Positions 1 to 64,000 of a stretch of DNA of 64,000 bases are shown here, in pieces (within the stretch, counting starts at the first letter, position 1; the number at the start of each line of letters is the position of its first letter). This stretch comes from Halothiobacillus neapolitanus c2. GTDB taxonomy: Bacteria; Pseudomonadota; Gammaproteobacteria; Halothiobacillales; Halothiobacillaceae. The stretch lies in NCBI RefSeq assembly GCF_000024765.1, contig NC_013422.1, positions 2,297,501 to 2,361,500 of the forward strand, written 5' to 3'. The translations under genes were made by a program, and so were the position numbers. The notes below the pieces were generated by a model. It saw only the letters and a program-made list of their open reading frames with translations. It did not search any database and had not been told where the DNA came from.

Positions 1-580
1 ACTTCTGGTCGGTACCCCCCAGTTCGACATCCGCTTTCAGCGCCACCGAGTCGTAACCCTGCACCAGTGGATACAAGAACTCATGGATCGCAATAGGCTG
101 ATGACCGGTATATCGCTTGGAAAAGTCATCCCGCTCCAACATGCGTGCCACGGTTTGACGACTCGCCAGCTCAATCAAATCGGCCGCCGTCATCGCGCCC
201 ATCCAGGTCGAATTGAACACGATTTCTGTTTTATCGGGGTCCAGAATCTTGAATATCTGGCGCTGATAGGTTTTTGCGTTTTCCTGCACTTGCTCCCGCG
301 TCAATGTCGGGCGGGTCGCACTTTTACCCGTCGGGTCGCCAATCATCCCGGTAAAGTCACCAATTAGAAATAGAATGTGATGACCCATCTGTTGAAATTG
401 GCGCAACTTGTTAATCAGTACCGTATGCCCGAGGTGCAAATCAGGGGCTGTCGGGTCAAAACCCGCCTTGATTCGTAGCGTACGGCCGGACTTCAGTCGC
501 TCGACCAAGTCCTGTTCCAACAAAATCTCTTCAGCGCCACGGCGTATCTCTTCCAACGCAGTCGTCAATCGGTTGTCCAC
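1..580 (-). CDS. tyrS: Tyrosyl-tRNA synthetase, N-terminal part (cut by window edge)
   Basis: Class I aminoacyl-tRNA synthetase that charges tRNA-Tyr in the cytoplasm. The visible 193 codons begin with GTG at 580; the codon just upstream but one is an in-frame TGA, so no longer start is possible. The HIGH-type ATP-binding motif appears as HLGH inside [12 protein letters not shown], followed by the Rossmann-fold segment [17 protein letters not shown] and the tyrosine pocket region up to [19 protein letters not shown], which is characteristic of TyrS. The KMSKS loop and the C-terminal RNA-binding domain lie beyond the left edge. It diverges from the M23 peptidase gene. Synteny of tyrS with an M23 peptidase and anmK is common in Gammaproteobacteria. 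Confidence 0.95.
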
Positions 581-618
581 AATTCATCTCTCGTTACATT
601 GAAACCTTAAAGCAAGCC

Positions 619-647
619 TTGTATGGTACCCGTTTATATTAATAATA
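619..647 (+). promoter_or_regulatory. Candidate promoter for the M23 peptidase-anmK pair
   Basis: TTGTAT at 619-624 and ATAATA at 642-647 are separated by 17 bases, a sigma-70-like arrangement. Transcription would begin around 654, which lies downstream of the ATG at 652 and so favours the in-frame ATG at 667 as the true start. This is pattern matching only. Confidence 0.3.
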
Positions 648-651
648 CTGA

Positions 652-2139
652 ATGGAATACACCCCCATGGATTCACGCCCCCTGTTTGCGACTACTCGAA
701 AAAAAACGCGCATTGCCCCTTGGATTCGAGTCAGCGCCCTGATTTTAGGTGTTGGTTCGTTGGGCATGGTCATAGCCAAGATTTCGATCCCGACCGACCC
801 TGCTCTTGATCAGCGCATTGATCTGAGTATCGCCGATGCGATTGCGCCGACGCCGCCAGAACCCGACCTCGTATCACAATCGACAAACAACGCCCCTTCC
901 GCAGAATCCCCAACTTCCACAGCCTCGCTATTCAATGAAGACCCGCTGCCCGACCCGGCACTCACACTGACCCTGCCTCAAACGCCACCAGATGAACCCA
1001 CGGAACCAGCACCGGTTGCTACCACCATCAAGGTCAAATCCGGTGACAGCCTGTCGACGATCTTTTCTCGTTTGGGCCTGAACTATCAGACAGTCTCAGA
1101 CGTCATTGCGGTCGGCGACCAAGCCGCACCGCTCAAGAATCTGCGCCCTGGCGACCAGCTCAATGTAGAGTTGACACCAGACAATCAACTGCTCGCCATC
1201 AACTACCAACTGGCTCCCAACAAGACCCTAAGCATCCGCCGAGACGCAAACGACCAGTTCACCGCGGACAAGATCGTTCTCCCGATGGAAACACGCCTGA
1301 CCACTGCGGAAGGCGTTATCGACAGTTCTTTATACCAATCTGCAATCGAATCGGGCTTATCCGCAAACATGGTTATGGAACTGGCCGACATTTTTGGCTG
1401 GAAGATCAACTTCCTGAAAGACGTCCAAAACGGTGATCACTTCCGGATCGTGTATGAAGAGAAATATGTCAACGGCAAGCATGTAGACACCGGCGCTGTT
1501 GTCGCTGCAGAATTCGTCAACAATGGCAAAACCTATCAGGCCGTGCGTTATACCGCTCCAAATGGAAAAACCGGCTATTACGAACCCAACGGCGCGAGCT
1601 TGGCGCGCGGTTTTCTGCGTTATCCAGTCGCATTTTCAAGAATCAGCTCGAAATTCAATATGCACCGCATGCACCCGCTCTATCATAAGATCAGGGCACA
1701 TAAAGGCGTGGACTTTGCAGCGCCCACGGGCACACCTATCCACGCCGCAGGCCGTGGAAAAATCGAGTTTATCGGCTGGCAGCACGGTTACGGCAAGGTC
1801 ATCAAAATCAAACATGATGGCGGCTTCGAAACGGTTTATGGTCACATGTCCCGCTTCAACAACCAGCTAAAACGTGGCAGCAGCGTCGATATGGGCGAGA
1901 CAATCGGCTACGTCGGGATGACAGGGGCCGCAACCGGCCCGCATCTGCATTATGAATTTCACGTCAAGGGCGTATACACCGATCCGCTGGTAGCCAAACT
2001 GCCGGAAGCCAACCCGATTCCCTCGAAATATCGACAGGATTTCCTCGCCCAGACACAGTCCGCCTTGGATTTAATGGCCAAGGATGAGCGTCAGGCAGCA
2101 CAAACCGTAACGAACACCGTCACTGCCACGGCGGACTAG
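652..2139 (+). CDS. M23 family murein endopeptidase with LysM/OapA-like domain (MepM-like)
   Basis: Predicted zinc endopeptidase that cuts peptide cross-links in peptidoglycan from the periplasmic side. A short basic N terminus is followed by one membrane-anchor or signal segment (about residues 25-45), a Pro/Thr-rich linker, a LysM/OapA-like domain beginning at VKSGDSLSTIFSRLGL (about residue 125), and a C-terminal lysostaphin-like M23 domain. Its zinc ligands are visible: HxxxD at residues 350-354 (HKGVD), His398 in GHMSRF, and HLH at 431-433. The architecture and length match gammaproteobacterial MepM/YebA-type enzymes. The ATG at 667 is an alternative start. anmK begins five bases after the stop, so cell-wall cutting and muropeptide recycling are probably co-expressed. 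Confidence 0.88.
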   Translation: MEYTPMDSRPLFATTRKKTRIAPWIRVSALILGVGSLGMVIAKISIPTDPALDQRIDLSIADAIAPTPPEPDLVSQSTNNAPSAESPTSTASLFNEDPLPDPALTLTLPQTPPDEPTEPAPVATTIKVKSGDSLSTIFSRLGLNYQTVSDVIAVGDQAAPLKNLRPGDQLNVELTPDNQLLAINYQLAPNKTLSIRRDANDQFTADKIVLPMETRLTTAEGVIDSSLYQSAIESGLSANMVMELADIFGWKINFLKDVQNGDHFRIVYEEKYVNGKHVDTGAVVAAEFVNNGKTYQAVRYTAPNGKTGYYEPNGASLARGFLRYPVAFSRISSKFNMHRMHPLYHKIRAHKGVDFAAPTGTPIHAAGRGKIEFIGWQHGYGKVIKIKHDGGFETVYGHMSRFNNQLKRGSSVDMGETIGYVGMTGAATGPHLHYEFHVKGVYTDPLVAKLPEANPIPSKYRQDFLAQTQSALDLMAKDERQAAQTVTNTVTATAD

Positions 2140-2144
2140 TTCCG

Positions 2145-3320
2145 ATGTCTCCCTTCTCTGACTTGGCCGCGCGCGCAGAAAAAGGGGTATTCATTGGTGT
2201 GATGTCGGGCACCAGCATGGATGGTATCGATGCCTGCGCCGTAGATTTTTCCGGCAAACGTGCGCGCGTCATTGCGCACCAGACTCTCGATCTGGGCGAT
2301 TTGGCTGGAGAGATGCGCCTGCTGGCACTCGGCAAAACGCCCGACCACATCGACGCGATCGATTTTCTCGGTCTATTGGATGCCCGAATGGCTGAACACG
2401 TAGGCAAATGTGTTTTGGCACTGCTATCAGAACATCACATTCAAGCCAGTGATGTCGTTGCCATTGGCAGTCACGGCCAGACAATCCGCCACCGTCCGGC
2501 ATCATCACCGTCTTTTACCCTGCAAATTGGCGACCCGAATGTGATTGCCGAGCGGACAGGTATTAATGTCATCGCAGACTTCCGGCGCCGTGACATGGCG
2601 GCAGGTGGACAAGGCGCGCCATTGGTCCCGCCCGCGCACAGGGCGCTCTTTGGCGCAAAAGAAGACGAAGACAGCACCCTTATTACCGTCAACCTGGGCG
2701 GCATTGCCAATATTGCCGTGATGGCGCCGGACACCCCTTTACTCGGGTTTGATACAGGCCCGGCAAATACCTTGATGGATGCATGGATAAAACACCATCG
2801 AGGGCTTTCGTTCGACGAGAACGGGCAATGGGCCGCGAGCGGAAAGCCGAATAAGCCCCTGCTTCAACACCTGCTGAACGAACCGTTTTTCCAACAAGCA
2901 GCGCCCAAATCAACAGGTATCGAGTTATTCAATCTCGAATGGCTTCGAACACAGGCTTCCACTTGGTTGGAAACACTACCGCCTGAAGACATTCAAGCCA
3001 CGTTGGCTTCACTAACAGCGCACACCATAGCCGAATCACTACGCCCTTGGCTTGCTGCCGATTCTGAGCCATTGGTCGTTTTGGCAGGAGGTGGCGCCAG
3101 AAACCAATTTCTCACCGATCAGATTCAAGATGCAATTCACGACATACGAGCAGGAACGCGGGTCGAAACCAGCGATCTGTTCGGGATTGATCCTCAATGC
3201 GTGGAGTGCGCCGCTTTTGCCTGGCTGGCGCGGCAATTCTTGCTGGGAGAAGGGGGCAACGCCCCTTCGGTGACAGGGGCGGAAGGCCTGCGCATTCTGG
3301 GTGGGTTTTTCCCAGCCTAG
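2145..3320 (+). CDS. anmK: Anhydro-N-acetylmuramic acid kinase
   Basis: Phosphorylates and hydrolytically opens 1,6-anhydro-N-acetylmuramic acid, returning cell-wall sugar to MurNAc-6-phosphate in the cytoplasm. The N-terminal signature GVMSGTSMDGIDACAVDF (residues about 17-34) and the ASKHA-fold motifs GQTIRHRP, NLGGIANIAV, GFDTGPANTLMDAW and LAGGGARNQFL are all present, and the 391-residue length is usual for the family. It directly follows the M23 peptidase gene and ends 19 bases before the convergent gltA. No obvious intrinsic terminator separates the two, although GGAAGGC at 3281 and GCCTTCC at 3322 could pair around the anmK stop. Confidence 0.96.
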   Translation: MSPFSDLAARAEKGVFIGVMSGTSMDGIDACAVDFSGKRARVIAHQTLDLGDLAGEMRLLALGKTPDHIDAIDFLGLLDARMAEHVGKCVLALLSEHHIQASDVVAIGSHGQTIRHRPASSPSFTLQIGDPNVIAERTGINVIADFRRRDMAAGGQGAPLVPPAHRALFGAKEDEDSTLITVNLGGIANIAVMAPDTPLLGFDTGPANTLMDAWIKHHRGLSFDENGQWAASGKPNKPLLQHLLNEPFFQQAAPKSTGIELFNLEWLRTQASTWLETLPPEDIQATLASLTAHTIAESLRPWLAADSEPLVVLAGGGARNQFLTDQIQDAIHDIRAGTRVETSDLFGIDPQCVECAAFAWLARQFLLGEGGNAPSVTGAEGLRILGGFFPA

Positions 3321-3339
3321 AGCCTTCCTATCTTGCGAA

Positions 3340-4509
3340 TCAACGCGACGACATGGGCTGATAGCTGCGCGGCTCGTAGCCTTGGTAGATTTGCGTCGGG
3401 CGGAAGATACGGTTATTGGCGATTTGCTCTTTCCAGTGTGCCAACCAACCTGCCGTGCGGGAAATCGCAAAGATTGGGGTGAACTGATCCCTCGGAATAC
3501 CCAGCGCTTCGTACAGCAGGCCCGAATAGAAATCTACATTCGGGAAAATGCCCTTCGGAGCCAAACGCTCCTCGGCGCAACGTTCCAACGCCATTGCGAT
3601 TTCGTACAGTGGCGAAATCTGGCCGCTGCGGTGCTCGCGTAACTGCTCGAGCAAACCTTGCAAAATATCGGCCCGTGGATCCTTGACCTTATATTCGCGA
3701 TGCCCAAACCCCCAGACCACCTGTTTGTTTGCCAGGCGCTGATCCAGCCAGTCGGATACTTTTTCGACCGAGCCGATTTCATCCAGCATGTTCAGTACAC
3801 GCTGGTTGGCGCCGCCATGCAGAGGCCCCGCCAGCGTACCGATGGCCGATGCAACCACGAGATTCGGCGGCGCGAGGGTGGAGCCGCAAACCAGAGCAGA
3901 GAAGGTAGACGCGTTGATGGTGTGTTCTGCGTGCAACACCAGGCAGGCATCCATGATGCGCGCCTCAACCGGATCGGGTTCACGCTCGTTCATCATGTAC
4001 AGGAAATTTTCGGCATAGGTGAGGTCGGTGCGCGGTTGCACCGGATCGTCGCCACGCCGGATGTGCTCCCACATCGCCACCAGCGTCGCCATACTCGCGA
4101 GAATTTTCACGATCATCTGCTCGACAAACTCACTGTCGGCATTGACGCCATTGGCCGTCATCCGCTCTTGGCCCGGATAGAACATGCCCAAACTCGCGAC
4201 ACAGGTTTGAAGCGCCTCCATGGGGTGTCCATCAATCGGCAGAAACTTCATGATGTCACGCACGTTGTACTTTACGCGGCGGTTGGCACGCAGTTCCGCA
4301 TCGAAACGCGCCAGTTCATCTGTTTCGGGCAACCCGCCATTGATCAGTATCCAGGCGGTCTCTTCGAAACTGCTGAATCGAGCTAAGTCGACGATGGGAA
4401 ACCCGCGGTACGTGAGCAGGCCGACCTGTCCATCCAGAAAGGAAATGGCGGACTCCGTGGCGGGCACGCCCTTGAGACCGGGCACATACCCGTTTTGCAC
4501 TTTATCCAT
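3340..4509 (-). CDS. gltA: Citrate synthase
   Basis: Condenses acetyl-CoA and oxaloacetate to citrate, the entry step of the TCA cycle. The 389-residue protein is of the shorter citrate synthase class rather than the longer NADH-inhibited E. coli type. Catalytic segments are visible: the first histidine in GPLHGGANQ, the second in GFGHREYKVKDPRA, and the aspartate in NVDFYSGLLYEALGIP. A 2-methylcitrate synthase role cannot be wholly excluded by eye, but no prp genes are nearby. The start is supported by GAGG six bases upstream. It lies nine bases after erpA and is probably the last gene of an argC-erpA-gltA transcript. Confidence 0.92.
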   Translation of the reverse strand: MDKVQNGYVPGLKGVPATESAISFLDGQVGLLTYRGFPIVDLARFSSFEETAWILINGGLPETDELARFDAELRANRRVKYNVRDIMKFLPIDGHPMEALQTCVASLGMFYPGQERMTANGVNADSEFVEQMIVKILASMATLVAMWEHIRRGDDPVQPRTDLTYAENFLYMMNEREPDPVEARIMDACLVLHAEHTINASTFSALVCGSTLAPPNLVVASAIGTLAGPLHGGANQRVLNMLDEIGSVEKVSDWLDQRLANKQVVWGFGHREYKVKDPRADILQGLLEQLREHRSGQISPLYEIAMALERCAEERLAPKGIFPNVDFYSGLLYEALGIPRDQFTPIFAISRTAGWLAHWKEQIANNRIFRPTQIYQGYEPRSYQPMSSR

Positions 4510-4518
4510 GAAGAACCT

Positions 4519-4884
4519 CTAAATCGAGAAGGATGAACCACAACCGCAGGTGGTCGATGCCATCGGGTTACGGATCACAAACTGAGCTCCCGTTATGTCT
4601 TCTTTATAATCAATCTCGGCACCTTCAAGGTACTGAATGCTCATGGGATCGACGAGTAAGGTCACGCCCCCGCGTTCCACCTGTGCGTCGTCTTCCTGCG
4701 CGGCCTCTTCAAACATGAAGCCGTACTGGAACCCAGAACAACCGCCACCGGTTATGAAGACACGAAGCTTCAAATCGGGATTACCTTCTTCCTCGATCAA
4801 ACTGCGCACTTTATTGGCGGCATTTTCGGTAAAAATCAGTGGCGCTTCGTCCACTGCTGCTTCAATCACTTCTGTATTCATCAT
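4519..4884 (-). CDS. erpA: Iron-sulfur cluster insertion protein ErpA
   Basis: A-type carrier that delivers Fe-S clusters to apoproteins, including the isoprenoid enzyme IspG, which is encoded at 61 kb of this window. The three conserved cysteines are present in [10 protein letters not shown] and in the C-terminal CGCGSS. The start is one of two adjacent ATGs (4884 or 4881); GGAG lies four and seven bases upstream respectively, so 4881 has the better spacing. A longer open frame reaches 5001 and overlaps argC but has no family support. The protein has about 121 residues, normal for ErpA. It sits between argC and gltA on the same strand. Confidence 0.93.
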
Positions 4885-4975
4885 TTCACTCCAGAATTCT
4901 GGCCGGTTTAAACCCGAAACATGGGTTCCATCATGGCCCAAAAGTCGAGCAGATGCTAAACTTTCGTTGTGTTTT

Positions 4976-6010
4976 TCACGGGGACAGGGCGACCAGATCA
5001 AGCCCTTGTTGCTCGGGAAAGCCCAGCATCAGGTTCATATTCTGCACGGCTTGACCCGCCGCGCCCTTGACCAAATTATCGATGACCGAACTGATGACCA
5101 ATGTTGCCGCACCCTGAGGCCGGAAAATCGCCATCCGGCACAAGTTATTGCCACGCACGCTGCGGGTTTCGGGGTGACTGCCCGGCGGCATGACATCAAC
5201 GAATGGCTCCGCATCGTAATAGGCTTCATATAACTGCTGCACATCCGCGGTCGGTTCTCCGACCAGTGGAATATACAGGCTCACTTCGATACCACGCACC
5301 ATCGGTATCAAATGAGGCACAAAAGTTAACCCGATGGAACGCTCTGCCACTGCGGCGAGGGTCTGCACAATTTCGGGCTGATGGCGGTGACCATTGGCCG
5401 AGTATGCCTTGAAGCTCTCACCCGCTTCGGCCATCAGCATCGGCACCTCAGCCTTGCGACCGGCGCCACTGGTACCGGATTTAGAATCGGCAACCAGCCG
5501 GTCATGATCGACCCAGGCCTGCCCCATCAACGGCAACAGCCCAAGCGTTGTCGCGGTAACATGGCAGCCGGGGTTCGCCACCAGTTCAGCATCGCGGATT
5601 TCATCACGATACAGTTCCGGCAAGCCATACACGGCACGCTCAACCCAATCTGGTGAAGCGTGGCTCATGCCGTACCATTTCGACCAGACATCCAGATCCT
5701 TGATCCGATAATCCGCCGCAAGATCAATCACCTTAACGCCTTGAGCAAGAAGCTCGGGCGCCTGCTGCATGGCGATACCATTCGGCGTGGCGAAAAAGAC
5801 AAGATCGCAATCGGCAAGGTTCGCCTCATCCGGGGCGGTAAAACATAAATCAATTGCACCGCGCAGATTCGGATACATGGCATCCACGCGCGACCCTGCA
5901 TCGCCGCGGGAGGTAATGGCCGTAATCTCCACCCCGCCATGACGTGCCAGCAAGCGCATTAATTCGACGCCGGTGTAGCCCGTTCCTCCGACAATGCCAA
6001 TTTTCTTCAT
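4976..6010 (-). CDS. argC: N-acetyl-gamma-glutamyl-phosphate reductase
   Basis: NADPH-dependent reductase of arginine biosynthesis that converts N-acetylglutamyl phosphate to the semialdehyde. The Rossmann motif [14 protein letters not shown] starts at residue 8. The catalytic cysteine lies in [13 protein letters not shown] (about residue 148). The substrate-site segment HRHQPEI is also recognisable. The length of 344 residues matches the long ArgC type. It is the first gene of the minus-strand set argC-erpA-gltA and diverges from the chloride channel gene. argH, a later step of the same pathway, lies 8.6 kb away on the other strand. Confidence 0.96.
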
Positions 6011-6029
6011 GTTTTACTCCCCACAAATG

Positions 6030-6057
6030 GCCCCTAAGAAATAGCCCCTAAGAAATA
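6030..6057. repeat. Perfect 14-bp tandem duplication between argC and the ClC gene
   Basis: The unit gcccctaagaaata occurs twice without a gap (6030-6043 and 6044-6057) in the divergent promoter region. Similar duplications with a 13-14 bp period occur at 21.9, 47.8 and 56.7 kb. Confidence 0.9.
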
Positions 6058-6124
6058 GCAAATAATTCATCTATAACGCATCATAACAAAGCTTCATGAA
6101 TGGATTGGGTAAACGAGGAATCCC

Positions 6125-7939
6125 GTGCGCAACAAAATCCGCGTCATTTTAGACCCACTCAGACTCAGACTTGCCAGCCCAGATGCCCTCACCCCCATGG
6201 CTATTTTAGGCTTGTTTGCCGGTATCGTCGCTTCAGCATTGGTTACGCTCTTTCGCTTTACGCTGGAATCACTGCAGATTTATTTCCTGGGGTTGCCGAG
6301 TCCGGATAATTATTCCGCGCTGCCAATCGAGTGGCGATTCTGGTTACCCACGCTGGGCGGAATAATCCTTGGCGTCGCGTTTATGCTGATCCCTCAAGCC
6401 GCCCGTGCGGTTGGCGTGGGCTTTGTGATCATCCGGTTTCACCGTTCTCAAGCAGACCTACCCTGGCCGAATGCGATTGTGCAATTTTTCAGCGCCGTCT
6501 GGGGGCTTCTGGTGGGGTTGTCGAATGGACGAGAAGGACCCGGTGTGCATTTGGGCGCAACGGCCGGGAGCTTGCTGGGTCAGCGCCTGGATTTACCCCA
6601 AAACAGCGTGCGCACCTTGGTTGGCTGTGGTGCGGCAGCGGCCATCGCCGCATCATTTAACACGCCGCTGGCCGCCGTCATCCTCGTGCTTGAATTAATT
6701 GTCCGGCAGTACACGCTTGCCACATTCATTCCCATCATTCTGGCTTCATCGGCTGGCGCACTATTTTCCACTCTGTTTTTTGGTGACAATCCGGCTTTTA
6801 ACATCCAGCTTTACCACTCACTTGCCTTGTGGGAAATACCGGTCTTGGTTCTACTCGGTCTGGTCATCGGTGCCTTCTCTGCTGCCTACACCCACATCGC
6901 CGAGGTGTCGATTCATAGAACCTGGAAATGGCCGGTCTGGCTTCGATTTGGCTTGATCGGCATCATTACCGGGCTTGTGGGGATGTACCTGCCTCAAATC
7001 ATGAGCATCAGTTACGACTCGGTCGGGTTGGCTGCCGGGGCTAAATTCACCCTGCTTTTGCTGCTGTTCCTGATTGTCGCCAAGCTGCTACTCAGTGCGC
7101 TGACTTTAGGCTTTGGACTGCCGCTGGGCTCGATCGGCCCGACCCTTGTTATCGGTGGGTTCACCGGAAGTGCATTTGGCACGGTGTTGTTAAGTTTTAC
7201 CCAGATTCCGATCAGCGATGTGGCCTACTACACGGTGTTGGGCATGGGGGCCATGATGGGCGCAACGCTGCAAGCACCCCTGGCGGCGCTGACGGCCGTG
7301 ATTGAACTCACGGGGGACACGGGCACCATCATGCCCGCGATGGTCACGATCATTATTGCCAGCCTCACCAGCCGGACACTTTTTGGCAAAGATGGCATCT
7401 ACGATGCGGTACTCTTTGCCAACAGCCAACAACTGCGACTGCTCTCGCTTTGGCACAATGCAAACGATATTGCGATCAGCAGCATCATCAACCGCAACTT
7501 TACCGAAACAACAGCCCAGTGCTCCGTCAGCGATCTACAGAAATTGAAGACCGCCACCCCGGAATGGCTGGTGGTTCGAGATGATAGTCGTCAGCCCATC
7601 GGGGTGATTTCAGGCTACGAGCTGGATCGCTTTGTGACCACGCTTACCAACCATAACCCGCCAGAAGAAACTGCATCGGAAGACGTAAAGCTGCCGGAAA
7701 CGCCGGGGGCAGACACACGCCATGACGAGCCAGAACCTGCCGAACGCATCGTTGATCTGACCACCGAATTGACCATGTTCCCGGCCAAGGCGGTCGATAT
7801 TGGCCTGACTCTGATCGAAGCCCGTGAACTCATGCGCGCAAATAAGGTCGATGTCCTGATCGGTCAACGCACGACTGTCCCGCCATTCAAGCGGACTTTT
7901 GGCGTACTGACCCGCAGTTCGCTTGAAGAGCAGGCATAA
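6125..7939 (+). CDS. ClC-family chloride channel or H+/Cl- antiporter with C-terminal CBS-like region
   Basis: Inner-membrane anion channel or antiporter of about ten or more helices. The start is GTG. Filter motifs are visible: GREGPGVHLGA (near residue 134), whose glutamate corresponds to the gating glutamate of E. coli ClC, FNTPLAAVILVLELI, and GSIGPTLVIGGFTG near residue 335 in place of the usual GGIFAP-type motif. After the last helix, about 170 residues form a cytoplasmic region with two CBS-like halves (TAQCSVSDLQKLKTATPEWLVV and a second near IGLTLIEARELMRANKVDVLI), separated by an acidic linker. CBS pairs often bind adenine nucleotides, so regulation by energy state is plausible. Whether it is a channel or an exchanger cannot be read from sequence alone. 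Confidence 0.88.
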   Translation: MRNKIRVILDPLRLRLASPDALTPMAILGLFAGIVASALVTLFRFTLESLQIYFLGLPSPDNYSALPIEWRFWLPTLGGIILGVAFMLIPQAARAVGVGFVIIRFHRSQADLPWPNAIVQFFSAVWGLLVGLSNGREGPGVHLGATAGSLLGQRLDLPQNSVRTLVGCGAAAAIAASFNTPLAAVILVLELIVRQYTLATFIPIILASSAGALFSTLFFGDNPAFNIQLYHSLALWEIPVLVLLGLVIGAFSAAYTHIAEVSIHRTWKWPVWLRFGLIGIITGLVGMYLPQIMSISYDSVGLAAGAKFTLLLLLFLIVAKLLLSALTLGFGLPLGSIGPTLVIGGFTGSAFGTVLLSFTQIPISDVAYYTVLGMGAMMGATLQAPLAALTAVIELTGDTGTIMPAMVTIIIASLTSRTLFGKDGIYDAVLFANSQQLRLLSLWHNANDIAISSIINRNFTETTAQCSVSDLQKLKTATPEWLVVRDDSRQPIGVISGYELDRFVTTLTNHNPPEETASEDVKLPETPGADTRHDEPEPAERIVDLTTELTMFPAKAVDIGLTLIEARELMRANKVDVLIGQRTTVPPFKRTFGVLTRSSLEEQA

Positions 7940-7989
7940 CCGGCCACAACAGAACGATACCCCGGCCAAGTACACATCCAGGTGAAACC

Positions 7990-8508
7990 ATGAATGCAGA
8001 ACCCAATTTCTCCGCCCAACGTCGCCTGCTGATCGGTGGCGCCGCGCTCGGGCTCTTCAGTGCCCTAACCGGTTGCTCGACCGAAACGCCCGTCAATCTC
8101 AGTGGGCTCGCGGTACAAAACCTGGACGGCAAACCCGTCGAACTGTCATCTCTGCTCGGCAAGCCGACCGCCATCACCTTCTGGGCAACAACCTGCCCCG
8201 GTTGTGTGGAAGAAATTCCGCACATGATCGCGCTGTACGACAAGTTTTCGGCCAAAGGGGTCAATGTAGTCGGCATGGCGATGTCTTATGACTCACTCAA
8301 CCAGCTCAAGGCCATGGTATCGGAAAAGAAAATCCCCTATACCGTGTTGCAGGACAAAACCGGTGCTGCCGCCGCCGCGTTCGGGCCGGTTCGTCTGACA
8401 CCCACGTTCTTCGTGCTGGATGCCAAGGGCAATATTCGCTACCAGAAGATCGGGCCATTCGATAAAACCCGCGTCGATCAACTACTGACTGCGTTAACCT
8501 CAAGCTAA
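7990..8508 (+). CDS. TlpA/ResA-like thioredoxin-fold lipoprotein
   Basis: Predicted periplasmic, membrane-tethered thiol-disulfide oxidoreductase of the AhpC/TSA-redoxin superfamily. Residues about 12-32 form a signal with a twin arginine (QRRLLIGGAALGLF) and a lipobox ending LTGC, so it may be a Tat-exported lipoprotein. The active site is CPGC in FWATTCPGCVEEIP, and the cis-proline segment is RLTPTFFVLD. Such proteins keep cysteines reduced for cytochrome c assembly or repair periplasmic disulfides; the specific partner is unknown. It follows the chloride channel by 50 bases and may share its transcript. Confidence 0.82.
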   Translation: MNAEPNFSAQRRLLIGGAALGLFSALTGCSTETPVNLSGLAVQNLDGKPVELSSLLGKPTAITFWATTCPGCVEEIPHMIALYDKFSAKGVNVVGMAMSYDSLNQLKAMVSEKKIPYTVLQDKTGAAAAAFGPVRLTPTFFVLDAKGNIRYQKIGPFDKTRVDQLLTALTSS

Positions 8509-8615
8509 AAAATCACTTTCAGGCAAGTCCGCATGGCTAACAGCCAGCGTGGGATCGGCGTGCCCGGATTTGGTACACTTGAGTTTCTATTTCTACGCAG
8601 CCAACGGCCAAAATC

Positions 8616-9398
8616 ATGAGCATCATCATTAAAACGCCGGAACAAATTGAAAAAATCCGTCGTGCCAGCCTGCTGGCGACAGAAGTCCTGAATCTGCTTC
8701 GGCCGCTGGTCCTCGCGGGCGCTACGACCGACGAACTAAACTCGGTAGCACACAAGCACATCACCGAAGTGCAGGGCGGTGTGCCGGCCACTTTGGGTTA
8801 TCACGGTTTCCCCAAATCGCTGTGTACCTCACTCAACCACCAGGTCTGTCACGGCATTCCCGGCCCCCGAAAACTGGAAAACGGCGATATCATGAATATC
8901 GACGTCACCGTTATCAAGGAAGGCTGGTACGGCGATACATCCGCCATGTACACCGTCGGCACGCCATCCATCCGGGCGCAACGACTAATCGACGTGACCT
9001 ATGACGCCATGATGCGCGGCATCGAGGAAGTCAGGCCGGGCGCAACATTGGGTGATATCGGCGCGGCCATTCAGAAAGTGGCCGAATCCAGTGGGTTTTC
9101 CGTCGTTCGCGAATATTGCGGCCACGGTCTGGGGCAAAGTTTCCACGAGGATCCTCAGGTCTTGCACTATGGCAAGCGGGGCGAAGGCATTCGACTGGAG
9201 CCCGGCATGGTGTTCACCATTGAGCCGATGATCAACGCGGGCAAACGCGACATCAAACTCCTGAACGACGGCTGGACTGTCGTCACCAAGGATCACTCCC
9301 TATCGGCGCAGTGGGAACATACGATTGCGGTCACCGAAGACGGCTTCGATATCTTGAGTGGCGACTCCCGTCCCGCCAGCATGATATTGCCCACATGA
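8616..9398 (+). CDS. map: Methionine aminopeptidase, type I
   Basis: Removes the initiator methionine from nascent proteins. The metal ligands of the pita-bread fold are visible: two aspartates in IDVTVIKEGWYGDTS, histidine in GHGLGQSFHEDP, glutamate in FTIEPMI and glutamate in WEHTIAVTEDG. The substrate-side histidine is in NHQVCHGIPG. Its 260 residues match the family. The stop codon overlaps the glnD start as ATGA, indicating translational coupling with the next gene. This map-glnD order is common in Gammaproteobacteria. Confidence 0.97.
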   Translation: MSIIIKTPEQIEKIRRASLLATEVLNLLRPLVLAGATTDELNSVAHKHITEVQGGVPATLGYHGFPKSLCTSLNHQVCHGIPGPRKLENGDIMNIDVTVIKEGWYGDTSAMYTVGTPSIRAQRLIDVTYDAMMRGIEEVRPGATLGDIGAAIQKVAESSGFSVVREYCGHGLGQSFHEDPQVLHYGKRGEGIRLEPGMVFTIEPMINAGKRDIKLLNDGWTVVTKDHSLSAQWEHTIAVTEDGFDILSGDSRPASMILPT

Positions 9399-12001
9399 GC
9401 CCTTCACTAATGGTGCATTCGAAAGAGCACGCCGATCTTGGCGCCCGCATTGCCCAGCATCTGGCAACGTGGCCGGAGGCGCTGCGTGCGACCGATGGCG
9501 CGCGGGTGTTTCTCGAAACGCACACCCATCTGATCGACGAATTGCTCAAAAGTTACTGGCCAGAGGAACTCGCGTCAGGTGCGGCTGCTCTGGTCGCAGT
9601 CGGTGGTTATGGTCGCGGCGAACAATTCCCGCATTCGGACATCGATCTGCTGATCCTGCTCGAAACCCATCAACCCGACTCAGCCATCCAGAATTTTCTG
9701 CGCCATTTGTGGGATGCAGGCCTTGTGATCGGTCACGCGGTGCGCACGGTCGATGAATGCCTGATCGCCGGGCGAGACGACGTGACGGTCTACACCAATC
9801 TGTTGGATGCGCGCTTGATTACCGGCAATGCCGCGCTGTTCAAACAACTGGATCAATTGGTCCGTTCCGATCAGGTCTTTCAGGACTGGCCCTTCTTCCA
9901 GGCCAAAACGGCCGAACAGGCCATACGCTATCAAATGTTCGATGAAATGGGCGCCAAAATCGAACCCAATATCAAAGAGAGTCCCGGTGGCCTGCGTGAC
10001 CTGCACACCCTTCGCTGGATCGGCAACCGGGTAGCGGGCGCAGGTACGCTGGATGCCATGCACGAATATGGCCTGCTGGGAGATCGGGAATGGCAGACAC
10101 TCACGGAGGCTGAGGCTTTTATCAGCCAAGTCCGCATCGGGCTGCATGCCTTGGCAGGACGCGCCGAAGAACGCCTTCTACTGCTACACCAGAAAACATT
10201 GGCGGCTCAGTTCGGCTATGAAGGTGAGCAGGACGGCAACCTTGCCGTAGAACGATTCATGCAGCGGTACTTCCGTACCACCATCGAGATCGAACGCCTC
10301 AACCAGCTGATTCTCCAAAACTTTCGCGAGGCACTCGACCCGCATCCGGATAATCGCATCATCCCGATCAATGCCCGATTCCGTATTCGAGGACACCTCT
10401 TGGAAACCGTCGATGCGCAGGTATTCATGCGCTCGCCGACAGCCATCCTCGAAATGTTCCTGCTTCTGGCGCAGCACACCGAACTGCTGGGCCCCAGCGC
10501 CGCTACGGCTCGCCAGCTTCGGGCCAACCTCAGCGTCATCGACGAGGGTTTCCGCAAAAATCCTCAGGCGCAACAACTGTTCATGGCGATTTGGCAGAAC
10601 AAGACCGGCGTCTACCGGGCACTCAAGGCCATGAATCTCAGCGGCGTTCTGGCGGCCTACATACCGGCTTTCAGTCAGATCGTCGGCCTCATGCAGTTCG
10701 ATCTGTTCCATGCTTACACGGTCGATGCACACACCCTTCTGGTCATCCGTAACCTGCGGCGCTTTTCCCAGCCGCAATTCACAGAAGAACACCCGATGGC
10801 CAGCCAGATCATCCATCGTGTCCACCGCCCGGAGACTCTCTATCTTGCCGGATTGTTCCACGATATCGCCAAAGGTCGTGGCGGCGACCACGCAGAATTG
10901 GGGGCCGTCGATGCACGGCAATTTGCCAATGCACATGGTTTACCCAGCGCAGAGGCCGAACGTATGGCCTGGTTGGTCGAAAACCATTTGTTGATGTCGT
11001 TCACCGCGCAGCGTCGCGATATCGAAGATCCGACCGTGGTGGAGGAATTCGCGCGTATCGTCGGCAGCTCTGCCCGACTGGATGACCTATACCTGCTTAC
11101 GGTGGCCGACATCTGCGCCACCAACCTCAACCTCTGGAATTCCTGGCGTGATGCCCTACTCAAGCGCCTGCATCAGTTGACCGAAAACTGGTTCAACCAA
11201 GGCGAGCAGAGTGCGCGCGAGATCGTCGATGCAACGCGAGCAGCAGCGCTCCGCGAAGGCATCGCCGCCAATATTCCCGCTGAAGACCTCGCCGGCTGGT
11301 TCGAGAGCCTGCCGGACGATTACTTTCTGCGTACCGACATCGCACCTGTGCTGCAACATGCGCGCCTGGCGTTGGGGGAAGACCGCTTGCCCGTCCTGTG
11401 GATCAGCAACACGCCCGATCAGGATGCCATCCAGATTCTGGTATTAACTGAGAACAGCCACGGCCAGTTCGCGCGCATTGTGACCGAACTCGACCGCAGC
11501 GGATTGAATGTTCAATCGGCCAACATGACCGTGATCACGCCCACTGCTGCGCACTTGGAGAAGCGGGCGTTGTTCGAGTTCTTTATTCTCGACCAGCATA
11601 ATGGCGCACGACTGGATCACTGGTCGCTCGACATGTTGCGCACGCGCCTGCGCGATCGGTTGCAAAGTACGGATGCAGCGCGCACCCGTATTCACCGCCG
11701 CAGCCCGCCTCAACTCGCCAGCATCGATGTGGCGACTCAAATTCAGTTTTTGAGTGACCATCGTCGAGGACGCACCGAAATCCAGATCATCACCAAGGAT
11801 CGCCCCGGCCTGCTCGCCGACATCACAACCGCGTTCGCCGATTTGGACATCAGCCTCAATCACGCACGCGTCAGCACACTGGGTGAACGCGTTGAGGATG
11901 CATTCTACGTGGTAGAAAGGCAGGGTCATGCCGTGGATTCGCCCAAACGCTGCGCAGAAATTGAAGCTGCGCTACGTGCGGCCATTCATAGCCGCTCATG
12001 A
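9395..12001 (+). CDS. glnD: Bifunctional uridylyltransferase/uridylyl-removing enzyme (PII regulator)
   Basis: Senses glutamine and adds or removes UMP on the PII nitrogen-signalling proteins. Domain order is an N-terminal nucleotidyltransferase (GGYGRGEQFPHSDIDLLIL, near residue 68), a central helical segment, an HD hydrolase domain with the metal pair in LAGLFHDIAKGRGGDHAELG (near residue 485), and two C-terminal ACT domains (IQILVLTENSHGQFARIV and IQIITKDRPGLLADITTAF). The open frame extends upstream to 9311, inside map, but the ATG at 9395 overlaps the map stop as ATGA and gives the usual protein start; length is then 868 residues. It overlaps rluA by four bases at the 3' end. Confidence 0.95.
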   Translation: MSPSLMVHSKEHADLGARIAQHLATWPEALRATDGARVFLETHTHLIDELLKSYWPEELASGAAALVAVGGYGRGEQFPHSDIDLLILLETHQPDSAIQNFLRHLWDAGLVIGHAVRTVDECLIAGRDDVTVYTNLLDARLITGNAALFKQLDQLVRSDQVFQDWPFFQAKTAEQAIRYQMFDEMGAKIEPNIKESPGGLRDLHTLRWIGNRVAGAGTLDAMHEYGLLGDREWQTLTEAEAFISQVRIGLHALAGRAEERLLLLHQKTLAAQFGYEGEQDGNLAVERFMQRYFRTTIEIERLNQLILQNFREALDPHPDNRIIPINARFRIRGHLLETVDAQVFMRSPTAILEMFLLLAQHTELLGPSAATARQLRANLSVIDEGFRKNPQAQQLFMAIWQNKTGVYRALKAMNLSGVLAAYIPAFSQIVGLMQFDLFHAYTVDAHTLLVIRNLRRFSQPQFTEEHPMASQIIHRVHRPETLYLAGLFHDIAKGRGGDHAELGAVDARQFANAHGLPSAEAERMAWLVENHLLMSFTAQRRDIEDPTVVEEFARIVGSSARLDDLYLLTVADICATNLNLWNSWRDALLKRLHQLTENWFNQGEQSAREIVDATRAAALREGIAANIPAEDLAGWFESLPDDYFLRTDIAPVLQHARLALGEDRLPVLWISNTPDQDAIQILVLTENSHGQFARIVTELDRSGLNVQSANMTVITPTAAHLEKRALFEFFILDQHNGARLDHWSLDMLRTRLRDRLQSTDAARTRIHRRSPPQLASIDVATQIQFLSDHRRGRTEIQIITKDRPGLLADITTAFADLDISLNHARVSTLGERVEDAFYVVERQGHAVDSPKRCAEIEAALRAAIHSRS

Positions 12002-12666
12002 ATCCAAACACAAATCTTGGGCATCTCGCGGGCGTAACCGACACCACTGAGCCTTGGCGTCTGCTGGCCGAAACAGCGGATTTTCTGATCATCGCCAAGC
12101 CCACGCGCATGCTTACCCAACCGGGCAAGGAAGCGCACAAAACCGACAGCCTGATCACCCGCGTCAATCAGGAATTTCCCGAAGCGCGGATCGTGCATCG
12201 ATTGGACTGGGATACATCGGGCGTGATGGTGCTGGCACGGCACGCGCGAGCGCACCGCGCACTATCAATCGCGTTTCAGGATCGACGCACAAAAAAGTGT
12301 TACATCGCCCATGTCGATCGCGCGCCCGCGCCGCCGCAGGGTTTGATCGACCGGCCGATCGGCTCGGACAGGGAACATCGCCCCCGCTACCGGATCGACG
12401 AGGAACAGGGCCGGCCTTCCCAAACGCGTTATGTCGTGCTGAACGAAACGGCGGATTTCGCTCGCCTGGCGCTGGAACCCATTACCGGCCGCTCGCACCA
12501 GCTTCGGGTGCATCTGCTGTCCATCGGCCACCCGATTCAGGGCGATACGCTCTACCACCCTCACGCACAAAACCATGCCCGGCTCATGCTCCATGCCGAA
12601 TCGTTGTCCTTTCCTGACCCCGCAAGCGGAATCACGCAGACATTCAGCGATCCCGTCCCCTTCTAG
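11998..12666 (+). CDS. rluA: RluA-type pseudouridine synthase
   Basis: Converts uridine to pseudouridine in 23S rRNA and tRNA. The catalytic aspartate lies in the family motif HRLDWDTSGVMVLA (near residue 64), and PITGRSHQLRVHLLSIGHPIQGD is the conserved C-terminal core. The protein is 222 residues long, lacks an S4 domain and closely resembles E. coli RluA in its DSLITRVNQEFPEA segment, which favours RluA over RluC or RluD. It is coupled to glnD by an ATGA overlap and ends nine bases before the convergent algR. Confidence 0.88.
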   Translation: MNPNTNLGHLAGVTDTTEPWRLLAETADFLIIAKPTRMLTQPGKEAHKTDSLITRVNQEFPEARIVHRLDWDTSGVMVLARHARAHRALSIAFQDRRTKKCYIAHVDRAPAPPQGLIDRPIGSDREHRPRYRIDEEQGRPSQTRYVVLNETADFARLALEPITGRSHQLRVHLLSIGHPIQGDTLYHPHAQNHARLMLHAESLSFPDPASGITQTFSDPVPF

Positions 12667-12675
12667 CACACTGCT

Positions 12676-13380
12676 TCAATCGACACTTCCAAGCGCTTCA
12701 CGTACGGCGGGCATTGCCCGGCGACTGATTTCCAGCGGCGCGGGCAACCCCACCACCTCCGCCAGATGCTGGCCGGATGCATTGCGGTTTATTGCCCGCA
12801 AGCGGGCGCGATTGATCAAACTGTGTCGATGCAAGCGAAGCAAATAATCGCCGAACAGTCCCTCCAGTTCCTTGAGACTCTGCTCCAGAAGCACTTCGCC
12901 TTCAACCGTGATCAGGCGGGTGTATTTATCGTCACTCAATGCGGCGATGATGTCGGAGGCGGACACCACGCGCTGCTGACGTCCGATCTGGATGTTCAGG
13001 CGCGGCTCGTGACTTTGCTGAGCGCGGGTGGGCTGTGCGGCGCGCGCGATGGCTTGGGCGAGCCGTTCAGGCTCGATGGGTTTAACGAGGTAATCGATTG
13101 GGCTGCTGGCAAACGCTTCGAGCGCATGACCGGGATGAGCCGTGGTGAAAATGATCGCGGGCGGCACGGCCAACTGGCGTAACCGCTTCGCCCAACTCAA
13201 TCCCGACTCGCCGGGCATTTCGATATCGAGAAACACCAGCTCCGGCTCAGACGCCAATGCCGCCTCAGCCTTTGCCACATGATCGGCCTCGCCCACCACA
13301 AGTACATCGGGATGCTCGGACAGCAACCGCCGCAAACGTGCTCGGGCCAGCGGCTCATCATCGACAATTAATACACGCAT
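12676..13380 (-). CDS. algR: LytTR-family response regulator (AlgR-like)
   Basis: Two-component response regulator with an N-terminal receiver and a C-terminal LytTR DNA-binding domain. The receiver shows the acidic pair (VDDE), the phosphoacceptor aspartate in LVFLDIEMPGESG (near residue 54) and the lysine in DYLVKPIEP. The LytTR half runs from about residue 130 (KYTRLITVEGEVLLEQSLKELE). It lies four bases after the adjacent kinase gene, so the two form a cognate pair. In Pseudomonas the same pair controls alginate and motility; the targets here are unknown. In pseudomonads hemC directly follows algR, whereas here the hem genes begin about 8.6 kb away. Confidence 0.88.
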   Translation of the reverse strand: MRVLIVDDEPLARARLRRLLSEHPDVLVVGEADHVAKAEAALASEPELVFLDIEMPGESGLSWAKRLRQLAVPPAIIFTTAHPGHALEAFASSPIDYLVKPIEPERLAQAIARAAQPTRAQQSHEPRLNIQIGRQQRVVSASDIIAALSDDKYTRLITVEGEVLLEQSLKELEGLFGDYLLRLHRHSLINRARLRAINRNASGQHLAEVVGLPAPLEISRRAMPAVREALGSVD

Positions 13381-13384
13381 GGCG

Positions 13385-14491
13385 TCATCCTTTCCTCTTG
13401 TTCGTTTGCGAGCGAGGCAGCACCAGCTTGACGCGAAAATGCGCGTCGATCACACCGGTGCGCAAACTCGCACGGTCGGCAAACATCAACGCCAACCGAT
13501 CACGGATATTCTGCAGGGAGATCCCGTTGCCGTCCCGGGCTGACGGCTGATCATCCATGATGACCGGATTATCGATCAACAGACTGACGGCCTGGTCACC
13601 CACCAGACATTCAATGCGAATGGTGCACGGCTCCGAACTGCGCTCCACAGCATAGCGCACGGCATTTTCCACCAAGGGCTGGATGGTCAGGATCGGCAAC
13701 GTGATCGCCGGCAACGGATCTTTGGGCAATACCCACTCAACGACCAGACGCGGACCAAGGCGCCAGCGTTCCAATGCCAGATAGCGACGGGTCAGAGCCA
13801 GCTCATCGTCCAGACTGGCCGTATCGCCCGCGTGCAGGGCAGCGCGAAAAATCGAGGCCAGATCCAGAACCGCCGCTTCGGCTGCCTTGGGATCGGTATC
13901 GATCAGGGCCGCTACGGTATTGAGACTATTGAACAGGAAATGCGGACGAATGCGGGCATGTAGTGCATCCAGCTCCGCCTTGGTCTGCGCCGTCACCCGC
14001 CGGGTTTTGGCCCAATGCAGCGAGAAAATCCAGATCCCCATACCGCCGACCACCGAGGCAATCGCCTGATTGTGCAACAAAAAATCAAACTGGCTTTCGA
14101 ATGGATTCCACCCCAATCGGGTCAGCGACTGATAGGCCAAAACGCTCATGATCGACGTGACGATAAGCAGAATAGACATGACCACCAACAACAACCAATG
14201 CCGAGGCAGGCGACAGAGGGGCTTTTGCAGCGCGCATAACACGCCGACCGTAATCAGTGTCACCCAAGCGACGAACCATGAGGTGGTGCCCAGACGAATC
14301 CAGCGGTCTTCGGATACGCCGGGGGCAATGGCCAGCAACAGCGCCAACCCGAATCCAAGTAATAGCGTAATCAGCAAGATGCGCGGCGTGCAAAACGCGG
14401 GCAACGCCATGATGACAGGAGGCTGCGGTGGAAATTGAGCGTCCCCAGACAGATGTGGCTTGGATTGATCTGATTTATCTGCGCTCATCAA
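13385..14491 (-). CDS. algZ: LytS/AlgZ-type membrane sensor histidine kinase
   Basis: Membrane histidine kinase predicted to phosphorylate the adjacent LytTR regulator. Several hydrophobic segments (between about residues 32 and 165) precede a His-kinase domain of the LytS type with HARIRPHFLFNSLNTVAALI (near residue 180) and an ATPase end with IQPLVENAVRYAV and GNGISLQNIRDRL. No periplasmic ligand domain is evident. The gene diverges from argH across about 120 bases, the same neighbourhood as in Pseudomonas (argH beside algZ). The name rests on this synteny plus family resemblance. Confidence 0.82.
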   Translation of the reverse strand: MMSADKSDQSKPHLSGDAQFPPQPPVIMALPAFCTPRILLITLLLGFGLALLLAIAPGVSEDRWIRLGTTSWFVAWVTLITVGVLCALQKPLCRLPRHWLLLVVMSILLIVTSIMSVLAYQSLTRLGWNPFESQFDFLLHNQAIASVVGGMGIWIFSLHWAKTRRVTAQTKAELDALHARIRPHFLFNSLNTVAALIDTDPKAAEAAVLDLASIFRAALHAGDTASLDDELALTRRYLALERWRLGPRLVVEWVLPKDPLPAITLPILTIQPLVENAVRYAVERSSEPCTIRIECLVGDQAVSLLIDNPVIMDDQPSARDGNGISLQNIRDRLALMFADRASLRTGVIDAHFRVKLVLPRSQTNKRKG

Positions 14492-14610
14492 CGCTCCATG
14501 TCTGTGTTTTATCCGGCCGGTCTATCTCACCAACCCTCGGGTTAGATCATCAAAAGAAGGTCGCGCGAGGCTTGCGATATACTACGCCACCCTGTGAGAT
14601 ATTTTAACGA

Positions 14611-16047
14611 GTGACCTTCATGATCCGCCCCGATGAACAGACCGCCCCCAACCCAGCCGAACTGCCGACGACCAAACTCTGGGGCGGCCGTTTCGACGAA
14701 CCCACCGATGCCTTTGTTGAAGCCTTCACCGCTTCCGTTGGTTTTGACCAGCGCCTGTTCCGCGAAGACATCGCCGGTTCGACCGCCCACGCAAAAATGC
14801 TGGCCAAGGTTGGCGTCCTCACCACGGCGGAATGCGACAAGATCATCGACGGGCTGAACGGCATCCTGCTCGACATCGAGCGCGGCGATTTTTCCTGGGT
14901 TGTGGCCTATGAAGACGTGCACATGAACATCGAGGCGCGTCTGATCGACCGCATCGGCGATGTCGGCAAGAAACTGCACACTGGTCGTTCACGCAATGAT
15001 CAGGTCGCTACCGACGTGCGACTGTATCTGCGTGGCGCCATTGATCGTATCGAGCTTGAACTGACTCGATTGCGGGCGGGCCTGGTGGATTTAGCCGAGC
15101 GCGAAGCCGATACCGTGATGCCTGGCTTCACCCATTTGCAGGTCGCCCAGCCGATCAGCTTCGGCCATCACCTGCTCGCCTGGTACGAAATGCTGACCCG
15201 CGATGCCGAGCGGCTGGCCGACGTTCGCAAGCGCGTGAACATCCTGCCCTTGGGTTCGGCGGCGCTGGCGGGCACGTCTTACCCGCTTGATCGCGACTAT
15301 GTGGCCGAACTGCTGGGCTTCGATGGCGTCAGCCGCAATTCGCTGGATGCCGTTTCCGACCGCGATTTCGTCATCGAATTCCTCTCAGCCGCCTCGGTGT
15401 CCATGATGCACCTGTCGCGCATGAGCGAAGAGCTGATTCTCTGGACCTCCGCCCAGTTCGCCTTCATCGATCTGCCGGATCGCTTCTGCACCGGCAGCTC
15501 GATCATGCCGCAGAAGAAAAATCCGGACGTACCCGAACTCGTGCGCGGCAAAACCGGGCGTGTGTATGGCGATCTGTTCGCGCTGCTCACCCTGATGAAA
15601 GGCCAGCCGCTAGCCTACAACAAAGATAACCAAGAAGACAAAGAGCCACTGTTCGATGCCGTGGACACCTTGATGGGTAGCCTGCGCGCCTTCGCCGATA
15701 TGATTCCGGCCATCGAACCGAACCGCGAGCGGATGCGCATCGCCGCCAAGCAGGGGTTCTCCACCGCGACCGATCTGGCCGATTACTTGGTGCGTCAGGG
15801 CGTTGCGTTTCGCGATGCGCATGAAATTGTCGGTAAAGCCGTACGCCACGCCCAGAACGCCGGTTGTGATCTATCTGAATTGCCTTTGGCGCAATTGCAG
15901 GCCTTCTCGCCGAAAATTCAGGACGATGTGTTCGCGGTACTGACCCTTGAAGGCAGCATGGCCGCGCGCGACCTCACCGGCGGCACCGCACCGAATCAAG
16001 TGCGTATACAAGCGGCCGCCGCGAAAAAGGGACTGCAACGTTCGTAA
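14611..16047 (+). CDS. argH: Argininosuccinate lyase
   Basis: Last step of arginine synthesis, splitting argininosuccinate into arginine and fumarate. The fumarase/aspartase-superfamily signature [12 protein letters not shown] lies near residue 296, with the further motifs [13 protein letters not shown] and [27 protein letters not shown]. The open frame starts with GTG at 14611; an in-frame ATG at 14620 is an equally possible start and would give 475 residues. It is transcribed divergently from algZ and is followed by an intrinsic terminator. Confidence 0.96.
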
Positions 16048-16091
16048 AAAGCCCGCCATCTAACCGTCATCTCAAGCATTGCTTTGCCATT

Positions 16092-16120
16092 GCCCGCTCT
16101 TTGAAGTGGGCTTTTATTTT
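16092..16120 (+). terminator. Intrinsic terminator after argH
   Basis: GCCCGC at 16092-16097 pairs with GTGGGC at 16106-16111 (one G-T wobble) around an eight-base loop, followed by TTTTATTTT. Confidence 0.7.
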
Positions 16121-16764
16121 GGCTGAGCGACCACGCTTGCAAGGAACTGAGACATATCTTGCATTTGCTCGGGGCAAATCTGATGTGCCATTGTGTAGAA
16201 ATGTGTTTCAACGCGCTTGGCGCCGGCAGCGTTCAACACATGCGTCATGCGTGCAGCCGAGGCAACGGGCACGACATCATCCTGCTCGCCGTGGCCGATA
16301 AAGATCGGCATCGATTTGCGGTCTTCCGGCAACATGAATTGATCCGCCGCCGGTAACTACGTGGAGAGCAACAAAACGCCAATCGGCGCACGCTTGACCG
16401 CACACGCTGCGCGCAAGGCGATCACCCCGCCCTGAGAAAACCCCGCCAGCACGCAAGGGGCGGTGCCAACCTTGGCATCGATCAGGGCCGCGATCCGCGC
16501 CACCGAGGACGCAATTCCCATCTCATCCACCGGCGCATCTCGATCCAGACCATAAATGTCAAACCAACTTGGCATAAGATAGCCGTTGTTGATCGTCACG
16601 GGCGCGACGGGCGCATCGGGTGCATGCACCGCGAATTTCCGCTCAGGCAATGCCGCATCTTCACCCAGACTCTCCCCAAGCATTCGACCAATGGGCGCAA
16701 GATCGTCGCCATTCGCGCCCAATCCATGCAGCAAAACAATGTGAACCGTGTGATCCCCTATCAT
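16114..16764 (-). pseudogene. Carboxylesterase/phospholipase (abhydrolase_2) interrupted by an in-frame TAG
   Basis: Alpha/beta hydrolase of the small carboxylesterase family (YpfH/EstB-like). The frame opens at ATG 16764 (GGAG six bases upstream) and reads through HGLGANGDDL, the nucleophile motif GFSQGG and VLLLST, then meets TAG at 16359-16357. Without any shift the same frame continues LPAADQFMLPEDRKSMPIFI, the catalytic aspartate region GEQDDVVP and the histidine region YTMAHQICPEQ to a normal stop. All three triad residues are thus intact around the single stop. Relatives typically have LSTY at this place, so a tyrosine codon has probably become TAG. Explanations are a recent nonsense mutation, a sequencing error, or amber read-through; translation as written would end after 135 residues. 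Confidence 0.85.
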
Positions 16765-16868
16765 CTGTTGCTCCGCAGAAAATTGAGTCAGTAAGCTTAC
16801 CCCACCGCGAGTGACGCTGTGCTATACACTTTTGATTACGACACCGGAATCCATCCAAGGAGCACAAC

Positions 16869-17546
16869 ATGACCCCACCTCAAAAGACCCCCACGCAGGA
16901 TGTGGGCGAATTTGATCATCGCGCCACGCGGCGCGACTTTGTATTCGGTGAATTGCACCGCAGCGATTTGCTGGCTGATCCTGTGCTCCAGCTCGAACAA
17001 TGGCTCAACGCAGCCAAGGAAGCAGGCAATTTCGACGCCACCGCCATGTGCCTGTCCACGGCCACCAAGGAGGGTCGCCCCTCGGCCCGCTACGTTCTGC
17101 TCAAACATCTGGATACGCGCGGCCTGTGCTTTTACACCGACAGCCGCAGCCGCAAAGGGCAGGAGCTGGCCGAAAACCCGTTCGCAGCCCTCACCTTCTA
17201 CTGGCCGGAAATGGATCGACAAGTGCGCGTAACCGGCCGGATCGAACGCCTGCCCGATGCAGACAACGAGGCGTACTTCAATCAGCGGCCCATCAAATCG
17301 CGGATTGCAGCGGTGGCCTCGCATCAAAGCCAACCAATCGAATCCAGAGCAGCGCTCGAAGAACGCTTCAAGGCAGTGGAAACGGAATTCCCCGAACAAA
17401 ACGTACCCCGCAACCCGGCATGGGGCGGCTACCGCTTGATGCCGGATGAGTGGGAATTTTGGCAAGGGCGGCGCTCGCGTTTGCATGATCGTTTTGTCTA
17501 CACCCCGGAAGGTGAAGGCTGGCAAGTGCAACGCCTGATGCCATGA
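16869..17546 (+). CDS. pdxH: Pyridoxamine 5'-phosphate oxidase
   Basis: FMN-dependent oxidase that makes pyridoxal 5'-phosphate, the active form of vitamin B6. Recognisable segments are RPSARYVLLKHLDTRGLCFY, SRKGQELAENPFAALTFYWPE (FMN and phosphate contacts), VRVTGRIERLP, and the C-terminal WGGYRLMPDEWEFWQGR with RLHDRF, the PdxH signature. At 225 residues the length is usual. AAGGAG lies seven bases before the ATG. Its stop overlaps the ung start as ATGA, so the two genes are translationally coupled although they have unrelated functions. Confidence 0.97.
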   Translation: MTPPQKTPTQDVGEFDHRATRRDFVFGELHRSDLLADPVLQLEQWLNAAKEAGNFDATAMCLSTATKEGRPSARYVLLKHLDTRGLCFYTDSRSRKGQELAENPFAALTFYWPEMDRQVRVTGRIERLPDADNEAYFNQRPIKSRIAAVASHQSQPIESRAALEERFKAVETEFPEQNVPRNPAWGGYRLMPDEWEFWQGRRSRLHDRFVYTPEGEGWQVQRLMP

Positions 17547-18241
17547 CCGACACGCCACAACACACCGCGATGGAGTCGAGCTGGCAAGCCCAGCTATCAA
17601 CCGTACTGAACTCGGAACCCATCAACCGGCTGCGGGATTTTCTGCGCGAGCAATTACGCTGCGACACGCCGCTTCTACCGGCCAAAGTCGATTGGCTCAA
17701 TGCCTTTACTGCCACGCCATTCGATAAAGTACGCGTTGTGATTCTGGGCCAAGACCCCTACCCCACGCCCGGCCACGCCCACGGCCTGAGTTTCTCGGTA
17801 CGCCCCACAGTCCGGCCTCTGCCCAAGTCGTTGATCAATATTTTTCAGGAACTGCGTGACGATCTTGGCATTGAAAACACCTGCGGCGATTTAACGCCTT
17901 GGGCCGAACAAGGTGTATTGCTGCTCAATGCCGTACTCACCGTTCCGGCCGGGCAATCGGCTGGGCATCAAAACAAAGGCTGGGAAGTGCTGACCGATGC
18001 TGCCATCGAAGCGCTGGCCGCACGCGAGAAGCCGGTTGTCTTTGTGCTTTGGGGTGTGTTTGCGCAGAAAAAGCGGGCATTGATCGAGCCGCATAATCAA
18101 GACAAAAGACATCTGATTATCCAGAGCCCGCACCCTTCGCCGCTCTCAGCCTATCGTGGTTTTTTCGGCTCACGGCCTTTTTCAAAAATCAACGCATTTC
18201 TGGAAGAACGCGGCGAGCCGCCCATTGACTGGCACACCTGA
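17543..18241 (+). CDS. ung: Uracil-DNA glycosylase, family 1
   Basis: Removes uracil from DNA to start base-excision repair. The water-activating motif GQDPYPTPGHAHGLSFS (near residue 69) and the DNA-intercalating loop HPSPLSAYRGFFGSRPF (near residue 194) are both intact. The 232-residue length fits. It overlaps pdxH by four bases and converges on radC seven bases later without a visible terminator. Confidence 0.97.
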   Translation: MTDTPQHTAMESSWQAQLSTVLNSEPINRLRDFLREQLRCDTPLLPAKVDWLNAFTATPFDKVRVVILGQDPYPTPGHAHGLSFSVRPTVRPLPKSLINIFQELRDDLGIENTCGDLTPWAEQGVLLLNAVLTVPAGQSAGHQNKGWEVLTDAAIEALAAREKPVVFVLWGVFAQKKRALIEPHNQDKRHLIIQSPHPSPLSAYRGFFGSRPFSKINAFLEERGEPPIDWHT

Positions 18242-18248
18242 ACGCCAA

Positions 18249-18920
18249 TCAAATCATGCCCAGCTCCGCCATCGAGGTGCAGCGATCACCTACGATCATA
18301 TGATCGAGCAAACGAACGTCGATCAGATTGAGCGCATCGCGTAACCGCAGGGTGATCTCCCGATCAGCCGTGCTGGGTTCGGCAACGCCCGAAGGGTGGT
18401 TATGCGCCAGAATCACGGCCGCAGCGTTATGCCGCAACACCGCCTTGACGACCTCGCGCGGGTGCACCGCCGACTGATTAATGGTGCCGTAAAACAACCG
18501 CTCGAAGGCCAACACGCGATGACGCTGATCAAGAAACAGCACCGCGAATACCTCTTGCGCCGCATCACGCAACTGCGCCTGTAAATACCGGCGCGTAGCC
18601 TCCGGGCTGTCGATCACCGCACCTTCTGCCAGTTCTTCGGCGAAATGGCGTCTCGCCAATTCCAAAACCGCCTGAAGTTGCGCGAATTTGGCATCGCCCA
18701 ATCCTTTGGCCTCTGTAAAGTCTCGCCGCGAGGCGTTCAGCAGACCACGTACACCACCGAAGTGCGTCAGTAAATCACGCGCCAAATCCACCGCAGAACG
18801 TCCGGCGACGCCGGTACGCAAAAAAATGGCGAACAACTCGGCATCCGATAACGCCCCCGCGCCCTGCTTGAGTAAGCGCTCCCTTGGGCGCTCATCTTCC
18901 GGCCAGTCCGTAATCGCCAT
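18249..18920 (-). CDS. radC: RadC family JAB1/MPN metalloprotein
   Basis: RadC proteins carry a helix-hairpin-helix N-terminal region (here near [20 protein letters not shown]) and a C-terminal JAB/MPN domain with the metal motif [17 protein letters not shown] (near residue 172) plus an upstream glutamate. Historically linked to DNA repair, the biochemical role of chromosomal RadC remains unsettled. A strong GGAGGG lies upstream of the ATG at 18920. The length of 223 residues is typical. Confidence 0.94.
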
Positions 18921-19023
18921 GGGTACCCTCCGATTCGAACAATAAGAACTCGATCATAATCAGGTCACTGGTAAACGGACAGTCATTGGGGCGATATCGC
19001 GAGGATCTCTTTATAAATCAGAT

Positions 19024-19048
19024 AAAAAAACGCGCCTGTTTAGGCGCG
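19024..19048 (-). terminator. Intrinsic terminator of the small exported-peptide gene
   Basis: On the minus strand CGCGCCT pairs with AGGCGCG around a four-base loop, followed by seven Ts (19030-19024). It lies 24 bases after the stop of the small gene. Confidence 0.85.
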
Positions 19049-19071
19049 CTTGAGTCAGGAGAAAACAGGGC

Positions 19072-19302
19072 TTAGCTCTTGGTGCTGTCAGCCTTGTCTC
19101 CGTCTTTCTTGTTATCTTGCTTCATGTTGCCGCCGCAAGCACCGGCACCTCCGCAAGACATTTCAGCCAGTTGCATGGTGGATTGCTGAGCAGTCTGGCT
19201 GGCAAAAGGGGTTTGGCCCGCAGCAAAGGCGGAGCCTGCCAGTGCGGCAGCGGTAATTACGGTTGAAGCAAGCAGGGTTTTCCCAGCGGCACGAGTTTTC
19301 AT
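19072..19302 (-). CDS. Small exported Cys-containing protein, HvfA-like (possible metallophore peptide precursor)
   Basis: A 76-residue protein with a clear signal peptide (cleavage likely after GSAFA, residue 27), then a short segment TPFASQTAQQSTMQLAEM, two cysteines in SCGGAGACGG, and a Lys/Asp-rich tail. This layout (signal, a central segment beginning PFA, then Cys-Gly pairs) recalls HvfA-type precursors, which are modified peptides proposed to bind copper. The EGKCG repeats of typical HvfA are absent, and no hvfB/hvfC (DUF692 and partner) maturation genes lie in this window, so the assignment is tentative. GGGAGAG lies six bases before the ATG, and the gene has its own terminator, so it is a monocistronic and probably well expressed unit. 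Confidence 0.6.
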   Translation of the reverse strand: MKTRAAGKTLLASTVITAAALAGSAFAAGQTPFASQTAQQSTMQLAEMSCGGAGACGGNMKQDNKKDGDKADSTKS

Positions 19303-19608
19303 AATCTACTCTCCCAAAGAAACAAAACATCTGAACACACCCACCCAACCTCTACGCAGACTGAGCGCGCATGCAGCAGCACAAACAACGCAAGTTGGAG
19401 TCGGCTAATCAACATTAGTTCATTGTGGCCACACTTTCCAATCTCGCCAGATCATCGTCGTTATGCTTCGGAGGCAAAATTCATCATCGGAACGCATCAA
19501 ACGAATGATCAGGAGCAACGAGTCAAATCCCACACCGCGGGTTTCTTCGTGATTTGATAAACTGAACTCGACCCGCCTAGACGGCGGCGCGGCAACACGG
19601 AACCCTCC
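19303..19608. other. Divergent intergenic region between the small peptide gene and exbB
   Basis: About 306 bases with no coding frame I would support. It must contain the promoters of both divergent units. I see one short inverted repeat, CTAAT-CAAC-ATTAG at 19405-19418, and no convincing Fur box. Confidence 0.6.
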
Positions 19609-20049
19609 ATGATCGACTTTCTACAAAACGGCCTCGATGCCATTATTTTTGGGGTGCTGGGTTTGATGAGCCTGATTCTTGTTTGGCTCGGCATCGAACG
19701 ACATCTGTTCTATCGCCGAGTCGATCTGGCGCAATATACTGAGCCGGAGTCGCTGAATATCGCGCTCACCCACAACCTGACGACGCTCTCGTCCATCGGC
19801 GCTAATGCGCCCTATGTCGGGCTTCTGGGCACCGTCCTCGGTATTTTGCTGACCTTTCATCAGCTGGGGACGAGCGGACAAATCGCCGCCAACCAAATCA
19901 TGCTGGGATTGGCGCTGGCATTGAAGGCCACCGCGCTCGGGCTGGTGGTCGCCATACCGGCGATTCTGATCTACAACGGTTTTTTGCGCCGAATCGATGT
20001 ATTGACCGCGAGATGGACCCGCATGCAACGCGAACGCACGGGGCAGTGA
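19609..20049 (+). CDS. exbB: ExbB/TolQ-type proton channel subunit (short form)
   Basis: Inner-membrane component of the TonB energising complex. The 146-residue protein has an N-terminal helix (residues about 7-27) and two further helices in the conserved TolQ core, with GANAPYVGLLGTVLGILLTF and LALALKATALGLVVAIPAILIYN. It is the short ExbB type without the long N-terminal extension. It is followed after seven bases by exbD, and then by tonB, making a complete energy transducer. No TonB-dependent receptor is encoded in this window. Confidence 0.88.
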   Translation: MIDFLQNGLDAIIFGVLGLMSLILVWLGIERHLFYRRVDLAQYTEPESLNIALTHNLTTLSSIGANAPYVGLLGTVLGILLTFHQLGTSGQIAANQIMLGLALALKATALGLVVAIPAILIYNGFLRRIDVLTARWTRMQRERTGQ

Positions 20050-20056
20050 GGCGAGC

Positions 20057-20452
20057 ATGCGCCGGTTCGATCAAATCAATGTCATCCCGTTCATCGACAT
20101 CATGCTCGTGCTGCTGGCGATCGTGCTGACGACCGCCACCTTCATCGCGCAGGGGCAAATTAAGATCAGCCTGCCCGAGGCCCAATCCGCCGCACCGGCC
20201 AATGGCGAACCGGCTATCGTCATTACGCTGAATGCGGCTGGTGATGTTTTCGTCGATGATCAGGTCACCACGCTCGATGCGCTCAACGCGAAGCCGGATA
20301 CGTTGAAAAAAGACCAGGCCATTGTGTTCCGAGTCGATAAAAAAACGGCTTTCGGCCAGTTTGTCGCCGTGATCGACGCGCTGAAAAGCCGCGGTCTGGA
20401 TCATCTGACCATCCGTACGACTTCCGCTTCTGATGCCACGCCGCCGGCATGA
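20057..20452 (+). CDS. exbD: ExbD/TolR biopolymer transport protein
   Basis: One membrane helix near the N terminus carries the essential aspartate in the motif NVIPFIDIMLVLLAIVLTT (Asp near residue 14), followed by a periplasmic domain. The length of 131 residues is normal. It works with ExbB to harvest the proton gradient for TonB. The stop overlaps the tonB start as ATGA. Confidence 0.92.
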   Translation: MRRFDQINVIPFIDIMLVLLAIVLTTATFIAQGQIKISLPEAQSAAPANGEPAIVITLNAAGDVFVDDQVTTLDALNAKPDTLKKDQAIVFRVDKKTAFGQFVAVIDALKSRGLDHLTIRTTSASDATPPA

Positions 20453-21282
20453 GCCCATCTCGCACGGGATTTGTTATTTCGGCCCTGCTGCACGCCGCGC
20501 TTGTTGGCGTTGGGCTTTATTTTTGGCTCAAACCGACACCGCAAACCGATGGCAGCAAGGAAGTCGTCGTGCCCGTATCGCTGGCCTCTTTTGCGCCCGC
20601 CACAGCAAAGCCAAGACCGCAGCCCACCGAGCCGGCGCAAAAACCCATTGATAAGCCAGAACCAGAAGAGGATGAGCCGCTAAACCCGTCGCCCGGCGCC
20701 AAACCTGAAGCAGAGCAAATCCAAAAGCCAGAACTCAAACCAGAACCTAAGCCTAAACCTGAGCAAAAAAACGTAGCGAAGAGCGTTTCAACGCCAAAGC
20801 CCAAACAGACGCATCAGTCAGCGCCACCAAAGCCCCCCGCGCCGAAAGTGCATAAGACGCCAGCGGCACCTCATCCGACAGCCAGTGCGCCCCGCATGCA
20901 GCCGTCAACAGAGCAACAGCCAGAAAGGCAGGCCGAGTCGGCTCCACCGCAAAATCCGGCGCCAGACGGCACGACGCCCGATGAGCTTGACCAGATCAGA
21001 TTGCAGTATCAATCGGCGCTGGCCGAAGCCATTGAACGGGAAAAATTCTACCCATCACTGGCGCGACGGTTGAATCAGCAAGGCTTGATCCGAGTCGGTT
21101 TCACCGTGCTGGCTGATGGCCGCATCACGAATATTCACCTGGTGGAGCCTTCTGCCGCCACGGCGCTGAATCAAGGCGCGATCGAGGCCATCAAGCGCGT
21201 CGGGCAATTCAAGCCCATACCGCCCGCACTGGGCATACAGTCGATGGACTTGAACATCAGCCTGATTTACAAGCTGCGTTGA
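20449..21282 (+). CDS. tonB: TonB family energy transducer
   Basis: Spans the periplasm and transmits energy from ExbBD to outer-membrane receptors. There is one N-terminal helix (residues about 6-27) and a long Pro/Lys/Glu-rich region (about 45-170) including repeated EPKPKPE-like units. The C-terminal TonB domain begins near FYPSLARRLNQQGLIRVGF and ends with the hydrophobic strand. The start overlaps exbD by four bases. The last 16 bases overlap the convergent thioredoxin gene. Confidence 0.92.
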   Translation: MSPSRTGFVISALLHAALVGVGLYFWLKPTPQTDGSKEVVVPVSLASFAPATAKPRPQPTEPAQKPIDKPEPEEDEPLNPSPGAKPEAEQIQKPELKPEPKPKPEQKNVAKSVSTPKPKQTHQSAPPKPPAPKVHKTPAAPHPTASAPRMQPSTEQQPERQAESAPPQNPAPDGTTPDELDQIRLQYQSALAEAIEREKFYPSLARRLNQQGLIRVGFTVLADGRITNIHLVEPSAATALNQGAIEAIKRVGQFKPIPPALGIQSMDLNISLIYKLR

Positions 21283-21869
21283 TCTTTCTTTTTGCCATTC
21301 TTTTCATTGGGTATGCATTTTTCAGGATCAGGGTTTTTGGCGCAGGCTTCGGCCAGCTCGATTCCCTGCTGAAAGTAGTACGGATAGAAATCCTGCACGG
21401 TCACCCCATTGATCGGATCGCCGATTTCCTTGCCATCCGGCCCGAAGAACGCAACCACAGGCACCAGATGAACCCCCATCCGGTCGGCGAAATGCCGATT
21501 GCTTTCTTCTTTGCCATCACGATCCAGAATGGAACCCTCGGCATCGATTTCGATTCGACGGACGATGATTTTTCCTTGATAGGCCGGATCATTCACCATG
21601 GGCTGAATAAAATTTTCATCCACCCACTGACAATAACCGCAATAACTGGCATGAATGAACAGCAGCATCGGAATTTTGCGCTCCTTCATGCCCGCCAGAT
21701 CACGGGAAACATCACTCAGGTTTTCCATAAAGGGCAGGTCAATCGACACCGGCGGCGGCGTTTCTCCCGCGGCAACCGGCGTCCGTGCCTGAGCAAAGAC
21801 CTGCGGTGTGAAAAGGCCGCACAACACCGCCAAGGCCAACAGTCGCACAACAAGAAAACCTCGACGCAT
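21267..21869 (-). CDS. Periplasmic thioredoxin-family protein (SoxW-like)
   Basis: A signal peptide (residues 1-26, ending VFAQA) is followed by a thioredoxin fold with active site CGYC in HASYCGYCQWVDENFIQP (near residue 78) and the cis-proline in HLVPVVAFFG. The extra acidic segment IDAEGSILDRDGKEES resembles SoxW-type thioredoxins of sulfur oxidisers, which keep Sox proteins or other periplasmic thiols reduced. A C-terminal cysteine pair (ACAKNPDPEKC) is also present. No sox genes are in this window, so the partner is unknown. Its end overlaps tonB convergently by 16 bases. Confidence 0.75.
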   Translation of the reverse strand: MRRGFLVVRLLALAVLCGLFTPQVFAQARTPVAAGETPPPVSIDLPFMENLSDVSRDLAGMKERKIPMLLFIHASYCGYCQWVDENFIQPMVNDPAYQGKIIVRRIEIDAEGSILDRDGKEESNRHFADRMGVHLVPVVAFFGPDGKEIGDPINGVTVQDFYPYYFQQGIELAEACAKNPDPEKCIPNEKNGKKKDQRSL

Positions 21870-21922
21870 AAATTACTCCCGCTCAACCATTTTGTTTGTG
21901 TGACGATTATAGTCACTCCGAG

Positions 21923-21948
21923 CCAGAACATCCCGCCCAGAACATCCC
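21923..21948. repeat. Short tandem duplication upstream of hemC, 14-bp period
   Basis: ccagaacatccc occurs at 21923-21934 and again at 21937-21948, separated by two bases, in the divergent promoter region of hemC. Confidence 0.85.
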
Positions 21949-22002
21949 ATCGATGGCCGTTCTTGGGTACCATAGAGCCCACTGTTTACTGGAGAAAAAC
22001 CC

Positions 22003-22962
22003 ATGACGCCTACCGCCCCTTCCGTTGATCTGATTCGCATCGCCACGCGTGAAAGCCCACTGGCGATGTGGCAGACCGAGTTTGTGGCGGACGAATTGCG
22101 GCGATTGCACCCGGGACTTCGGGTAGAGCTGGTGAGCATGACCACGAAAGGCGATCAGCTTCTCGACAGCCCGCTCGCCAAGATCGGCGGCAAGGGCTTG
22201 TTTGTCAAAGAGCTGGAGCTGGCGCTCATGGATGGCCGCGCGGATATCGCCGTGCATTCCATGAAAGACGTACCCATGCGCTTCCCCGATGGGCTGGAAC
22301 TGATCGCCATCCTTGAGGGTCATGATCCCCGCGATGCCTTTGTTTCAAACGAGTACGAATCGCTGGCCGCCCTCCCAGCCGGCGCGGTGGTCGGTACCTC
22401 AAGCCTGCGACGGGAAACCCAGATCCGCTCGCGTTATCCGCAGTTGGAAATCAAAATGCTGCGTGGCAATATTCAGTCACGCATGGCCAAACTCGACCGC
22501 GGAGATTACGACGCGATCATTCTCGCCGCCGCCGGCCTCAAGCGTATGGGCTACGATGCCCGCATCCGTGCCGAACTGAGCCCGGAAGAATCACTGCCCT
22601 CTGTCGGTCAAGGCGCACTGGGCATCGAGGCACGGTCGGATGATGCCGCCATCCACGCCCTTATTGCACCACTGATTCATGCCGCAACCACCACCCGCGT
22701 GTTGGCTGAGCGTGCGTTTAACACCCGTTTGAACGGCGGCTGCCAGGTACCCATCGGCGGGTATGCCATGTTGCAGGACGACGGCAATCTGTGGCTTCGC
22801 GGCATGGTCGGGCGCCCGGATGGCACGCTCACCCTTCGCGATGAAATCACTGGTGCGGCGACTGAAGGCGAAGCACTGGGCGTTGCACTGGCTGAACGGA
22901 TGCTGGCCGCGGGGGCTGACAAAATCCTGGCCGAAGTCGGTATTCATGCTGATCCGGCCTGA
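22003..22962 (+). CDS. hemC: Hydroxymethylbilane synthase (porphobilinogen deaminase)
   Basis: Polymerises four porphobilinogens into hydroxymethylbilane in haem synthesis. Family motifs are [17 protein letters not shown], the aspartate-containing [25 protein letters not shown], and the dipyrromethane-cofactor cysteine in [14 protein letters not shown] (near residue 247). The 319-residue length is usual. GGAG lies upstream of the ATG. It is the first gene of hemC-hemD-hemX-hemY. Confidence 0.97.
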
Positions 22963-23023
22963 TCTCACCTGACTCATCATCATTTCAAACCATGTGTACC
23001 ATCAACCCCACAACGAAGAAACG

Positions 23024-23794
23024 ATGACCAGCGGCTCGCCACTCACCATCGGATTGACCCGCCCCGATGGTGCCAATGACGAACTGGCCAAAGCCATATC
23101 GAGCCTGTTGCCAGATGCAACCTTGCTCAACTGGCCACTGTTAACTTTCGCGCCGATACCCGAGCGACAAAAAGCACTATCTGCCATGGCTCGCATTACC
23201 GCAGGTGACTGGGCCATCTTCGTCAGCCCACGTGCCGTTCGTTTCGCCCATGATCTGCACGATCTCACCGCATTACCCGGTCTTCATTGGGCCGCCGTGG
23301 GCGATACAACGACTGCCGCCATCCAATCTCTATTTTCAGACCCGCCTCAGGTTCATCGCCCGTCCAGCACTCAGGATTCCGAAGGTCTGCTGGCCAGCCT
23401 GCCGATCGAGGCGATGCGTGGACACACCGTCTGGCTGTTCCGTGGCCAGACCGGACGCGAAACGCTGGCAGACACCCTGAGGCAGAACGGCATTACCGTC
23501 ATCCCCGTTCCGGTGTACCGCCGAAACTGCACCCGTCGGCCGGCGCATTTGTCGGCTTTACCCTCGACCTGGGTGATCACCGCACCCGAATCGCTCCGAT
23601 GCCTGCGCCAGCTGGCCGACACCTTGGAGTCTGCCGAAGATCGCGCGAGACTGTTACACTGCAACCTCGTTGTCATCAACGCACGAACAGAAGCCCGCGC
23701 GCGGTCGCTGGGCTTTACAGGAGCCATCGTGCGTGCCGAAGCCCCCGATGATGCGGCCTTGGCGCGTGCTTGCGTCGTTTTCAAGCAGGATTAG
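23024..23794 (+). CDS. hemD: Uroporphyrinogen-III synthase
   Basis: Closes and inverts ring D of hydroxymethylbilane. HemD proteins are poorly conserved, but the order of secondary elements, the motifs WAIFVSPRAVRFA, WAAVGDTTTAAI and VWLFRGQTGRETLADTLR, and the position directly after hemC support the call. A GTG at 22994 would add ten residues; the ATG at 23024 is preferred because the family N-terminal strand (PLTIGLTRP) follows closely. Neither start has a strong ribosome site. It is followed three bases later by hemX. Confidence 0.9.
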   Translation: MTSGSPLTIGLTRPDGANDELAKAISSLLPDATLLNWPLLTFAPIPERQKALSAMARITAGDWAIFVSPRAVRFAHDLHDLTALPGLHWAAVGDTTTAAIQSLFSDPPQVHRPSSTQDSEGLLASLPIEAMRGHTVWLFRGQTGRETLADTLRQNGITVIPVPVYRRNCTRRPAHLSALPSTWVITAPESLRCLRQLADTLESAEDRARLLHCNLVVINARTEARARSLGFTGAIVRAEAPDDAALARACVVFKQD

Positions 23795-23797
23795 CGC

Positions 23798-25030
23798 ATG
23801 ACCCAGAAAAAACAGCATCCCGATGCCCCGCCCATTCCGGCAGAAGATATTTCGCCTCAAATGCAAGAAGCCAATGACGTTATCGACGAGGGCGCGCCGA
23901 TGCCACCGGAGGAAGCGGCTGTTGTCGTTCGTCGCGCCTATGGCTACTGGTTACTGACTTTGTTCATCGTTTTCACCGGCTCGCTGGTCAGCGCCTCCTG
24001 GTACGGCTGGAAACTATTCCAGACCAATGCAGGCCGCTTGGACAGCCTGATGGCGACCCAGCACACGGATCAACGGACGCTGAGTGAGTCTCTAAAGGAC
24101 ACTCAAGGCAAACTGGCACAGTTGAATGAACAACTGACGGCCCAAGAGAAAAAAACGGGCGCGCAGCTTGCCCAAACCCAAACAGAAACTCAGCAGGCAA
24201 CGAAGGCACTGCAAGGCCGATTGACTGCGGTCGAGAAGAATCTGGCTGGCATCCAAAACCGTCTGGGGCAGGGCGAACGCGCCTGGAAGGCTGCTGAAAT
24301 CGGTTTCCTGCTTACCCGTGCTCAGGAACGCCTGAGTATCGCTCAGGATCCTGCCGGAGCGGCTGTTGCACTCAAACTGGCCGATCAGCGTCTGGCCGCA
24401 CTCGCCCTGCCGCAGACCTTGCCTGTTCGGGCAGCAATCAGCGATGCGCTGGTTGGACTGCGCAAAGCAGATGATTTTGATGCCGTCGGCATGGCACTGA
24501 GCCTGCGGCGCGCGGCAGAAAATATCTCAAACTGGCCATTGATCGGCACCCAACCTGAGTCCACCGCAACAGCACCCAAGGTCGCGACTGCGGCAGAAGG
24601 CACGGCGAGCAACAGTTCAGCAACCGAGCCTTGGTATATTCGCTGGCCGCAGTTCGTCTGGCACCCTGTTTCCGAATGGTTCAGCCGACAATTCACGTTG
24701 ACCCGCAGCGACGAACCCGTCAAGGCGAGCGCGCGCGTCAGCGACGATCGTGAAACCCGACTCTGGCTGACGGCAGTCCGCGAAGGTCTGCTCTCGCGCG
24801 ACATGCACCGGTTGATGCCGTCCATCGTCGAGGCACAAGAATGGATCGCACAGCATTACGCGACCGATGCCCCCGACGTCCATCACACGCTGGCAGAACT
24901 CAAGCGAACCCAGGATTTCTATGCGGGTCGCCAATGGCCGAGCTTCGCTCCCATCTTCAAGGCTTGGGCTGCGGCAGGCATTGAAAATACGGCACCAACA
25001 GCGCCACACACACCGGAGGTGCAGCCATGA
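23798..25030 (+). CDS. hemX: HemX family membrane protein
   Basis: Conserved gammaproteobacterial partner of the hem genes with unsettled function; older annotations call it a uroporphyrin-III C-methyltransferase, but no methyltransferase motif is visible. A cytoplasmic N-terminal tail of about 45 residues precedes one membrane helix (YGYWLLTLFIVFTGSLVSASW), then a coiled coil rich in Gln/Lys/Glu (about residues 75-155), then a periplasmic domain with AWKAAEIGFLLTRAQERL, typical of HemX. Its stop overlaps hemY as ATGA. Confidence 0.9.
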   Translation: MTQKKQHPDAPPIPAEDISPQMQEANDVIDEGAPMPPEEAAVVVRRAYGYWLLTLFIVFTGSLVSASWYGWKLFQTNAGRLDSLMATQHTDQRTLSESLKDTQGKLAQLNEQLTAQEKKTGAQLAQTQTETQQATKALQGRLTAVEKNLAGIQNRLGQGERAWKAAEIGFLLTRAQERLSIAQDPAGAAVALKLADQRLAALALPQTLPVRAAISDALVGLRKADDFDAVGMALSLRRAAENISNWPLIGTQPESTATAPKVATAAEGTASNSSATEPWYIRWPQFVWHPVSEWFSRQFTLTRSDEPVKASARVSDDRETRLWLTAVREGLLSRDMHRLMPSIVEAQEWIAQHYATDAPDVHHTLAELKRTQDFYAGRQWPSFAPIFKAWAAAGIENTAPTAPHTPEVQP

Positions 25031-26229
25031 AACGTTTCGTGCTGATCCTGATTATTCTGGTGCTGGCTGCTGGCGCAGGCTTCTATTTCATCCGTGACCC
25101 GGGCACAGCCGACATCGCGCTGCTGGGCTGGGATCTGCAAACTTCGGCTTTGGGCCTTCTGGCGTTGATCATCGTTGGATTTATTGTGCTGGCGATCATC
25201 TGGCGCGTCATTTCCGCCGTGCTGAAACTCCCCTCACTCTGGCGTCGACGATCCGCTCGTCAGAAACAACAAGCCGCCGACGAACAGGTCCTTCGCGCCT
25301 GGGCAGAACTCGAACGGGGGCGCTTCTCTGTGGCAGAAAAGCTGGCACGCACGCGCCTGAATGAGGCCAGCCTACCGCCGCTGAATTACGTCATCGCGGC
25401 AGATGCGCTCATGGCCCAAGATGAAACCGCTGCCACGCTCAGCCTGCTGGACGAAGTACGCGCTTCTTTTCCACGATTTGCCGATTTCCTCTCCCTGCAC
25501 ATTGCCAATCGCTTCCGCCAACAGAAAAACTTGGCGCCGGCACTGGAGCTGCTGCAATCGCTGGCGGCAGCCCACCCTAAGGACGAGGCCATCGTCTGTG
25601 CCTTTGCCGAAACGCTGTTCGAAGCAGCGGACTGGGAAAAATTGCGGACGCTAATGCCCGCATTGCGGCGTTTGAAGTGGTCCGGCCTCACGGAACAGGA
25701 CGTTCAACGCTATGACCGCGCCGTGTACGGCGGGCTGATTCAGGAGGCGGCGCGCCATAAGCAAACCGCCGAATTGGCGGCGATATGGAATGATGCACCG
25801 AAAAGTCTTCGCCAGGATGACCTCATGCTCGCCTCGCTGGCGAACTCTTGGCTGACGTTAGGGCAGCCCGCCGAGGCTGAACGCATATTGGAAACAGCAC
25901 AGGATCAGCAGTGCACACCCGCATTGTTACATCATTGGTTGGCGTTACCGCCCGCTGATCCTGCTCGTGCAATCGCACGCTTCAACCATTGGGCCGGCCA
26001 AAGCACTTGCCAGCCAGATAAGAAACTTCTCGCCTATGCCAACGCACGGTTGGCGTGGTTAAATGACGACACCGAAGGAGCCAAACAGGCCCTCGCCCCT
26101 GTCTTGGGCGATCACCCCGATATACCTAGCCTCAAACTGGCGGCACAAATAGCGGAACATGAGCGCGACAGCACGCAAGCCGTGATGTATTACACCAAAG
26201 CATTCGAACTGATGGATATGGAAAAGTGA
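25027..26229 (+). CDS. hemY: HemY family TPR membrane protein
   Basis: Inner-membrane protein of the proteobacterial HemY type, unrelated to the oxidase HemY of Bacillus. There are two N-terminal hydrophobic helices (residues about 2-20 and 40-60), with GAGFYFIRDPGTADI between them, and then tetratricopeptide-like helices to the C terminus (for example VAEKLARTRLNEASLPPLNY). Thought to assist late haem synthesis, but the mechanism is not established. It is the last gene of the hem operon. Confidence 0.9.
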   Translation: MKRFVLILIILVLAAGAGFYFIRDPGTADIALLGWDLQTSALGLLALIIVGFIVLAIIWRVISAVLKLPSLWRRRSARQKQQAADEQVLRAWAELERGRFSVAEKLARTRLNEASLPPLNYVIAADALMAQDETAATLSLLDEVRASFPRFADFLSLHIANRFRQQKNLAPALELLQSLAAAHPKDEAIVCAFAETLFEAADWEKLRTLMPALRRLKWSGLTEQDVQRYDRAVYGGLIQEAARHKQTAELAAIWNDAPKSLRQDDLMLASLANSWLTLGQPAEAERILETAQDQQCTPALLHHWLALPPADPARAIARFNHWAGQSTCQPDKKLLAYANARLAWLNDDTEGAKQALAPVLGDHPDIPSLKLAAQIAEHERDSTQAVMYYTKAFELMDMEK

Positions 26230-26307
26230 GCGGGGTATAGCAAGCGTTATGCTGAATCTATCTCGGCTTGGTTGTAGTCGCGCAGCCCATCGACCGCGAT
26301 GAACAAC

Positions 26308-27690
26308 TTACCGCTTAGAATGCGACATTTCTGTACGATTCCGGCCATTTGATTTGGCTCGATACAGGGCCTCATCGGCCCGGGCCATCACGCTTTCAAT
26401 CGTTTCACCCGCACCGAACTCGGCGACACCGCAGGATAAGGTGATTTTCAGCGGCGTGTCCTTAAAGCGGAAAGCAGTGCCCGCCAGCTTTTCCCGAATG
26501 CGCTCCAGCACGACGAACGCTTGCTGTAAGTCTGCTTTCGGCAGCACCATCACAAATTCCTCGCCTCCATAGCGCGCGACCATGTCCACATCGCGGATCA
26601 ACTGACTCAATGTCTTCCCAACGACGTGCAAGGCCTTGTCGCCCGCTTGGTGGCCGAAGGTATCGTTAACACGCTTGAAATAATCGACATCCCAAAGCGC
26701 TAGGCATAAAGGTGTTTTCTCACGCTGCATCCGGGCCGCCTCGAGCGCTACACGCTCATCGAAGGCCAAACGATTCGGCAATCCGGTGAGAGTATCACGC
26801 AACATTTTCTGTGTGCTGGCAACCAGTTGCTCGTGCAGCACCACACGCGATGCTTCGAGCTTAGCGATGCGCTCACGCATCTGGTTGTTTTCCAACTCGA
26901 CCGCGGCAAGACGCTTATCTTCCATCTTGCGAAACGTATCGATCTGCTCGCTGATCCGTGCCACTCGCTGACGAACGACACGCTTTAGTTCATCCAGATC
27001 GGTCGCATCGGAAACGGTACGATCAATGTGCGACACCTGCTCGGTAACCGCGTTACCCAAGGCTTCCTGAACCTTGCGTTGCGTCTCGATATCGCCGAGG
27101 TTGGCGAGCGTGTGTTGATCGATTTCGGACAAGGCTTCCGTTAGCTGCCGCAGGAACTCGGTCAACTCGTTTTTTTCATTTTCGAGCGCGCGACGCATGT
27201 CGTTGATTAGCGTGGCCGCACGATCGATCAAGATGGAATTCAGGGTCTTGTCTTTGGGATTATTCAAAATAGCCAGGAGCTTTTCGCGTCGGCCCTCCAT
27301 CGACTCGGTGAAGGCCACCCGTTCCAGTAACAGCGGAAGAAAATCCCGAACGTCCACACGCTCGGCCGCTTCGTCGTTACTCAACGCCTCTTCGCGATCC
27401 GGGGTCGGATCACCTGCTTCGATGGCTCGAATGGCTTCGGCCAGATGCTCGATTCCCGGTTGAATGCGGGCCACAGGCAGCGGTCCATCACCGATCTGGC
27501 GCATGAGATCGCGCAGCGCCTGACTCTCTTTGGCCAGAGTGGGATACGCTTTATCCACCGCAAACAAAACTCGGTTAAGCAGGCTACGCAACAAACTCTG
27601 CTGGAGTTGCTCGCTGGTTTCAAGCGAACTGAACTCATCCAGCAACTGTTCGTATTTGGCGCGGTAATCCGTTTTTGCCGAGTCGTTCAT
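26308..27690 (-). CDS. Diguanylate cyclase with long helical N-terminal region
   Basis: Predicted to make cyclic di-GMP. The C-terminal GGDEF domain carries the active-site variant GGEEF in ARYGGEEFVMVLP (near residue 372), preceded at the standard five-residue distance by the inhibitory-site motif RDVD, so product feedback inhibition is expected. The N-terminal 290 residues have no membrane helix and are rich in charged heptad-like segments (ENNQMRERIAKLEASRVVL), suggesting a coiled-coil dimeriser or signal input of unknown kind. The downstream hydrolase gene begins 121 bases inside the opposite flank of the same strand set, so the genes dsbA, phosphohydrolase and cyclase run in one direction and may be co-transcribed. 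Confidence 0.88.
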   Translation of the reverse strand: MNDSAKTDYRAKYEQLLDEFSSLETSEQLQQSLLRSLLNRVLFAVDKAYPTLAKESQALRDLMRQIGDGPLPVARIQPGIEHLAEAIRAIEAGDPTPDREEALSNDEAAERVDVRDFLPLLLERVAFTESMEGRREKLLAILNNPKDKTLNSILIDRAATLINDMRRALENEKNELTEFLRQLTEALSEIDQHTLANLGDIETQRKVQEALGNAVTEQVSHIDRTVSDATDLDELKRVVRQRVARISEQIDTFRKMEDKRLAAVELENNQMRERIAKLEASRVVLHEQLVASTQKMLRDTLTGLPNRLAFDERVALEAARMQREKTPLCLALWDVDYFKRVNDTFGHQAGDKALHVVGKTLSQLIRDVDMVARYGGEEFVMVLPKADLQQAFVVLERIREKLAGTAFRFKDTPLKITLSCGVAEFGAGETIESVMARADEALYRAKSNGRNRTEMSHSKR

Positions 27691-27708
27691 CGGTAATCCC
27701 TAAGCCGC

Positions 27709-28569
27709 TCAGGAGGCCTTCGACGATAAATAATGGTTGGAAACAGGCGGTAATTTAATCTGCATCGACAGGGGCGCATGATCCGATACACCATAGGTAA
27801 GCGCATCCACGGATTCAATCTCGATATTCTCTGAAACCAGAATATGGTCAATCGCGCGTTTGGGTTCCCAGCTGGGGTAGGTCAACGGTGGGGCAAACGG
27901 CAGTTTAAGACCCGCTTCCAAACAGAGCCGTTGCAGATCGCGATTATTGGGCGTGCAGTTGAAGTCGGCCATCACGATATTGACGCCATCAAACTCCCGG
28001 CAGCGCGCGATCAGGCGATCTAGTTGCGCTCGTCGAGCCCGATCACTCAAAGAAAGATGGCTTACCTGGACCCGCACACGCTGCCCATACCAGTCGAAGT
28101 CGGCCAGAACGACACCTCGGCCTGGAATCCGTGCGGGCAAGGCATAACGCTCGATATGATAAGGTTCGACCCGCGAGAGCATACCCAGCGCATGTTGCCC
28201 CCAGTGCCCCAGGTCGCGATTGATGCGCGTCGCCCAGAACGGCATGTTCGAGCGCATCGCCAAGTATTCGATCTGATTCAAAAAATGACTGCGCAGCGAA
28301 CCGCCATCGGCTTCCTGCAAACCGATAAGATCGAACTGACTGAGTAACTGCGCAATATGATCGAGATTCTGCATCCGTTTCGGAAAGGGCAGCACATGTT
28401 TCCACCCATTCAGCACATAATCACGAAAGTTGCGGGTGCCAATACCGGCCTGAATGTTATAAGACAATAGCCGCAATGGACGCAACGCATGGGTGGATGG
28501 CACCTCGGATGGCTGCTCACCCGCTTGCGACGCCGGATTTCGAGATGGAACGACCCGATACTCAGGCAT
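27709..28569 (-). CDS. Endonuclease/exonuclease/phosphatase family protein
   Basis: Member of the DNase I-like metal-dependent phosphohydrolases. Motifs are LRLLSYNIQAGIG (Asn), the metal glutamate in IGLQEADGG, MADFNCTPNNRDL (Asp/Asn), AIDHILVS and the terminal GVSDHAPL histidine. The substrate cannot be inferred; family members hydrolyse DNA, phospholipids or phosphoinositides. The frame opens at 28590, but the ATG at 28569 has AAGGA about seven bases upstream and gives a 286-residue protein. It lies between dsbA and the diguanylate cyclase gene on the same strand. Confidence 0.85.
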   Translation of the reverse strand: MPEYRVVPSRNPASQAGEQPSEVPSTHALRPLRLLSYNIQAGIGTRNFRDYVLNGWKHVLPFPKRMQNLDHIAQLLSQFDLIGLQEADGGSLRSHFLNQIEYLAMRSNMPFWATRINRDLGHWGQHALGMLSRVEPYHIERYALPARIPGRGVVLADFDWYGQRVRVQVSHLSLSDRARRAQLDRLIARCREFDGVNIVMADFNCTPNNRDLQRLCLEAGLKLPFAPPLTYPSWEPKRAIDHILVSENIEIESVDALTYGVSDHAPLSMQIKLPPVSNHYLSSKAS

Positions 28570-28596
28570 CAACTTGTCCTTTTTGCGCAATGCTCA

Positions 28597-29298
28597 TCAC
28601 GATTTGGCCTTCTTCTCCGCTTCAATCTTGGCGATAAGCGCATCGACGATCGGCATCATGGCTTCATTACTTCCCGCCATATCGCCGGTCACCAGATACT
28701 TGCCATTGACTAGCATCGCTGGCACACCGGTCACACCTGCATCTTGAGCGACAACGCCCGCTTGACGCACGGCATTATCGACACCAAAGGAATCGTACAT
28801 TTGCAGGAATTTGTCCCGATCGACTCCTAAATCCGCATACATATCGGCAATCTGGTCGCGGGTCACCGGACGGATGTGCTTGACGTGGATGTCGTTGAAC
28901 ACCTTCAAGTGCGTCTGGGGTAAAACACCCATGAATTTCGCCGCATAAAAGGCTTTGGTCAGCGGCACCCAGCCAGGGGTCAACGGAACAGCATACGGTT
29001 CGAAGTCCACATTAGCCGGCAATGTTTTGCGCCATGCCTCCAGTGGGTGCTCAAGATGGAAGCAATGCGGGCAGCCATACCAAAACATCTCCTGCACGAG
29101 AATCTTGCCATCAGATGGGGGCGTCTCATCGGTAATTACGGCGCGATAGTTCACGTTTTCTTGTAATGTCACCGGCTCGGAAGAGCCTGCTGAGGGTGCC
29201 GCCTGAGTCATGGGTGAAACAAGCAAAGCACCCAACAACCCCAGTCCGAGCCAACGACGCAACAAAAAGCTCAACCGGAAAAAACCCGAAAACGACAT
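28597..29298 (-). CDS. dsbA: Thiol:disulfide interchange protein DsbA
   Basis: Periplasmic oxidase that inserts disulfides into exported proteins. A signal peptide (to about MTQAA) is followed by a thioredoxin fold with the DsbA active site CPHC in EMFWYGCPHCFHLEHPLEAW and the cis-proline in GVTGVPAMLVNGKYLV. The helical insert lies between. The ATG at 29298 is chosen because GAGGAG stands six bases upstream; a longer frame to 29322 lacks a ribosome site. Next to the cytochrome c biogenesis genes, it suits a periplasmic thiol-redox block. Confidence 0.93.
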   Translation of the reverse strand: MSFSGFFRLSFLLRRWLGLGLLGALLVSPMTQAAPSAGSSEPVTLQENVNYRAVITDETPPSDGKILVQEMFWYGCPHCFHLEHPLEAWRKTLPANVDFEPYAVPLTPGWVPLTKAFYAAKFMGVLPQTHLKVFNDIHVKHIRPVTRDQIADMYADLGVDRDKFLQMYDSFGVDNAVRQAGVVAQDAGVTGVPAMLVNGKYLVTGDMAGSNEAMMPIVDALIAKIEAEKKAKS

Positions 29299-29420
29299 AC
29301 GAAACTCCTCTTTTTCACACACGATGAACCGGCCCTATTCAAATGACCGGACCAGCTTATCCACTCAAACGATTGTACGGCATAGACACTAAAATTGAGC
29401 GAGCGTTCGTCCTTCGTCAT

Positions 29421-29446
29421 AAAAAACCCCGCTTGAGCGGGGTTTT
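29421..29446. terminator. Bidirectional intrinsic terminator between ccsB and dsbA
   Basis: CCCCGC-TTGA-GCGGGG, with six As before and four Ts after on the plus strand. On the minus strand it ends in six Ts and stands 22 bases after the ccsB stop. Confidence 0.9.
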
Positions 29447-29467
29447 ATCTCGAACGATGTTACGAAC

Positions 29468-30685
29468 TCAGAGCTTGCCGTACGAATGCAGGCCGGAGAG
29501 GAACATATTCACACCAAGGAAAGCAAAGGTAGTCACCAACAATCCGGCAACTGACCACCAGGCCATGGCGGTACCGCGCCAGCCTTTGCTCAAGCGCAGG
29601 TGCAACCAAGCGGCGTAGTTCAACCAGACGATCAATGCCCAAGTTTCCTTTGGATCCCAGCTCCAGTAACCACCCCAGGCTTCGGCCGCCCACATAGCGC
29701 CGAGAATTGTTGCGATGGTAAAGAAGGCAAAACCCAACGCGATCGACTTGTACATGATGTCGTCCATCACCGCCAAGGAAGGCAGGCGATCGTTGACACC
29801 ATCACCACCCATCTTCTCCTTGATGAGGTAGGCAACGCCGACCATCGCGGAGATGGCGAAACTGCCGTATCCGATGAAGTTCGCCGGTACATGGATTTTC
29901 ATCCACCAGCTCTTGAGTGCGGGCACCAATGGCTCGATGGTATTGGCGGCCTGCGCGAACTGGTACCACATCAGGAAGGCCAGCGCAGCGGTCACCACCG
30001 TCATCACGAAACCGCCGAGTGCGCGGGTCTGGTAGCGGCGCTCGTAGTACAGATACAATAATGAGGTGAACACACTGAACACCACGAATACTTCATAGAG
30101 ATTACTGACCGGAATGTGGCCGTAATCGAAGTTGATCAGGTACGACTCGCGCCAGCGGGCAAAGAAACCGATAAAGCCCATGGCAATACCGCTCCAAACC
30201 AACGCACTGCCCACTTTCTCGACGAACGCGGATCGACGCCACATTCCGAAGAAATAGGTGGGCATGGCCAAGGCAAACAGCGTCACCATCCACATGGTAG
30301 CGGCCGGGCTGGACAGGAAAAACTTCAAGAAGAAATGACCTTCTTGAATCTCGTGCAGCTTGACACGCCCTACCGCCTCGCCGCCCGGGGCAAACAGACC
30401 GTATTGATACATCGTGAACAGGGAGACGACCGCCACCACGCCCACGAGCCAGCGCGTGGCGGGCCAGAGCCAGCCCAGAAAGCTCGCGCCGATGGCAAAA
30501 CCGAACAGCATACCGATCTGAGGGCCCCAGAGGTATTCGCGGTAGTGGTAATAGACGAACACGGCCGCAGCCAGCGCGATCAGGGTGTAGAGAACATCTA
30601 CGATCCCGATGCGTCGACTCGGTGATTTGTTCAGCTTAAGCGATGCATCGAGCATCGGCATCATGTGTTCTTTAGGCACAGACAT
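29468..30685 (-). CDS. ccsB: System II cytochrome c biogenesis protein CcsB (CcsA/ResC type, WWD domain)
   Basis: Polytopic membrane protein that, with ResB, moves haem across the membrane and attaches it to apocytochromes c. The tryptophan-rich WWD motif is clear in AEAWGGYWSWDPKETWALIVWLNYAAWLH (near residue 350), and conserved histidines flank it in the external loops. About eight hydrophobic helices are visible. Naming varies: this is CcsA or ResC in other schemes, and CcsB in the bacterial family model. AGGAG lies nine bases before the ATG. It follows resB by 73 bases and ends at a strong terminator. Confidence 0.93.
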   Translation of the reverse strand: MSVPKEHMMPMLDASLKLNKSPSRRIGIVDVLYTLIALAAAVFVYYHYREYLWGPQIGMLFGFAIGASFLGWLWPATRWLVGVVAVVSLFTMYQYGLFAPGGEAVGRVKLHEIQEGHFFLKFFLSSPAATMWMVTLFALAMPTYFFGMWRRSAFVEKVGSALVWSGIAMGFIGFFARWRESYLINFDYGHIPVSNLYEVFVVFSVFTSLLYLYYERRYQTRALGGFVMTVVTAALAFLMWYQFAQAANTIEPLVPALKSWWMKIHVPANFIGYGSFAISAMVGVAYLIKEKMGGDGVNDRLPSLAVMDDIMYKSIALGFAFFTIATILGAMWAAEAWGGYWSWDPKETWALIVWLNYAAWLHLRLSKGWRGTAMAWWSVAGLLVTTFAFLGVNMFLSGLHSYGKL

Positions 30686-30758
30686 TTCAAGTAACTCCTA
30701 AAATCGGAAACAATTCGAGCCACATGGCTATCGGTTAACCCGGCAGGACGGCGTCGTG

Positions 30759-32861
30759 CTATGCCGGTCTTTCACTCTCTGAAGGTTTCGACTCCGTAGC
30801 GGCCATAAGTTCACTGCTGAACACCGCAAAATCCTTGTCAAAATCAATGTTTTTACGAATATCGGACCCGGCAAGCAAAATTCTGGTGCCCTTATCTTCA
30901 GGTTTCAGCAATACCCATTGCCGACGGTAGTGAATGTAAAAATTCATGAAAATACCGAGAACAAGCATGATCGACCCGATGGTAACCCAGATGGCACCCG
31001 GCGCACGGGACACTTCGAGACCAGTAGACTGGATCTGCTCAAAACTCCTAGGCTGCACAAAAATGGGCGAACCGTAGGCTGGCAAGGCGGAGATGGCATC
31101 CATGGCATCATCAAAGAATTTAGCATCTTTATCGGTAAATTCTTGCTTTCCATCCTGGGCTGCCAATGTTTCCAGGAAGGCACGCTCAAGCACGGAGCGA
31201 ACTACACTGATCGATGCTTGTTCTGCCTTTTTCTTGGCATCCGGGCTTAACTTGCGTTGAGCCAGCGCCGTTTCGATTTTCTCCTGCATGGCAGGGAAAC
31301 CCTTTTGAACAAAGATGTGGACCAACTCGGCAATCGACGCGCTGGCCGATTGTGTCACCTCCTGACTGGACAGCGTGCTCTTGCCATCGATAGATGCACT
31401 CACGTCACCGATCAAGCTCGCAGCGATCTGCTGCATTTTCGCCTGATTAGACAACGTAGCCAGGTACGCCATAAAAGTGTCAATCGATCCTTTTTGATCG
31501 GCTGGAACGTACAAATATTGCTCTTGACCGCCAATACTTCGCTTCACGCCACTCAGGAAATACTGATGGCCCTTGAAGCTAATCGGCAGGAAGTAGTTCT
31601 GGTATTCAATGGCTTCACCCGCTGCGTTACGCAGCTTGAACGTCACCGATGGGCCATAGTTCTTCTGGTGCACCACGCCTTTATCATCCATCACCGGATT
31701 GATGTTGTACATCCTGAAATCGGTGAATTCGAGCTGATAATTTTGGTTATTGAAATCAAAGCGTTTTTTGTCGAAAACGGCTGAATCGATGGGCTGTGCA
31801 ACACCGGCTTTGCCTGACAATTGCCAAGCTTCCATCTTCAATTTCGTTCCGCCATCGCCGAAACTCGACTGAAAAATGTTGTACCCCATGTAGTGAAGCG
31901 GGTGATTGACTTCGATGGTCTTGGTGATTTCCTGTCCCGTTTCCTTGTTGGTCAAGGTCACGTTCGACATATACGACTTGGGCATGCCGGTGTCGTAATG
32001 CTCGATGGCGAATTTATTTACAAATATCTTGAACGGCAGGTTCTGAACAACGTATCCATCCTTAAGGCCGATGAACACCACATCGCCCCATTTGTGTTCT
32101 GGAATGTTCACCGTTCCACGGAACGCCTGCAAGCCACCAACAGGGATCTTACTTATGGACGGCACTTCACTGACGGGAATATTGGCGGTTTCAACCTTGA
32201 CCATGCCCAGCGTATCCATCAGCTTGAGCTGCATTTTGCTGTCGAGCAGACCACCGAGCAGAATCACGATAATCCCAAGGTGCGTCAGTACGTAACCGAT
32301 TCGGTTCATACCCCCTTTGCGCCCGGAAATCAGAATTTCGTGCGGCTGGGTCTTCACTCTACTTTTGAATCCCGCCCGCTCAAGGAGCGCCTGTATGGGT
32401 GCGACCAGCGACTCGGGTTTGGCATCCGATTTCATATCCACCTTGTGCGCAAAGGCACGAAGCGACTTTTCCTGGGCATTCAGGCGGAAACTACGGATAT
32501 CACGCATGAACGCGGGCGCATTGCGTGCCACGCATGATGACGTAGACGCCACCAGAAACAGCAGGATGGCGACAAACCATGTGGCAGAGTACACATCGTA
32601 TAAAGACAGGTTACGGAATACGGCAAACCAGAACGGCCCGAACACATCCAGATAATTATTGAAGGATTCGTTCTGCTTGAGCACCGTGCCAATGACTGAA
32701 GCGATGGCCAGAATCACAAGAAGCGTGACCGCGAGGTTCATCGACGTCAGCCAAAGCAGGATGCGCTTGGTAACACCCTGCGATCGCACTTTAGCGGTGC
32801 TCGGTTGGTCACCTGCCGACTTGGGCGGGTTCAGCTCAACTGATTGGGAGGTATCGGACAT
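30759..32861 (-). CDS. resB: ResB-like cytochrome c biogenesis protein (Ccs1)
   Basis: Partner of the WWD protein in System II cytochrome c maturation. Three helices near the N terminus (from about residue 32), a large periplasmic part and a final helix (VTIGSIMLVLGIFMNFYIHYRR near residue 640) match ResB. The N-terminal segment SMNLAVTLLVILAIASVIGTVLKQNE is the family hallmark. At 700 residues it is longer than Bacillus ResB, with an Ala/Lys-rich helical insertion in the periplasmic part (about residues 480-600), as I recall from the proteobacterial forms. It is the first gene of the resB-ccsB pair, next to cytochrome c4. Confidence 0.92.
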   Translation of the reverse strand: MSDTSQSVELNPPKSAGDQPSTAKVRSQGVTKRILLWLTSMNLAVTLLVILAIASVIGTVLKQNESFNNYLDVFGPFWFAVFRNLSLYDVYSATWFVAILLFLVASTSSCVARNAPAFMRDIRSFRLNAQEKSLRAFAHKVDMKSDAKPESLVAPIQALLERAGFKSRVKTQPHEILISGRKGGMNRIGYVLTHLGIIVILLGGLLDSKMQLKLMDTLGMVKVETANIPVSEVPSISKIPVGGLQAFRGTVNIPEHKWGDVVFIGLKDGYVVQNLPFKIFVNKFAIEHYDTGMPKSYMSNVTLTNKETGQEITKTIEVNHPLHYMGYNIFQSSFGDGGTKLKMEAWQLSGKAGVAQPIDSAVFDKKRFDFNNQNYQLEFTDFRMYNINPVMDDKGVVHQKNYGPSVTFKLRNAAGEAIEYQNYFLPISFKGHQYFLSGVKRSIGGQEQYLYVPADQKGSIDTFMAYLATLSNQAKMQQIAASLIGDVSASIDGKSTLSSQEVTQSASASIAELVHIFVQKGFPAMQEKIETALAQRKLSPDAKKKAEQASISVVRSVLERAFLETLAAQDGKQEFTDKDAKFFDDAMDAISALPAYGSPIFVQPRSFEQIQSTGLEVSRAPGAIWVTIGSIMLVLGIFMNFYIHYRRQWVLLKPEDKGTRILLAGSDIRKNIDFDKDFAVFSSELMAATESKPSESERPA

Positions 32862-32990
32862 GCGCAGCCTTTAAAAAATGGGATAGGTAATCGTTGTTCT
32901 TGGTTGCCCCAACCGCGGGGTGTATAGCTAAGAAGAGTTTTTCGAGTGGCGATTGAGGCACAAGTTCCCGAGTCCAACGGTCGAGTATTT

Positions 32991-33017
32991 AAAAAAATAG
33001 GCATCCGAGCGGTCGGA
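32991..33017 (-). terminator. Candidate intrinsic terminator after cytochrome c4
   Basis: On the minus strand TCCGA-CCGC-TCGGA is followed after six bases by seven Ts. The stem is only five pairs, so this is a weak call. Confidence 0.4.
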
Positions 33018-33060
33018 GCACCGGCGGACGCAGTTCGTTTGCGGCAAAATCAAACAAAAA

Positions 33061-33726
33061 CTAACGGAAAGTTGCGATATGTTGAGCCACGTCCTTGATG
33101 TCATCGTCGCTCAACTTGCTGGCAATACTGACCATGATGCTTGCGTGCTCAGTTTTGCGCTCATCCTTGCGATACGCTATTAGTGATTCCGTAATGTACT
33201 GCGGCGTCAAGCCACGAAGCGCAGGAAATCCAGCCGGCTGATTGCCCTGCCCTTGTGGCCCATGACAGGCTGCGCAGGCTGCCACTGTGTTCGAGTGGCC
33301 GCCAAATTTCCATAAATGCGCACCGGGGATGGAATCTTCTGTCGATGCCGCTTTCACCACTCTTTTCTGTGCAGCGAAATAGGCAGCCAAATCCAAGATT
33401 TGCTGGTCAGTCAATGCCTTGGCTTGTGGGCTCATCAGGGCATTAACGCGATTGCCGTCACGGAAGGCGTGCAGTTGTTCCGCGATATAACCAGCCGGCT
33501 GACCCGCGATGGAAGGAAACGTGGGCACCATGCTATTGCCATCGGCACCATGACAGGCGGCGCATGTTTTACTGGCCTCGAGCCCAGCTTCCACATTACC
33601 ACCCGCCAGAGCAACAGCGGTTCCCGTCAACGTGATGCCTAAACCAAGCACAATAGGCAATGCGGCACGACGGAACAAAAGCGCCACGACGGGCAAACGC
33701 GATGAACTCAAACCTGATCGACTCAT
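33061..33726 (-). CDS. Dihaem cytochrome c4
   Basis: Periplasmic electron carrier with two c-type haems, usually passing electrons to a terminal oxidase. An N-terminal signal (about residues 18-42, ending VALAGG) precedes two homologous domains, each with a haem site: CAACHGADGN (near residue 56) and CAACHGPQGQ (near residue 151). Each has a downstream axial methionine candidate (NALMSPQAKAL and HASIMVSIASKL). Its position beside resB/ccsB, which mature such proteins, is consistent. It diverges from engB. Confidence 0.9.
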   Translation of the reverse strand: MSRSGLSSSRLPVVALLFRRAALPIVLGLGITLTGTAVALAGGNVEAGLEASKTCAACHGADGNSMVPTFPSIAGQPAGYIAEQLHAFRDGNRVNALMSPQAKALTDQQILDLAAYFAAQKRVVKAASTEDSIPGAHLWKFGGHSNTVAACAACHGPQGQGNQPAGFPALRGLTPQYITESLIAYRKDERKTEHASIMVSIASKLSDDDIKDVAQHIATFR

Positions 33727-33970
33727 GGGGCACCTGTTCTAAAGTCTATTCGGAAAACGTCCGGCCTCACGGCACCGGAAACCGAGCACACGCCGACCTG
33801 GTGGGCGGCAAATTCGTCGCGGCACACGCCCCGACCCAAACTGTGAAACAATGTCACGCAACTGTGACCCTGCCCACTAAAACATACTCAGTTTAGCAGC
33901 GATAAGCCCGGGGCGGGATTCGGATTGATCAATACCCCTCTAGACGGGGTTTATTTATACCTGCAAGTAA

Positions 33971-33994
33971 GCCGCGCGACTGTTACCGCGCGGC
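33971..33994 (+). promoter_or_regulatory. GC-rich perfect hairpin in the engB leader
   Basis: GCCGCGCG (33971-33978) and CGCGCGGC (33987-33994) form a perfect eight-pair stem with an eight-base loop, ending 26 bases before the engB ATG. No T-tract follows, so it is not a terminator; it may affect translation or mRNA stability. Confidence 0.45.
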
Positions 33995-34020
33995 GCGTTC
34001 ACGACCCGGAGCCGGATGTA

Positions 34021-34704
34021 ATGATGGATTTTAGAACAGCTTATTTCATCAAAAGCGCTCCGTCGCCCAAAGAACTGACGGCCGACTTTGGCGCAGAAGT
34101 AGCGTTTGCCGGGCGTTCAAATGCCGGAAAATCGACCGTACTCAACGCGCTGGTCGGACAAAAAAGCTTGGCCAGAACATCCCGCACGCCCGGTCGCACG
34201 CAGTTGATCAACCTTTTTGGCCTAAGCGATGAAAGCCGCCGACTGGTGGATTTGCCGGGCTATGGCTACGCGAAGGTGCCTGAAGCCATGCGGCGACGCT
34301 GGGGCGAGGCACTGGCCGCCTACTTTGCCGAACGCCGTTCTCTGGCTGGCGTCGTTGTCATTATGGACATTCGCCACCCACTTAAGGAAACCGATCGCCA
34401 GATGATCGAATACGCACAGGATCGACAGCTACCGGTGCTGTGCTTGCTGAACAAGGCCGACAAACTGAGTCAAAACGAAATCAGTAAAACCGTTTTTGCC
34501 CTCAAAAAAGAGGCATCACTTGCAGCCGTCCATTGGCTGCCTTTTTCCGGCTTGCGCGGTAGCGGGGTTCCCCAGGCCCGCACTATTCTGGATGAATGGC
34601 TGAACTCTGGTGGCCTACCATTTCCCCCCGAACTGTCGCTGGAACAGAACGACAATCAAACCGCCGACTCGCCATCACGGCCCACACAGCCCGGCGGCGA
34701 TTAA
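34021..34704 (+). CDS. engB: Ribosome biogenesis GTP-binding protein EngB (YihA/YsxC)
   Basis: Essential small GTPase needed for large-subunit ribosome assembly. The P-loop is GRSNAGKST (G1, near residue 30), G3 is DLPGYGY and G4 is NKADKL; the switch segment SRTPGRTQLINLF is typical of the family. The open frame begins far upstream at 33925, but the doublet ATGATG at 34021 is the natural start for the family N terminus (FRTAYFIKSAPS), with GGAG upstream. This gives 227 residues. It diverges from the cytochrome c4 gene. Confidence 0.94.
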   Translation: MMDFRTAYFIKSAPSPKELTADFGAEVAFAGRSNAGKSTVLNALVGQKSLARTSRTPGRTQLINLFGLSDESRRLVDLPGYGYAKVPEAMRRRWGEALAAYFAERRSLAGVVVIMDIRHPLKETDRQMIEYAQDRQLPVLCLLNKADKLSQNEISKTVFALKKEASLAAVHWLPFSGLRGSGVPQARTILDEWLNSGGLPFPPELSLEQNDNQTADSPSRPTQPGGD

Positions 34705-34882
34705 TAATATTTTGATTTTTTAATACACCCGCAGAAAGTCTGATTCCACGCAAAAATCGTTTTCATTTATCCTTGATTGTTACACGAACATTTCAGTTCG
34801 GCACAGGACAGCCGCGCTTGATCGGGCGAAACGACGCGTCCGATACGATCCAGGCAAAACGCGTTTAAGGAAGTTGACATCA

Positions 34883-37510
34883 ATGGGGCGATGGTTACGT
34901 TCGATTCGGCTACTGATCGTGGGCGCCGCCCTAGCGGTTTCCGTTCTGGTTGCCGTCGCCATGTATTGGGCCACCACCGGTGTTTTCGAACGCACGGTGC
35001 GTCAATCTGCCGTTGATATGTCAGCCTCGCTGGCCGACGGCACCTTCAATGCAATGTATCAGATCATGCGGCAGGGATGGTCCCGGGCGCAACTCGACGA
35101 ATTTCTGAAAACGATCCGTGCCCAAAGCAATGATTCCAGTGCCCGCATCGAGTTATACCGCGGCAGCAAGGTGATTGCGCTCTTTGGACAGATTGAACAG
35201 CCTGATCCAGACGCCCTGGTGCTATCTGCTTTTGCCACAGGCAAAACCCAGACACAAATGCACAATGGGATGATTCGGTATGACCGCCCCCTGATCGCCG
35301 AAGCGCAGTGCCTGAGATGCCATACCAACGCCAAGGTGGGCAATGTGCTGGGTGTGCTCTCGATCGCGCAATCTGTTGGTCAGATCACGACAAAGGCACA
35401 CAATGAGCTTGTCAGCAAGCTGCTGATTATCATGCCGATTCCCCTGCTGGCTGCGCTGATGATTGCGCTATTGCTGGGGCGGCGGATGGGGCGCTCGATT
35501 GCCCGACTGAAGAATTCGATCAGTTATCTCGACCGGGTGGAAGATTTGGCGCACATCCGCTTCAGCGATGCGCACACTGGGTTTTCGGAACTCGATGATG
35601 TGCTGATCGAAGTCGATGGCTTAACGGACAAAATACGGCATCTAGCAGTTGATCGGAATTTGCTGGAATTTGAAATCCACCTGCTCGAACGGTTTGTCAT
35701 CACCTCGGATGTGGTGCGGGACTGGCGCCGCTACGTGCGCGATCTTCTTAAAGAAATCAACACGGTTCAGACGGTTCATGGCGTTTTTACCGCTTTTGCG
35801 GTTGGCGACCGACCCGCCAATGTTGAGCTATTCTGGTTCGACACCATCAACGAGACGGTCGCTGCAAGCATGAGCCAGCGGGTTAAGTTAATTGTGGGGG
35901 AAACCCTGGGGCAGGTTGCTACCGACTTTATCCCCCGCCAGCACAGTCTGGACCCATCCGGCAGGCCCACTCTCGAAAACGCGCGGCAGCTGGATCTGCG
36001 CACCAAAGAGATCACCATGGACAACCCGTCCATTCACGGCTTGGTCGGTCTTATTCTGCCCAACACCCAAAACCAGTCTCAGGTCGAGCGCCTCTTGGTC
36101 GAGTCGATTCTTTCCACCATGCTCAACGTGGTGGGCTCGGTGCGCGCCATTGAAAAGCATACCGAGGATCTGGAGTTTTACGCCACGCGCGATCCGCTGA
36201 CACAGATGTATAACCAGCGCATGTTCTGGTCGCTACTGGATTATGAAATGGATCGCGCGCAGCGGCACGGCTACTCGTTTGGCTTGTTTGTCATTGATAT
36301 CGACGATTTCAAAGTCGTCAACGACAGCTACGGTCACACCTTCGGTGACACTTTCCTGTGCAAGGTATCCGAGTGCCTGCACGATGCCTTGCGCACCGGG
36401 GACATCCTCGCGCGCTATGGTGGCGATGAGTTCACGGCCATTCTCCCAGAGGCAGGAGAGAAGGAATGCATCATGGTGGCCGACCGGCTGCTGGCCCGAA
36501 TACGAAATTTGTCGATGAAAACACCGGATGGACATTCGGTCGGGGTTTCATTGTCTATCGGTATCGGCATCGGCCCGACACACACCGACTCGGCCCGCGG
36601 CCTGTTCTCCATCGCGGACGCACAGATGTATCGGGCCAAACTCGCGGGCAAGAATCAATTCGCGCTTCCCAATCCCGATGAGCCATTGGCCGATCTGCAC
36701 GACAAGCCCATCGAGGATCAGGATATTCTCGAAGCGCTCACCGAAGAACAGCCACCACGCATTTTATTCCAACCCATTTTCGCCATTGGGGATGCCTCGG
36801 TCGAACCGCTGGAAAACCTGCTACTCGAACGGGTTGGCATGGAAGTACTGGCACAGCTGAATATCGGCGATCGTTGGGTCATGGCGCGTGATTTTCTCGG
36901 CATGGTCGAGCGGCGCGGGCAAGCCGAAAACTTTGATCGCCAACTGATGAAAGCGCTCATTTGCACGCAAGTCGCTACACATTGCAACGGCCTGATCTTC
37001 GTCAACATTTCACCCCGAACCGTACGTGCGAAATCATTCCTTGCGGACATCGCGCATCTTATGGATACCGTCGGCATGGCGCGCAGTCGGCTCGTGTTCG
37101 AGCTGAACGAGCGCGAATCGCTGGCCGACCTAAACCTGTTCGATCGTTTCATCGAGGAACTGCACGGTTTTGACTTCAAATTCGCGATTGATCAAACGAC
37201 CCCGGGGCACTGGATTTTCCAACACCTGCGTCGTCATACCGTTGATTATGTGAAGATTAATGTCGACTGGCTCACCAATCGCAGCCAGATCGCCAGGGAT
37301 CGCGCGTTTATCGACTGCCTGCTGGGTTTGGCGCGGGCGTTGTCCGTCACGATCATTGCGCAGGAAATTGAAACAGCCGAACAGCTCTCGGCCGCGCGGG
37401 CAGCGGGTATTTCTTGGGTTCAAGGGGCTCTGTTCGCAGAGGAGATGCCTCTGGCCGAACTAGGCTCATCAGACGATGAACCCACAACAGAGACGGACAC
37501 CGTTCTGTAA
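34883..37510 (+). CDS. Membrane GGDEF/EAL protein with a c-type haem motif in the sensor domain
   Basis: An N-terminal helix (residues about 8-30), a periplasmic domain, a second helix (about 175-197), a HAMP-like linker, a middle region, GGDEF and a C-terminal EAL-like domain. The periplasmic part contains CLRCH at residues 143-147, a covalent haem-binding motif, in the setting of DUF3365/Tll0287-like sensors, so a redox or gas signal is plausible. GGDEF is intact at residues 513-517, with the RTGD inhibitory motif five residues before it, so cyclic di-GMP synthesis is expected. The EAL domain looks degenerate: the EAL triplet is lost (PLENLLLER), DDFGTG is replaced by IDQTTPG and KID by KIN, although FELNERES and AQEIE remain. 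It is probably not a phosphodiesterase. ATG 34883 is preferred over the TTG at 34874. Confidence 0.85.
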   Translation: MGRWLRSIRLLIVGAALAVSVLVAVAMYWATTGVFERTVRQSAVDMSASLADGTFNAMYQIMRQGWSRAQLDEFLKTIRAQSNDSSARIELYRGSKVIALFGQIEQPDPDALVLSAFATGKTQTQMHNGMIRYDRPLIAEAQCLRCHTNAKVGNVLGVLSIAQSVGQITTKAHNELVSKLLIIMPIPLLAALMIALLLGRRMGRSIARLKNSISYLDRVEDLAHIRFSDAHTGFSELDDVLIEVDGLTDKIRHLAVDRNLLEFEIHLLERFVITSDVVRDWRRYVRDLLKEINTVQTVHGVFTAFAVGDRPANVELFWFDTINETVAASMSQRVKLIVGETLGQVATDFIPRQHSLDPSGRPTLENARQLDLRTKEITMDNPSIHGLVGLILPNTQNQSQVERLLVESILSTMLNVVGSVRAIEKHTEDLEFYATRDPLTQMYNQRMFWSLLDYEMDRAQRHGYSFGLFVIDIDDFKVVNDSYGHTFGDTFLCKVSECLHDALRTGDILARYGGDEFTAILPEAGEKECIMVADRLLARIRNLSMKTPDGHSVGVSLSIGIGIGPTHTDSARGLFSIADAQMYRAKLAGKNQFALPNPDEPLADLHDKPIEDQDILEALTEEQPPRILFQPIFAIGDASVEPLENLLLERVGMEVLAQLNIGDRWVMARDFLGMVERRGQAENFDRQLMKALICTQVATHCNGLIFVNISPRTVRAKSFLADIAHLMDTVGMARSRLVFELNERESLADLNLFDRFIEELHGFDFKFAIDQTTPGHWIFQHLRRHTVDYVKINVDWLTNRSQIARDRAFIDCLLGLARALSVTIIAQEIETAEQLSAARAAGISWVQGALFAEEMPLAELGSSDDEPTTETDTVL

Positions 37511-37546
37511 CCCTCACCCCGGCTCGACATGCGCCACGAACGTGGA

Positions 37547-38467
37547 TCAGGACGCGAGCTGAATATCTTTGAGCGTCTTTAGTGCCGCCGCACGCGCCGT
37601 TTCAATGAAAGCCGCCACATAGGCCTGATCACACTCTTGCTGACGCAACGCGAGGAAAAGCGTCGTATGGATACCGCCCTCGCCCAAAGGACGCGCCACG
37701 ATACTCCCTTGCGCGAGTTCATCGACGATGGCCCAAGCAGGCAAGGCGGCCACCCCTCGGTTGCTGGCAACCCATTGAGCGATCATCACGGTCAGTTCCG
37801 AGCTGCGCGTCGCCGCCGGTTCAACGCCAGCAGGCGTGAGAAAGCGGGAAAAAATATCCAGCCGGTTACGGTTCACGGGATAGGTAATCACCGTCTCACC
37901 AGCCAGCATTTGCGGCGTAACGACTTCTTCTGCGACAAAAGGATGCTGCGGTGAGAGCGCAAGAACGACTTCATAGTGAAACAACGGAACAAAACGGATG
38001 TCGGGATCATCGATCGGGTCGGAGCTGACCACCACATCGACGAGACCACGCTTGAGGGCATCAAGCGCCTCGAAACTATGAGACAGCGATAAGTCGGTGT
38101 CGATGTTCGGCCATTGTTCACGGTAGGCATTCAAGGTGGGCAAAAGCCATGAAAAACAAGAATGGCATTCCAGCGCGATAAACAGCCGCCCCGTATCCCC
38201 GCCCGCCAACTGACGCAAGTCGCGGTCGAGGGCATCCATCAAGGGCAACATTTGCGTGGCCGCCTGCAAAAAACGCCGACCAGCGGGCGTGGGCTGCATG
38301 GGCCGCGAGCGGCGGGAAAACAGCGTCAACCCATAATAGTCCTCAATCGCACGAATCTGGTGCGACAACGCAGATTGCGTGAGATGAAGCTGTTCGGCCG
38401 CCGAGGCCAGCGAATCGCTTTCCGCAACCGCACGCAGGGTGCGCAGGTGACGGATTTCCAGAAACAT
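37547..38467 (-). CDS. metR: LysR-family regulator MetR
   Basis: Transcription factor that in other Gammaproteobacteria controls methionine and one-carbon genes in response to homocysteine. The N-terminal winged helix-turn-helix (HLRTLRAVAESDSLASAAEQ then LTQSALSHQIRAIE) is followed by an effector domain carrying the MetR-specific ALECHSCFSWLLPTL and TYPVNRNRLDIFSRFLTPAGV. Length is 306 residues. No met genes are in the window; it lies 22 bases after gor, on the same strand. Confidence 0.9.
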   Translation of the reverse strand: MFLEIRHLRTLRAVAESDSLASAAEQLHLTQSALSHQIRAIEDYYGLTLFSRRSRPMQPTPAGRRFLQAATQMLPLMDALDRDLRQLAGGDTGRLFIALECHSCFSWLLPTLNAYREQWPNIDTDLSLSHSFEALDALKRGLVDVVVSSDPIDDPDIRFVPLFHYEVVLALSPQHPFVAEEVVTPQMLAGETVITYPVNRNRLDIFSRFLTPAGVEPAATRSSELTVMIAQWVASNRGVAALPAWAIVDELAQGSIVARPLGEGGIHTTLFLALRQQECDQAYVAAFIETARAAALKTLKDIQLAS

Positions 38468-38489
38468 CAGCAGGTCCGGCTGTACGGTT

Positions 38490-39863
38490 TCACGCGGAAT
38501 CTCGCGGCGTTTTCATCGTCACCAGCTCTTCGGAAGACGTCGGGTGGATCGCGACCGTGGCATCGAATTGCGCCTTGGTCAGCCCCGCTTTAACCGCCAC
38601 GGCAAAGCCTTGCAGCATCTCGTCCGCACCGTCGCCGACCAGGTGCAGCCCCACCACGCGTTGCTCCTCGTCCACGCACACAAGCTTCATTGCGGTTTTG
38701 AACCCATGTGCCGACAGGGCATACCGCATGGGCGTGAAGCGCGTCTCAAAGATCGTGACCGCCTGATCACCGAATTCGGCACGCGCCGCCTCCTCGGTCA
38801 ACCCCACGGTGCCGATCGGCGGATGGGCGAAAACGACGGTGGGGATAGTGTTGTAATCGAGTCTGGCCTGCGCTCGGCCGTTGAACAGGCGTTCGGCCAA
38901 TTGCCGCCCCGCCGCGATGGCTACCGGTGTCAGTGGTGCCCGCCCGGTGATGTCGCCAATGGCGTACACGCCCGGCACATTGGTGTTCTGGTAGTCGTCG
39001 GTCGGGATAATGCCGTTGGGCTGGACGGTGACGCCCGCCGCGTCCAATCCGAGCGCGCGGGTATTTGGCGCCCGGCCCACGGCCCAGATGATTTCATCGA
39101 AGGGGCCGAGCTGTTCATCCGCCGCCGAGGTAATAAATTTACCCTCGGCCGTTTCGGTGAGTGCCTGTACGCGAAACGGCAGGCGCATCTCGACCCCCAG
39201 CGTGCGCAGGTTTTCGGTGGCGACTTCGCGGATCATCGAATCGAACGGCGCAATCACCGAATCGAGCATGTCGAGCAAGGTGACCTCGCTACCGAATGAT
39301 CGCAAGACACCCGCCAACTCGACGCCAATGTAACCGCCACCAATCACGGCCACGCGCGCGGGCTGGGCGGTCAGGTCGAAAAACCCATCGGAGGTGATGC
39401 CGAGTTCCTTGCCTGGCACCGGCGGCACAAACGGCACGCCACCGGTGGACAGTACGATATGCGGCGCGGTGTAGGTTTGATCGTTCACCGCGACGGTCGA
39501 GGCAGAAGTTAATACGCCTTTGCCCTGAATGACCGTGATACCCAACTCGTTTGCGTATCCGCCCCAGTAGCTGCGGATGTTATCCACAAACTGATTGCGA
39601 CCGGCGACGAGTTTGCCGAAATCGATCTGATCGTGCACCGCGGCAAACCCCCAGCCCTCGGCTTCATGCCGTGTATGCGCCATGTTGGCGGCATACCACA
39701 TGACTTTTTTCGGCACGCAGCCCAAATTCACGCAGGTGCCCCCCAAATGGGCTGGCTCAATCACGGCGACACGCTGACCGTATTGCACCGCGCGCTCCGC
39801 CACGGCCAGGCCGCCGGAGCCCCCACCCAATACAATCAGATCAAATTCTACGGCTGTGCTCAT
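38490..39863 (-). CDS. gor: Glutathione-disulfide reductase
   Basis: FAD flavoenzyme that regenerates glutathione using NADPH. FAD motif [17 protein letters not shown], redox-active disulfide [13 protein letters not shown] (near residue 41), nucleotide motif [32 protein letters not shown], and the C-terminal catalytic histidine in IHPTSSEE are all present; 457 residues. The downstream peroxiredoxin-glutaredoxin fusion, next on the same strand, would use the glutathione this enzyme reduces. Confidence 0.95.
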
Positions 39864-39948
39864 GATGATTTCCTATTGTTTTTCCGTCCCGTGCGCACCT
39901 AGGTGACTTACCTTGGGCAATGGGGCGGAACGATGTCGAGAGAGGCCG

Positions 39949-39978
39949 AAAACGAAACGGATGAACCTGTGTCATCCG
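39949..39978 (-). terminator. Candidate intrinsic terminator after the peroxiredoxin-glutaredoxin gene
   Basis: On the minus strand CGGATGA and TCATCCG form a perfect seven-pair stem with a seven-base loop, followed by TTTCGTTTT. Confidence 0.55.
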
Positions 39979-40031
39979 CTTGAGTTTCGGTTCAGGCTCG
40001 ATTTAGCGAACCTGAAACGCTTATTCATGGG

Positions 40032-40769
40032 TTACTGATTGGCCATTAACCACTCTGCCAGCTTGTCGCTGCCGCCGATCAGTTGGCCGTCAATGAACAC
40101 CTGCGGAACCGATTCTGAGCCGGTTGCCGCGCGCAGACCGCGCAGATTGACGTGCTCGCCGACCAGAATTTCATCAAATGCCATGCCCGCGTCGCGCAAC
40201 ATGCCTTTGGCACGGGCACAGAATGGGCAAGTGCGACGGGAGAACAGCATGACCGAATGCGGTTTGACTGCATTGGGTGCCAGCCAGTCGAGCATGGTGT
40301 CTGCATCGGAGACTTCATACGGGTCACCTTCGACATTCGGCTCGATGAACATTTTTTCGATCACGCCGTCTTTGACCAGCATGGAATAACGCCAGGAGCG
40401 CTTGCCGAACCCGAGATTCTCCTTATCGACCAGCATGCCCATGCCTTCGCTGAATTCGCCATTGCCATCCGGGATAAATCGAATGTGCTCCGCGTTTTGA
40501 TCGGCCGCCCACTCGTTCATGACGAAGGTATCGTTCACCGACAGGCAGAGAATCTCATCCACGCCGTGCTTAAAAAATACCGGCGCCAGCTCATTGAAAC
40601 GCGGCACGTGGCTCGAAGAGCAGGTCGGCGTGAATGCACCGGGCAATGAAAAAACCGCTACGGTTTTGCCTTTGAACAAATCATCGGTGGTAACGTCCAC
40701 CCATTGATTGTTTTCGCGCATACGGAATGTGACGTTTGGTACGCGTTGGCCTTCACGATTCTCGAGCAT
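40032..40769 (-). CDS. Peroxiredoxin 5-glutaredoxin fusion protein
   Basis: Glutathione-dependent peroxidase in which the peroxide-reducing and glutathione-using modules are joined. Residues about 1-160 are a Prx5-type domain with the peroxidatic cysteine in [16 protein letters not shown] (near residue 49). Residues about 170-245 are a glutaredoxin with CPFC in [14 protein letters not shown] and the glutathione-binding [14 protein letters not shown]. The architecture equals Haemophilus hybrid Prx5. AAGGAG precedes the ATG closely. gor lies downstream on the same strand, giving a self-contained peroxide defence pair. Confidence 0.94.
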
Positions 40770-40929
40770 ATCGATCTCCTTAACGATTGGTTAGAAAAAA
40801 ACGATTCCATGATTTGATACGCAAATCATTGAACTGTGATGACAATACATCAAATGGGCACGCCGTTGAAATTGAATGTCCAGATAACTTTGATAGAAAT
40901 TGGCTATTGAAAAAACGGCGTATCTGAAT

Positions 40930-42222
40930 CTACATCAAACTGGGCGGAATCGACTCGAGCGCCCACAGCGATTCCACCGACTCGCGCGCACCAATCAATG
41001 TTGCGCCGCGCTCATCGACCAATACTTCCGCCGCTCGGCCACGGGTGTTGTAGTTCGACGCCATGGAAAAACCATAGGCACCGGCACCCAGCACCGCAAT
41101 CAAATCGCCTTGCGCGAGTGCCAAAGACCGGCCATGGCCCAGAAAATCGCCGGTTTCACACACCGGCCCGACAATCTCCCAATCTTTGGCAGCCATCACA
41201 GGATCTGGCTTGACCGCCTCAATCGCCATCACGCTGCCATAGAGCGCTGGGCGAACCAGATCATTCATCGCCGCATCGACAATGGCAAACGATTTGCCAT
41301 CAGACGGATGCGGCTTGAGGTATTCCACCCGGCTGAGCAACACGCCCGATGGCCCAACCAAAAACTTCCCCGGCTCCAACATCAAAGGCAGGTGGCGCGC
41401 AATCGGATGTCGATCGATAACCGAGGTGACGGCATCCACCCAATCGGCAGCCGATGGCGGCTGCTCATCGGTATAACGAATGCCCAAGCCGCCACCTAAA
41501 TCAAGGTGCGCCAACTCAATACCTTCCAGCACCAACGTATCGAGCAGGGCAAGCACGCGCCTGGCCGCATCGGCGAACGGCGACACATCGGTGATCTGCG
41601 AACCGATATGGCAATCGATCCCGACCGCTTTGAGATTCGCATCGCGCGCGATATGTCGATACAAAGCGGGGGCCTGCTCGATGGGCACGCCGAATTTATT
41701 ATCTTTAAGACCAGTCGAAATATACGGATGCGTCTTGGCGTCCACATCCGGATTCACCCGCAACGAAATAGGGGCGACGACACCGAGCCCGGCTGCCACC
41801 TCACTGATGCGCGCCAACTCAGCCTCGGATTCGACATTCAAGCAGCCCACGCCCGCGCGCAATGCTTGCTCGATTTCATCGCGGGTTTTGCCGACGCCGG
41901 AAAATACGATTTTCTCAGCAGCGCCGCCTGCTTTGAGCACCCGTGCCAATTCCCCGCCAGACACAATATCGAAACCCGCGCCCAACCGCGCCAGCAAGGC
42001 GAGAATAGCCAGATTGCTATTCGCCTTCACGGCATAGCAAATCCGGTGCGGACGATCACCGAACGCGGTCGTCAGTTCGGTGTAGGCCCGCTCAATGGCC
42101 GAGCGAGAATACACGTAGGTCGGCGTACCAAATTCGGCTGCTATTTGGTCGAGCGCGCATCCTTCCAAGCATAAGGTTTGGTCGGCGCTTCGGGTCAGAT
42201 GGTCGTAGGGCAATGCGGTCAT
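40930..42222 (-). CDS. lysA: Diaminopimelate decarboxylase
   Basis: PLP enzyme that makes lysine from meso-diaminopimelate. The PLP lysine is in YAVKANSNLAIL (near residue 60), the glycine-rich phosphate loop in LDLGGGLGIRY, and the active-site cysteine with CETGDFLG in the C-terminal barrel. The open frame extends to 42267, but the ATG at 42222 is one base after the stop of lptM and gives a 430-residue protein with the expected N terminus. The lptM-lysA order is typical of Gammaproteobacteria. Confidence 0.95.
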   Translation of the reverse strand: MTALPYDHLTRSADQTLCLEGCALDQIAAEFGTPTYVYSRSAIERAYTELTTAFGDRPHRICYAVKANSNLAILALLARLGAGFDIVSGGELARVLKAGGAAEKIVFSGVGKTRDEIEQALRAGVGCLNVESEAELARISEVAAGLGVVAPISLRVNPDVDAKTHPYISTGLKDNKFGVPIEQAPALYRHIARDANLKAVGIDCHIGSQITDVSPFADAARRVLALLDTLVLEGIELAHLDLGGGLGIRYTDEQPPSAADWVDAVTSVIDRHPIARHLPLMLEPGKFLVGPSGVLLSRVEYLKPHPSDGKSFAIVDAAMNDLVRPALYGSVMAIEAVKPDPVMAAKDWEIVGPVCETGDFLGHGRSLALAQGDLIAVLGAGAYGFSMASNYNTRGRAAEVLVDERGATLIGARESVESLWALESIPPSLM

Positions 42223-42223
42223 A

Positions 42224-42385
42224 TCAGGATTTACCTGCGTTTTGCGAGGCCGGGGATGCAGGCGCATCGGACGGCATAACTAAGGGGCCTTTTTGGCCGC
42301 AAGCGGTCAGAAAAAGACAGACAATACCAATCATCAGCGGCCATTTATATGGGCTGGCTTTGGCGCAAAAGCGGTGGTGATTCAT
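42224..42385 (-). CDS. lptM: LptM (YifL) small lipoprotein
   Basis: A 53-codon gene read from the minus strand: a Lys/His-containing start, the signal segment WPLMIGIVCLFLTAC with lipobox cysteine at residue 29, then the family signature CGQKGPLVMP and a Pro/Ser/Ala-rich tail ending in a TGA one base before lysA. LptM stabilises the outer-membrane LPS translocon LptDE by helping its disulfides form, which links functionally to DsbA encoded at 29 kb. No strong ribosome site is visible before the ATG at 42385; an internal ATG at codon 18 is possible but would leave a very short signal. Confidence 0.85.
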   Translation of the reverse strand: MNHHRFCAKASPYKWPLMIGIVCLFLTACGQKGPLVMPSDAPASPASQNAGKS

Positions 42386-42506
42386 AAAAAAGGGCTACTC
42401 GATGATGGCCAAATCGGGAATTCAATTAGAAGTGTGCCGATGCTCGTGTTTTTTGTCCATGCTGCCAAGTTCCACTGCACAAATGCAAAGGACTCTTCGA
42501 GCCGGC

Positions 42507-42649
42507 AAATCCGCCCGGCCTCTTTTTTCAAAGGGGGTGAATCTGTCCTTTTTCGAGTAAGTGCGGCCCCCTATGGTAACAAAGGGGCGAAGCGCACTTA
42601 TTTTGCAAGTGCGCCTCCCCCTTTGTAAAAGGGGGAACGAGGGGGATTT
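42507..42649. mobile_element. MITE-like palindromic repeat element
   Basis: A 143-bp non-coding segment bounded by imperfect inverted ends: AAATCC with CAAAGGGGG on the left, and their counterparts CCCCCTTTG and GGATTT on the right. Inside are nested perfect stems: AAGTGCG (42559-42565) with CGCACTT (42593-42599), the same CGCACTT with AAGTGCG (42607-42613), and CCCCCTTT (42617-42624) with AAAGGGGG (42628-42635). There is no transposase and no coding frame I would support. It resembles widespread non-autonomous palindromic elements; a target-site duplication was not identified. Confidence 0.6.
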
Positions 42650-42680
42650 ACGAGGACTCCGTGGATGCGAATTCCTTGGC

Positions 42681-44939
<2,259 letters not shown>

Positions 44940-44983
44940 TCAATCAAGCCAATTAATTTTTTCGCTCAGTTTGATAGTTTTTA

Positions 44984-46276
44984 TCAATCATTTTTCCGCT
45001 GCAATACGCAAAAGAAAAATCCGTCGGATCCCTGAATGTCTGGCCGAATCCGCGCCATTCCAGCTACTACAGTGAGTGCATGCGTCATCCCTGCGGGGAG
45101 TTCGGCAACGCGCCAATCCGGATGGCGCGCCAAAAAGGACGCGATCTGCATCTCGTTCTCTTCACGCCAGAGGCTGCAGGTGGCGTAGATCAGCAGGCCA
45201 TCGGTTTTCGTCAACCGCACACCATCATCGAGTAGTTGCGCCTGCGTGGCGCACAAGGCCTCCAGATCAGGCGGAATCTGACGCAACTCGGGATGGCGAC
45301 GCCACGTACCCGAACCCGAACACGGCGCGTCGATTAGCACCCGATCAAACGGCCCGCGCCGTTGCAGCTCCGGGTCGGCGCTGTCCGCAATGGGCTGACA
45401 CTCGATGTTGCGCCAACCCGCCCGCGCACTGCGTTCCGGCAAGCGCGCGAGGCGCTCGGCTTCGGTATCGCAAGCCAAGACATGTCCCTGCTCGCCAACA
45501 GCTTCGGCCAAGCCCAAAGACTTGCCGCCCGCACCGGCACACAGATCCAACACGTGCTGCCCTGATTGCGCCTGACATGCTTCGACAATCCACTGACTGC
45601 CGGCATCCTGAATTTCAAACGCACCGGCGTGATACGCATCCAGGGACGTGAGCGGCTTGTTGTCACTCAGCCTCAGGCCGTTGGGCAACCCCGGGATCGG
45701 CGTACTCTCCAATCCCAAGGCGAGCAGCGTTTCCGCCAGTGCGCGGGGTTCGGTTACGGCCGAATTGACGCGAATATCGACTGGCGCCCGAGCAAGAAGC
45801 GCTTTTGCAACCGCCGCCGCATCGCTGCCAAAGGCCGCTTCCAACCGTGCCATATCCTCATCACGCAAACCAAAACGCTTCGCCGGACTGCTGCGGGCGA
45901 TCCGTTCGACCATATCAATCTGCGGTCTGGCAACCACCCCCGTCAATTCGGCCAGGGTCTCATCCAGCAATCCGGCCAGATGAACCGCCATGCCCACGCG
46001 CCCTAGCGCCGAAGCAACCTCGCCGGGCGGCACCCCCAGCAATTCATCCAATAGCCGCCAGTGCCGCAGGACAAAAAACACCAGGGTTTGCAGTTGCGCC
46101 CGGTCGCGTTTGCCCATTTGTCGCTCGGCACGAAAGCAATGCTGCAATGCGCGATCACTCGGTACGCCATCCGACAAAATCACATCGAGAACGGCGGCCG
46201 CACGCTGAATCTGTTGTGGGAAAACGCGGGGCACCGGCAGTTCCGGTTTGGGTAATGTAAACAGTTGATCTGGCAT
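44984..46276 (-). CDS. RsmB/NOP-family RNA (cytosine-C5) methyltransferase
   Basis: SAM-dependent enzyme of the m5C family, modifying rRNA or tRNA. An N-terminal NusB-like helical region (residues about 20-130) precedes the Rossmann methyltransferase: SAM site VLDLCAGAGGKSLGLAEA, motif IV IDAPCSGSGTWRRHPELR, and the catalytic cysteine motif YATCSLWREENEMQI. The overall length and layout resemble RsmB, but several paralogues share them, so I leave the gene unnamed. The ATG at 46276 has AAGG five bases upstream and is preferred over 46288. It diverges from the esterase gene. Confidence 0.85.
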   Translation of the reverse strand: MPDQLFTLPKPELPVPRVFPQQIQRAAAVLDVILSDGVPSDRALQHCFRAERQMGKRDRAQLQTLVFFVLRHWRLLDELLGVPPGEVASALGRVGMAVHLAGLLDETLAELTGVVARPQIDMVERIARSSPAKRFGLRDEDMARLEAAFGSDAAAVAKALLARAPVDIRVNSAVTEPRALAETLLALGLESTPIPGLPNGLRLSDNKPLTSLDAYHAGAFEIQDAGSQWIVEACQAQSGQHVLDLCAGAGGKSLGLAEAVGEQGHVLACDTEAERLARLPERSARAGWRNIECQPIADSADPELQRRGPFDRVLIDAPCSGSGTWRRHPELRQIPPDLEALCATQAQLLDDGVRLTKTDGLLIYATCSLWREENEMQIASFLARHPDWRVAELPAGMTHALTVVAGMARIRPDIQGSDGFFFCVLQRKND

Positions 46277-46471
46277 GGTGGCCTTCATTGAATGAGTAAT
46301 GGTGTGTGGATCGGGGCGTGCCTGCGCGTTCGGCAGGGCCGCAGACAGATGTTAATATGGCTTCAAGCACAGGGGTATTCACTGGCCTTGCCCTTGAACA
46401 CCCCCATCGCCACAACCCATGCCATGGCAAATCACCATGACTTGCAAACCTGCATCAGGAAAACGGAACGT

Positions 46472-47287
46472 ATGAAGCACTCGCCCGTCGCATTGAATTT
46501 TGAGGAATCCGGAGGTGGGTTGCCCGTCATCATTATGCACGGTTTGTTCGGCTCTCTGGCGAATTGGCGCGGTGTGGCCCGCAATCTGGCGGATACTTAT
46601 CGCGTTATCAACCTTGATCTTCGCAACCATGGCCGCTCACCCTGGGCAGACGATCTGAGTTATGAAGCCATGGCCGCCGATGTGCTGGCGCTCATGGATC
46701 GACTCGGTCTTGAGCGGGCCAAACTGCTCGGTCACTCTCTCGGCGGTAAATTGGCGATGGTACTGGCAGACCAGGCGCCGGAGCGTTTTACGCAACTGGT
46801 GGTGGTCGACATCGCCCCCAAAGCCTATCCCGCCTGGCATCAGGATGTCTTCGCGGGATTACGAGCGGTCGATCTGGATCATCTGGCATCACGAGAACAA
46901 GCGCGAAGCCAAATGGGACAATTCATCTTCGACCCGGAAGTTCGCGCCTTTCTTGCCGCCAATCTCAGCCATAACACGCAATCTGGACAGGGCGCATGGC
47001 GCTGGCGGTTCAATCTGGACGTGTTGCAGCAGTCTTATCTGGAAACGTCACAAATGCCCGACCTACAGGGATTTTTCTGCGGGCCGGCTCTATTTGTCCG
47101 TGGCGCCGGCTCCGCCTACATCGAGCCGGACGATCGCTCGATCATCATCCGAGACTTTCCCGGCGGCTGCATACACACCCTCAAGAAAGCCAAACACTGG
47201 CCACATGTCGAAGACCCGCAGGGCTTCATGAACGCCATACGACACTTCTTTATTGACGGCTGCAAAGGAATCAATAAAACATCCTGA
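46472..47287 (+). CDS. Alpha/beta hydrolase, YbfF-like esterase
   Basis: Single-domain hydrolase with HGLFGSLANWRGVARNLAD (oxyanion side), LDLRNHGRSPW, nucleophile GHSLGGKLAM (Ser near residue 91) and the terminal histidine in KKAKHWPHVEDPQGF, matching E. coli YbfF and related acyl-CoA or short-chain esterases. The physiological substrate is unknown. The frame reaches back to 46292, but the ATG at 46472 begins the conserved fold and gives 271 residues. No terminator is visible before the gene-poor region that follows. Confidence 0.85.
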   Translation: MKHSPVALNFEESGGGLPVIIMHGLFGSLANWRGVARNLADTYRVINLDLRNHGRSPWADDLSYEAMAADVLALMDRLGLERAKLLGHSLGGKLAMVLADQAPERFTQLVVVDIAPKAYPAWHQDVFAGLRAVDLDHLASREQARSQMGQFIFDPEVRAFLAANLSHNTQSGQGAWRWRFNLDVLQQSYLETSQMPDLQGFFCGPALFVRGAGSAYIEPDDRSIIIRDFPGGCIHTLKKAKHWPHVEDPQGFMNAIRHFFIDGCKGINKTS

Positions 47288-47445
47288 AATAAATTCTCTA
47301 AAAAATAAGGACATGTAGACTAATTCGCCATCTATCTCATGTCCGCCATGCACAATAAAGTGGATTCCGCCCTCATCTTTTACACGCAGTGCATTCAGAA
47401 ATCCGGCCTCAAATTCGAGCAAACCTATTCTAGCGCCACTCCTGA

Positions 47446-47461
47446 GTAGGAAAATTCCTAC
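47446..47461 (+). promoter_or_regulatory. GacA/UvrY-like box upstream of the GGA-rich RNA
   Basis: GTAGG-AAAATT-CCTAC is a perfect five-base inverted repeat with a six-base spacer, the same geometry as the GacA box (GTAAG-N6-CTTAC) found upstream of rsmY/rsmZ/csrB genes. It stands about 130-180 bases before the start of the dense GGA region, a distance typical of these upstream activating sites. No GacA homologue is in the window. Confidence 0.5.
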
Positions 47462-47580
47462 AAAATAAATCGTAAAATCTGACGGAACTCTGCTCGATTC
47501 CCACTATGACCCGTCACAATCCTTCGGCATGATGCACCTGTGTTTAGTACACAGCGGGCAGGAAGCCCCATCGCCTTGAT

Positions 47581-48105
47581 CAAGGATTGATTAAGGCGCT
47601 TACCGGAAAGGATTCGATACTGCTCACGGAAGAGTAGCGAAGGTATGCATGAAAACCTGGCGGATGGATTCGCCTCGGACGTCACATCAGGACGATGGGA
47701 CACACAGCCCAGGATGGGCTACCCAAGGATGAATCAGGCAAGGATGGAATACACGGAAGACAGTACTCGGAACCGAATGGAATCGGCACCCCAAGGAAGA
47801 CCTCTAAGGAAGACCTCTAGGTACGACCATTAGGGACACCCCTCAAGGATGACAATTGGGGACAAATTCACAGGATGAATGATTAGGATCATCGGCAAGG
47901 AAAGTCCGGCAAGGACGATTCAGGATCATGAATTGAACCGTCGCTCATGACGAGCGCCATGAGCCAGGATTGCTCTGCTAGATCGAGACTCATGCGTAAG
48001 AGTTCGGTCGCCCACAGAAGGGCTGTGCTTTTCCACCAAAAAACCCATGACGGGGGAAATCAGGATCGAACCGCAGGATGGGTTCCATGCCACTGGATGG
48101 CATTT
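47581..48105 (+). ncRNA. CsrB/RsmZ-like CsrA-sequestering small RNA (candidate)
   Basis: No convincing gene covers this stretch. On the plus strand it has about 30 GGA triplets, roughly 17 of them AGGA, as AAGGATG, CAGGATG, AGGGACA and AAGGAAG. Several sit in perfect hairpin loops: AGCCC-AGGAT-GGGCT (47706-47720), ATTCA-CAGGA-TGAAT (47866-47880), ATTCA-GGATCA-TGAAT (47918-47933), GAACC-loop-GGTTC with CAGGAT in the loop (48068-48085) and ATGCCA-CTGGA-TGGCAT (48087-48103). This is the hallmark of CsrB, CsrC and RsmZ, which bind many CsrA dimers and free target mRNAs. Transcript ends are uncertain: I found no clear promoter hexamers and only a weak hairpin with four Ts near 48011-48033, so the RNA may end there or run on toward queA. 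Confidence 0.72.
47793..47818 (+). repeat. 13-bp tandem duplication inside the GGA-rich RNA
   Basis: aaggaagacctct is repeated without a gap (47793-47805 and 47806-47818), duplicating one AGGA site. Confidence 0.9.
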
Positions 48106-48212
48106 CTCACGAAAGCCGCTTACCAGCGCACACTGTTTATGAACTTACTTCTCATCGGTCTTTTTTGAACCGATTGCTGCCGTCCATCGCCCCCTGATAG
48201 ACTGCGCGCGCC

Positions 48213-50430
<2,218 letters not shown>

Positions 50431-50449
50431 AATCAGCCCACCAACCGAG

Positions 50450-50470
50450 GTTCCCTAAAATGCAGGGAAC
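50450..50470 (+). promoter_or_regulatory. Inverted repeat between tgt and yajC
   Basis: GTTCCCT and AGGGAAC form a perfect seven-pair hairpin with a seven-base loop, 20 bases after the tgt stop. No T-tract follows, so it is more likely an mRNA-processing or regulatory structure than a terminator. Confidence 0.4.
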
Positions 50471-50572
50471 TTGACCGCGCTGTGGCATACTAATGTGCGT
50501 TTTTTCGCGGAGCCGCTACCCCGGCATCCATTGTTTGAACTCATTTTCAAAAGATGTAAGGAATTCCGAGCC

Positions 50573-50914
50573 ATGTTTTTTATTTCCGACGCCCTGGCAG
50601 AAGCCGCACCGGCAGCCGCACAGCAGCCCAACATGATTGCAACCTTCCTGCCCTTGATCCTGATCTTCGGTGTGATGTACTTCCTGCTCATCCGCCCTCA
50701 AGTCAAGCGCCAGAAAGAGTTGAAAAAGCTGGTCGAGTCCATCGAAAAAGGCGATGAAATCATCACCAACGGTGGCTTACTGGGCCGGGTTATCAAAGTG
50801 ACCGACGCATTCCTGATCGTTGAAGTGGCCGATGGCATGACGATTGTGGTTCAGCGCGGTGCGGTGAGTTCCGTCATGCCCAAAGGCACGCTCAAGGACA
50901 CCCGCGAAGCCTGA
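50573..50914 (+). CDS. yajC: Preprotein translocase subunit YajC
   Basis: Small membrane protein that associates with SecDF and the SecYEG channel. One helix (IATFLPLILIFGVMYFLLIRPQVKRQKE, residues about 21-40) is followed by the conserved cytoplasmic domain KGDEIITNGGLLGRVIKV. The frame opens upstream at 50471, but the ATG at 50573 (AAGGA ten bases upstream) gives the standard 113-residue protein. Confidence 0.94.
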   Translation: MFFISDALAEAAPAAAQQPNMIATFLPLILIFGVMYFLLIRPQVKRQKELKKLVESIEKGDEIITNGGLLGRVIKVTDAFLIVEVADGMTIVVQRGAVSSVMPKGTLKDTREA

Positions 50915-50951
50915 TGCGTGGTGGCGCTCATACTGCGCTTCGCATGCCAAC

Positions 50952-51066
50952 ATCCGTAAATGGTTTTTACGGATTCTTTGGCGGGCATATTTCCCTGGAT
51001 TTCCCAGGGCTTATTTTCTGGGTTCATTCATGAAGAATGGGCCCTTGTTCGAGCCCCATCGGGGCT
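50952..51066 (+). promoter_or_regulatory. Three consecutive hairpins in the yajC-secD leader
   Basis: ATCCGTAAA pairs with TTTACGGAT (50952-50974), CCCTGG with CCAGGG (50993-51009, followed by TTATTTTC and so a possible attenuator or terminator), and AGCCCC with GGGGCT (51052-51066). All three stems are perfect. They lie in the 173 bases before secD and may tune secD-secF expression relative to yajC. Confidence 0.45.
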
Positions 51067-51087
51067 GATTCAATACAGGCGTTCACG

Positions 51088-52950
51088 ATGAATCGTTATC
51101 CGTGGTGGAAAAACCTGCTGATTATCCTGGTGCTTTTGCTGGGCATTTTCTTCGCATTACCCAATATATACGGTGAGAATCCGGCACTGCAAATTTCCAA
51201 GCGCAATGCCGTCATGGATCAGGCCGCCGTTGATAAGGCAGTGGCCGCACTCAAGGCCGCCAACATCCCCGTCAAAAGCGCCCGCCTCGAAGACAAGGAC
51301 GGCTTGATCCAGTTCACCTCCACAGATGCGCAGCTCAAAGCGGTCAATGTCGTGCGCGAAGCACTGGGTGAAAATTATCCGGTAGCACTAAACCTCGCCC
51401 CAGCAGCACCACGCTGGATGCAGAACCTAGGCGCCAAGCCAATGTATTTGGGGCTCGATTTGCGCGGTGGTGTGCACTTTTTGATGCAAATTGACATGCA
51501 GGCCGCCATCAAGACCGCGCTGGAGCGGCGGGTTGATGGCATGCGCGGCGACCTGCGTCAGGCAAACATCCGCTATGTGGCCGCCGATGTTGAAAATGGC
51601 GACGAAATCGCCCTGCGATTCCCGGACGCCGCGGCCCGCGATGCCGCACTCAAATCCATGGCTGGCAACTACCCCGAGCTGAAATTCAGTACCGATGAAC
51701 GCAACGGTCAGCCTTTCCTTACAGCCAAATTCACGGATGTCGGCGCCACCGCCGAGCGCAAGGCAGCCGTGGACCAGAACATCACCACTCTGCGCAATCG
51801 CGTCAACGAACTGGGGGTCGCCGAACCGCTGATTCAGCAGCAGGGCGATGACCGAATCGTGGTCGAACTGCCCGGCATTCAGGACACGGTTCGCGCCAAG
51901 GAGATCATTGGTGCTACCGCGACACTGGAATTCCGACTTGTCTCCGGTACACCGACTGATTGGGTCGATGCCGAGCAGAGTGGCCGCGTGCCGCCGGATG
52001 CGCGGCTCTATCACGAAAAAGATGGCCGACCAGTTCTGCTCAAGCGCCAGGTCATCGTGACCGGCGACCGCATTACGGGCGCTTCATCCGGCTTCGACCA
52101 ACGCTCGGGCTCACCGGCCGTATTCGTGAATCTGGATGGCCAAGGTGCGCGCCGAATGGCCGATATTACCGGTCAGAACATCGGCAAGCAGATGGGCGTG
52201 GTGTTCATCGAGCATCGTACCGAAACGAAGATAGTTGATGGCAAGCCAGTCAAAGACAAAAAGGTCATTCAGCAGGTGATCAACGTCGCCACCATTCAGG
52301 ATCAGCTCGCCAATCGTTTCCAGATTACGGGCCTCGACTCGCCAGAAGAAGCGCGCGACCTAGCTCTGCTGTTGCGGGCCGGTGCGCTGCGTGCGCCGAT
52401 GGATATCGTGGAAGAACGCACCGTAGGCCCAAGCTTGGGTGCGCAAAACATCCAGTCGGGCGTCAATGCGTCGATTTTGGGCTTCGCACTGGTCGCCGTA
52501 TTCATGCTGATTTACTACCGCGTGTTCGGCGTGACTGCAATCGTTGCCTTGGGTGTCAACCTGATCCTGATCGTCGCCGTGCTCTCGATGTTGCAGGCCA
52601 CGCTGACCTTGCCCGGTATTGCGGGGATGGTGCTGACGCTGGGTATCGCGGTGGATGCCAACGTGCTGATCAACGAGCGCATTCGTGAAGAACTGCGCAA
52701 CGGCCTAACGCCCCATGCCGCCATCAAGGCGGGGTATGAGCGCGCCTTCGCCACCATTATCGATTCGCACGTAACTACCCTGCTCGCCGCCATCGTGCTG
52801 TTTGCGCTGGGAGCGGGCGCGGTGAAGGGATTTGCCGTCACGTTGACAATCGGGATTCTGGCCTCGCTCTTTACCGCAATCATGGTCACGCGTGCACTGG
52901 TGAACCTGATTTACGGTCGCCGCGTACGTCTGAACAAGATATCTATTTAA
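51088..52950 (+). CDS. secD: Protein translocase subunit SecD
   Basis: Membrane protein that uses the proton gradient to pull secreted proteins across the membrane. There is an N-terminal helix (NLLIILVLLLGIFFALPNIYG), a large periplasmic head including LGLDLRGGVHFLMQID, and a C-terminal five-helix RND-like part with GLDSPEEARDLALLLRAGALRAP and AGMVLTLGIAVDANVLINERIREEL. The ATG at 51088 yields 620 residues, normal for the family; an upstream extension to 51037 is unlikely. It is followed 24 bases later by secF. Confidence 0.96.
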   Translation: MNRYPWWKNLLIILVLLLGIFFALPNIYGENPALQISKRNAVMDQAAVDKAVAALKAANIPVKSARLEDKDGLIQFTSTDAQLKAVNVVREALGENYPVALNLAPAAPRWMQNLGAKPMYLGLDLRGGVHFLMQIDMQAAIKTALERRVDGMRGDLRQANIRYVAADVENGDEIALRFPDAAARDAALKSMAGNYPELKFSTDERNGQPFLTAKFTDVGATAERKAAVDQNITTLRNRVNELGVAEPLIQQQGDDRIVVELPGIQDTVRAKEIIGATATLEFRLVSGTPTDWVDAEQSGRVPPDARLYHEKDGRPVLLKRQVIVTGDRITGASSGFDQRSGSPAVFVNLDGQGARRMADITGQNIGKQMGVVFIEHRTETKIVDGKPVKDKKVIQQVINVATIQDQLANRFQITGLDSPEEARDLALLLRAGALRAPMDIVEERTVGPSLGAQNIQSGVNASILGFALVAVFMLIYYRVFGVTAIVALGVNLILIVAVLSMLQATLTLPGIAGMVLTLGIAVDANVLINERIREELRNGLTPHAAIKAGYERAFATIIDSHVTTLLAAIVLFALGAGAVKGFAVTLTIGILASLFTAIMVTRALVNLIYGRRVRLNKISI

Positions 52951-52974
52951 TGGCCTTCAAATACGAGAACAGTG

Positions 52975-53913
52975 ATGTTTAACCTATTTCCCTACAACGC
53001 CAAGTTCGATTTTTTCGGCAAGCGCAAATATGCCTACATCATCTCAGCGCTCCTGTTGATTGCCGCTATCGTGTCGCTCTCGACGCGCGGCATTAATCTG
53101 GGGCTGGATTTCACCGGTGGCGTTGTGCTCGAAGTCGGCTACGCTAAAGCGGCTGATCTGGATGCCATCCGCGATGACCTGAAGCAAAACAAGTTCAAGG
53201 AAGCCGTGGTGCAATACTTCGGCTCCAGCGAAACCGTGATGATTCGCCTGCCGCCCGCCAAGGGCCAGAACCAGAACCAGTTGGCCGATCAGGTGCTGTC
53301 CGTCCTCAAGAAACAGGACGATAGCGCCACCATGCGCCGCGTGGAGTTTGTCGGCCCGGCCGTGGGCAAGGAGCTGTTCAATTCCGGCGGACTGGCCATG
53401 ATCGTGGTATTGAGCGGTTTGCTGATTTTCGTCAGCCTGCGCTACCAGCTCAAAATGGCGACCGGGGCAGTGCTGACCTTGAGCCACGATTTGATCATGG
53501 TGTTTGGCTTTATCAGCGTCACCGGCATCGAGTTCAATCTCACCGTACTGGCCGCCTACTTGGCGCTTGCCGGTTACTCGATCAACGACATGATCGTGGT
53601 GTTCGACCGGATGCGGGAAAATTTCCGCAAAATCCGCAAAGGATCCGAGATCGAAATCATGAATGCCTCGGTCAATCAGACCATGTCACGGACCGTGATT
53701 ACGGCCACGACAACCTTCTTGTCCGTGCTCGCGCTGTATGTCTTCGGTGGCGAGGCCCTGCGCGGTTTTTCAGAAACCTTGCTGGTCGGCATTGTGCTCG
53801 GCACCTTCTCCTCGATCTATGTCGCCTCCAGCCTGTCGCTTGATCTCGGCCTCAAGCGCAAGGATCTCCTCAAGCTGACCGACAAGGAAAAGCTGGTTGA
53901 TACCGCACCCTGA
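52975..53913 (+). CDS. secF: Protein translocase subunit SecF
   Basis: Partner of SecD. Six helices with a periplasmic domain after the first: GINLGLDFTGGVVLEVGY (the DFTGG motif), KELFNSGGLAMIVVLSGLLIFVSLRY, LAGYSINDMIVVFDRMREN, and the ending with TTFLSVLALYVFGGEALRGFSETLLVGIVLGTFSSIYVASSL. The ATG at 52975 is preferred over the GTG at 52972; protein length is 312 residues. A strong bidirectional terminator follows. Confidence 0.96.
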   Translation: MFNLFPYNAKFDFFGKRKYAYIISALLLIAAIVSLSTRGINLGLDFTGGVVLEVGYAKAADLDAIRDDLKQNKFKEAVVQYFGSSETVMIRLPPAKGQNQNQLADQVLSVLKKQDDSATMRRVEFVGPAVGKELFNSGGLAMIVVLSGLLIFVSLRYQLKMATGAVLTLSHDLIMVFGFISVTGIEFNLTVLAAYLALAGYSINDMIVVFDRMRENFRKIRKGSEIEIMNASVNQTMSRTVITATTTFLSVLALYVFGGEALRGFSETLLVGIVLGTFSSIYVASSLSLDLGLKRKDLLKLTDKEKLVDTAP

Positions 53914-53930
53914 GCTTGAATCGAACCAAT

Positions 53931-53960
53931 AAAAAAGCCAGGCAACTGCCTGGCTTTTTT
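53931..53960. terminator. Bidirectional terminator shared by secF and suhB
   Basis: AAAAAAGCCAGGC and GCCTGGCTTTTTT form a perfect stem around a four-base loop. It serves both convergent genes, 17 bases after secF and about 40 bases after suhB. Confidence 0.93.
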
Positions 53961-54000
53961 CATGCCGACCACTAATCAAAGTGGAAAGCGTTGCACCATG

Positions 54001-54792
54001 TCAGAGCAGACTTTGAGAAATCGCCTTCAGCATGGCGTGGGTGATCTTCGGATTGGCTGCGATCAGATTACCGCTGGTCATGAACTCCTCTTTACCTGAG
54101 AAATCCACCACGACACCACCGGACTCGCGCACCATCAGCACGCCCGCGGCAATATCCCATGGCTGCAAACCAAATTCCCAATAACCGTCCAAACGGCCTG
54201 CGGCCACATAAGCCAAATCAAGCGCGGCAGAGCCGGCACGGCGAATCCCGGCTAAAGGGCCATGCAATGCACGGAAGGTTTTGAGATAAGCGTCCAAGTC
54301 CTGCTCGGGGCGGAAGGGAAACCCGGTTCCCAACAGCGCACCTTCGAGGTTACGCAGCCCAGCAACCCGGATACGCCGGTTATTCAGAAACGCACCGCCA
54401 CCGCGTTCGGCCGTATATAACTCTTGGTTGCTGGGATTGTAAATCACGCCGAGTTCAATGCGGCCCTGATACTCCAAGGCGATCGAAACCGAATAGTGCG
54501 GCAAGCCATGCAGGAAATTGGTCGTGCCATCCAGCGGATCGATGATCCAGCGATAGGCGCTCTCCGTCTGACCGGAATCGCCCGATTCCTCGCCGAGGAA
54601 CTGGTGGTCGGGATAAGCGCGTTTGAGGATGTCGATAATCGCGTGTTCCGCTTGACGATCAACCTCACTCACGAAATCGTTGCGTTGCTTGCTCTCGATG
54701 GTGAGATCGGCAACATGATCGGTAGCGCGGGAAATCACGGTTCCAGCAGCGCGAGCGGCACGCACCGCCATAGTCAGCATAGGATGGGGCAT
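54001..54792 (-). CDS. suhB: Inositol-1-monophosphatase family protein (SuhB)
   Basis: Magnesium-dependent, lithium-sensitive phosphatase fold; in Gammaproteobacteria SuhB also acts in rRNA antitermination. Metal site motifs are FLGEESGD, WIIDPLDGTTNFLHG and LQPWDIAAGVLMVRESGG, with FVSEVDRQAE near the N terminus. Length is 263 residues. It diverges from trmJ, a common arrangement, and shares a terminator with secF. Confidence 0.94.
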   Translation of the reverse strand: MPHPMLTMAVRAARAAGTVISRATDHVADLTIESKQRNDFVSEVDRQAEHAIIDILKRAYPDHQFLGEESGDSGQTESAYRWIIDPLDGTTNFLHGLPHYSVSIALEYQGRIELGVIYNPSNQELYTAERGGGAFLNNRRIRVAGLRNLEGALLGTGFPFRPEQDLDAYLKTFRALHGPLAGIRRAGSAALDLAYVAAGRLDGYWEFGLQPWDIAAGVLMVRESGGVVVDFSGKEEFMTSGNLIAANPKITHAMLKAISQSLL

Positions 54793-54900
54793 AATGTTCA
54801 GTCAGTTCGATGAAAGTGAGCTGCCCGAGCAGCAGCGGAAAATTCAGAACTGCGCATTATACCCGTGAATTGAGACACACTTCGGAAAAATTATCGACCC

Positions 54901-55716
54901 ATGACGCCACCGTCCGTTATTCATCGCCCCGATTCGCCAGACGTGCATGCCGACCGCATTCAAATCGTCTTGTGTGGCACTTCACATACGGGCAACCTCG
55001 GTGCTGTCGCCCGCGCCATGAAAAATATGGGCCTTCACCGGCTGGTTCTGGTTTCGCCCAAAACGGCCATCGATGACCAGGCACTGGCCACGGCAAAACA
55101 CGCCGCAGACATCCTGAACACAGCCAGACAAGTGGACAACCTACCCGACGCACTCGCCGATTCGGTTGAAGTCTGGGCGACGACTGCACGCCCGCGTGAC
55201 TTGCATCTGCCCGTCATGTCGGCCCGCGACGCCGCCGAAACCATCGCAGCCAGCCCATCGACCGGAGTGATCAGCATTGTATTCGGGGCCGAGCGCACGG
55301 GGCTCACCAATCAGGAAATCTCATGGGCGCAACGGATCATAGAAATACCCGCCAACCCGGACTACCCTGTATTGAACCTCGGGCAAGCCGTTCAGATTGT
55401 CGCCTACGAGTGGCGCATGGCGCATGGAACGGCCAGAAGCGCACCCCAACCCAATATCGACAGTACCGAGCTGGCCACAACGGCACAATGGGCCGCATTC
55501 GAAAAACGGTTGACCGAACAACTCGACCGAACATCCTTCTTTCATCGCACCGGCAGCGCTGAAAAGGATATTGCAGCCAATCGGGAGCGGCTGATGGCTC
55601 GCCTGCGCGTGCTCTGCCGCCGGGCAAATCCGACCCGTAACGAGCTGGCCGTGATGCAGGGCATAGTGCGTGCCCTGACTGAGTCGACGGCAACCCAATC
55701 TGGAGCGAATACATGA
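54901..55716 (+). CDS. trmJ: tRNA (cytidine/uridine-2'-O-)-methyltransferase TrmJ
   Basis: SPOUT-family enzyme that 2'-O-methylates residue 32 of several tRNAs. The knot-fold motifs are [34 protein letters not shown] and [17 protein letters not shown], with the TrmJ-type C-terminal helices ([14 protein letters not shown] and [20 protein letters not shown]). Length is 271 residues. It overlaps cysE as ATGA. In E. coli trmJ precedes iscR; here cysE lies between them. Confidence 0.93.
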
Positions 55717-56555
55717 CACTCTGGCAGCGCCTTCGTGAGGACATCGACAGCGTCTTCGAGCGCGATCCGGCCGCGCGCAGCCGTTGGGAAATCGCACTCA
55801 GCTACCCTGGCATCCAGGCAATCTGGTGGCACCGATTGGCGCATCGACTCTGGAATTGGCGACTTTGCCTGTTGGCGCGGATCGTCGCCAACACAGCGCG
55901 CTGGCTGACCGGCATTGAAATCCACCCCGCGGCCAAGATCGGTCGGCGGTTTTTCATCGACCACGGCATGGGCGTCGTCATTGGTGAAACCGCTGAGGTT
56001 GGCGATGACTGCACCTTGTATCACGGCGTAACGCTGGGCGGCACACAATGGGAAGCCGGTAAACGCCATCCGACGCTCGGCAACGGCGTGGTTGTCGGGG
56101 CGGGCGCCAAGGTGCTCGGCCCCATCACCTTGGGCGATGGCGTGCGTGTCGGCAGCAATGCCGTGCTGCTTAAAGATGCACCGGCGGGCGCGACGCTTGT
56201 CGGCATTCCAGCCCGCATCGTCGGCCAACGTCCCAAAATAAGCGAACAGCAGGCGCGCATCGCCGAACGCCTGGGATTCGATGCCTATGGTGTGGCGCAT
56301 GACATGCCCGACCCGGTGGCCGAAGTCATCGACCGGCTGCTCAGCCATGTGCAAGCCGCGGACGAACGCGCCAATCTTCTTGCCGGTCGCATTCGCGAAT
56401 TACAAATGCATGTCGGCATACAAACAGATGGCTCCGCAACCGCTGAAGAGCCCCCCTTACCCAGCCTGGCGGGATGCCATTTGACTGACGGAACCGGAGC
56501 CATCGGTTGCCCACCCGCCACGGATGAAGAACCGCTGCCACAAAAGCCGAAATAA
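55713..56555 (+). CDS. cysE: Serine O-acetyltransferase
   Basis: First step of cysteine synthesis. The N-terminal helical part ([18 protein letters not shown]) is followed by left-handed hexapeptide repeats from about residue 70, with the catalytic His/Asp in [19 protein letters not shown], the loop [15 protein letters not shown] and GIPARIV. The C terminus is extended by about 60 residues beyond the classical short form, including a helix and a Pro-rich tail. It is coupled to trmJ by an ATGA overlap. Cysteine supply near iscR may be functionally connected, since cysteine is the sulfur donor for Fe-S clusters. Confidence 0.93.
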
Positions 56556-56688
56556 GTGCCCTGAATGCGAACTCATCCCCATCGATAGGGATCAGCAGCA
56601 TCGGCAACCGCAATCAGTGTTATTTGTTGCTTGTGTTCGCGGACGACTTAACCAAGAATCAATCTTGAGAATTACCGGATTTACCGAT

Positions 56689-56716
56689 CCTTGCGATCTT
56701 GGCCTTGCGATCTTGG
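56689..56716. repeat. 14-bp tandem duplication upstream of iscR
   Basis: ccttgcgatcttgg occurs twice without a gap (56689-56702 and 56703-56716) in the 282-base gap between cysE and iscR. Confidence 0.9.
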
Positions 56717-56758
56717 GCAGACGGACCGCAAGACCCGAGCGCAGAACTCAAGCATGAA

Positions 56759-56797
56759 CCTTGGCATAAAACCTTGGCATAAAACCTTGGCATAAAA
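56759..56797. repeat. 13-bp unit in three tandem copies upstream of iscR
   Basis: ccttggcataaaa is repeated three times without gaps (56759-56771, 56772-56784, 56785-56797), ending 40 bases before the iscR ATG and so within or next to its promoter. It has no spacers and is not a CRISPR array. Confidence 0.92.
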
Positions 56798-56837
56798 TCC
56801 AGGTATTAAGCCTGAGCGCAACACATAGGACAAAAAC

Positions 56838-57341
56838 ATGAGACTCACCACCAAAGGCCGCTACGCAGTCACTGCCATGCTCGATCTGGCACTGCACGAT
56901 CACGGCGACCCCACGGCACTGGCAGACATCGCAGACCGCCAAGAGCTTTCACTCTCGTACCTTGAGCAACTGTTCGCGCAATTACGCCGCGCAGGGCTGG
57001 TCAAAAGTGTGCGCGGACCCGGTGGCGGCTATCAACTCACGCGCCCTTCAACCGAAATCAACGTGGCAGAAATCGTCATCGCAGTGGATGAAGATGTCGA
57101 CGTCACCCGTTGTTCGGGCCGCGGCGATTGCCAGAACGGCCACAAATGCCTGTCGCACGATTTGTGGATGGGCCTGTCTGAACAGATTCGCAGCTTTTTG
57201 ACCGGCATCCATCTCGCCGACCTCCTCAACAACCCCGAACTGATCGGCGTCGCCATGCAGCAGGATCGCGCACTGCATGAATCGAGAGAACGTGAAGGCG
57301 CGAGATACCTTCGCGGTGCGGGCATACGCCACAAGGGTTAA
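56838..57341 (+). CDS. iscR: Fe-S cluster regulator IscR (Rrf2 family)
   Basis: Transcription factor that senses Fe-S status through its own [2Fe-2S] cluster. The winged helix ([19 protein letters not shown] and [29 protein letters not shown]) is standard. The cluster ligands are Cys92, Cys98, Cys104 and His107 ([16 protein letters not shown]), the same spacing and numbering as E. coli IscR, so it should be functional. In most Gammaproteobacteria iscS, iscU, iscA, hscB, hscA and fdx follow; here the next gene is ndk. It probably regulates Fe-S genes elsewhere. Tandem repeats fill its upstream region. Confidence 0.93.
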
Positions 57342-57364
57342 CCCGCAGCCTTGCTTTTTATTTT
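57332..57364 (+). terminator. Candidate terminator after iscR
   Basis: CAAGG and CCTTG pair around a 12-base loop that contains the iscR stop, followed by CTTTTTATTTT. The stem is short. The next segment, GACTGGG with CCCAGTC at 57365-57384, is a perfect seven-pair inverted repeat before ndk. Confidence 0.4.
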
Positions 57365-57477
57365 GACTGGGTTCCCGCCCAGTCATGGATTGTTGCCGCG
57401 CAAGGCGGTAAACTCTTGCCTCCTTGATTTTCTGTCATTTTTTCCCTTTAACTCGAAACTTCCCCAGGAGAAACCTT

Positions 57478-57906
57478 GTGGCCGTAGAACGCACCCTCTC
57501 GATTATCAAACCCGATGCCGTCGCTAAAAATGTGATCGGCAAAATCATCAGCCGCTTCGAAGACGCCGGCTTGGCTGTCGTCGCTGGCCGCATGATGCAA
57601 CTTTCCCGCGAGCAGGCAGAAGGCTTCTACGCGGTTCACCGCGAGCGTCCGTTCTTCGGCGAACTGGTCAGTTTCATGATTTCCGGCCCGGTATTCGTAC
57701 AGGTTCTCGAAGGCGATAACGCCATTGCCAAGAACCGCGACCTGATGGGCGCGACCGATCCCAAGAAAGCAGACCCGGGTACGATCCGTGCCGATTTTGC
57801 CGACTCCATCGATGCAAATGCCGTTCATGGCTCAGACAGTGCCGAGAATGCCGCGATCGAAATTGACTACTTCTTCAAGCCTGAAGAAGTCACCGTACGT
57901 CGTTAA
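57478..57906 (+). CDS. ndk: Nucleoside diphosphate kinase
   Basis: Balances nucleoside triphosphate pools. The start is GTG at 57478, with AGGAGA six bases upstream; the encoded N terminus [15 protein letters not shown] is the family signature. The phosphorylated histidine lies in [12 protein letters not shown] (near residue 117). The length of 142 residues is exact for the bacterial enzyme. It begins the conserved run ndk-rlmN-pilF-rodZ-ispG-hisS-yfgM. Confidence 0.97.
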
Positions 57907-57928
57907 TCGCGAACCGGACGAGCTACCC

Positions 57929-59107
57929 GTGTCTACCATCCCCACATCGACCGATTTGAACGCGACTGCGGCCAAGCCGGATCGAGGCAACAAAATCAAT
58001 TTGCTTGGGCTAACACCTCAGCAATTGAAGGACTGGTTTGTCGAACTGGGCGAAAAACCCTTTCGCGCCACCCAGCTCCTCAAGTGGGTGCACCAGCGGC
58101 GGGTAGACAGCTTTGACGATATGACGGATCTGGCCAAGAGCCTGCGCGATAAGCTCAGGGATCTGGCCTGCATCCGCGCACCGGCCATTCGCCTCGATCA
58201 ACAGTCGAGCGATGGCACGCGTAAATTTTTGCTTGAACTGGATGGCGGCGGCTCCGTCGAGATGGTGTACATCCCGGAAGACGACCGCGCCACCCTATGT
58301 ATTTCTTCACAGGTCGGCTGTTCGCTGGCCTGCACGTTCTGCTCCACGGGCCGACAAGGATTCAACCGCAATCTTACTACGGCTGAAATTGTCGGCCAGC
58401 TTTGGTTGGCGGAACGAATGATCGACCGCGCGGTCAACCACAATCGCGCGATCAGTAATGTCGTCTTCATGGGCATGGGCGAGCCACTGCTCAACTTCGA
58501 ATCGGTGGTTGATGCCGCCACGATCATGCTCGACGACAATGCCTATGGCTTGTCGCGGCGACGTGTGACGATCTCCACTTCGGGCATTATCCCGGCGATT
58601 GATCGGCTGGCCGAACGCCTGCCGGTGGCATTGGCGATTTCGCTGCATGCGCCGAATGACGCGCTGCGCGATGTCCTGGTGCCGATCAACCAGAAATACC
58701 CGCTCGATGATCTGATGGCCGCCTGCGATCGGTATGCCAAGGTCGTGCCGCACGGCGCCATCATTTATGAATACGTGATGCTCGAAGGCGTGAACGATGA
58801 ACCGGTGCATGCAGAAGAGATGATCCGTTTGCTGGCACCGCGCAAGGATGCCGTCAAGGTAAACCTGATTCCCTTCAACCCGTTTCCGAGTTCGGGGTAT
58901 AAGCGCTCATCGCGTAATCGCATCGAACGGTTCCGCGCCACGCTGAAGGCGGCAGGCATCAACACCGTGCCCCGCAAGACGCGCGGCGACGACATTGATG
59001 CGGCCTGCGGCCAACTGGTCGGAGAATTTGAAGATAAGGCGCGGCGCCAGGAGCGGCTCGCGCACATGGGTCTGGAACAGATCAGGGTCACCTCGGAGAA
59101 TCATTGA
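57929..59107 (+). CDS. rlmN: Dual-specificity 23S rRNA/tRNA (adenine-C2) methyltransferase RlmN
   Basis: Radical SAM enzyme that methylates A2503 of 23S rRNA and A37 of tRNA. The cluster motif [11 protein letters not shown] holds the three cysteines; the mechanistic C-terminal cysteine is in DIDAACGQL. Other signatures are [28 protein letters not shown] and [15 protein letters not shown]. The start is taken as GTG at 57929 with GGACGAG upstream; the frame extends into ndk but the extension has no family support. Length is 392 residues. It overlaps the pilF start by one base. Confidence 0.96.
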
Positions 59108-59937
59108 TGAATCAGCGTATGCCCACCCTTAGCCCTCGCCTATCCTTTGGACCATTGTCCAGCATCCTGCGCGCCGCACTGGTGGCAACGACCATCGCCC
59201 TGCTCGGCGGCTGTGCCAACATGGCCAACACGCCGCCGAGCAGTGGCGGCCTGTCGTCCAATCCGACGGACAATCAGCGCGCCGCCCAGATCAACACTCA
59301 ACTTGGCGTCGGCTACATGAACGAAGGACACATGGATGTCGCGGTAGAGAAAATCAAGAAAGCGATTTACTACGACAATGACTTCGCACCGGCGCATCAT
59401 GCCTATGCGCTCATGCTTGATCGCCTGGGCGAGAAAGAAAAAGCCGCCAGAGAGTTCGAAAAAGCCTACTCGCTCGATTCGAACAATTCCGATCTCGACA
59501 ACAACTACGGCACATTTCTCTGCGGACAGAAGGAATATACCAAGGCCCAGTCTCTGTTCGCCCGCGCCTACGGCGACCCACTCTACAAGACGCCGGAATT
59601 CGCGCTGACCAACTCAGGCGTCTGCTACGAGTCCGAAGGCAAGCCGGATCAAGCCATCAGCCAGTATGACGCAGCGATCGTCAAACAACCGGGATATGGC
59701 CCTGCACTGATCGGCAAAGCGCGCGTTTATTACGCCGAGAAAAAATACGCTGAGGCGGCCAATGCAATGAAAGCGTTTGAGGCCAACAACCGCAATACGC
59801 CCGATACACTGCAACTGGCGATCCGGATTGACCGCGCCACTGGCGATCAGTCTGCCCTCGCAAACCACGTCCTGATTCTTAAAGGCCGTTTCCCTGAATC
59901 GGCGGCTGCAAAATGGTACGACAGCGGAGCGAAGTAA
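59107..59937 (+). CDS. pilF: Type IV pilus biogenesis lipoprotein PilF (PilW), TPR
   Basis: Outer-membrane lipoprotein whose tetratricopeptide repeats help the PilQ secretin localise and assemble. A signal with lipobox LGGC (Cys near residue 37) is followed by TPR units (AAQINTQLGVGYMNEGHMDVAVEKIKKAIYYDNDF, and onward) over about 200 residues. The ATG at 59107 has CGGAG eight bases upstream. Its position between rlmN and rodZ is conserved. No other pilus genes lie in the window. Confidence 0.9.
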   Translation: MNQRMPTLSPRLSFGPLSSILRAALVATTIALLGGCANMANTPPSSGGLSSNPTDNQRAAQINTQLGVGYMNEGHMDVAVEKIKKAIYYDNDFAPAHHAYALMLDRLGEKEKAAREFEKAYSLDSNNSDLDNNYGTFLCGQKEYTKAQSLFARAYGDPLYKTPEFALTNSGVCYESEGKPDQAISQYDAAIVKQPGYGPALIGKARVYYAEKKYAEAANAMKAFEANNRNTPDTLQLAIRIDRATGDQSALANHVLILKGRFPESAAAKWYDSGAK

Positions 59938-61079
59938 TGAGTGAAGGCCCAATGAACAACCATGAGCCCAGCCTGCCGCCACTCGGGCTGAAACAGAATG
60001 CTGGCGAAGAAACGGTGCCGGGAGAAACCACGGCTCTCGATGTCAGCAATCGCAAAAGCCTTGGCGCATTGATTCAGGAGGCCCGGACCGCCAAAGGTCT
60101 GAGTGCTGCCGATCTGGCCCAATCGCTGAATCTGGATCTGAAAATTGTCGAGCGACTGGAAGCCAACCAGTTCGAAGGCGGACCAGAGCCAATTTACGTA
60201 CGCGCCTACCTCAAACACTGGGCAGGTATCGTCGGCGCGGACCCTCAGGTCTGGTTGCAGGCCTATCAACTGCAACATGGCGGCAACGTGGCCCCCAACA
60301 AAATTGGTGTCACGGCACCCATAGAGGTCATGACGGCCCATAAAACCAGCCACACCGTCCATTCCACCAACCAAAATAACGTCGGACGCACCATTTTGCG
60401 CTGGCTGCTGGCATTGGTTGTCTTGGTCATCATTCTGGCTGTAATCGCCATCGCCTTGCCCAGTGTCTGGCAGAAAGGGCTCAGCCTGCTTTCAGGGAAA
60501 CAGGAACAGACACCCCTCACGCTGAATGGCGAAACGTCCGGTAGCACCGTCAGTTTACCCGTCCAGCCCCTGCCCGCGCTCAATACACCCGCAGAGCCCA
60601 GCAAAGCTGTGACGCAAACGACGACAAATGAAGCGCCCCCCCCGCCACCTCTGGCAACACCCTTGGTAGCCCCGGCTGCCAACGATTCAGCAAGTACACC
60701 GCCAAGCGTAACGTCCACAACGAACACACCGGCTCAAACAGAACCCACGACACCGGATACCGCCGCCTCGACAACGCCAACACCTGCCGACGCAACGCCA
60801 GCGGAGCAAACCGCTCCCGCTGCCGCGCCAAATGCGAATCTGGTCATCAAGGTCGATTCTGCGGATTGCTGGGTGGAAGTACGTGATGCAGCGGGCAAAC
60901 GCTTGGTGTACGACGTCATCAAGAAAGGGGAAGAAAGAACCGTTCCTGGTGCCGGGCCATTTACGATCACGTTAGGCAACCCCAGCGCAGTCACGGTGCT
61001 TTGGAAGGGAGAGCCCGTCAAACTGGGCGCCCCCAACAGCACCACGGGTGTGATCCGCACCACGGTCGGTGGCTCATGA
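59937..61079 (+). CDS. rodZ: Cell-shape protein RodZ
   Basis: Links the MreB cytoskeleton to the wall-elongation machinery. A cytoplasmic helix-turn-helix domain ([27 protein letters not shown], residues about 40-115) is followed by one membrane helix ([23 protein letters not shown] near residue 160), a Pro/Thr/Ala-rich periplasmic linker, and a C-terminal DUF4115 domain ([20 protein letters not shown]). The ATG at 59937 overlaps the pilF stop by one base; the last codons overlap ispG as ATGA. Confidence 0.92.
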
Positions 61080-62179
61080 GCCACGTCCCCTCGCCCACGA
61101 TTCGCCGACTGTCCCGCAAGATATTCGTCGGCAATGTGCCGATTGGTGGTGATGCGCCTGTGGCCGTGCAAAGCATGACCAATACCGAAACCTGTGATGT
61201 GGCGGCCACGGTGGCGCAAATTCAGGCGTTGCAGAAAGCCGGAGCCGATCTGGTGCGCGTATCTGTGCCCACCATGGAGGCCGCCGAAGCCTTTGGAGCA
61301 ATCCGCAAGCAGGTCAGCCTTCCGCTCGTTACCGACATCCATTTCGATTACCGTATCGCATTGCGCGTGGCCGATCTCGGTGCCGATTGCCTGCGAATCA
61401 ATCCCGGCAACATCGGTCGGGAAGATCGCGTGCGTGCCGTGATCGATTGCGCGCGCGACAAAGGCATTCCACTGCGCATCGGTGTCAACGCCGGCTCGCT
61501 GGAAAAAGACCTGCAACAGAAATACGGCGAGCCCACCCCGGAAGCGATGGTCGAGTCGGCCATGCGCCATATCGATATTCTTGATCGACTCGATTACCCC
61601 GATTTCAAGGTATCGCTCAAGGCATCGGACGTCTGGATGACCGTGCTCGCGTACCGTCAACTGGCCGGGCAGATCGAACAACCGCTGCATTTGGGTATTA
61701 CCGAAGCGGGTGGATTGCGTTCCGGAGCCGTCAAATCGGCCGTCGGGCTGGGCATGTTGCTGGCCGAGGGCATTGGTGACACGATCCGCATCTCGCTGGC
61801 CGCCGACCCGGTCGAAGAAGTCAAGGTGGGTTGGGATATTCTCAAATCCCTGCGCCTGCGCAACCGCGGTATCAACCTCATCGCCTGCCCTTCCTGCTCA
61901 CGGCAGGAATTCGATGTCATCAAGGCCGTCAATGCGCTCGAAGGGCGGATTGAAGACATCGACACCGCGATGGATGTTGCCGTGATCGGCTGCGTGGTCA
62001 ACGGGCCGGGCGAAGCACGCGAAGCGGCCATTGGCTTGACCGGCGGGCAACCCAATCTGTTGTACATCAACGGCAAACCGGCAGGGAAACTGACCGAAGC
62101 CGAACTGGTCGATGGTGTAGAGCGCGCAATTCGTGAACGGATCGCCGCCAACAAAGCCACGGAATCCAGCCCTACCTAA
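61076..62179 (+). CDS. ispG: 4-hydroxy-3-methylbut-2-enyl diphosphate synthase (IspG/GcpE)
   Basis: Fe-S enzyme of the MEP pathway for isoprenoids. The barrel motifs [34 protein letters not shown] and [10 protein letters not shown] are followed by the cluster domain with [10 protein letters not shown] and the third cysteine in [12 protein letters not shown]. The ATG at 61076 overlaps the rodZ stop; the longer frame to 61001 is not supported. Length is 367 residues. In other bacteria its cluster depends on ErpA, which is encoded at 4.5 kb. Confidence 0.96.
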
Positions 62180-62215
62180 CTTTTCAAAGCACGATTATTA
62201 AAGCCCGACTACTCG

Positions 62216-63508
62216 ATGAGCAAAACCATTAAAACCCTGCGCGGCATGCACGATGTGTTGCCCGGACAGACGCCCGGCTGGTCCCGGCTGGAATCGACCT
62301 TGAGCCAGACCGCCCGTCACTACGGTTATCAGGAAATCCGGATGCCGATCGTGGAACAGACAGCGTTGTTTTCCCGCGGGATTGGTGAAGTCACCGACAT
62401 CGTCGAAAAGGAAATGTACACCTTTGACGATCGCAATGGCGACTCGCTCACCCTTCGACCGGAGGGCACCGCCAGTTGCGTGCGCGCCTGTCTGGAACAC
62501 GGCCTGATTCACAACCAGCAACGCAAACTCTGGTACATCGGCCCGATGTTCCGCCACGAGCGCCCGCAAAAAGGTCGCTACCGCCAATTTCACCAGTTCG
62601 GCGTCGAAGCCTTTGGCGTGAACGGTGCGGAAATGGATGTCGAGCTCATGTTGATGGCATCTCGCATCTGGCAACAGCTGGGCATCACCGATGTTCAATT
62701 GCAAATCAATACCCTGGGCAGCAGCGACGCACGCGCCGCCCACCGGGCCGTGTTGATCGAGTATCTCAAAAGCCATGCCGACGACCTGGATGAGGAAGCC
62801 CGCGCACGTCTCGAAACCAATCCCCTGCGGATTCTGGACAGCAAAAACCCCGCCGTGCAGGCGGTGGTTGCCCATGCCCCGGCGCTTGCAGACTATCTCG
62901 ACGAGGCCGACCGCGAGAACTTTGCCGAAGTGCAGCACTTGCTGACCGCAGCCGGCGTGTCGTTTGTCGTCAATCCACGACTGGTGCGCGGGCTGGATTA
63001 CTACAACCGAACCGTTTTCGAATGGGTGACCGAATCACTCGGTGCCCAAGGCACGATCTGCGCGGGCGGACGCTATGATGGTCTGGTCGCGCAACTGGGC
63101 GGCAAGGCGACCCCTGCGGCCGGGTTCGCGATGGGACTGGAACGCCTAGTCGAACTCATCGGACAGGCGGACGATGAATCCACCGCCGACATTTACGTAC
63201 TTTGGCCGGAGCCTTCCGCCAAAGGTGCGGCTCTTGCGGCAGCCGAAGGCTTGCGGCGCGCCTTGCCCGATCTGCGCATTCAATGCGCGCTTGATGGCGG
63301 TGCGCTGAAAAACCAGCTCAAGCGGGCCGATCGCAGCGGCGCCCGATTCGCGGTTATCATCGAGGATACGGCGGACGCCGACTCATGGCGCGTGAAGTCG
63401 TTGCGTCTAAATGCGCCGCTCGAGCCCATCCCTGAAGCCCCGTTGGAACCGGCCGCTGCAACAGCCCTGCTTCGCGCCGAACTGGCTGCGGACAGGCGGA
63501 CAACATAA
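62216..63508 (+). CDS. hisS: Histidyl-tRNA synthetase
   Basis: Class II synthetase charging tRNA-His. Motif 1 surroundings [26 protein letters not shown], motif 2 [20 protein letters not shown], the histidine-specific motifs [15 protein letters not shown] and [13 protein letters not shown], and motif 3 GFAMGLERL are present, with the anticodon-binding domain at the C terminus. Length is 430 residues. It follows ispG by 36 bases. Confidence 0.97.
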
Positions 63509-63595
63509 TCTGTATGATCTGAACATCCAACAACCTCGATCTTGGCGATTTTGGATAAGAATCGCACCCATGAACCATGAATAAGGTGATGAGCC

Positions 63596-64000
63596 GTGAC
63601 CGCAACTGACGACGAACAACTCGACAAACTCCGCGAATTCTGGACGCAATATGGCAAGACCATTATCGCCGGCATCATCCTTGGTCTGGCTGCCTTGGCT
63701 GCTTGGGCAGGCTGGCAAAGCTGGCAGGCGAAAAATCAGACAGCGGCCGCCATCGCCTTTCATCAGATCGAGCAGTTGAGCGCCGCCAATCAGCCGAATC
63801 AAGCCATGGAGGCCGCACGTAAGCTCGCCGAATCCGATCAGGGTTCGGTGTACGCCACACTGGCCCTGATGATCGGCGCACATGAAGCCATGTCGCAAAA
63901 CGACCCGGCCAAGGCTGCCATCTACCTGAATGACGCCATGCAGCACGCGAAACAGCCGTCTCTCGCCGCTCTGGCCCAGCTTCGTCTGGCTCGGGTTCAA
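63596..64000 (+). CDS. yfgM: YfgM family TPR membrane protein (cut by window edge)
   Basis: Starts with GTG at 63596 (AAGG about nine bases upstream) and reads TATDDEQLDKLREFWTQYGK, then one membrane helix (TIIAGIILGLAALAAWAGWQSW, residues about 23-44), then helical TPR-like repeats, still open after 135 codons at the right edge. YfgM binds the SecYEG translocon in E. coli and passes client proteins to periplasmic chaperones. The position after hisS matches E. coli, where bamB and der follow. Confidence 0.88.
   Translation, partial: MTATDDEQLDKLREFWTQYGKTIIAGIILGLAALAAWAGWQSWQAKNQTAAAIAFHQIEQLSAANQPNQAMEAARKLAESDQGSVYATLALMIGAHEAMSQNDPAKAAIYLNDAMQHAKQPSLAALAQLRLARVQ

Follow-up and report, generated by a model that had tools for sequence, protein, structure and literature searches.

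The locus described here, which is unannotated, lies between a ybfF-like esterase gene and queA in a stretch of 64,000 nucleotides (the window) of the Halothiobacillus neapolitanus c2 genome. An earlier note on this DNA had proposed that positions 47581-48105 encode a regulatory RNA of the CsrB/RsmZ type. Genomes of the family (27 in all) are referred to by genus: g1 is the genus of the window, g2 and g4 are related genera and g3 is a sister genus. The features of the locus are as follows.

46292-47287, plus strand: ybfF-like esterase gene, the upstream neighbour in conserved synteny, outside the RNA
47445-47462, palindrome, no strand assigned: GacA/UvrY-type box of 18 bp, AGTAGGAAAATTCCTACA, matching GTARG-N6-CYTAC
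47505-47533, plus strand: probable -10 region, with the candidates TATGAC (47505-47510) and CATGAT (47528-47533), chosen by eye in an alignment of the promoter region
47541-48110, plus strand: predicted CsrB-type RNA of about 570 nt (ends approximate) with 32 GGA and 18 AGGA, based on the counts, on conservation and on the lack of a conserved ORF
47556-47568, plus strand: GGA hairpin GGGC-AGGAA-GCCC, the first of the series; relatives in g1 and g4 have counterparts
47579-47591, plus strand: GGA hairpin ATCAA-GGA-TTGAT, identical in the two closest relatives
47685-47697, plus strand: GGA hairpin CATC-AGGAC-GATG, identical in the two closest relatives
47706-47720, plus strand: GGA hairpin AGCCCA-GGA-TGGGCT, inside a weak partial Rfam CsrB match
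47773-47786, plus strand: GGA hairpin CCGA-ATGGAA-TCGG, identical in the two closest relatives
47866-47880 and 47879-47892, plus strand: two adjacent GGA hairpins from the perfect-hairpin count
47961-47975, plus strand: GGA hairpin GAGC-CAGGATT-GCTC from the perfect-hairpin count
48068-48085, plus strand: GGA hairpin GAACC-GCAGGATG-GGTTC, within a 3' block at 48044-48105
48087-48110, plus strand: 3'-terminal GGA hairpin ATGCCA-CTGGA-TGGCAT followed by TTTCTC, a probable weak terminator
48213-49316, plus strand: queA, the downstream neighbour in conserved synteny, outside the RNA

The flanking genes had been named as a ybfF-like gene and queA, and the NCBIfam matches agree. queA scores 464.9 bits (cut-off 324). 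For the upstream esterase the best model, PRK10673 ('esterase'), which we take to be YbfF, gives 195 bits and is below its cut-off of 399.

The GGA content of the plus strand is exceptional. The earlier note had estimated about 30 GGA and 17 AGGA in 47581-48105, with no enrichment on the minus strand. Counting over these 525 nt confirms this, with 31 GGA and 17 AGGA on the plus strand; for the minus strand, read as TCC and TCCT, the counts are 3 and 0. The mean over all 525-nt windows of the 64-kb stretch is 6.4 GGA, and the maxima outside the locus are 13 GGA, 18 TCC, 6 AGGA and 5 TCCT. Thirteen GGA are held in the loops of perfect Watson-Crick hairpins (stem of at least 4 bp), where at least five such hairpins had been claimed; the example quoted at that time, AGCCC-AGGAT-GGGCT, is found at 47706-47720. 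There are no GGA-loop hairpins on the minus strand of the locus, and the best 600-nt window elsewhere, on either strand, contains five. Dinucleotide shuffles of the locus give 1.9 +/- 1.4, and none of 100 reaches 13. The GGA hairpins extend from 47556 to 48103, the last occupying 48087-48103. The originally proposed span is thus GGA-rich as described, but its ends are slightly short, since the first hairpin starts at 47556 and the box at 47445-47462 lies outside it.

A palindrome of the GacA/UvrY type is the usual upstream signature of CsrB/RsmZ-type RNAs. The box here reads AGTAGG-AAAATT-CCTACA. It is the sole match to GTARG-N6-CYTAC in the 64-kb window (0.02 expected) and one of only two in the 2.58-Mb genome (2,582,886 bp). 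The other, at C1:1036855, was rejected as the promoter of a Csr sRNA as there is no GGA enrichment beside it. The GacA box consensus is given as TGTAAG-N6-CTTACA (PMC4950607), and the UvrY site of Escherichia coli csrB as TGTGAGAGATCTCTTACA (PMC4682653). Nine of the 12 fixed bases of the consensus agree with the box, and the two inner mismatches are symmetric (GG/CC for AG/CT). A scan with the sigma-70 consensus found no promoter in this region, and the -10 candidates were picked by eye; the start site, at about 47516 or about 47540, is therefore a tentative placement. This would put the box approximately 60-90 bp before the start, a distance similar to that quoted for rsmY (-75; PMC4950607) and different from that for csrB (about -183; PMC4682653).

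At the other end, the 3' block (48044-48105; query 645-706) is matched in the nucleotide search in some relatives within the genus as well. The 3'-terminal hairpin has counterparts in G001 (GGCCACAGGATGGCC-TTTTCTC) and G007 (GGCCAGGATGGCC-TTTTCTG), and the T-rich tail that follows it is better in some relatives.

We compared the locus with the corresponding region of related genomes. Of 40 relatives searched at the nucleotide level, 34 had a match of some kind at E <= 1, many of these matches being weak and chance-like; matches to the box and the bases that follow it (query 47 onward) occur in g1 and g4. The order ybfF-like gene, box, GGA-hairpin RNA and queA is found in all 21 readable loci (ten in g1, ten in g4 and one in g2). 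Nineteen of these were read once the loci had been put in the proper orientation, and L190 (G041, g4) and L185 (G010, g2) were added; G040 (64% complete, no queA found) and the five g3 genomes are outside this count. Each of the 21 loci carries, at the matching place, a box of the form GTA.G-N6-C.TAC. They contain 17-33 GGA and 6-18 GGA-loop hairpins each. The count begins 70 bases past the start of the box and runs almost to queA, covering less sequence in L185 and L190. For 20 loci none of 100 shuffles had as many GGA loops as the real sequence; for L009 one did. The GGA loops, whose fate in relatives with conserved flanking genes had been proposed as a check, are kept in these relatives. 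In a contig search, at least nine AGGA in 300 nt occurred only in L034 and L037 among at least 80 queA loci in the matches listed, some of which had little upstream sequence; these two duplicate the genomes G003 and G010, so each was counted once. A 5' hairpin at window positions 47541-47556 presents GGA in its loop in several relatives (for example, GTGTTCGGAAACAC and GTGCTTGGATGCAC), and not in the genome of the window.

The structure was examined in an alignment of the ten g4 sequences, using 15 GGA-loop hairpins (stems of 2-7 pairs) taken from the RNAalifold consensus. The loop GGA is present in 10/10 rows for 14 of the 15, and in 8/8 of the rows that possess the remaining hairpin; the final base of the loop is variable. 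Pairing holds in 97.9% of 620 cells, compared with 29-36% in slid structures. Double changes affect six pairs (11 cells), compared with 2.5 pairs (3.0 cells) in shuffles and at most one pair under a slid partner. The number of further pair types shows no excess in this alignment (13, compared with 12.5 when shuffled). These figures are to be read with the proviso that the hairpins were chosen from the same alignment, that most pairs are invariant and that the rows are related. The clearest covariation is in helix 9, whose AGGA loop is closed by the stems GCACCC/GGGTGC, GCGCCC/GGGCGC and GCGTCC/GGACGC. Global fold energy offers no guidance: the single sequence as a whole has no exceptional stability (z -1.5), and its minus strand does better (z -2.95). 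In the minimum-energy fold of the window RNA, 13 of the 32 GGA are fully unpaired; G residues within GGA are unpaired more frequently (0.46) than other G (0.24).

The earlier note had also suggested running the Rfam models of the CsrB/RsmY/RsmZ type. None reached its gathering cut-off. In the 64-kb window nothing was found at the family cut-offs, and below them there is a partial match to CsrB at 47684-47720 (16.5 bits, cut-off 71). Neither there nor in any of the 20 relatives that were scanned did a family of clan CL00106 attain its gathering score. Below the cut-offs, L016 gives a full-length CsrB match (34.3 bits, E 5e-6, cut-off 71) and L010 a CsrC match (34.6 bits, E 4e-7, cut-off 61). 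Other matches within the CsrB clan, in L019, L185 and L017, are weaker (E 0.18-0.71). E. coli csrB, included in the same search as a control, scored 380 bits. With scores below the cut-off, the RNA is not assigned to any Rfam family. Csr sRNAs are described as usually lacking sequence conservation (PMC11882849).

We also looked for further copies. Searching the genome for three spaced AGGA returned 67 matches, seven of them inside the predicted RNA; such a pattern would overlook a short sRNA whose AGGA are fewer or more widely spaced. By their matched letters, the AGGA runs at C1:612083 and C1:2395328 resemble short tandem repeats and were discarded. A cluster at G000:C1:2290256-2290390 (L181:1740-1900, equivalent to C1:2290239-2290399), about 7 kb before the window, has seven AGGA in 300 nt. 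It is intergenic, with ilvE-like and thiS-like neighbours, and includes hairpin-like GGA stretches. It was rejected as a second sRNA, since it lacks a box and the closest relative does not have several of its GGA.

Second boxes occur in five g4 genomes, and there are two further boxes in G010. There is no GGA-rich RNA beside the extra boxes of G014, G018, G021, G024 and the two of G010, and these were not retained as sRNA sites. In g4 the second box (L183, L221, L222 and L223) is located approximately 120 bp upstream of a comEA-like helix-hairpin-helix gene (named by eye), whose start region carries AAGGAGGTAGGA. This gene is possibly both a direct Gac target and a CsrA target. In G010 (g2; L219 and L220) one extra GacA-type box follows a second GacA-like gene at a distance of about 320 bp.

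The protein partners of such an RNA are encoded in the genome. csrA, whose presence had been named as a check, scores above two NCBIfam cut-offs, and the closest solved sequence is a 'Carbon storage regulator'. CsrA was found in 23 of the 27 family genomes. Three draft genomes that carry the RNA, G002, G003 and G024, gave no CsrA match. A LuxR-type response regulator at genome positions 1940522-1941157 has UvrY/SirA/GacA as its best family, with 199-201 bits, below the curated UvrY cut-off of 280. Its gene (L184:1520-2158, minus strand) adjoins a CYTH-domain-like gene and a fabH-like gene (both named by eye); elsewhere uvrY and gacA stand beside uvrC, which is not the case here. A close relative of this regulator (at least 57% identity) is present in 22/22 family genomes of g1, g4 and g2. 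Several hybrid kinases are encoded in the genome, none above the cut-off of the model searched, presumably that for BarA. FliW, an alternative means of CsrA control, was found in none of the 27 family genomes.

The situation in g3 is different. All five genomes keep CsrA. Four have no match to the regulator at E <= 1e-20 and one has a 37%-identical protein. The strict box, TGTARG-N6-CYTACA, is absent from 5/5 g3 genomes, and also from 5/10 g1 genomes (including that of the window) and from G040. Within 2.8-3.0 kb upstream of queA in three g3 loci (L186, L187 and L189) there is neither a box nor an AGGA-rich stretch; G013 provides only about 190 bases, and G019 is outside this reading. We saw no ybfF-like gene in the g3 stretches upstream of queA either. 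The neighbourhood of queA has thus changed in g3 and the RNA could lie elsewhere, which weakens a reading of g3 as a clean loss. The joint loss of regulator and box in g3 would fit a dedicated link from Gac to the sRNA, which it does not prove.

Other explanations of the GGA run must be weighed. It could be a long queA 5' leader or the 3' end of the ybfF-like mRNA, that is, a CsrA-regulated untranslated region and not a stand-alone RNA. We consider this improbable. In its favour, the run lies between two genes of the same strand, the consensus scan found no intrinsic terminator, including between the GGA run and queA, and RsmW of Pseudomonas aeruginosa is described as derived from a 3' untranslated region (PMC4950607). 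Against this, a conserved box and a promoter-proximal block belonging to the locus itself follow the ybfF-like gene, and the GGA-rich part is closed before queA by the conserved 3' GGA hairpin with its T-rich tail. The g2 locus L185 also speaks against it: about 670 bases separate the end of the ybfF-like gene from the box, and the RNA is followed by a strong hairpin and a run of seven T, with about 470 more bases before queA. Moreover, 32 sites would seem far beyond the needs of an mRNA leader.

It is scarcely credible that the run reflects chance or a compositional purine bias with no function. Composition does raise the expectation, the dinucleotide shuffles keeping about 21 GGA, but the placement of GGA in loops is far above that of shuffles in 21/21 loci, and some stems show compensatory changes around invariant GGA loops, with box and synteny also conserved. 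Equally hard to credit is a short protein gene, for which the plus strand offers two open frames, 47645-47833 and 47947-48168 (62 and 73 amino acids). Neither has a Pfam match. The former is interrupted by stops in both nearest relatives and by indels of 1, 2 and 13 bases; the latter has stops in G002 and is open in G001 over the aligned part. With two ORFs and two relatives, three of the four comparisons are broken and one is open, and there is no conserved ORF.

The locus is thus almost certainly a Gac-controlled sRNA of about 570 nt that would sequester CsrA in the manner of CsrB. The GGA loops, their conservation and the presence of csrA all support the type of RNA originally suggested, and the GacA/UvrY-type box was found in addition. 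We propose that a GacA/UvrY-type response regulator, phosphorylated by a presumed sensor kinase on a presumed input signal, would bind the palindrome at 47445-47462 and switch on transcription of a stand-alone RNA of some 570 nt, from around 47541 to around 48110. This RNA would form a string of short hairpins and single-stranded linkers bearing the 32 GGA sites. By binding many CsrA dimers at once it would free the mRNA targets of CsrA, as do CsrB/CsrC and RsmX/Y/Z. The earlier note had suggested that such an RNA, if real, would act on carbon storage, motility and biofilm as the central post-transcriptional switch. Such a regulon is carried over from E. coli and Pseudomonas and may apply here by analogy.

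The closest known systems are CsrB and CsrC of E. coli (RF00018 and RF00084). These also have many GGA and AGGA, many of them in the loops of short hairpins, a UvrY-type palindrome upstream, and the form of a single intergenic gene. Counted in the same manner, the 369 nt of E. coli csrB contain 22 GGA, 14 AGGA and seven GGA-loop hairpins, whereas the RNA here (about 570 nt) has 32, 18 and 13, respectively, and no Rfam match above cut-off. The neighbours also differ: syd and yqcC for E. coli csrB, queA and the ybfF-like gene here. RsmX, RsmY and RsmZ of Pseudomonas (RF00195 and others) share the GGA hairpins and an upstream GacA box (TGTAAG-N6-CTTACA). The RNA here is far longer than RsmY (the RsmY model has 121 positions), and seven GGA motifs each are reported for RsmY and RsmW (PMC4950607). 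Pf1, Pf2 and Pf3 of Pseudoalteromonas fuliginea are likewise Csr sRNAs of a non-model gammaproteobacterium, with 25, 21 and 9 GGA; Pf2 and Pf3 are described as found through GGA content together with a promoter and a terminator (PMC11882849). These are three copies, in contrast to the one clear copy here, which has the higher count. The 32 GGA exceed Pf1 and the literature values for CsrB (22) and CsrC (14); we make no claim of a record.

The RNA is apparently new for this group and is not modelled in Rfam at its cut-offs. Among the matches listed from open-licence PMC articles for Halothiobacillus and Guyparkeria, titles and the first parts of abstracts describe no such RNA. BarA-UvrY orthologs have been proposed to transcribe CsrA-antagonist sRNAs throughout the gammaproteobacteria (PMC4682653), and an RNA of this kind is therefore expected here and not surprising. 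The example illustrates that, outside well-sampled groups, such RNAs escape the Rfam cut-offs, and the set of 21 genomes could serve as the seed of a new model.

A more far-reaching version is tentative and, in our view, rather doubtful. This would be an extra-large sponge (about 570 nt with 32 GGA, perhaps 13-16 CsrA dimers) that is the only Csr sRNA of these bacteria, kept in three genera between the ybfF-like gene and queA, and tying a Gac-type signal to autotrophic carbon metabolism. The sister genus, which has CsrA and no FliW, would have lost or replaced the regulator, the box and perhaps the RNA. If true, this last part would point to an unknown form of CsrA control.

H. neapolitanus c2 is a model for carboxysomes and CO2 fixation. 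In an autotroph, 'carbon storage regulation' may have a different meaning from that in E. coli, and a CsrA-sequestering RNA at this locus, if true, would provide a genetic handle on the post-transcriptional control of carbon flow.
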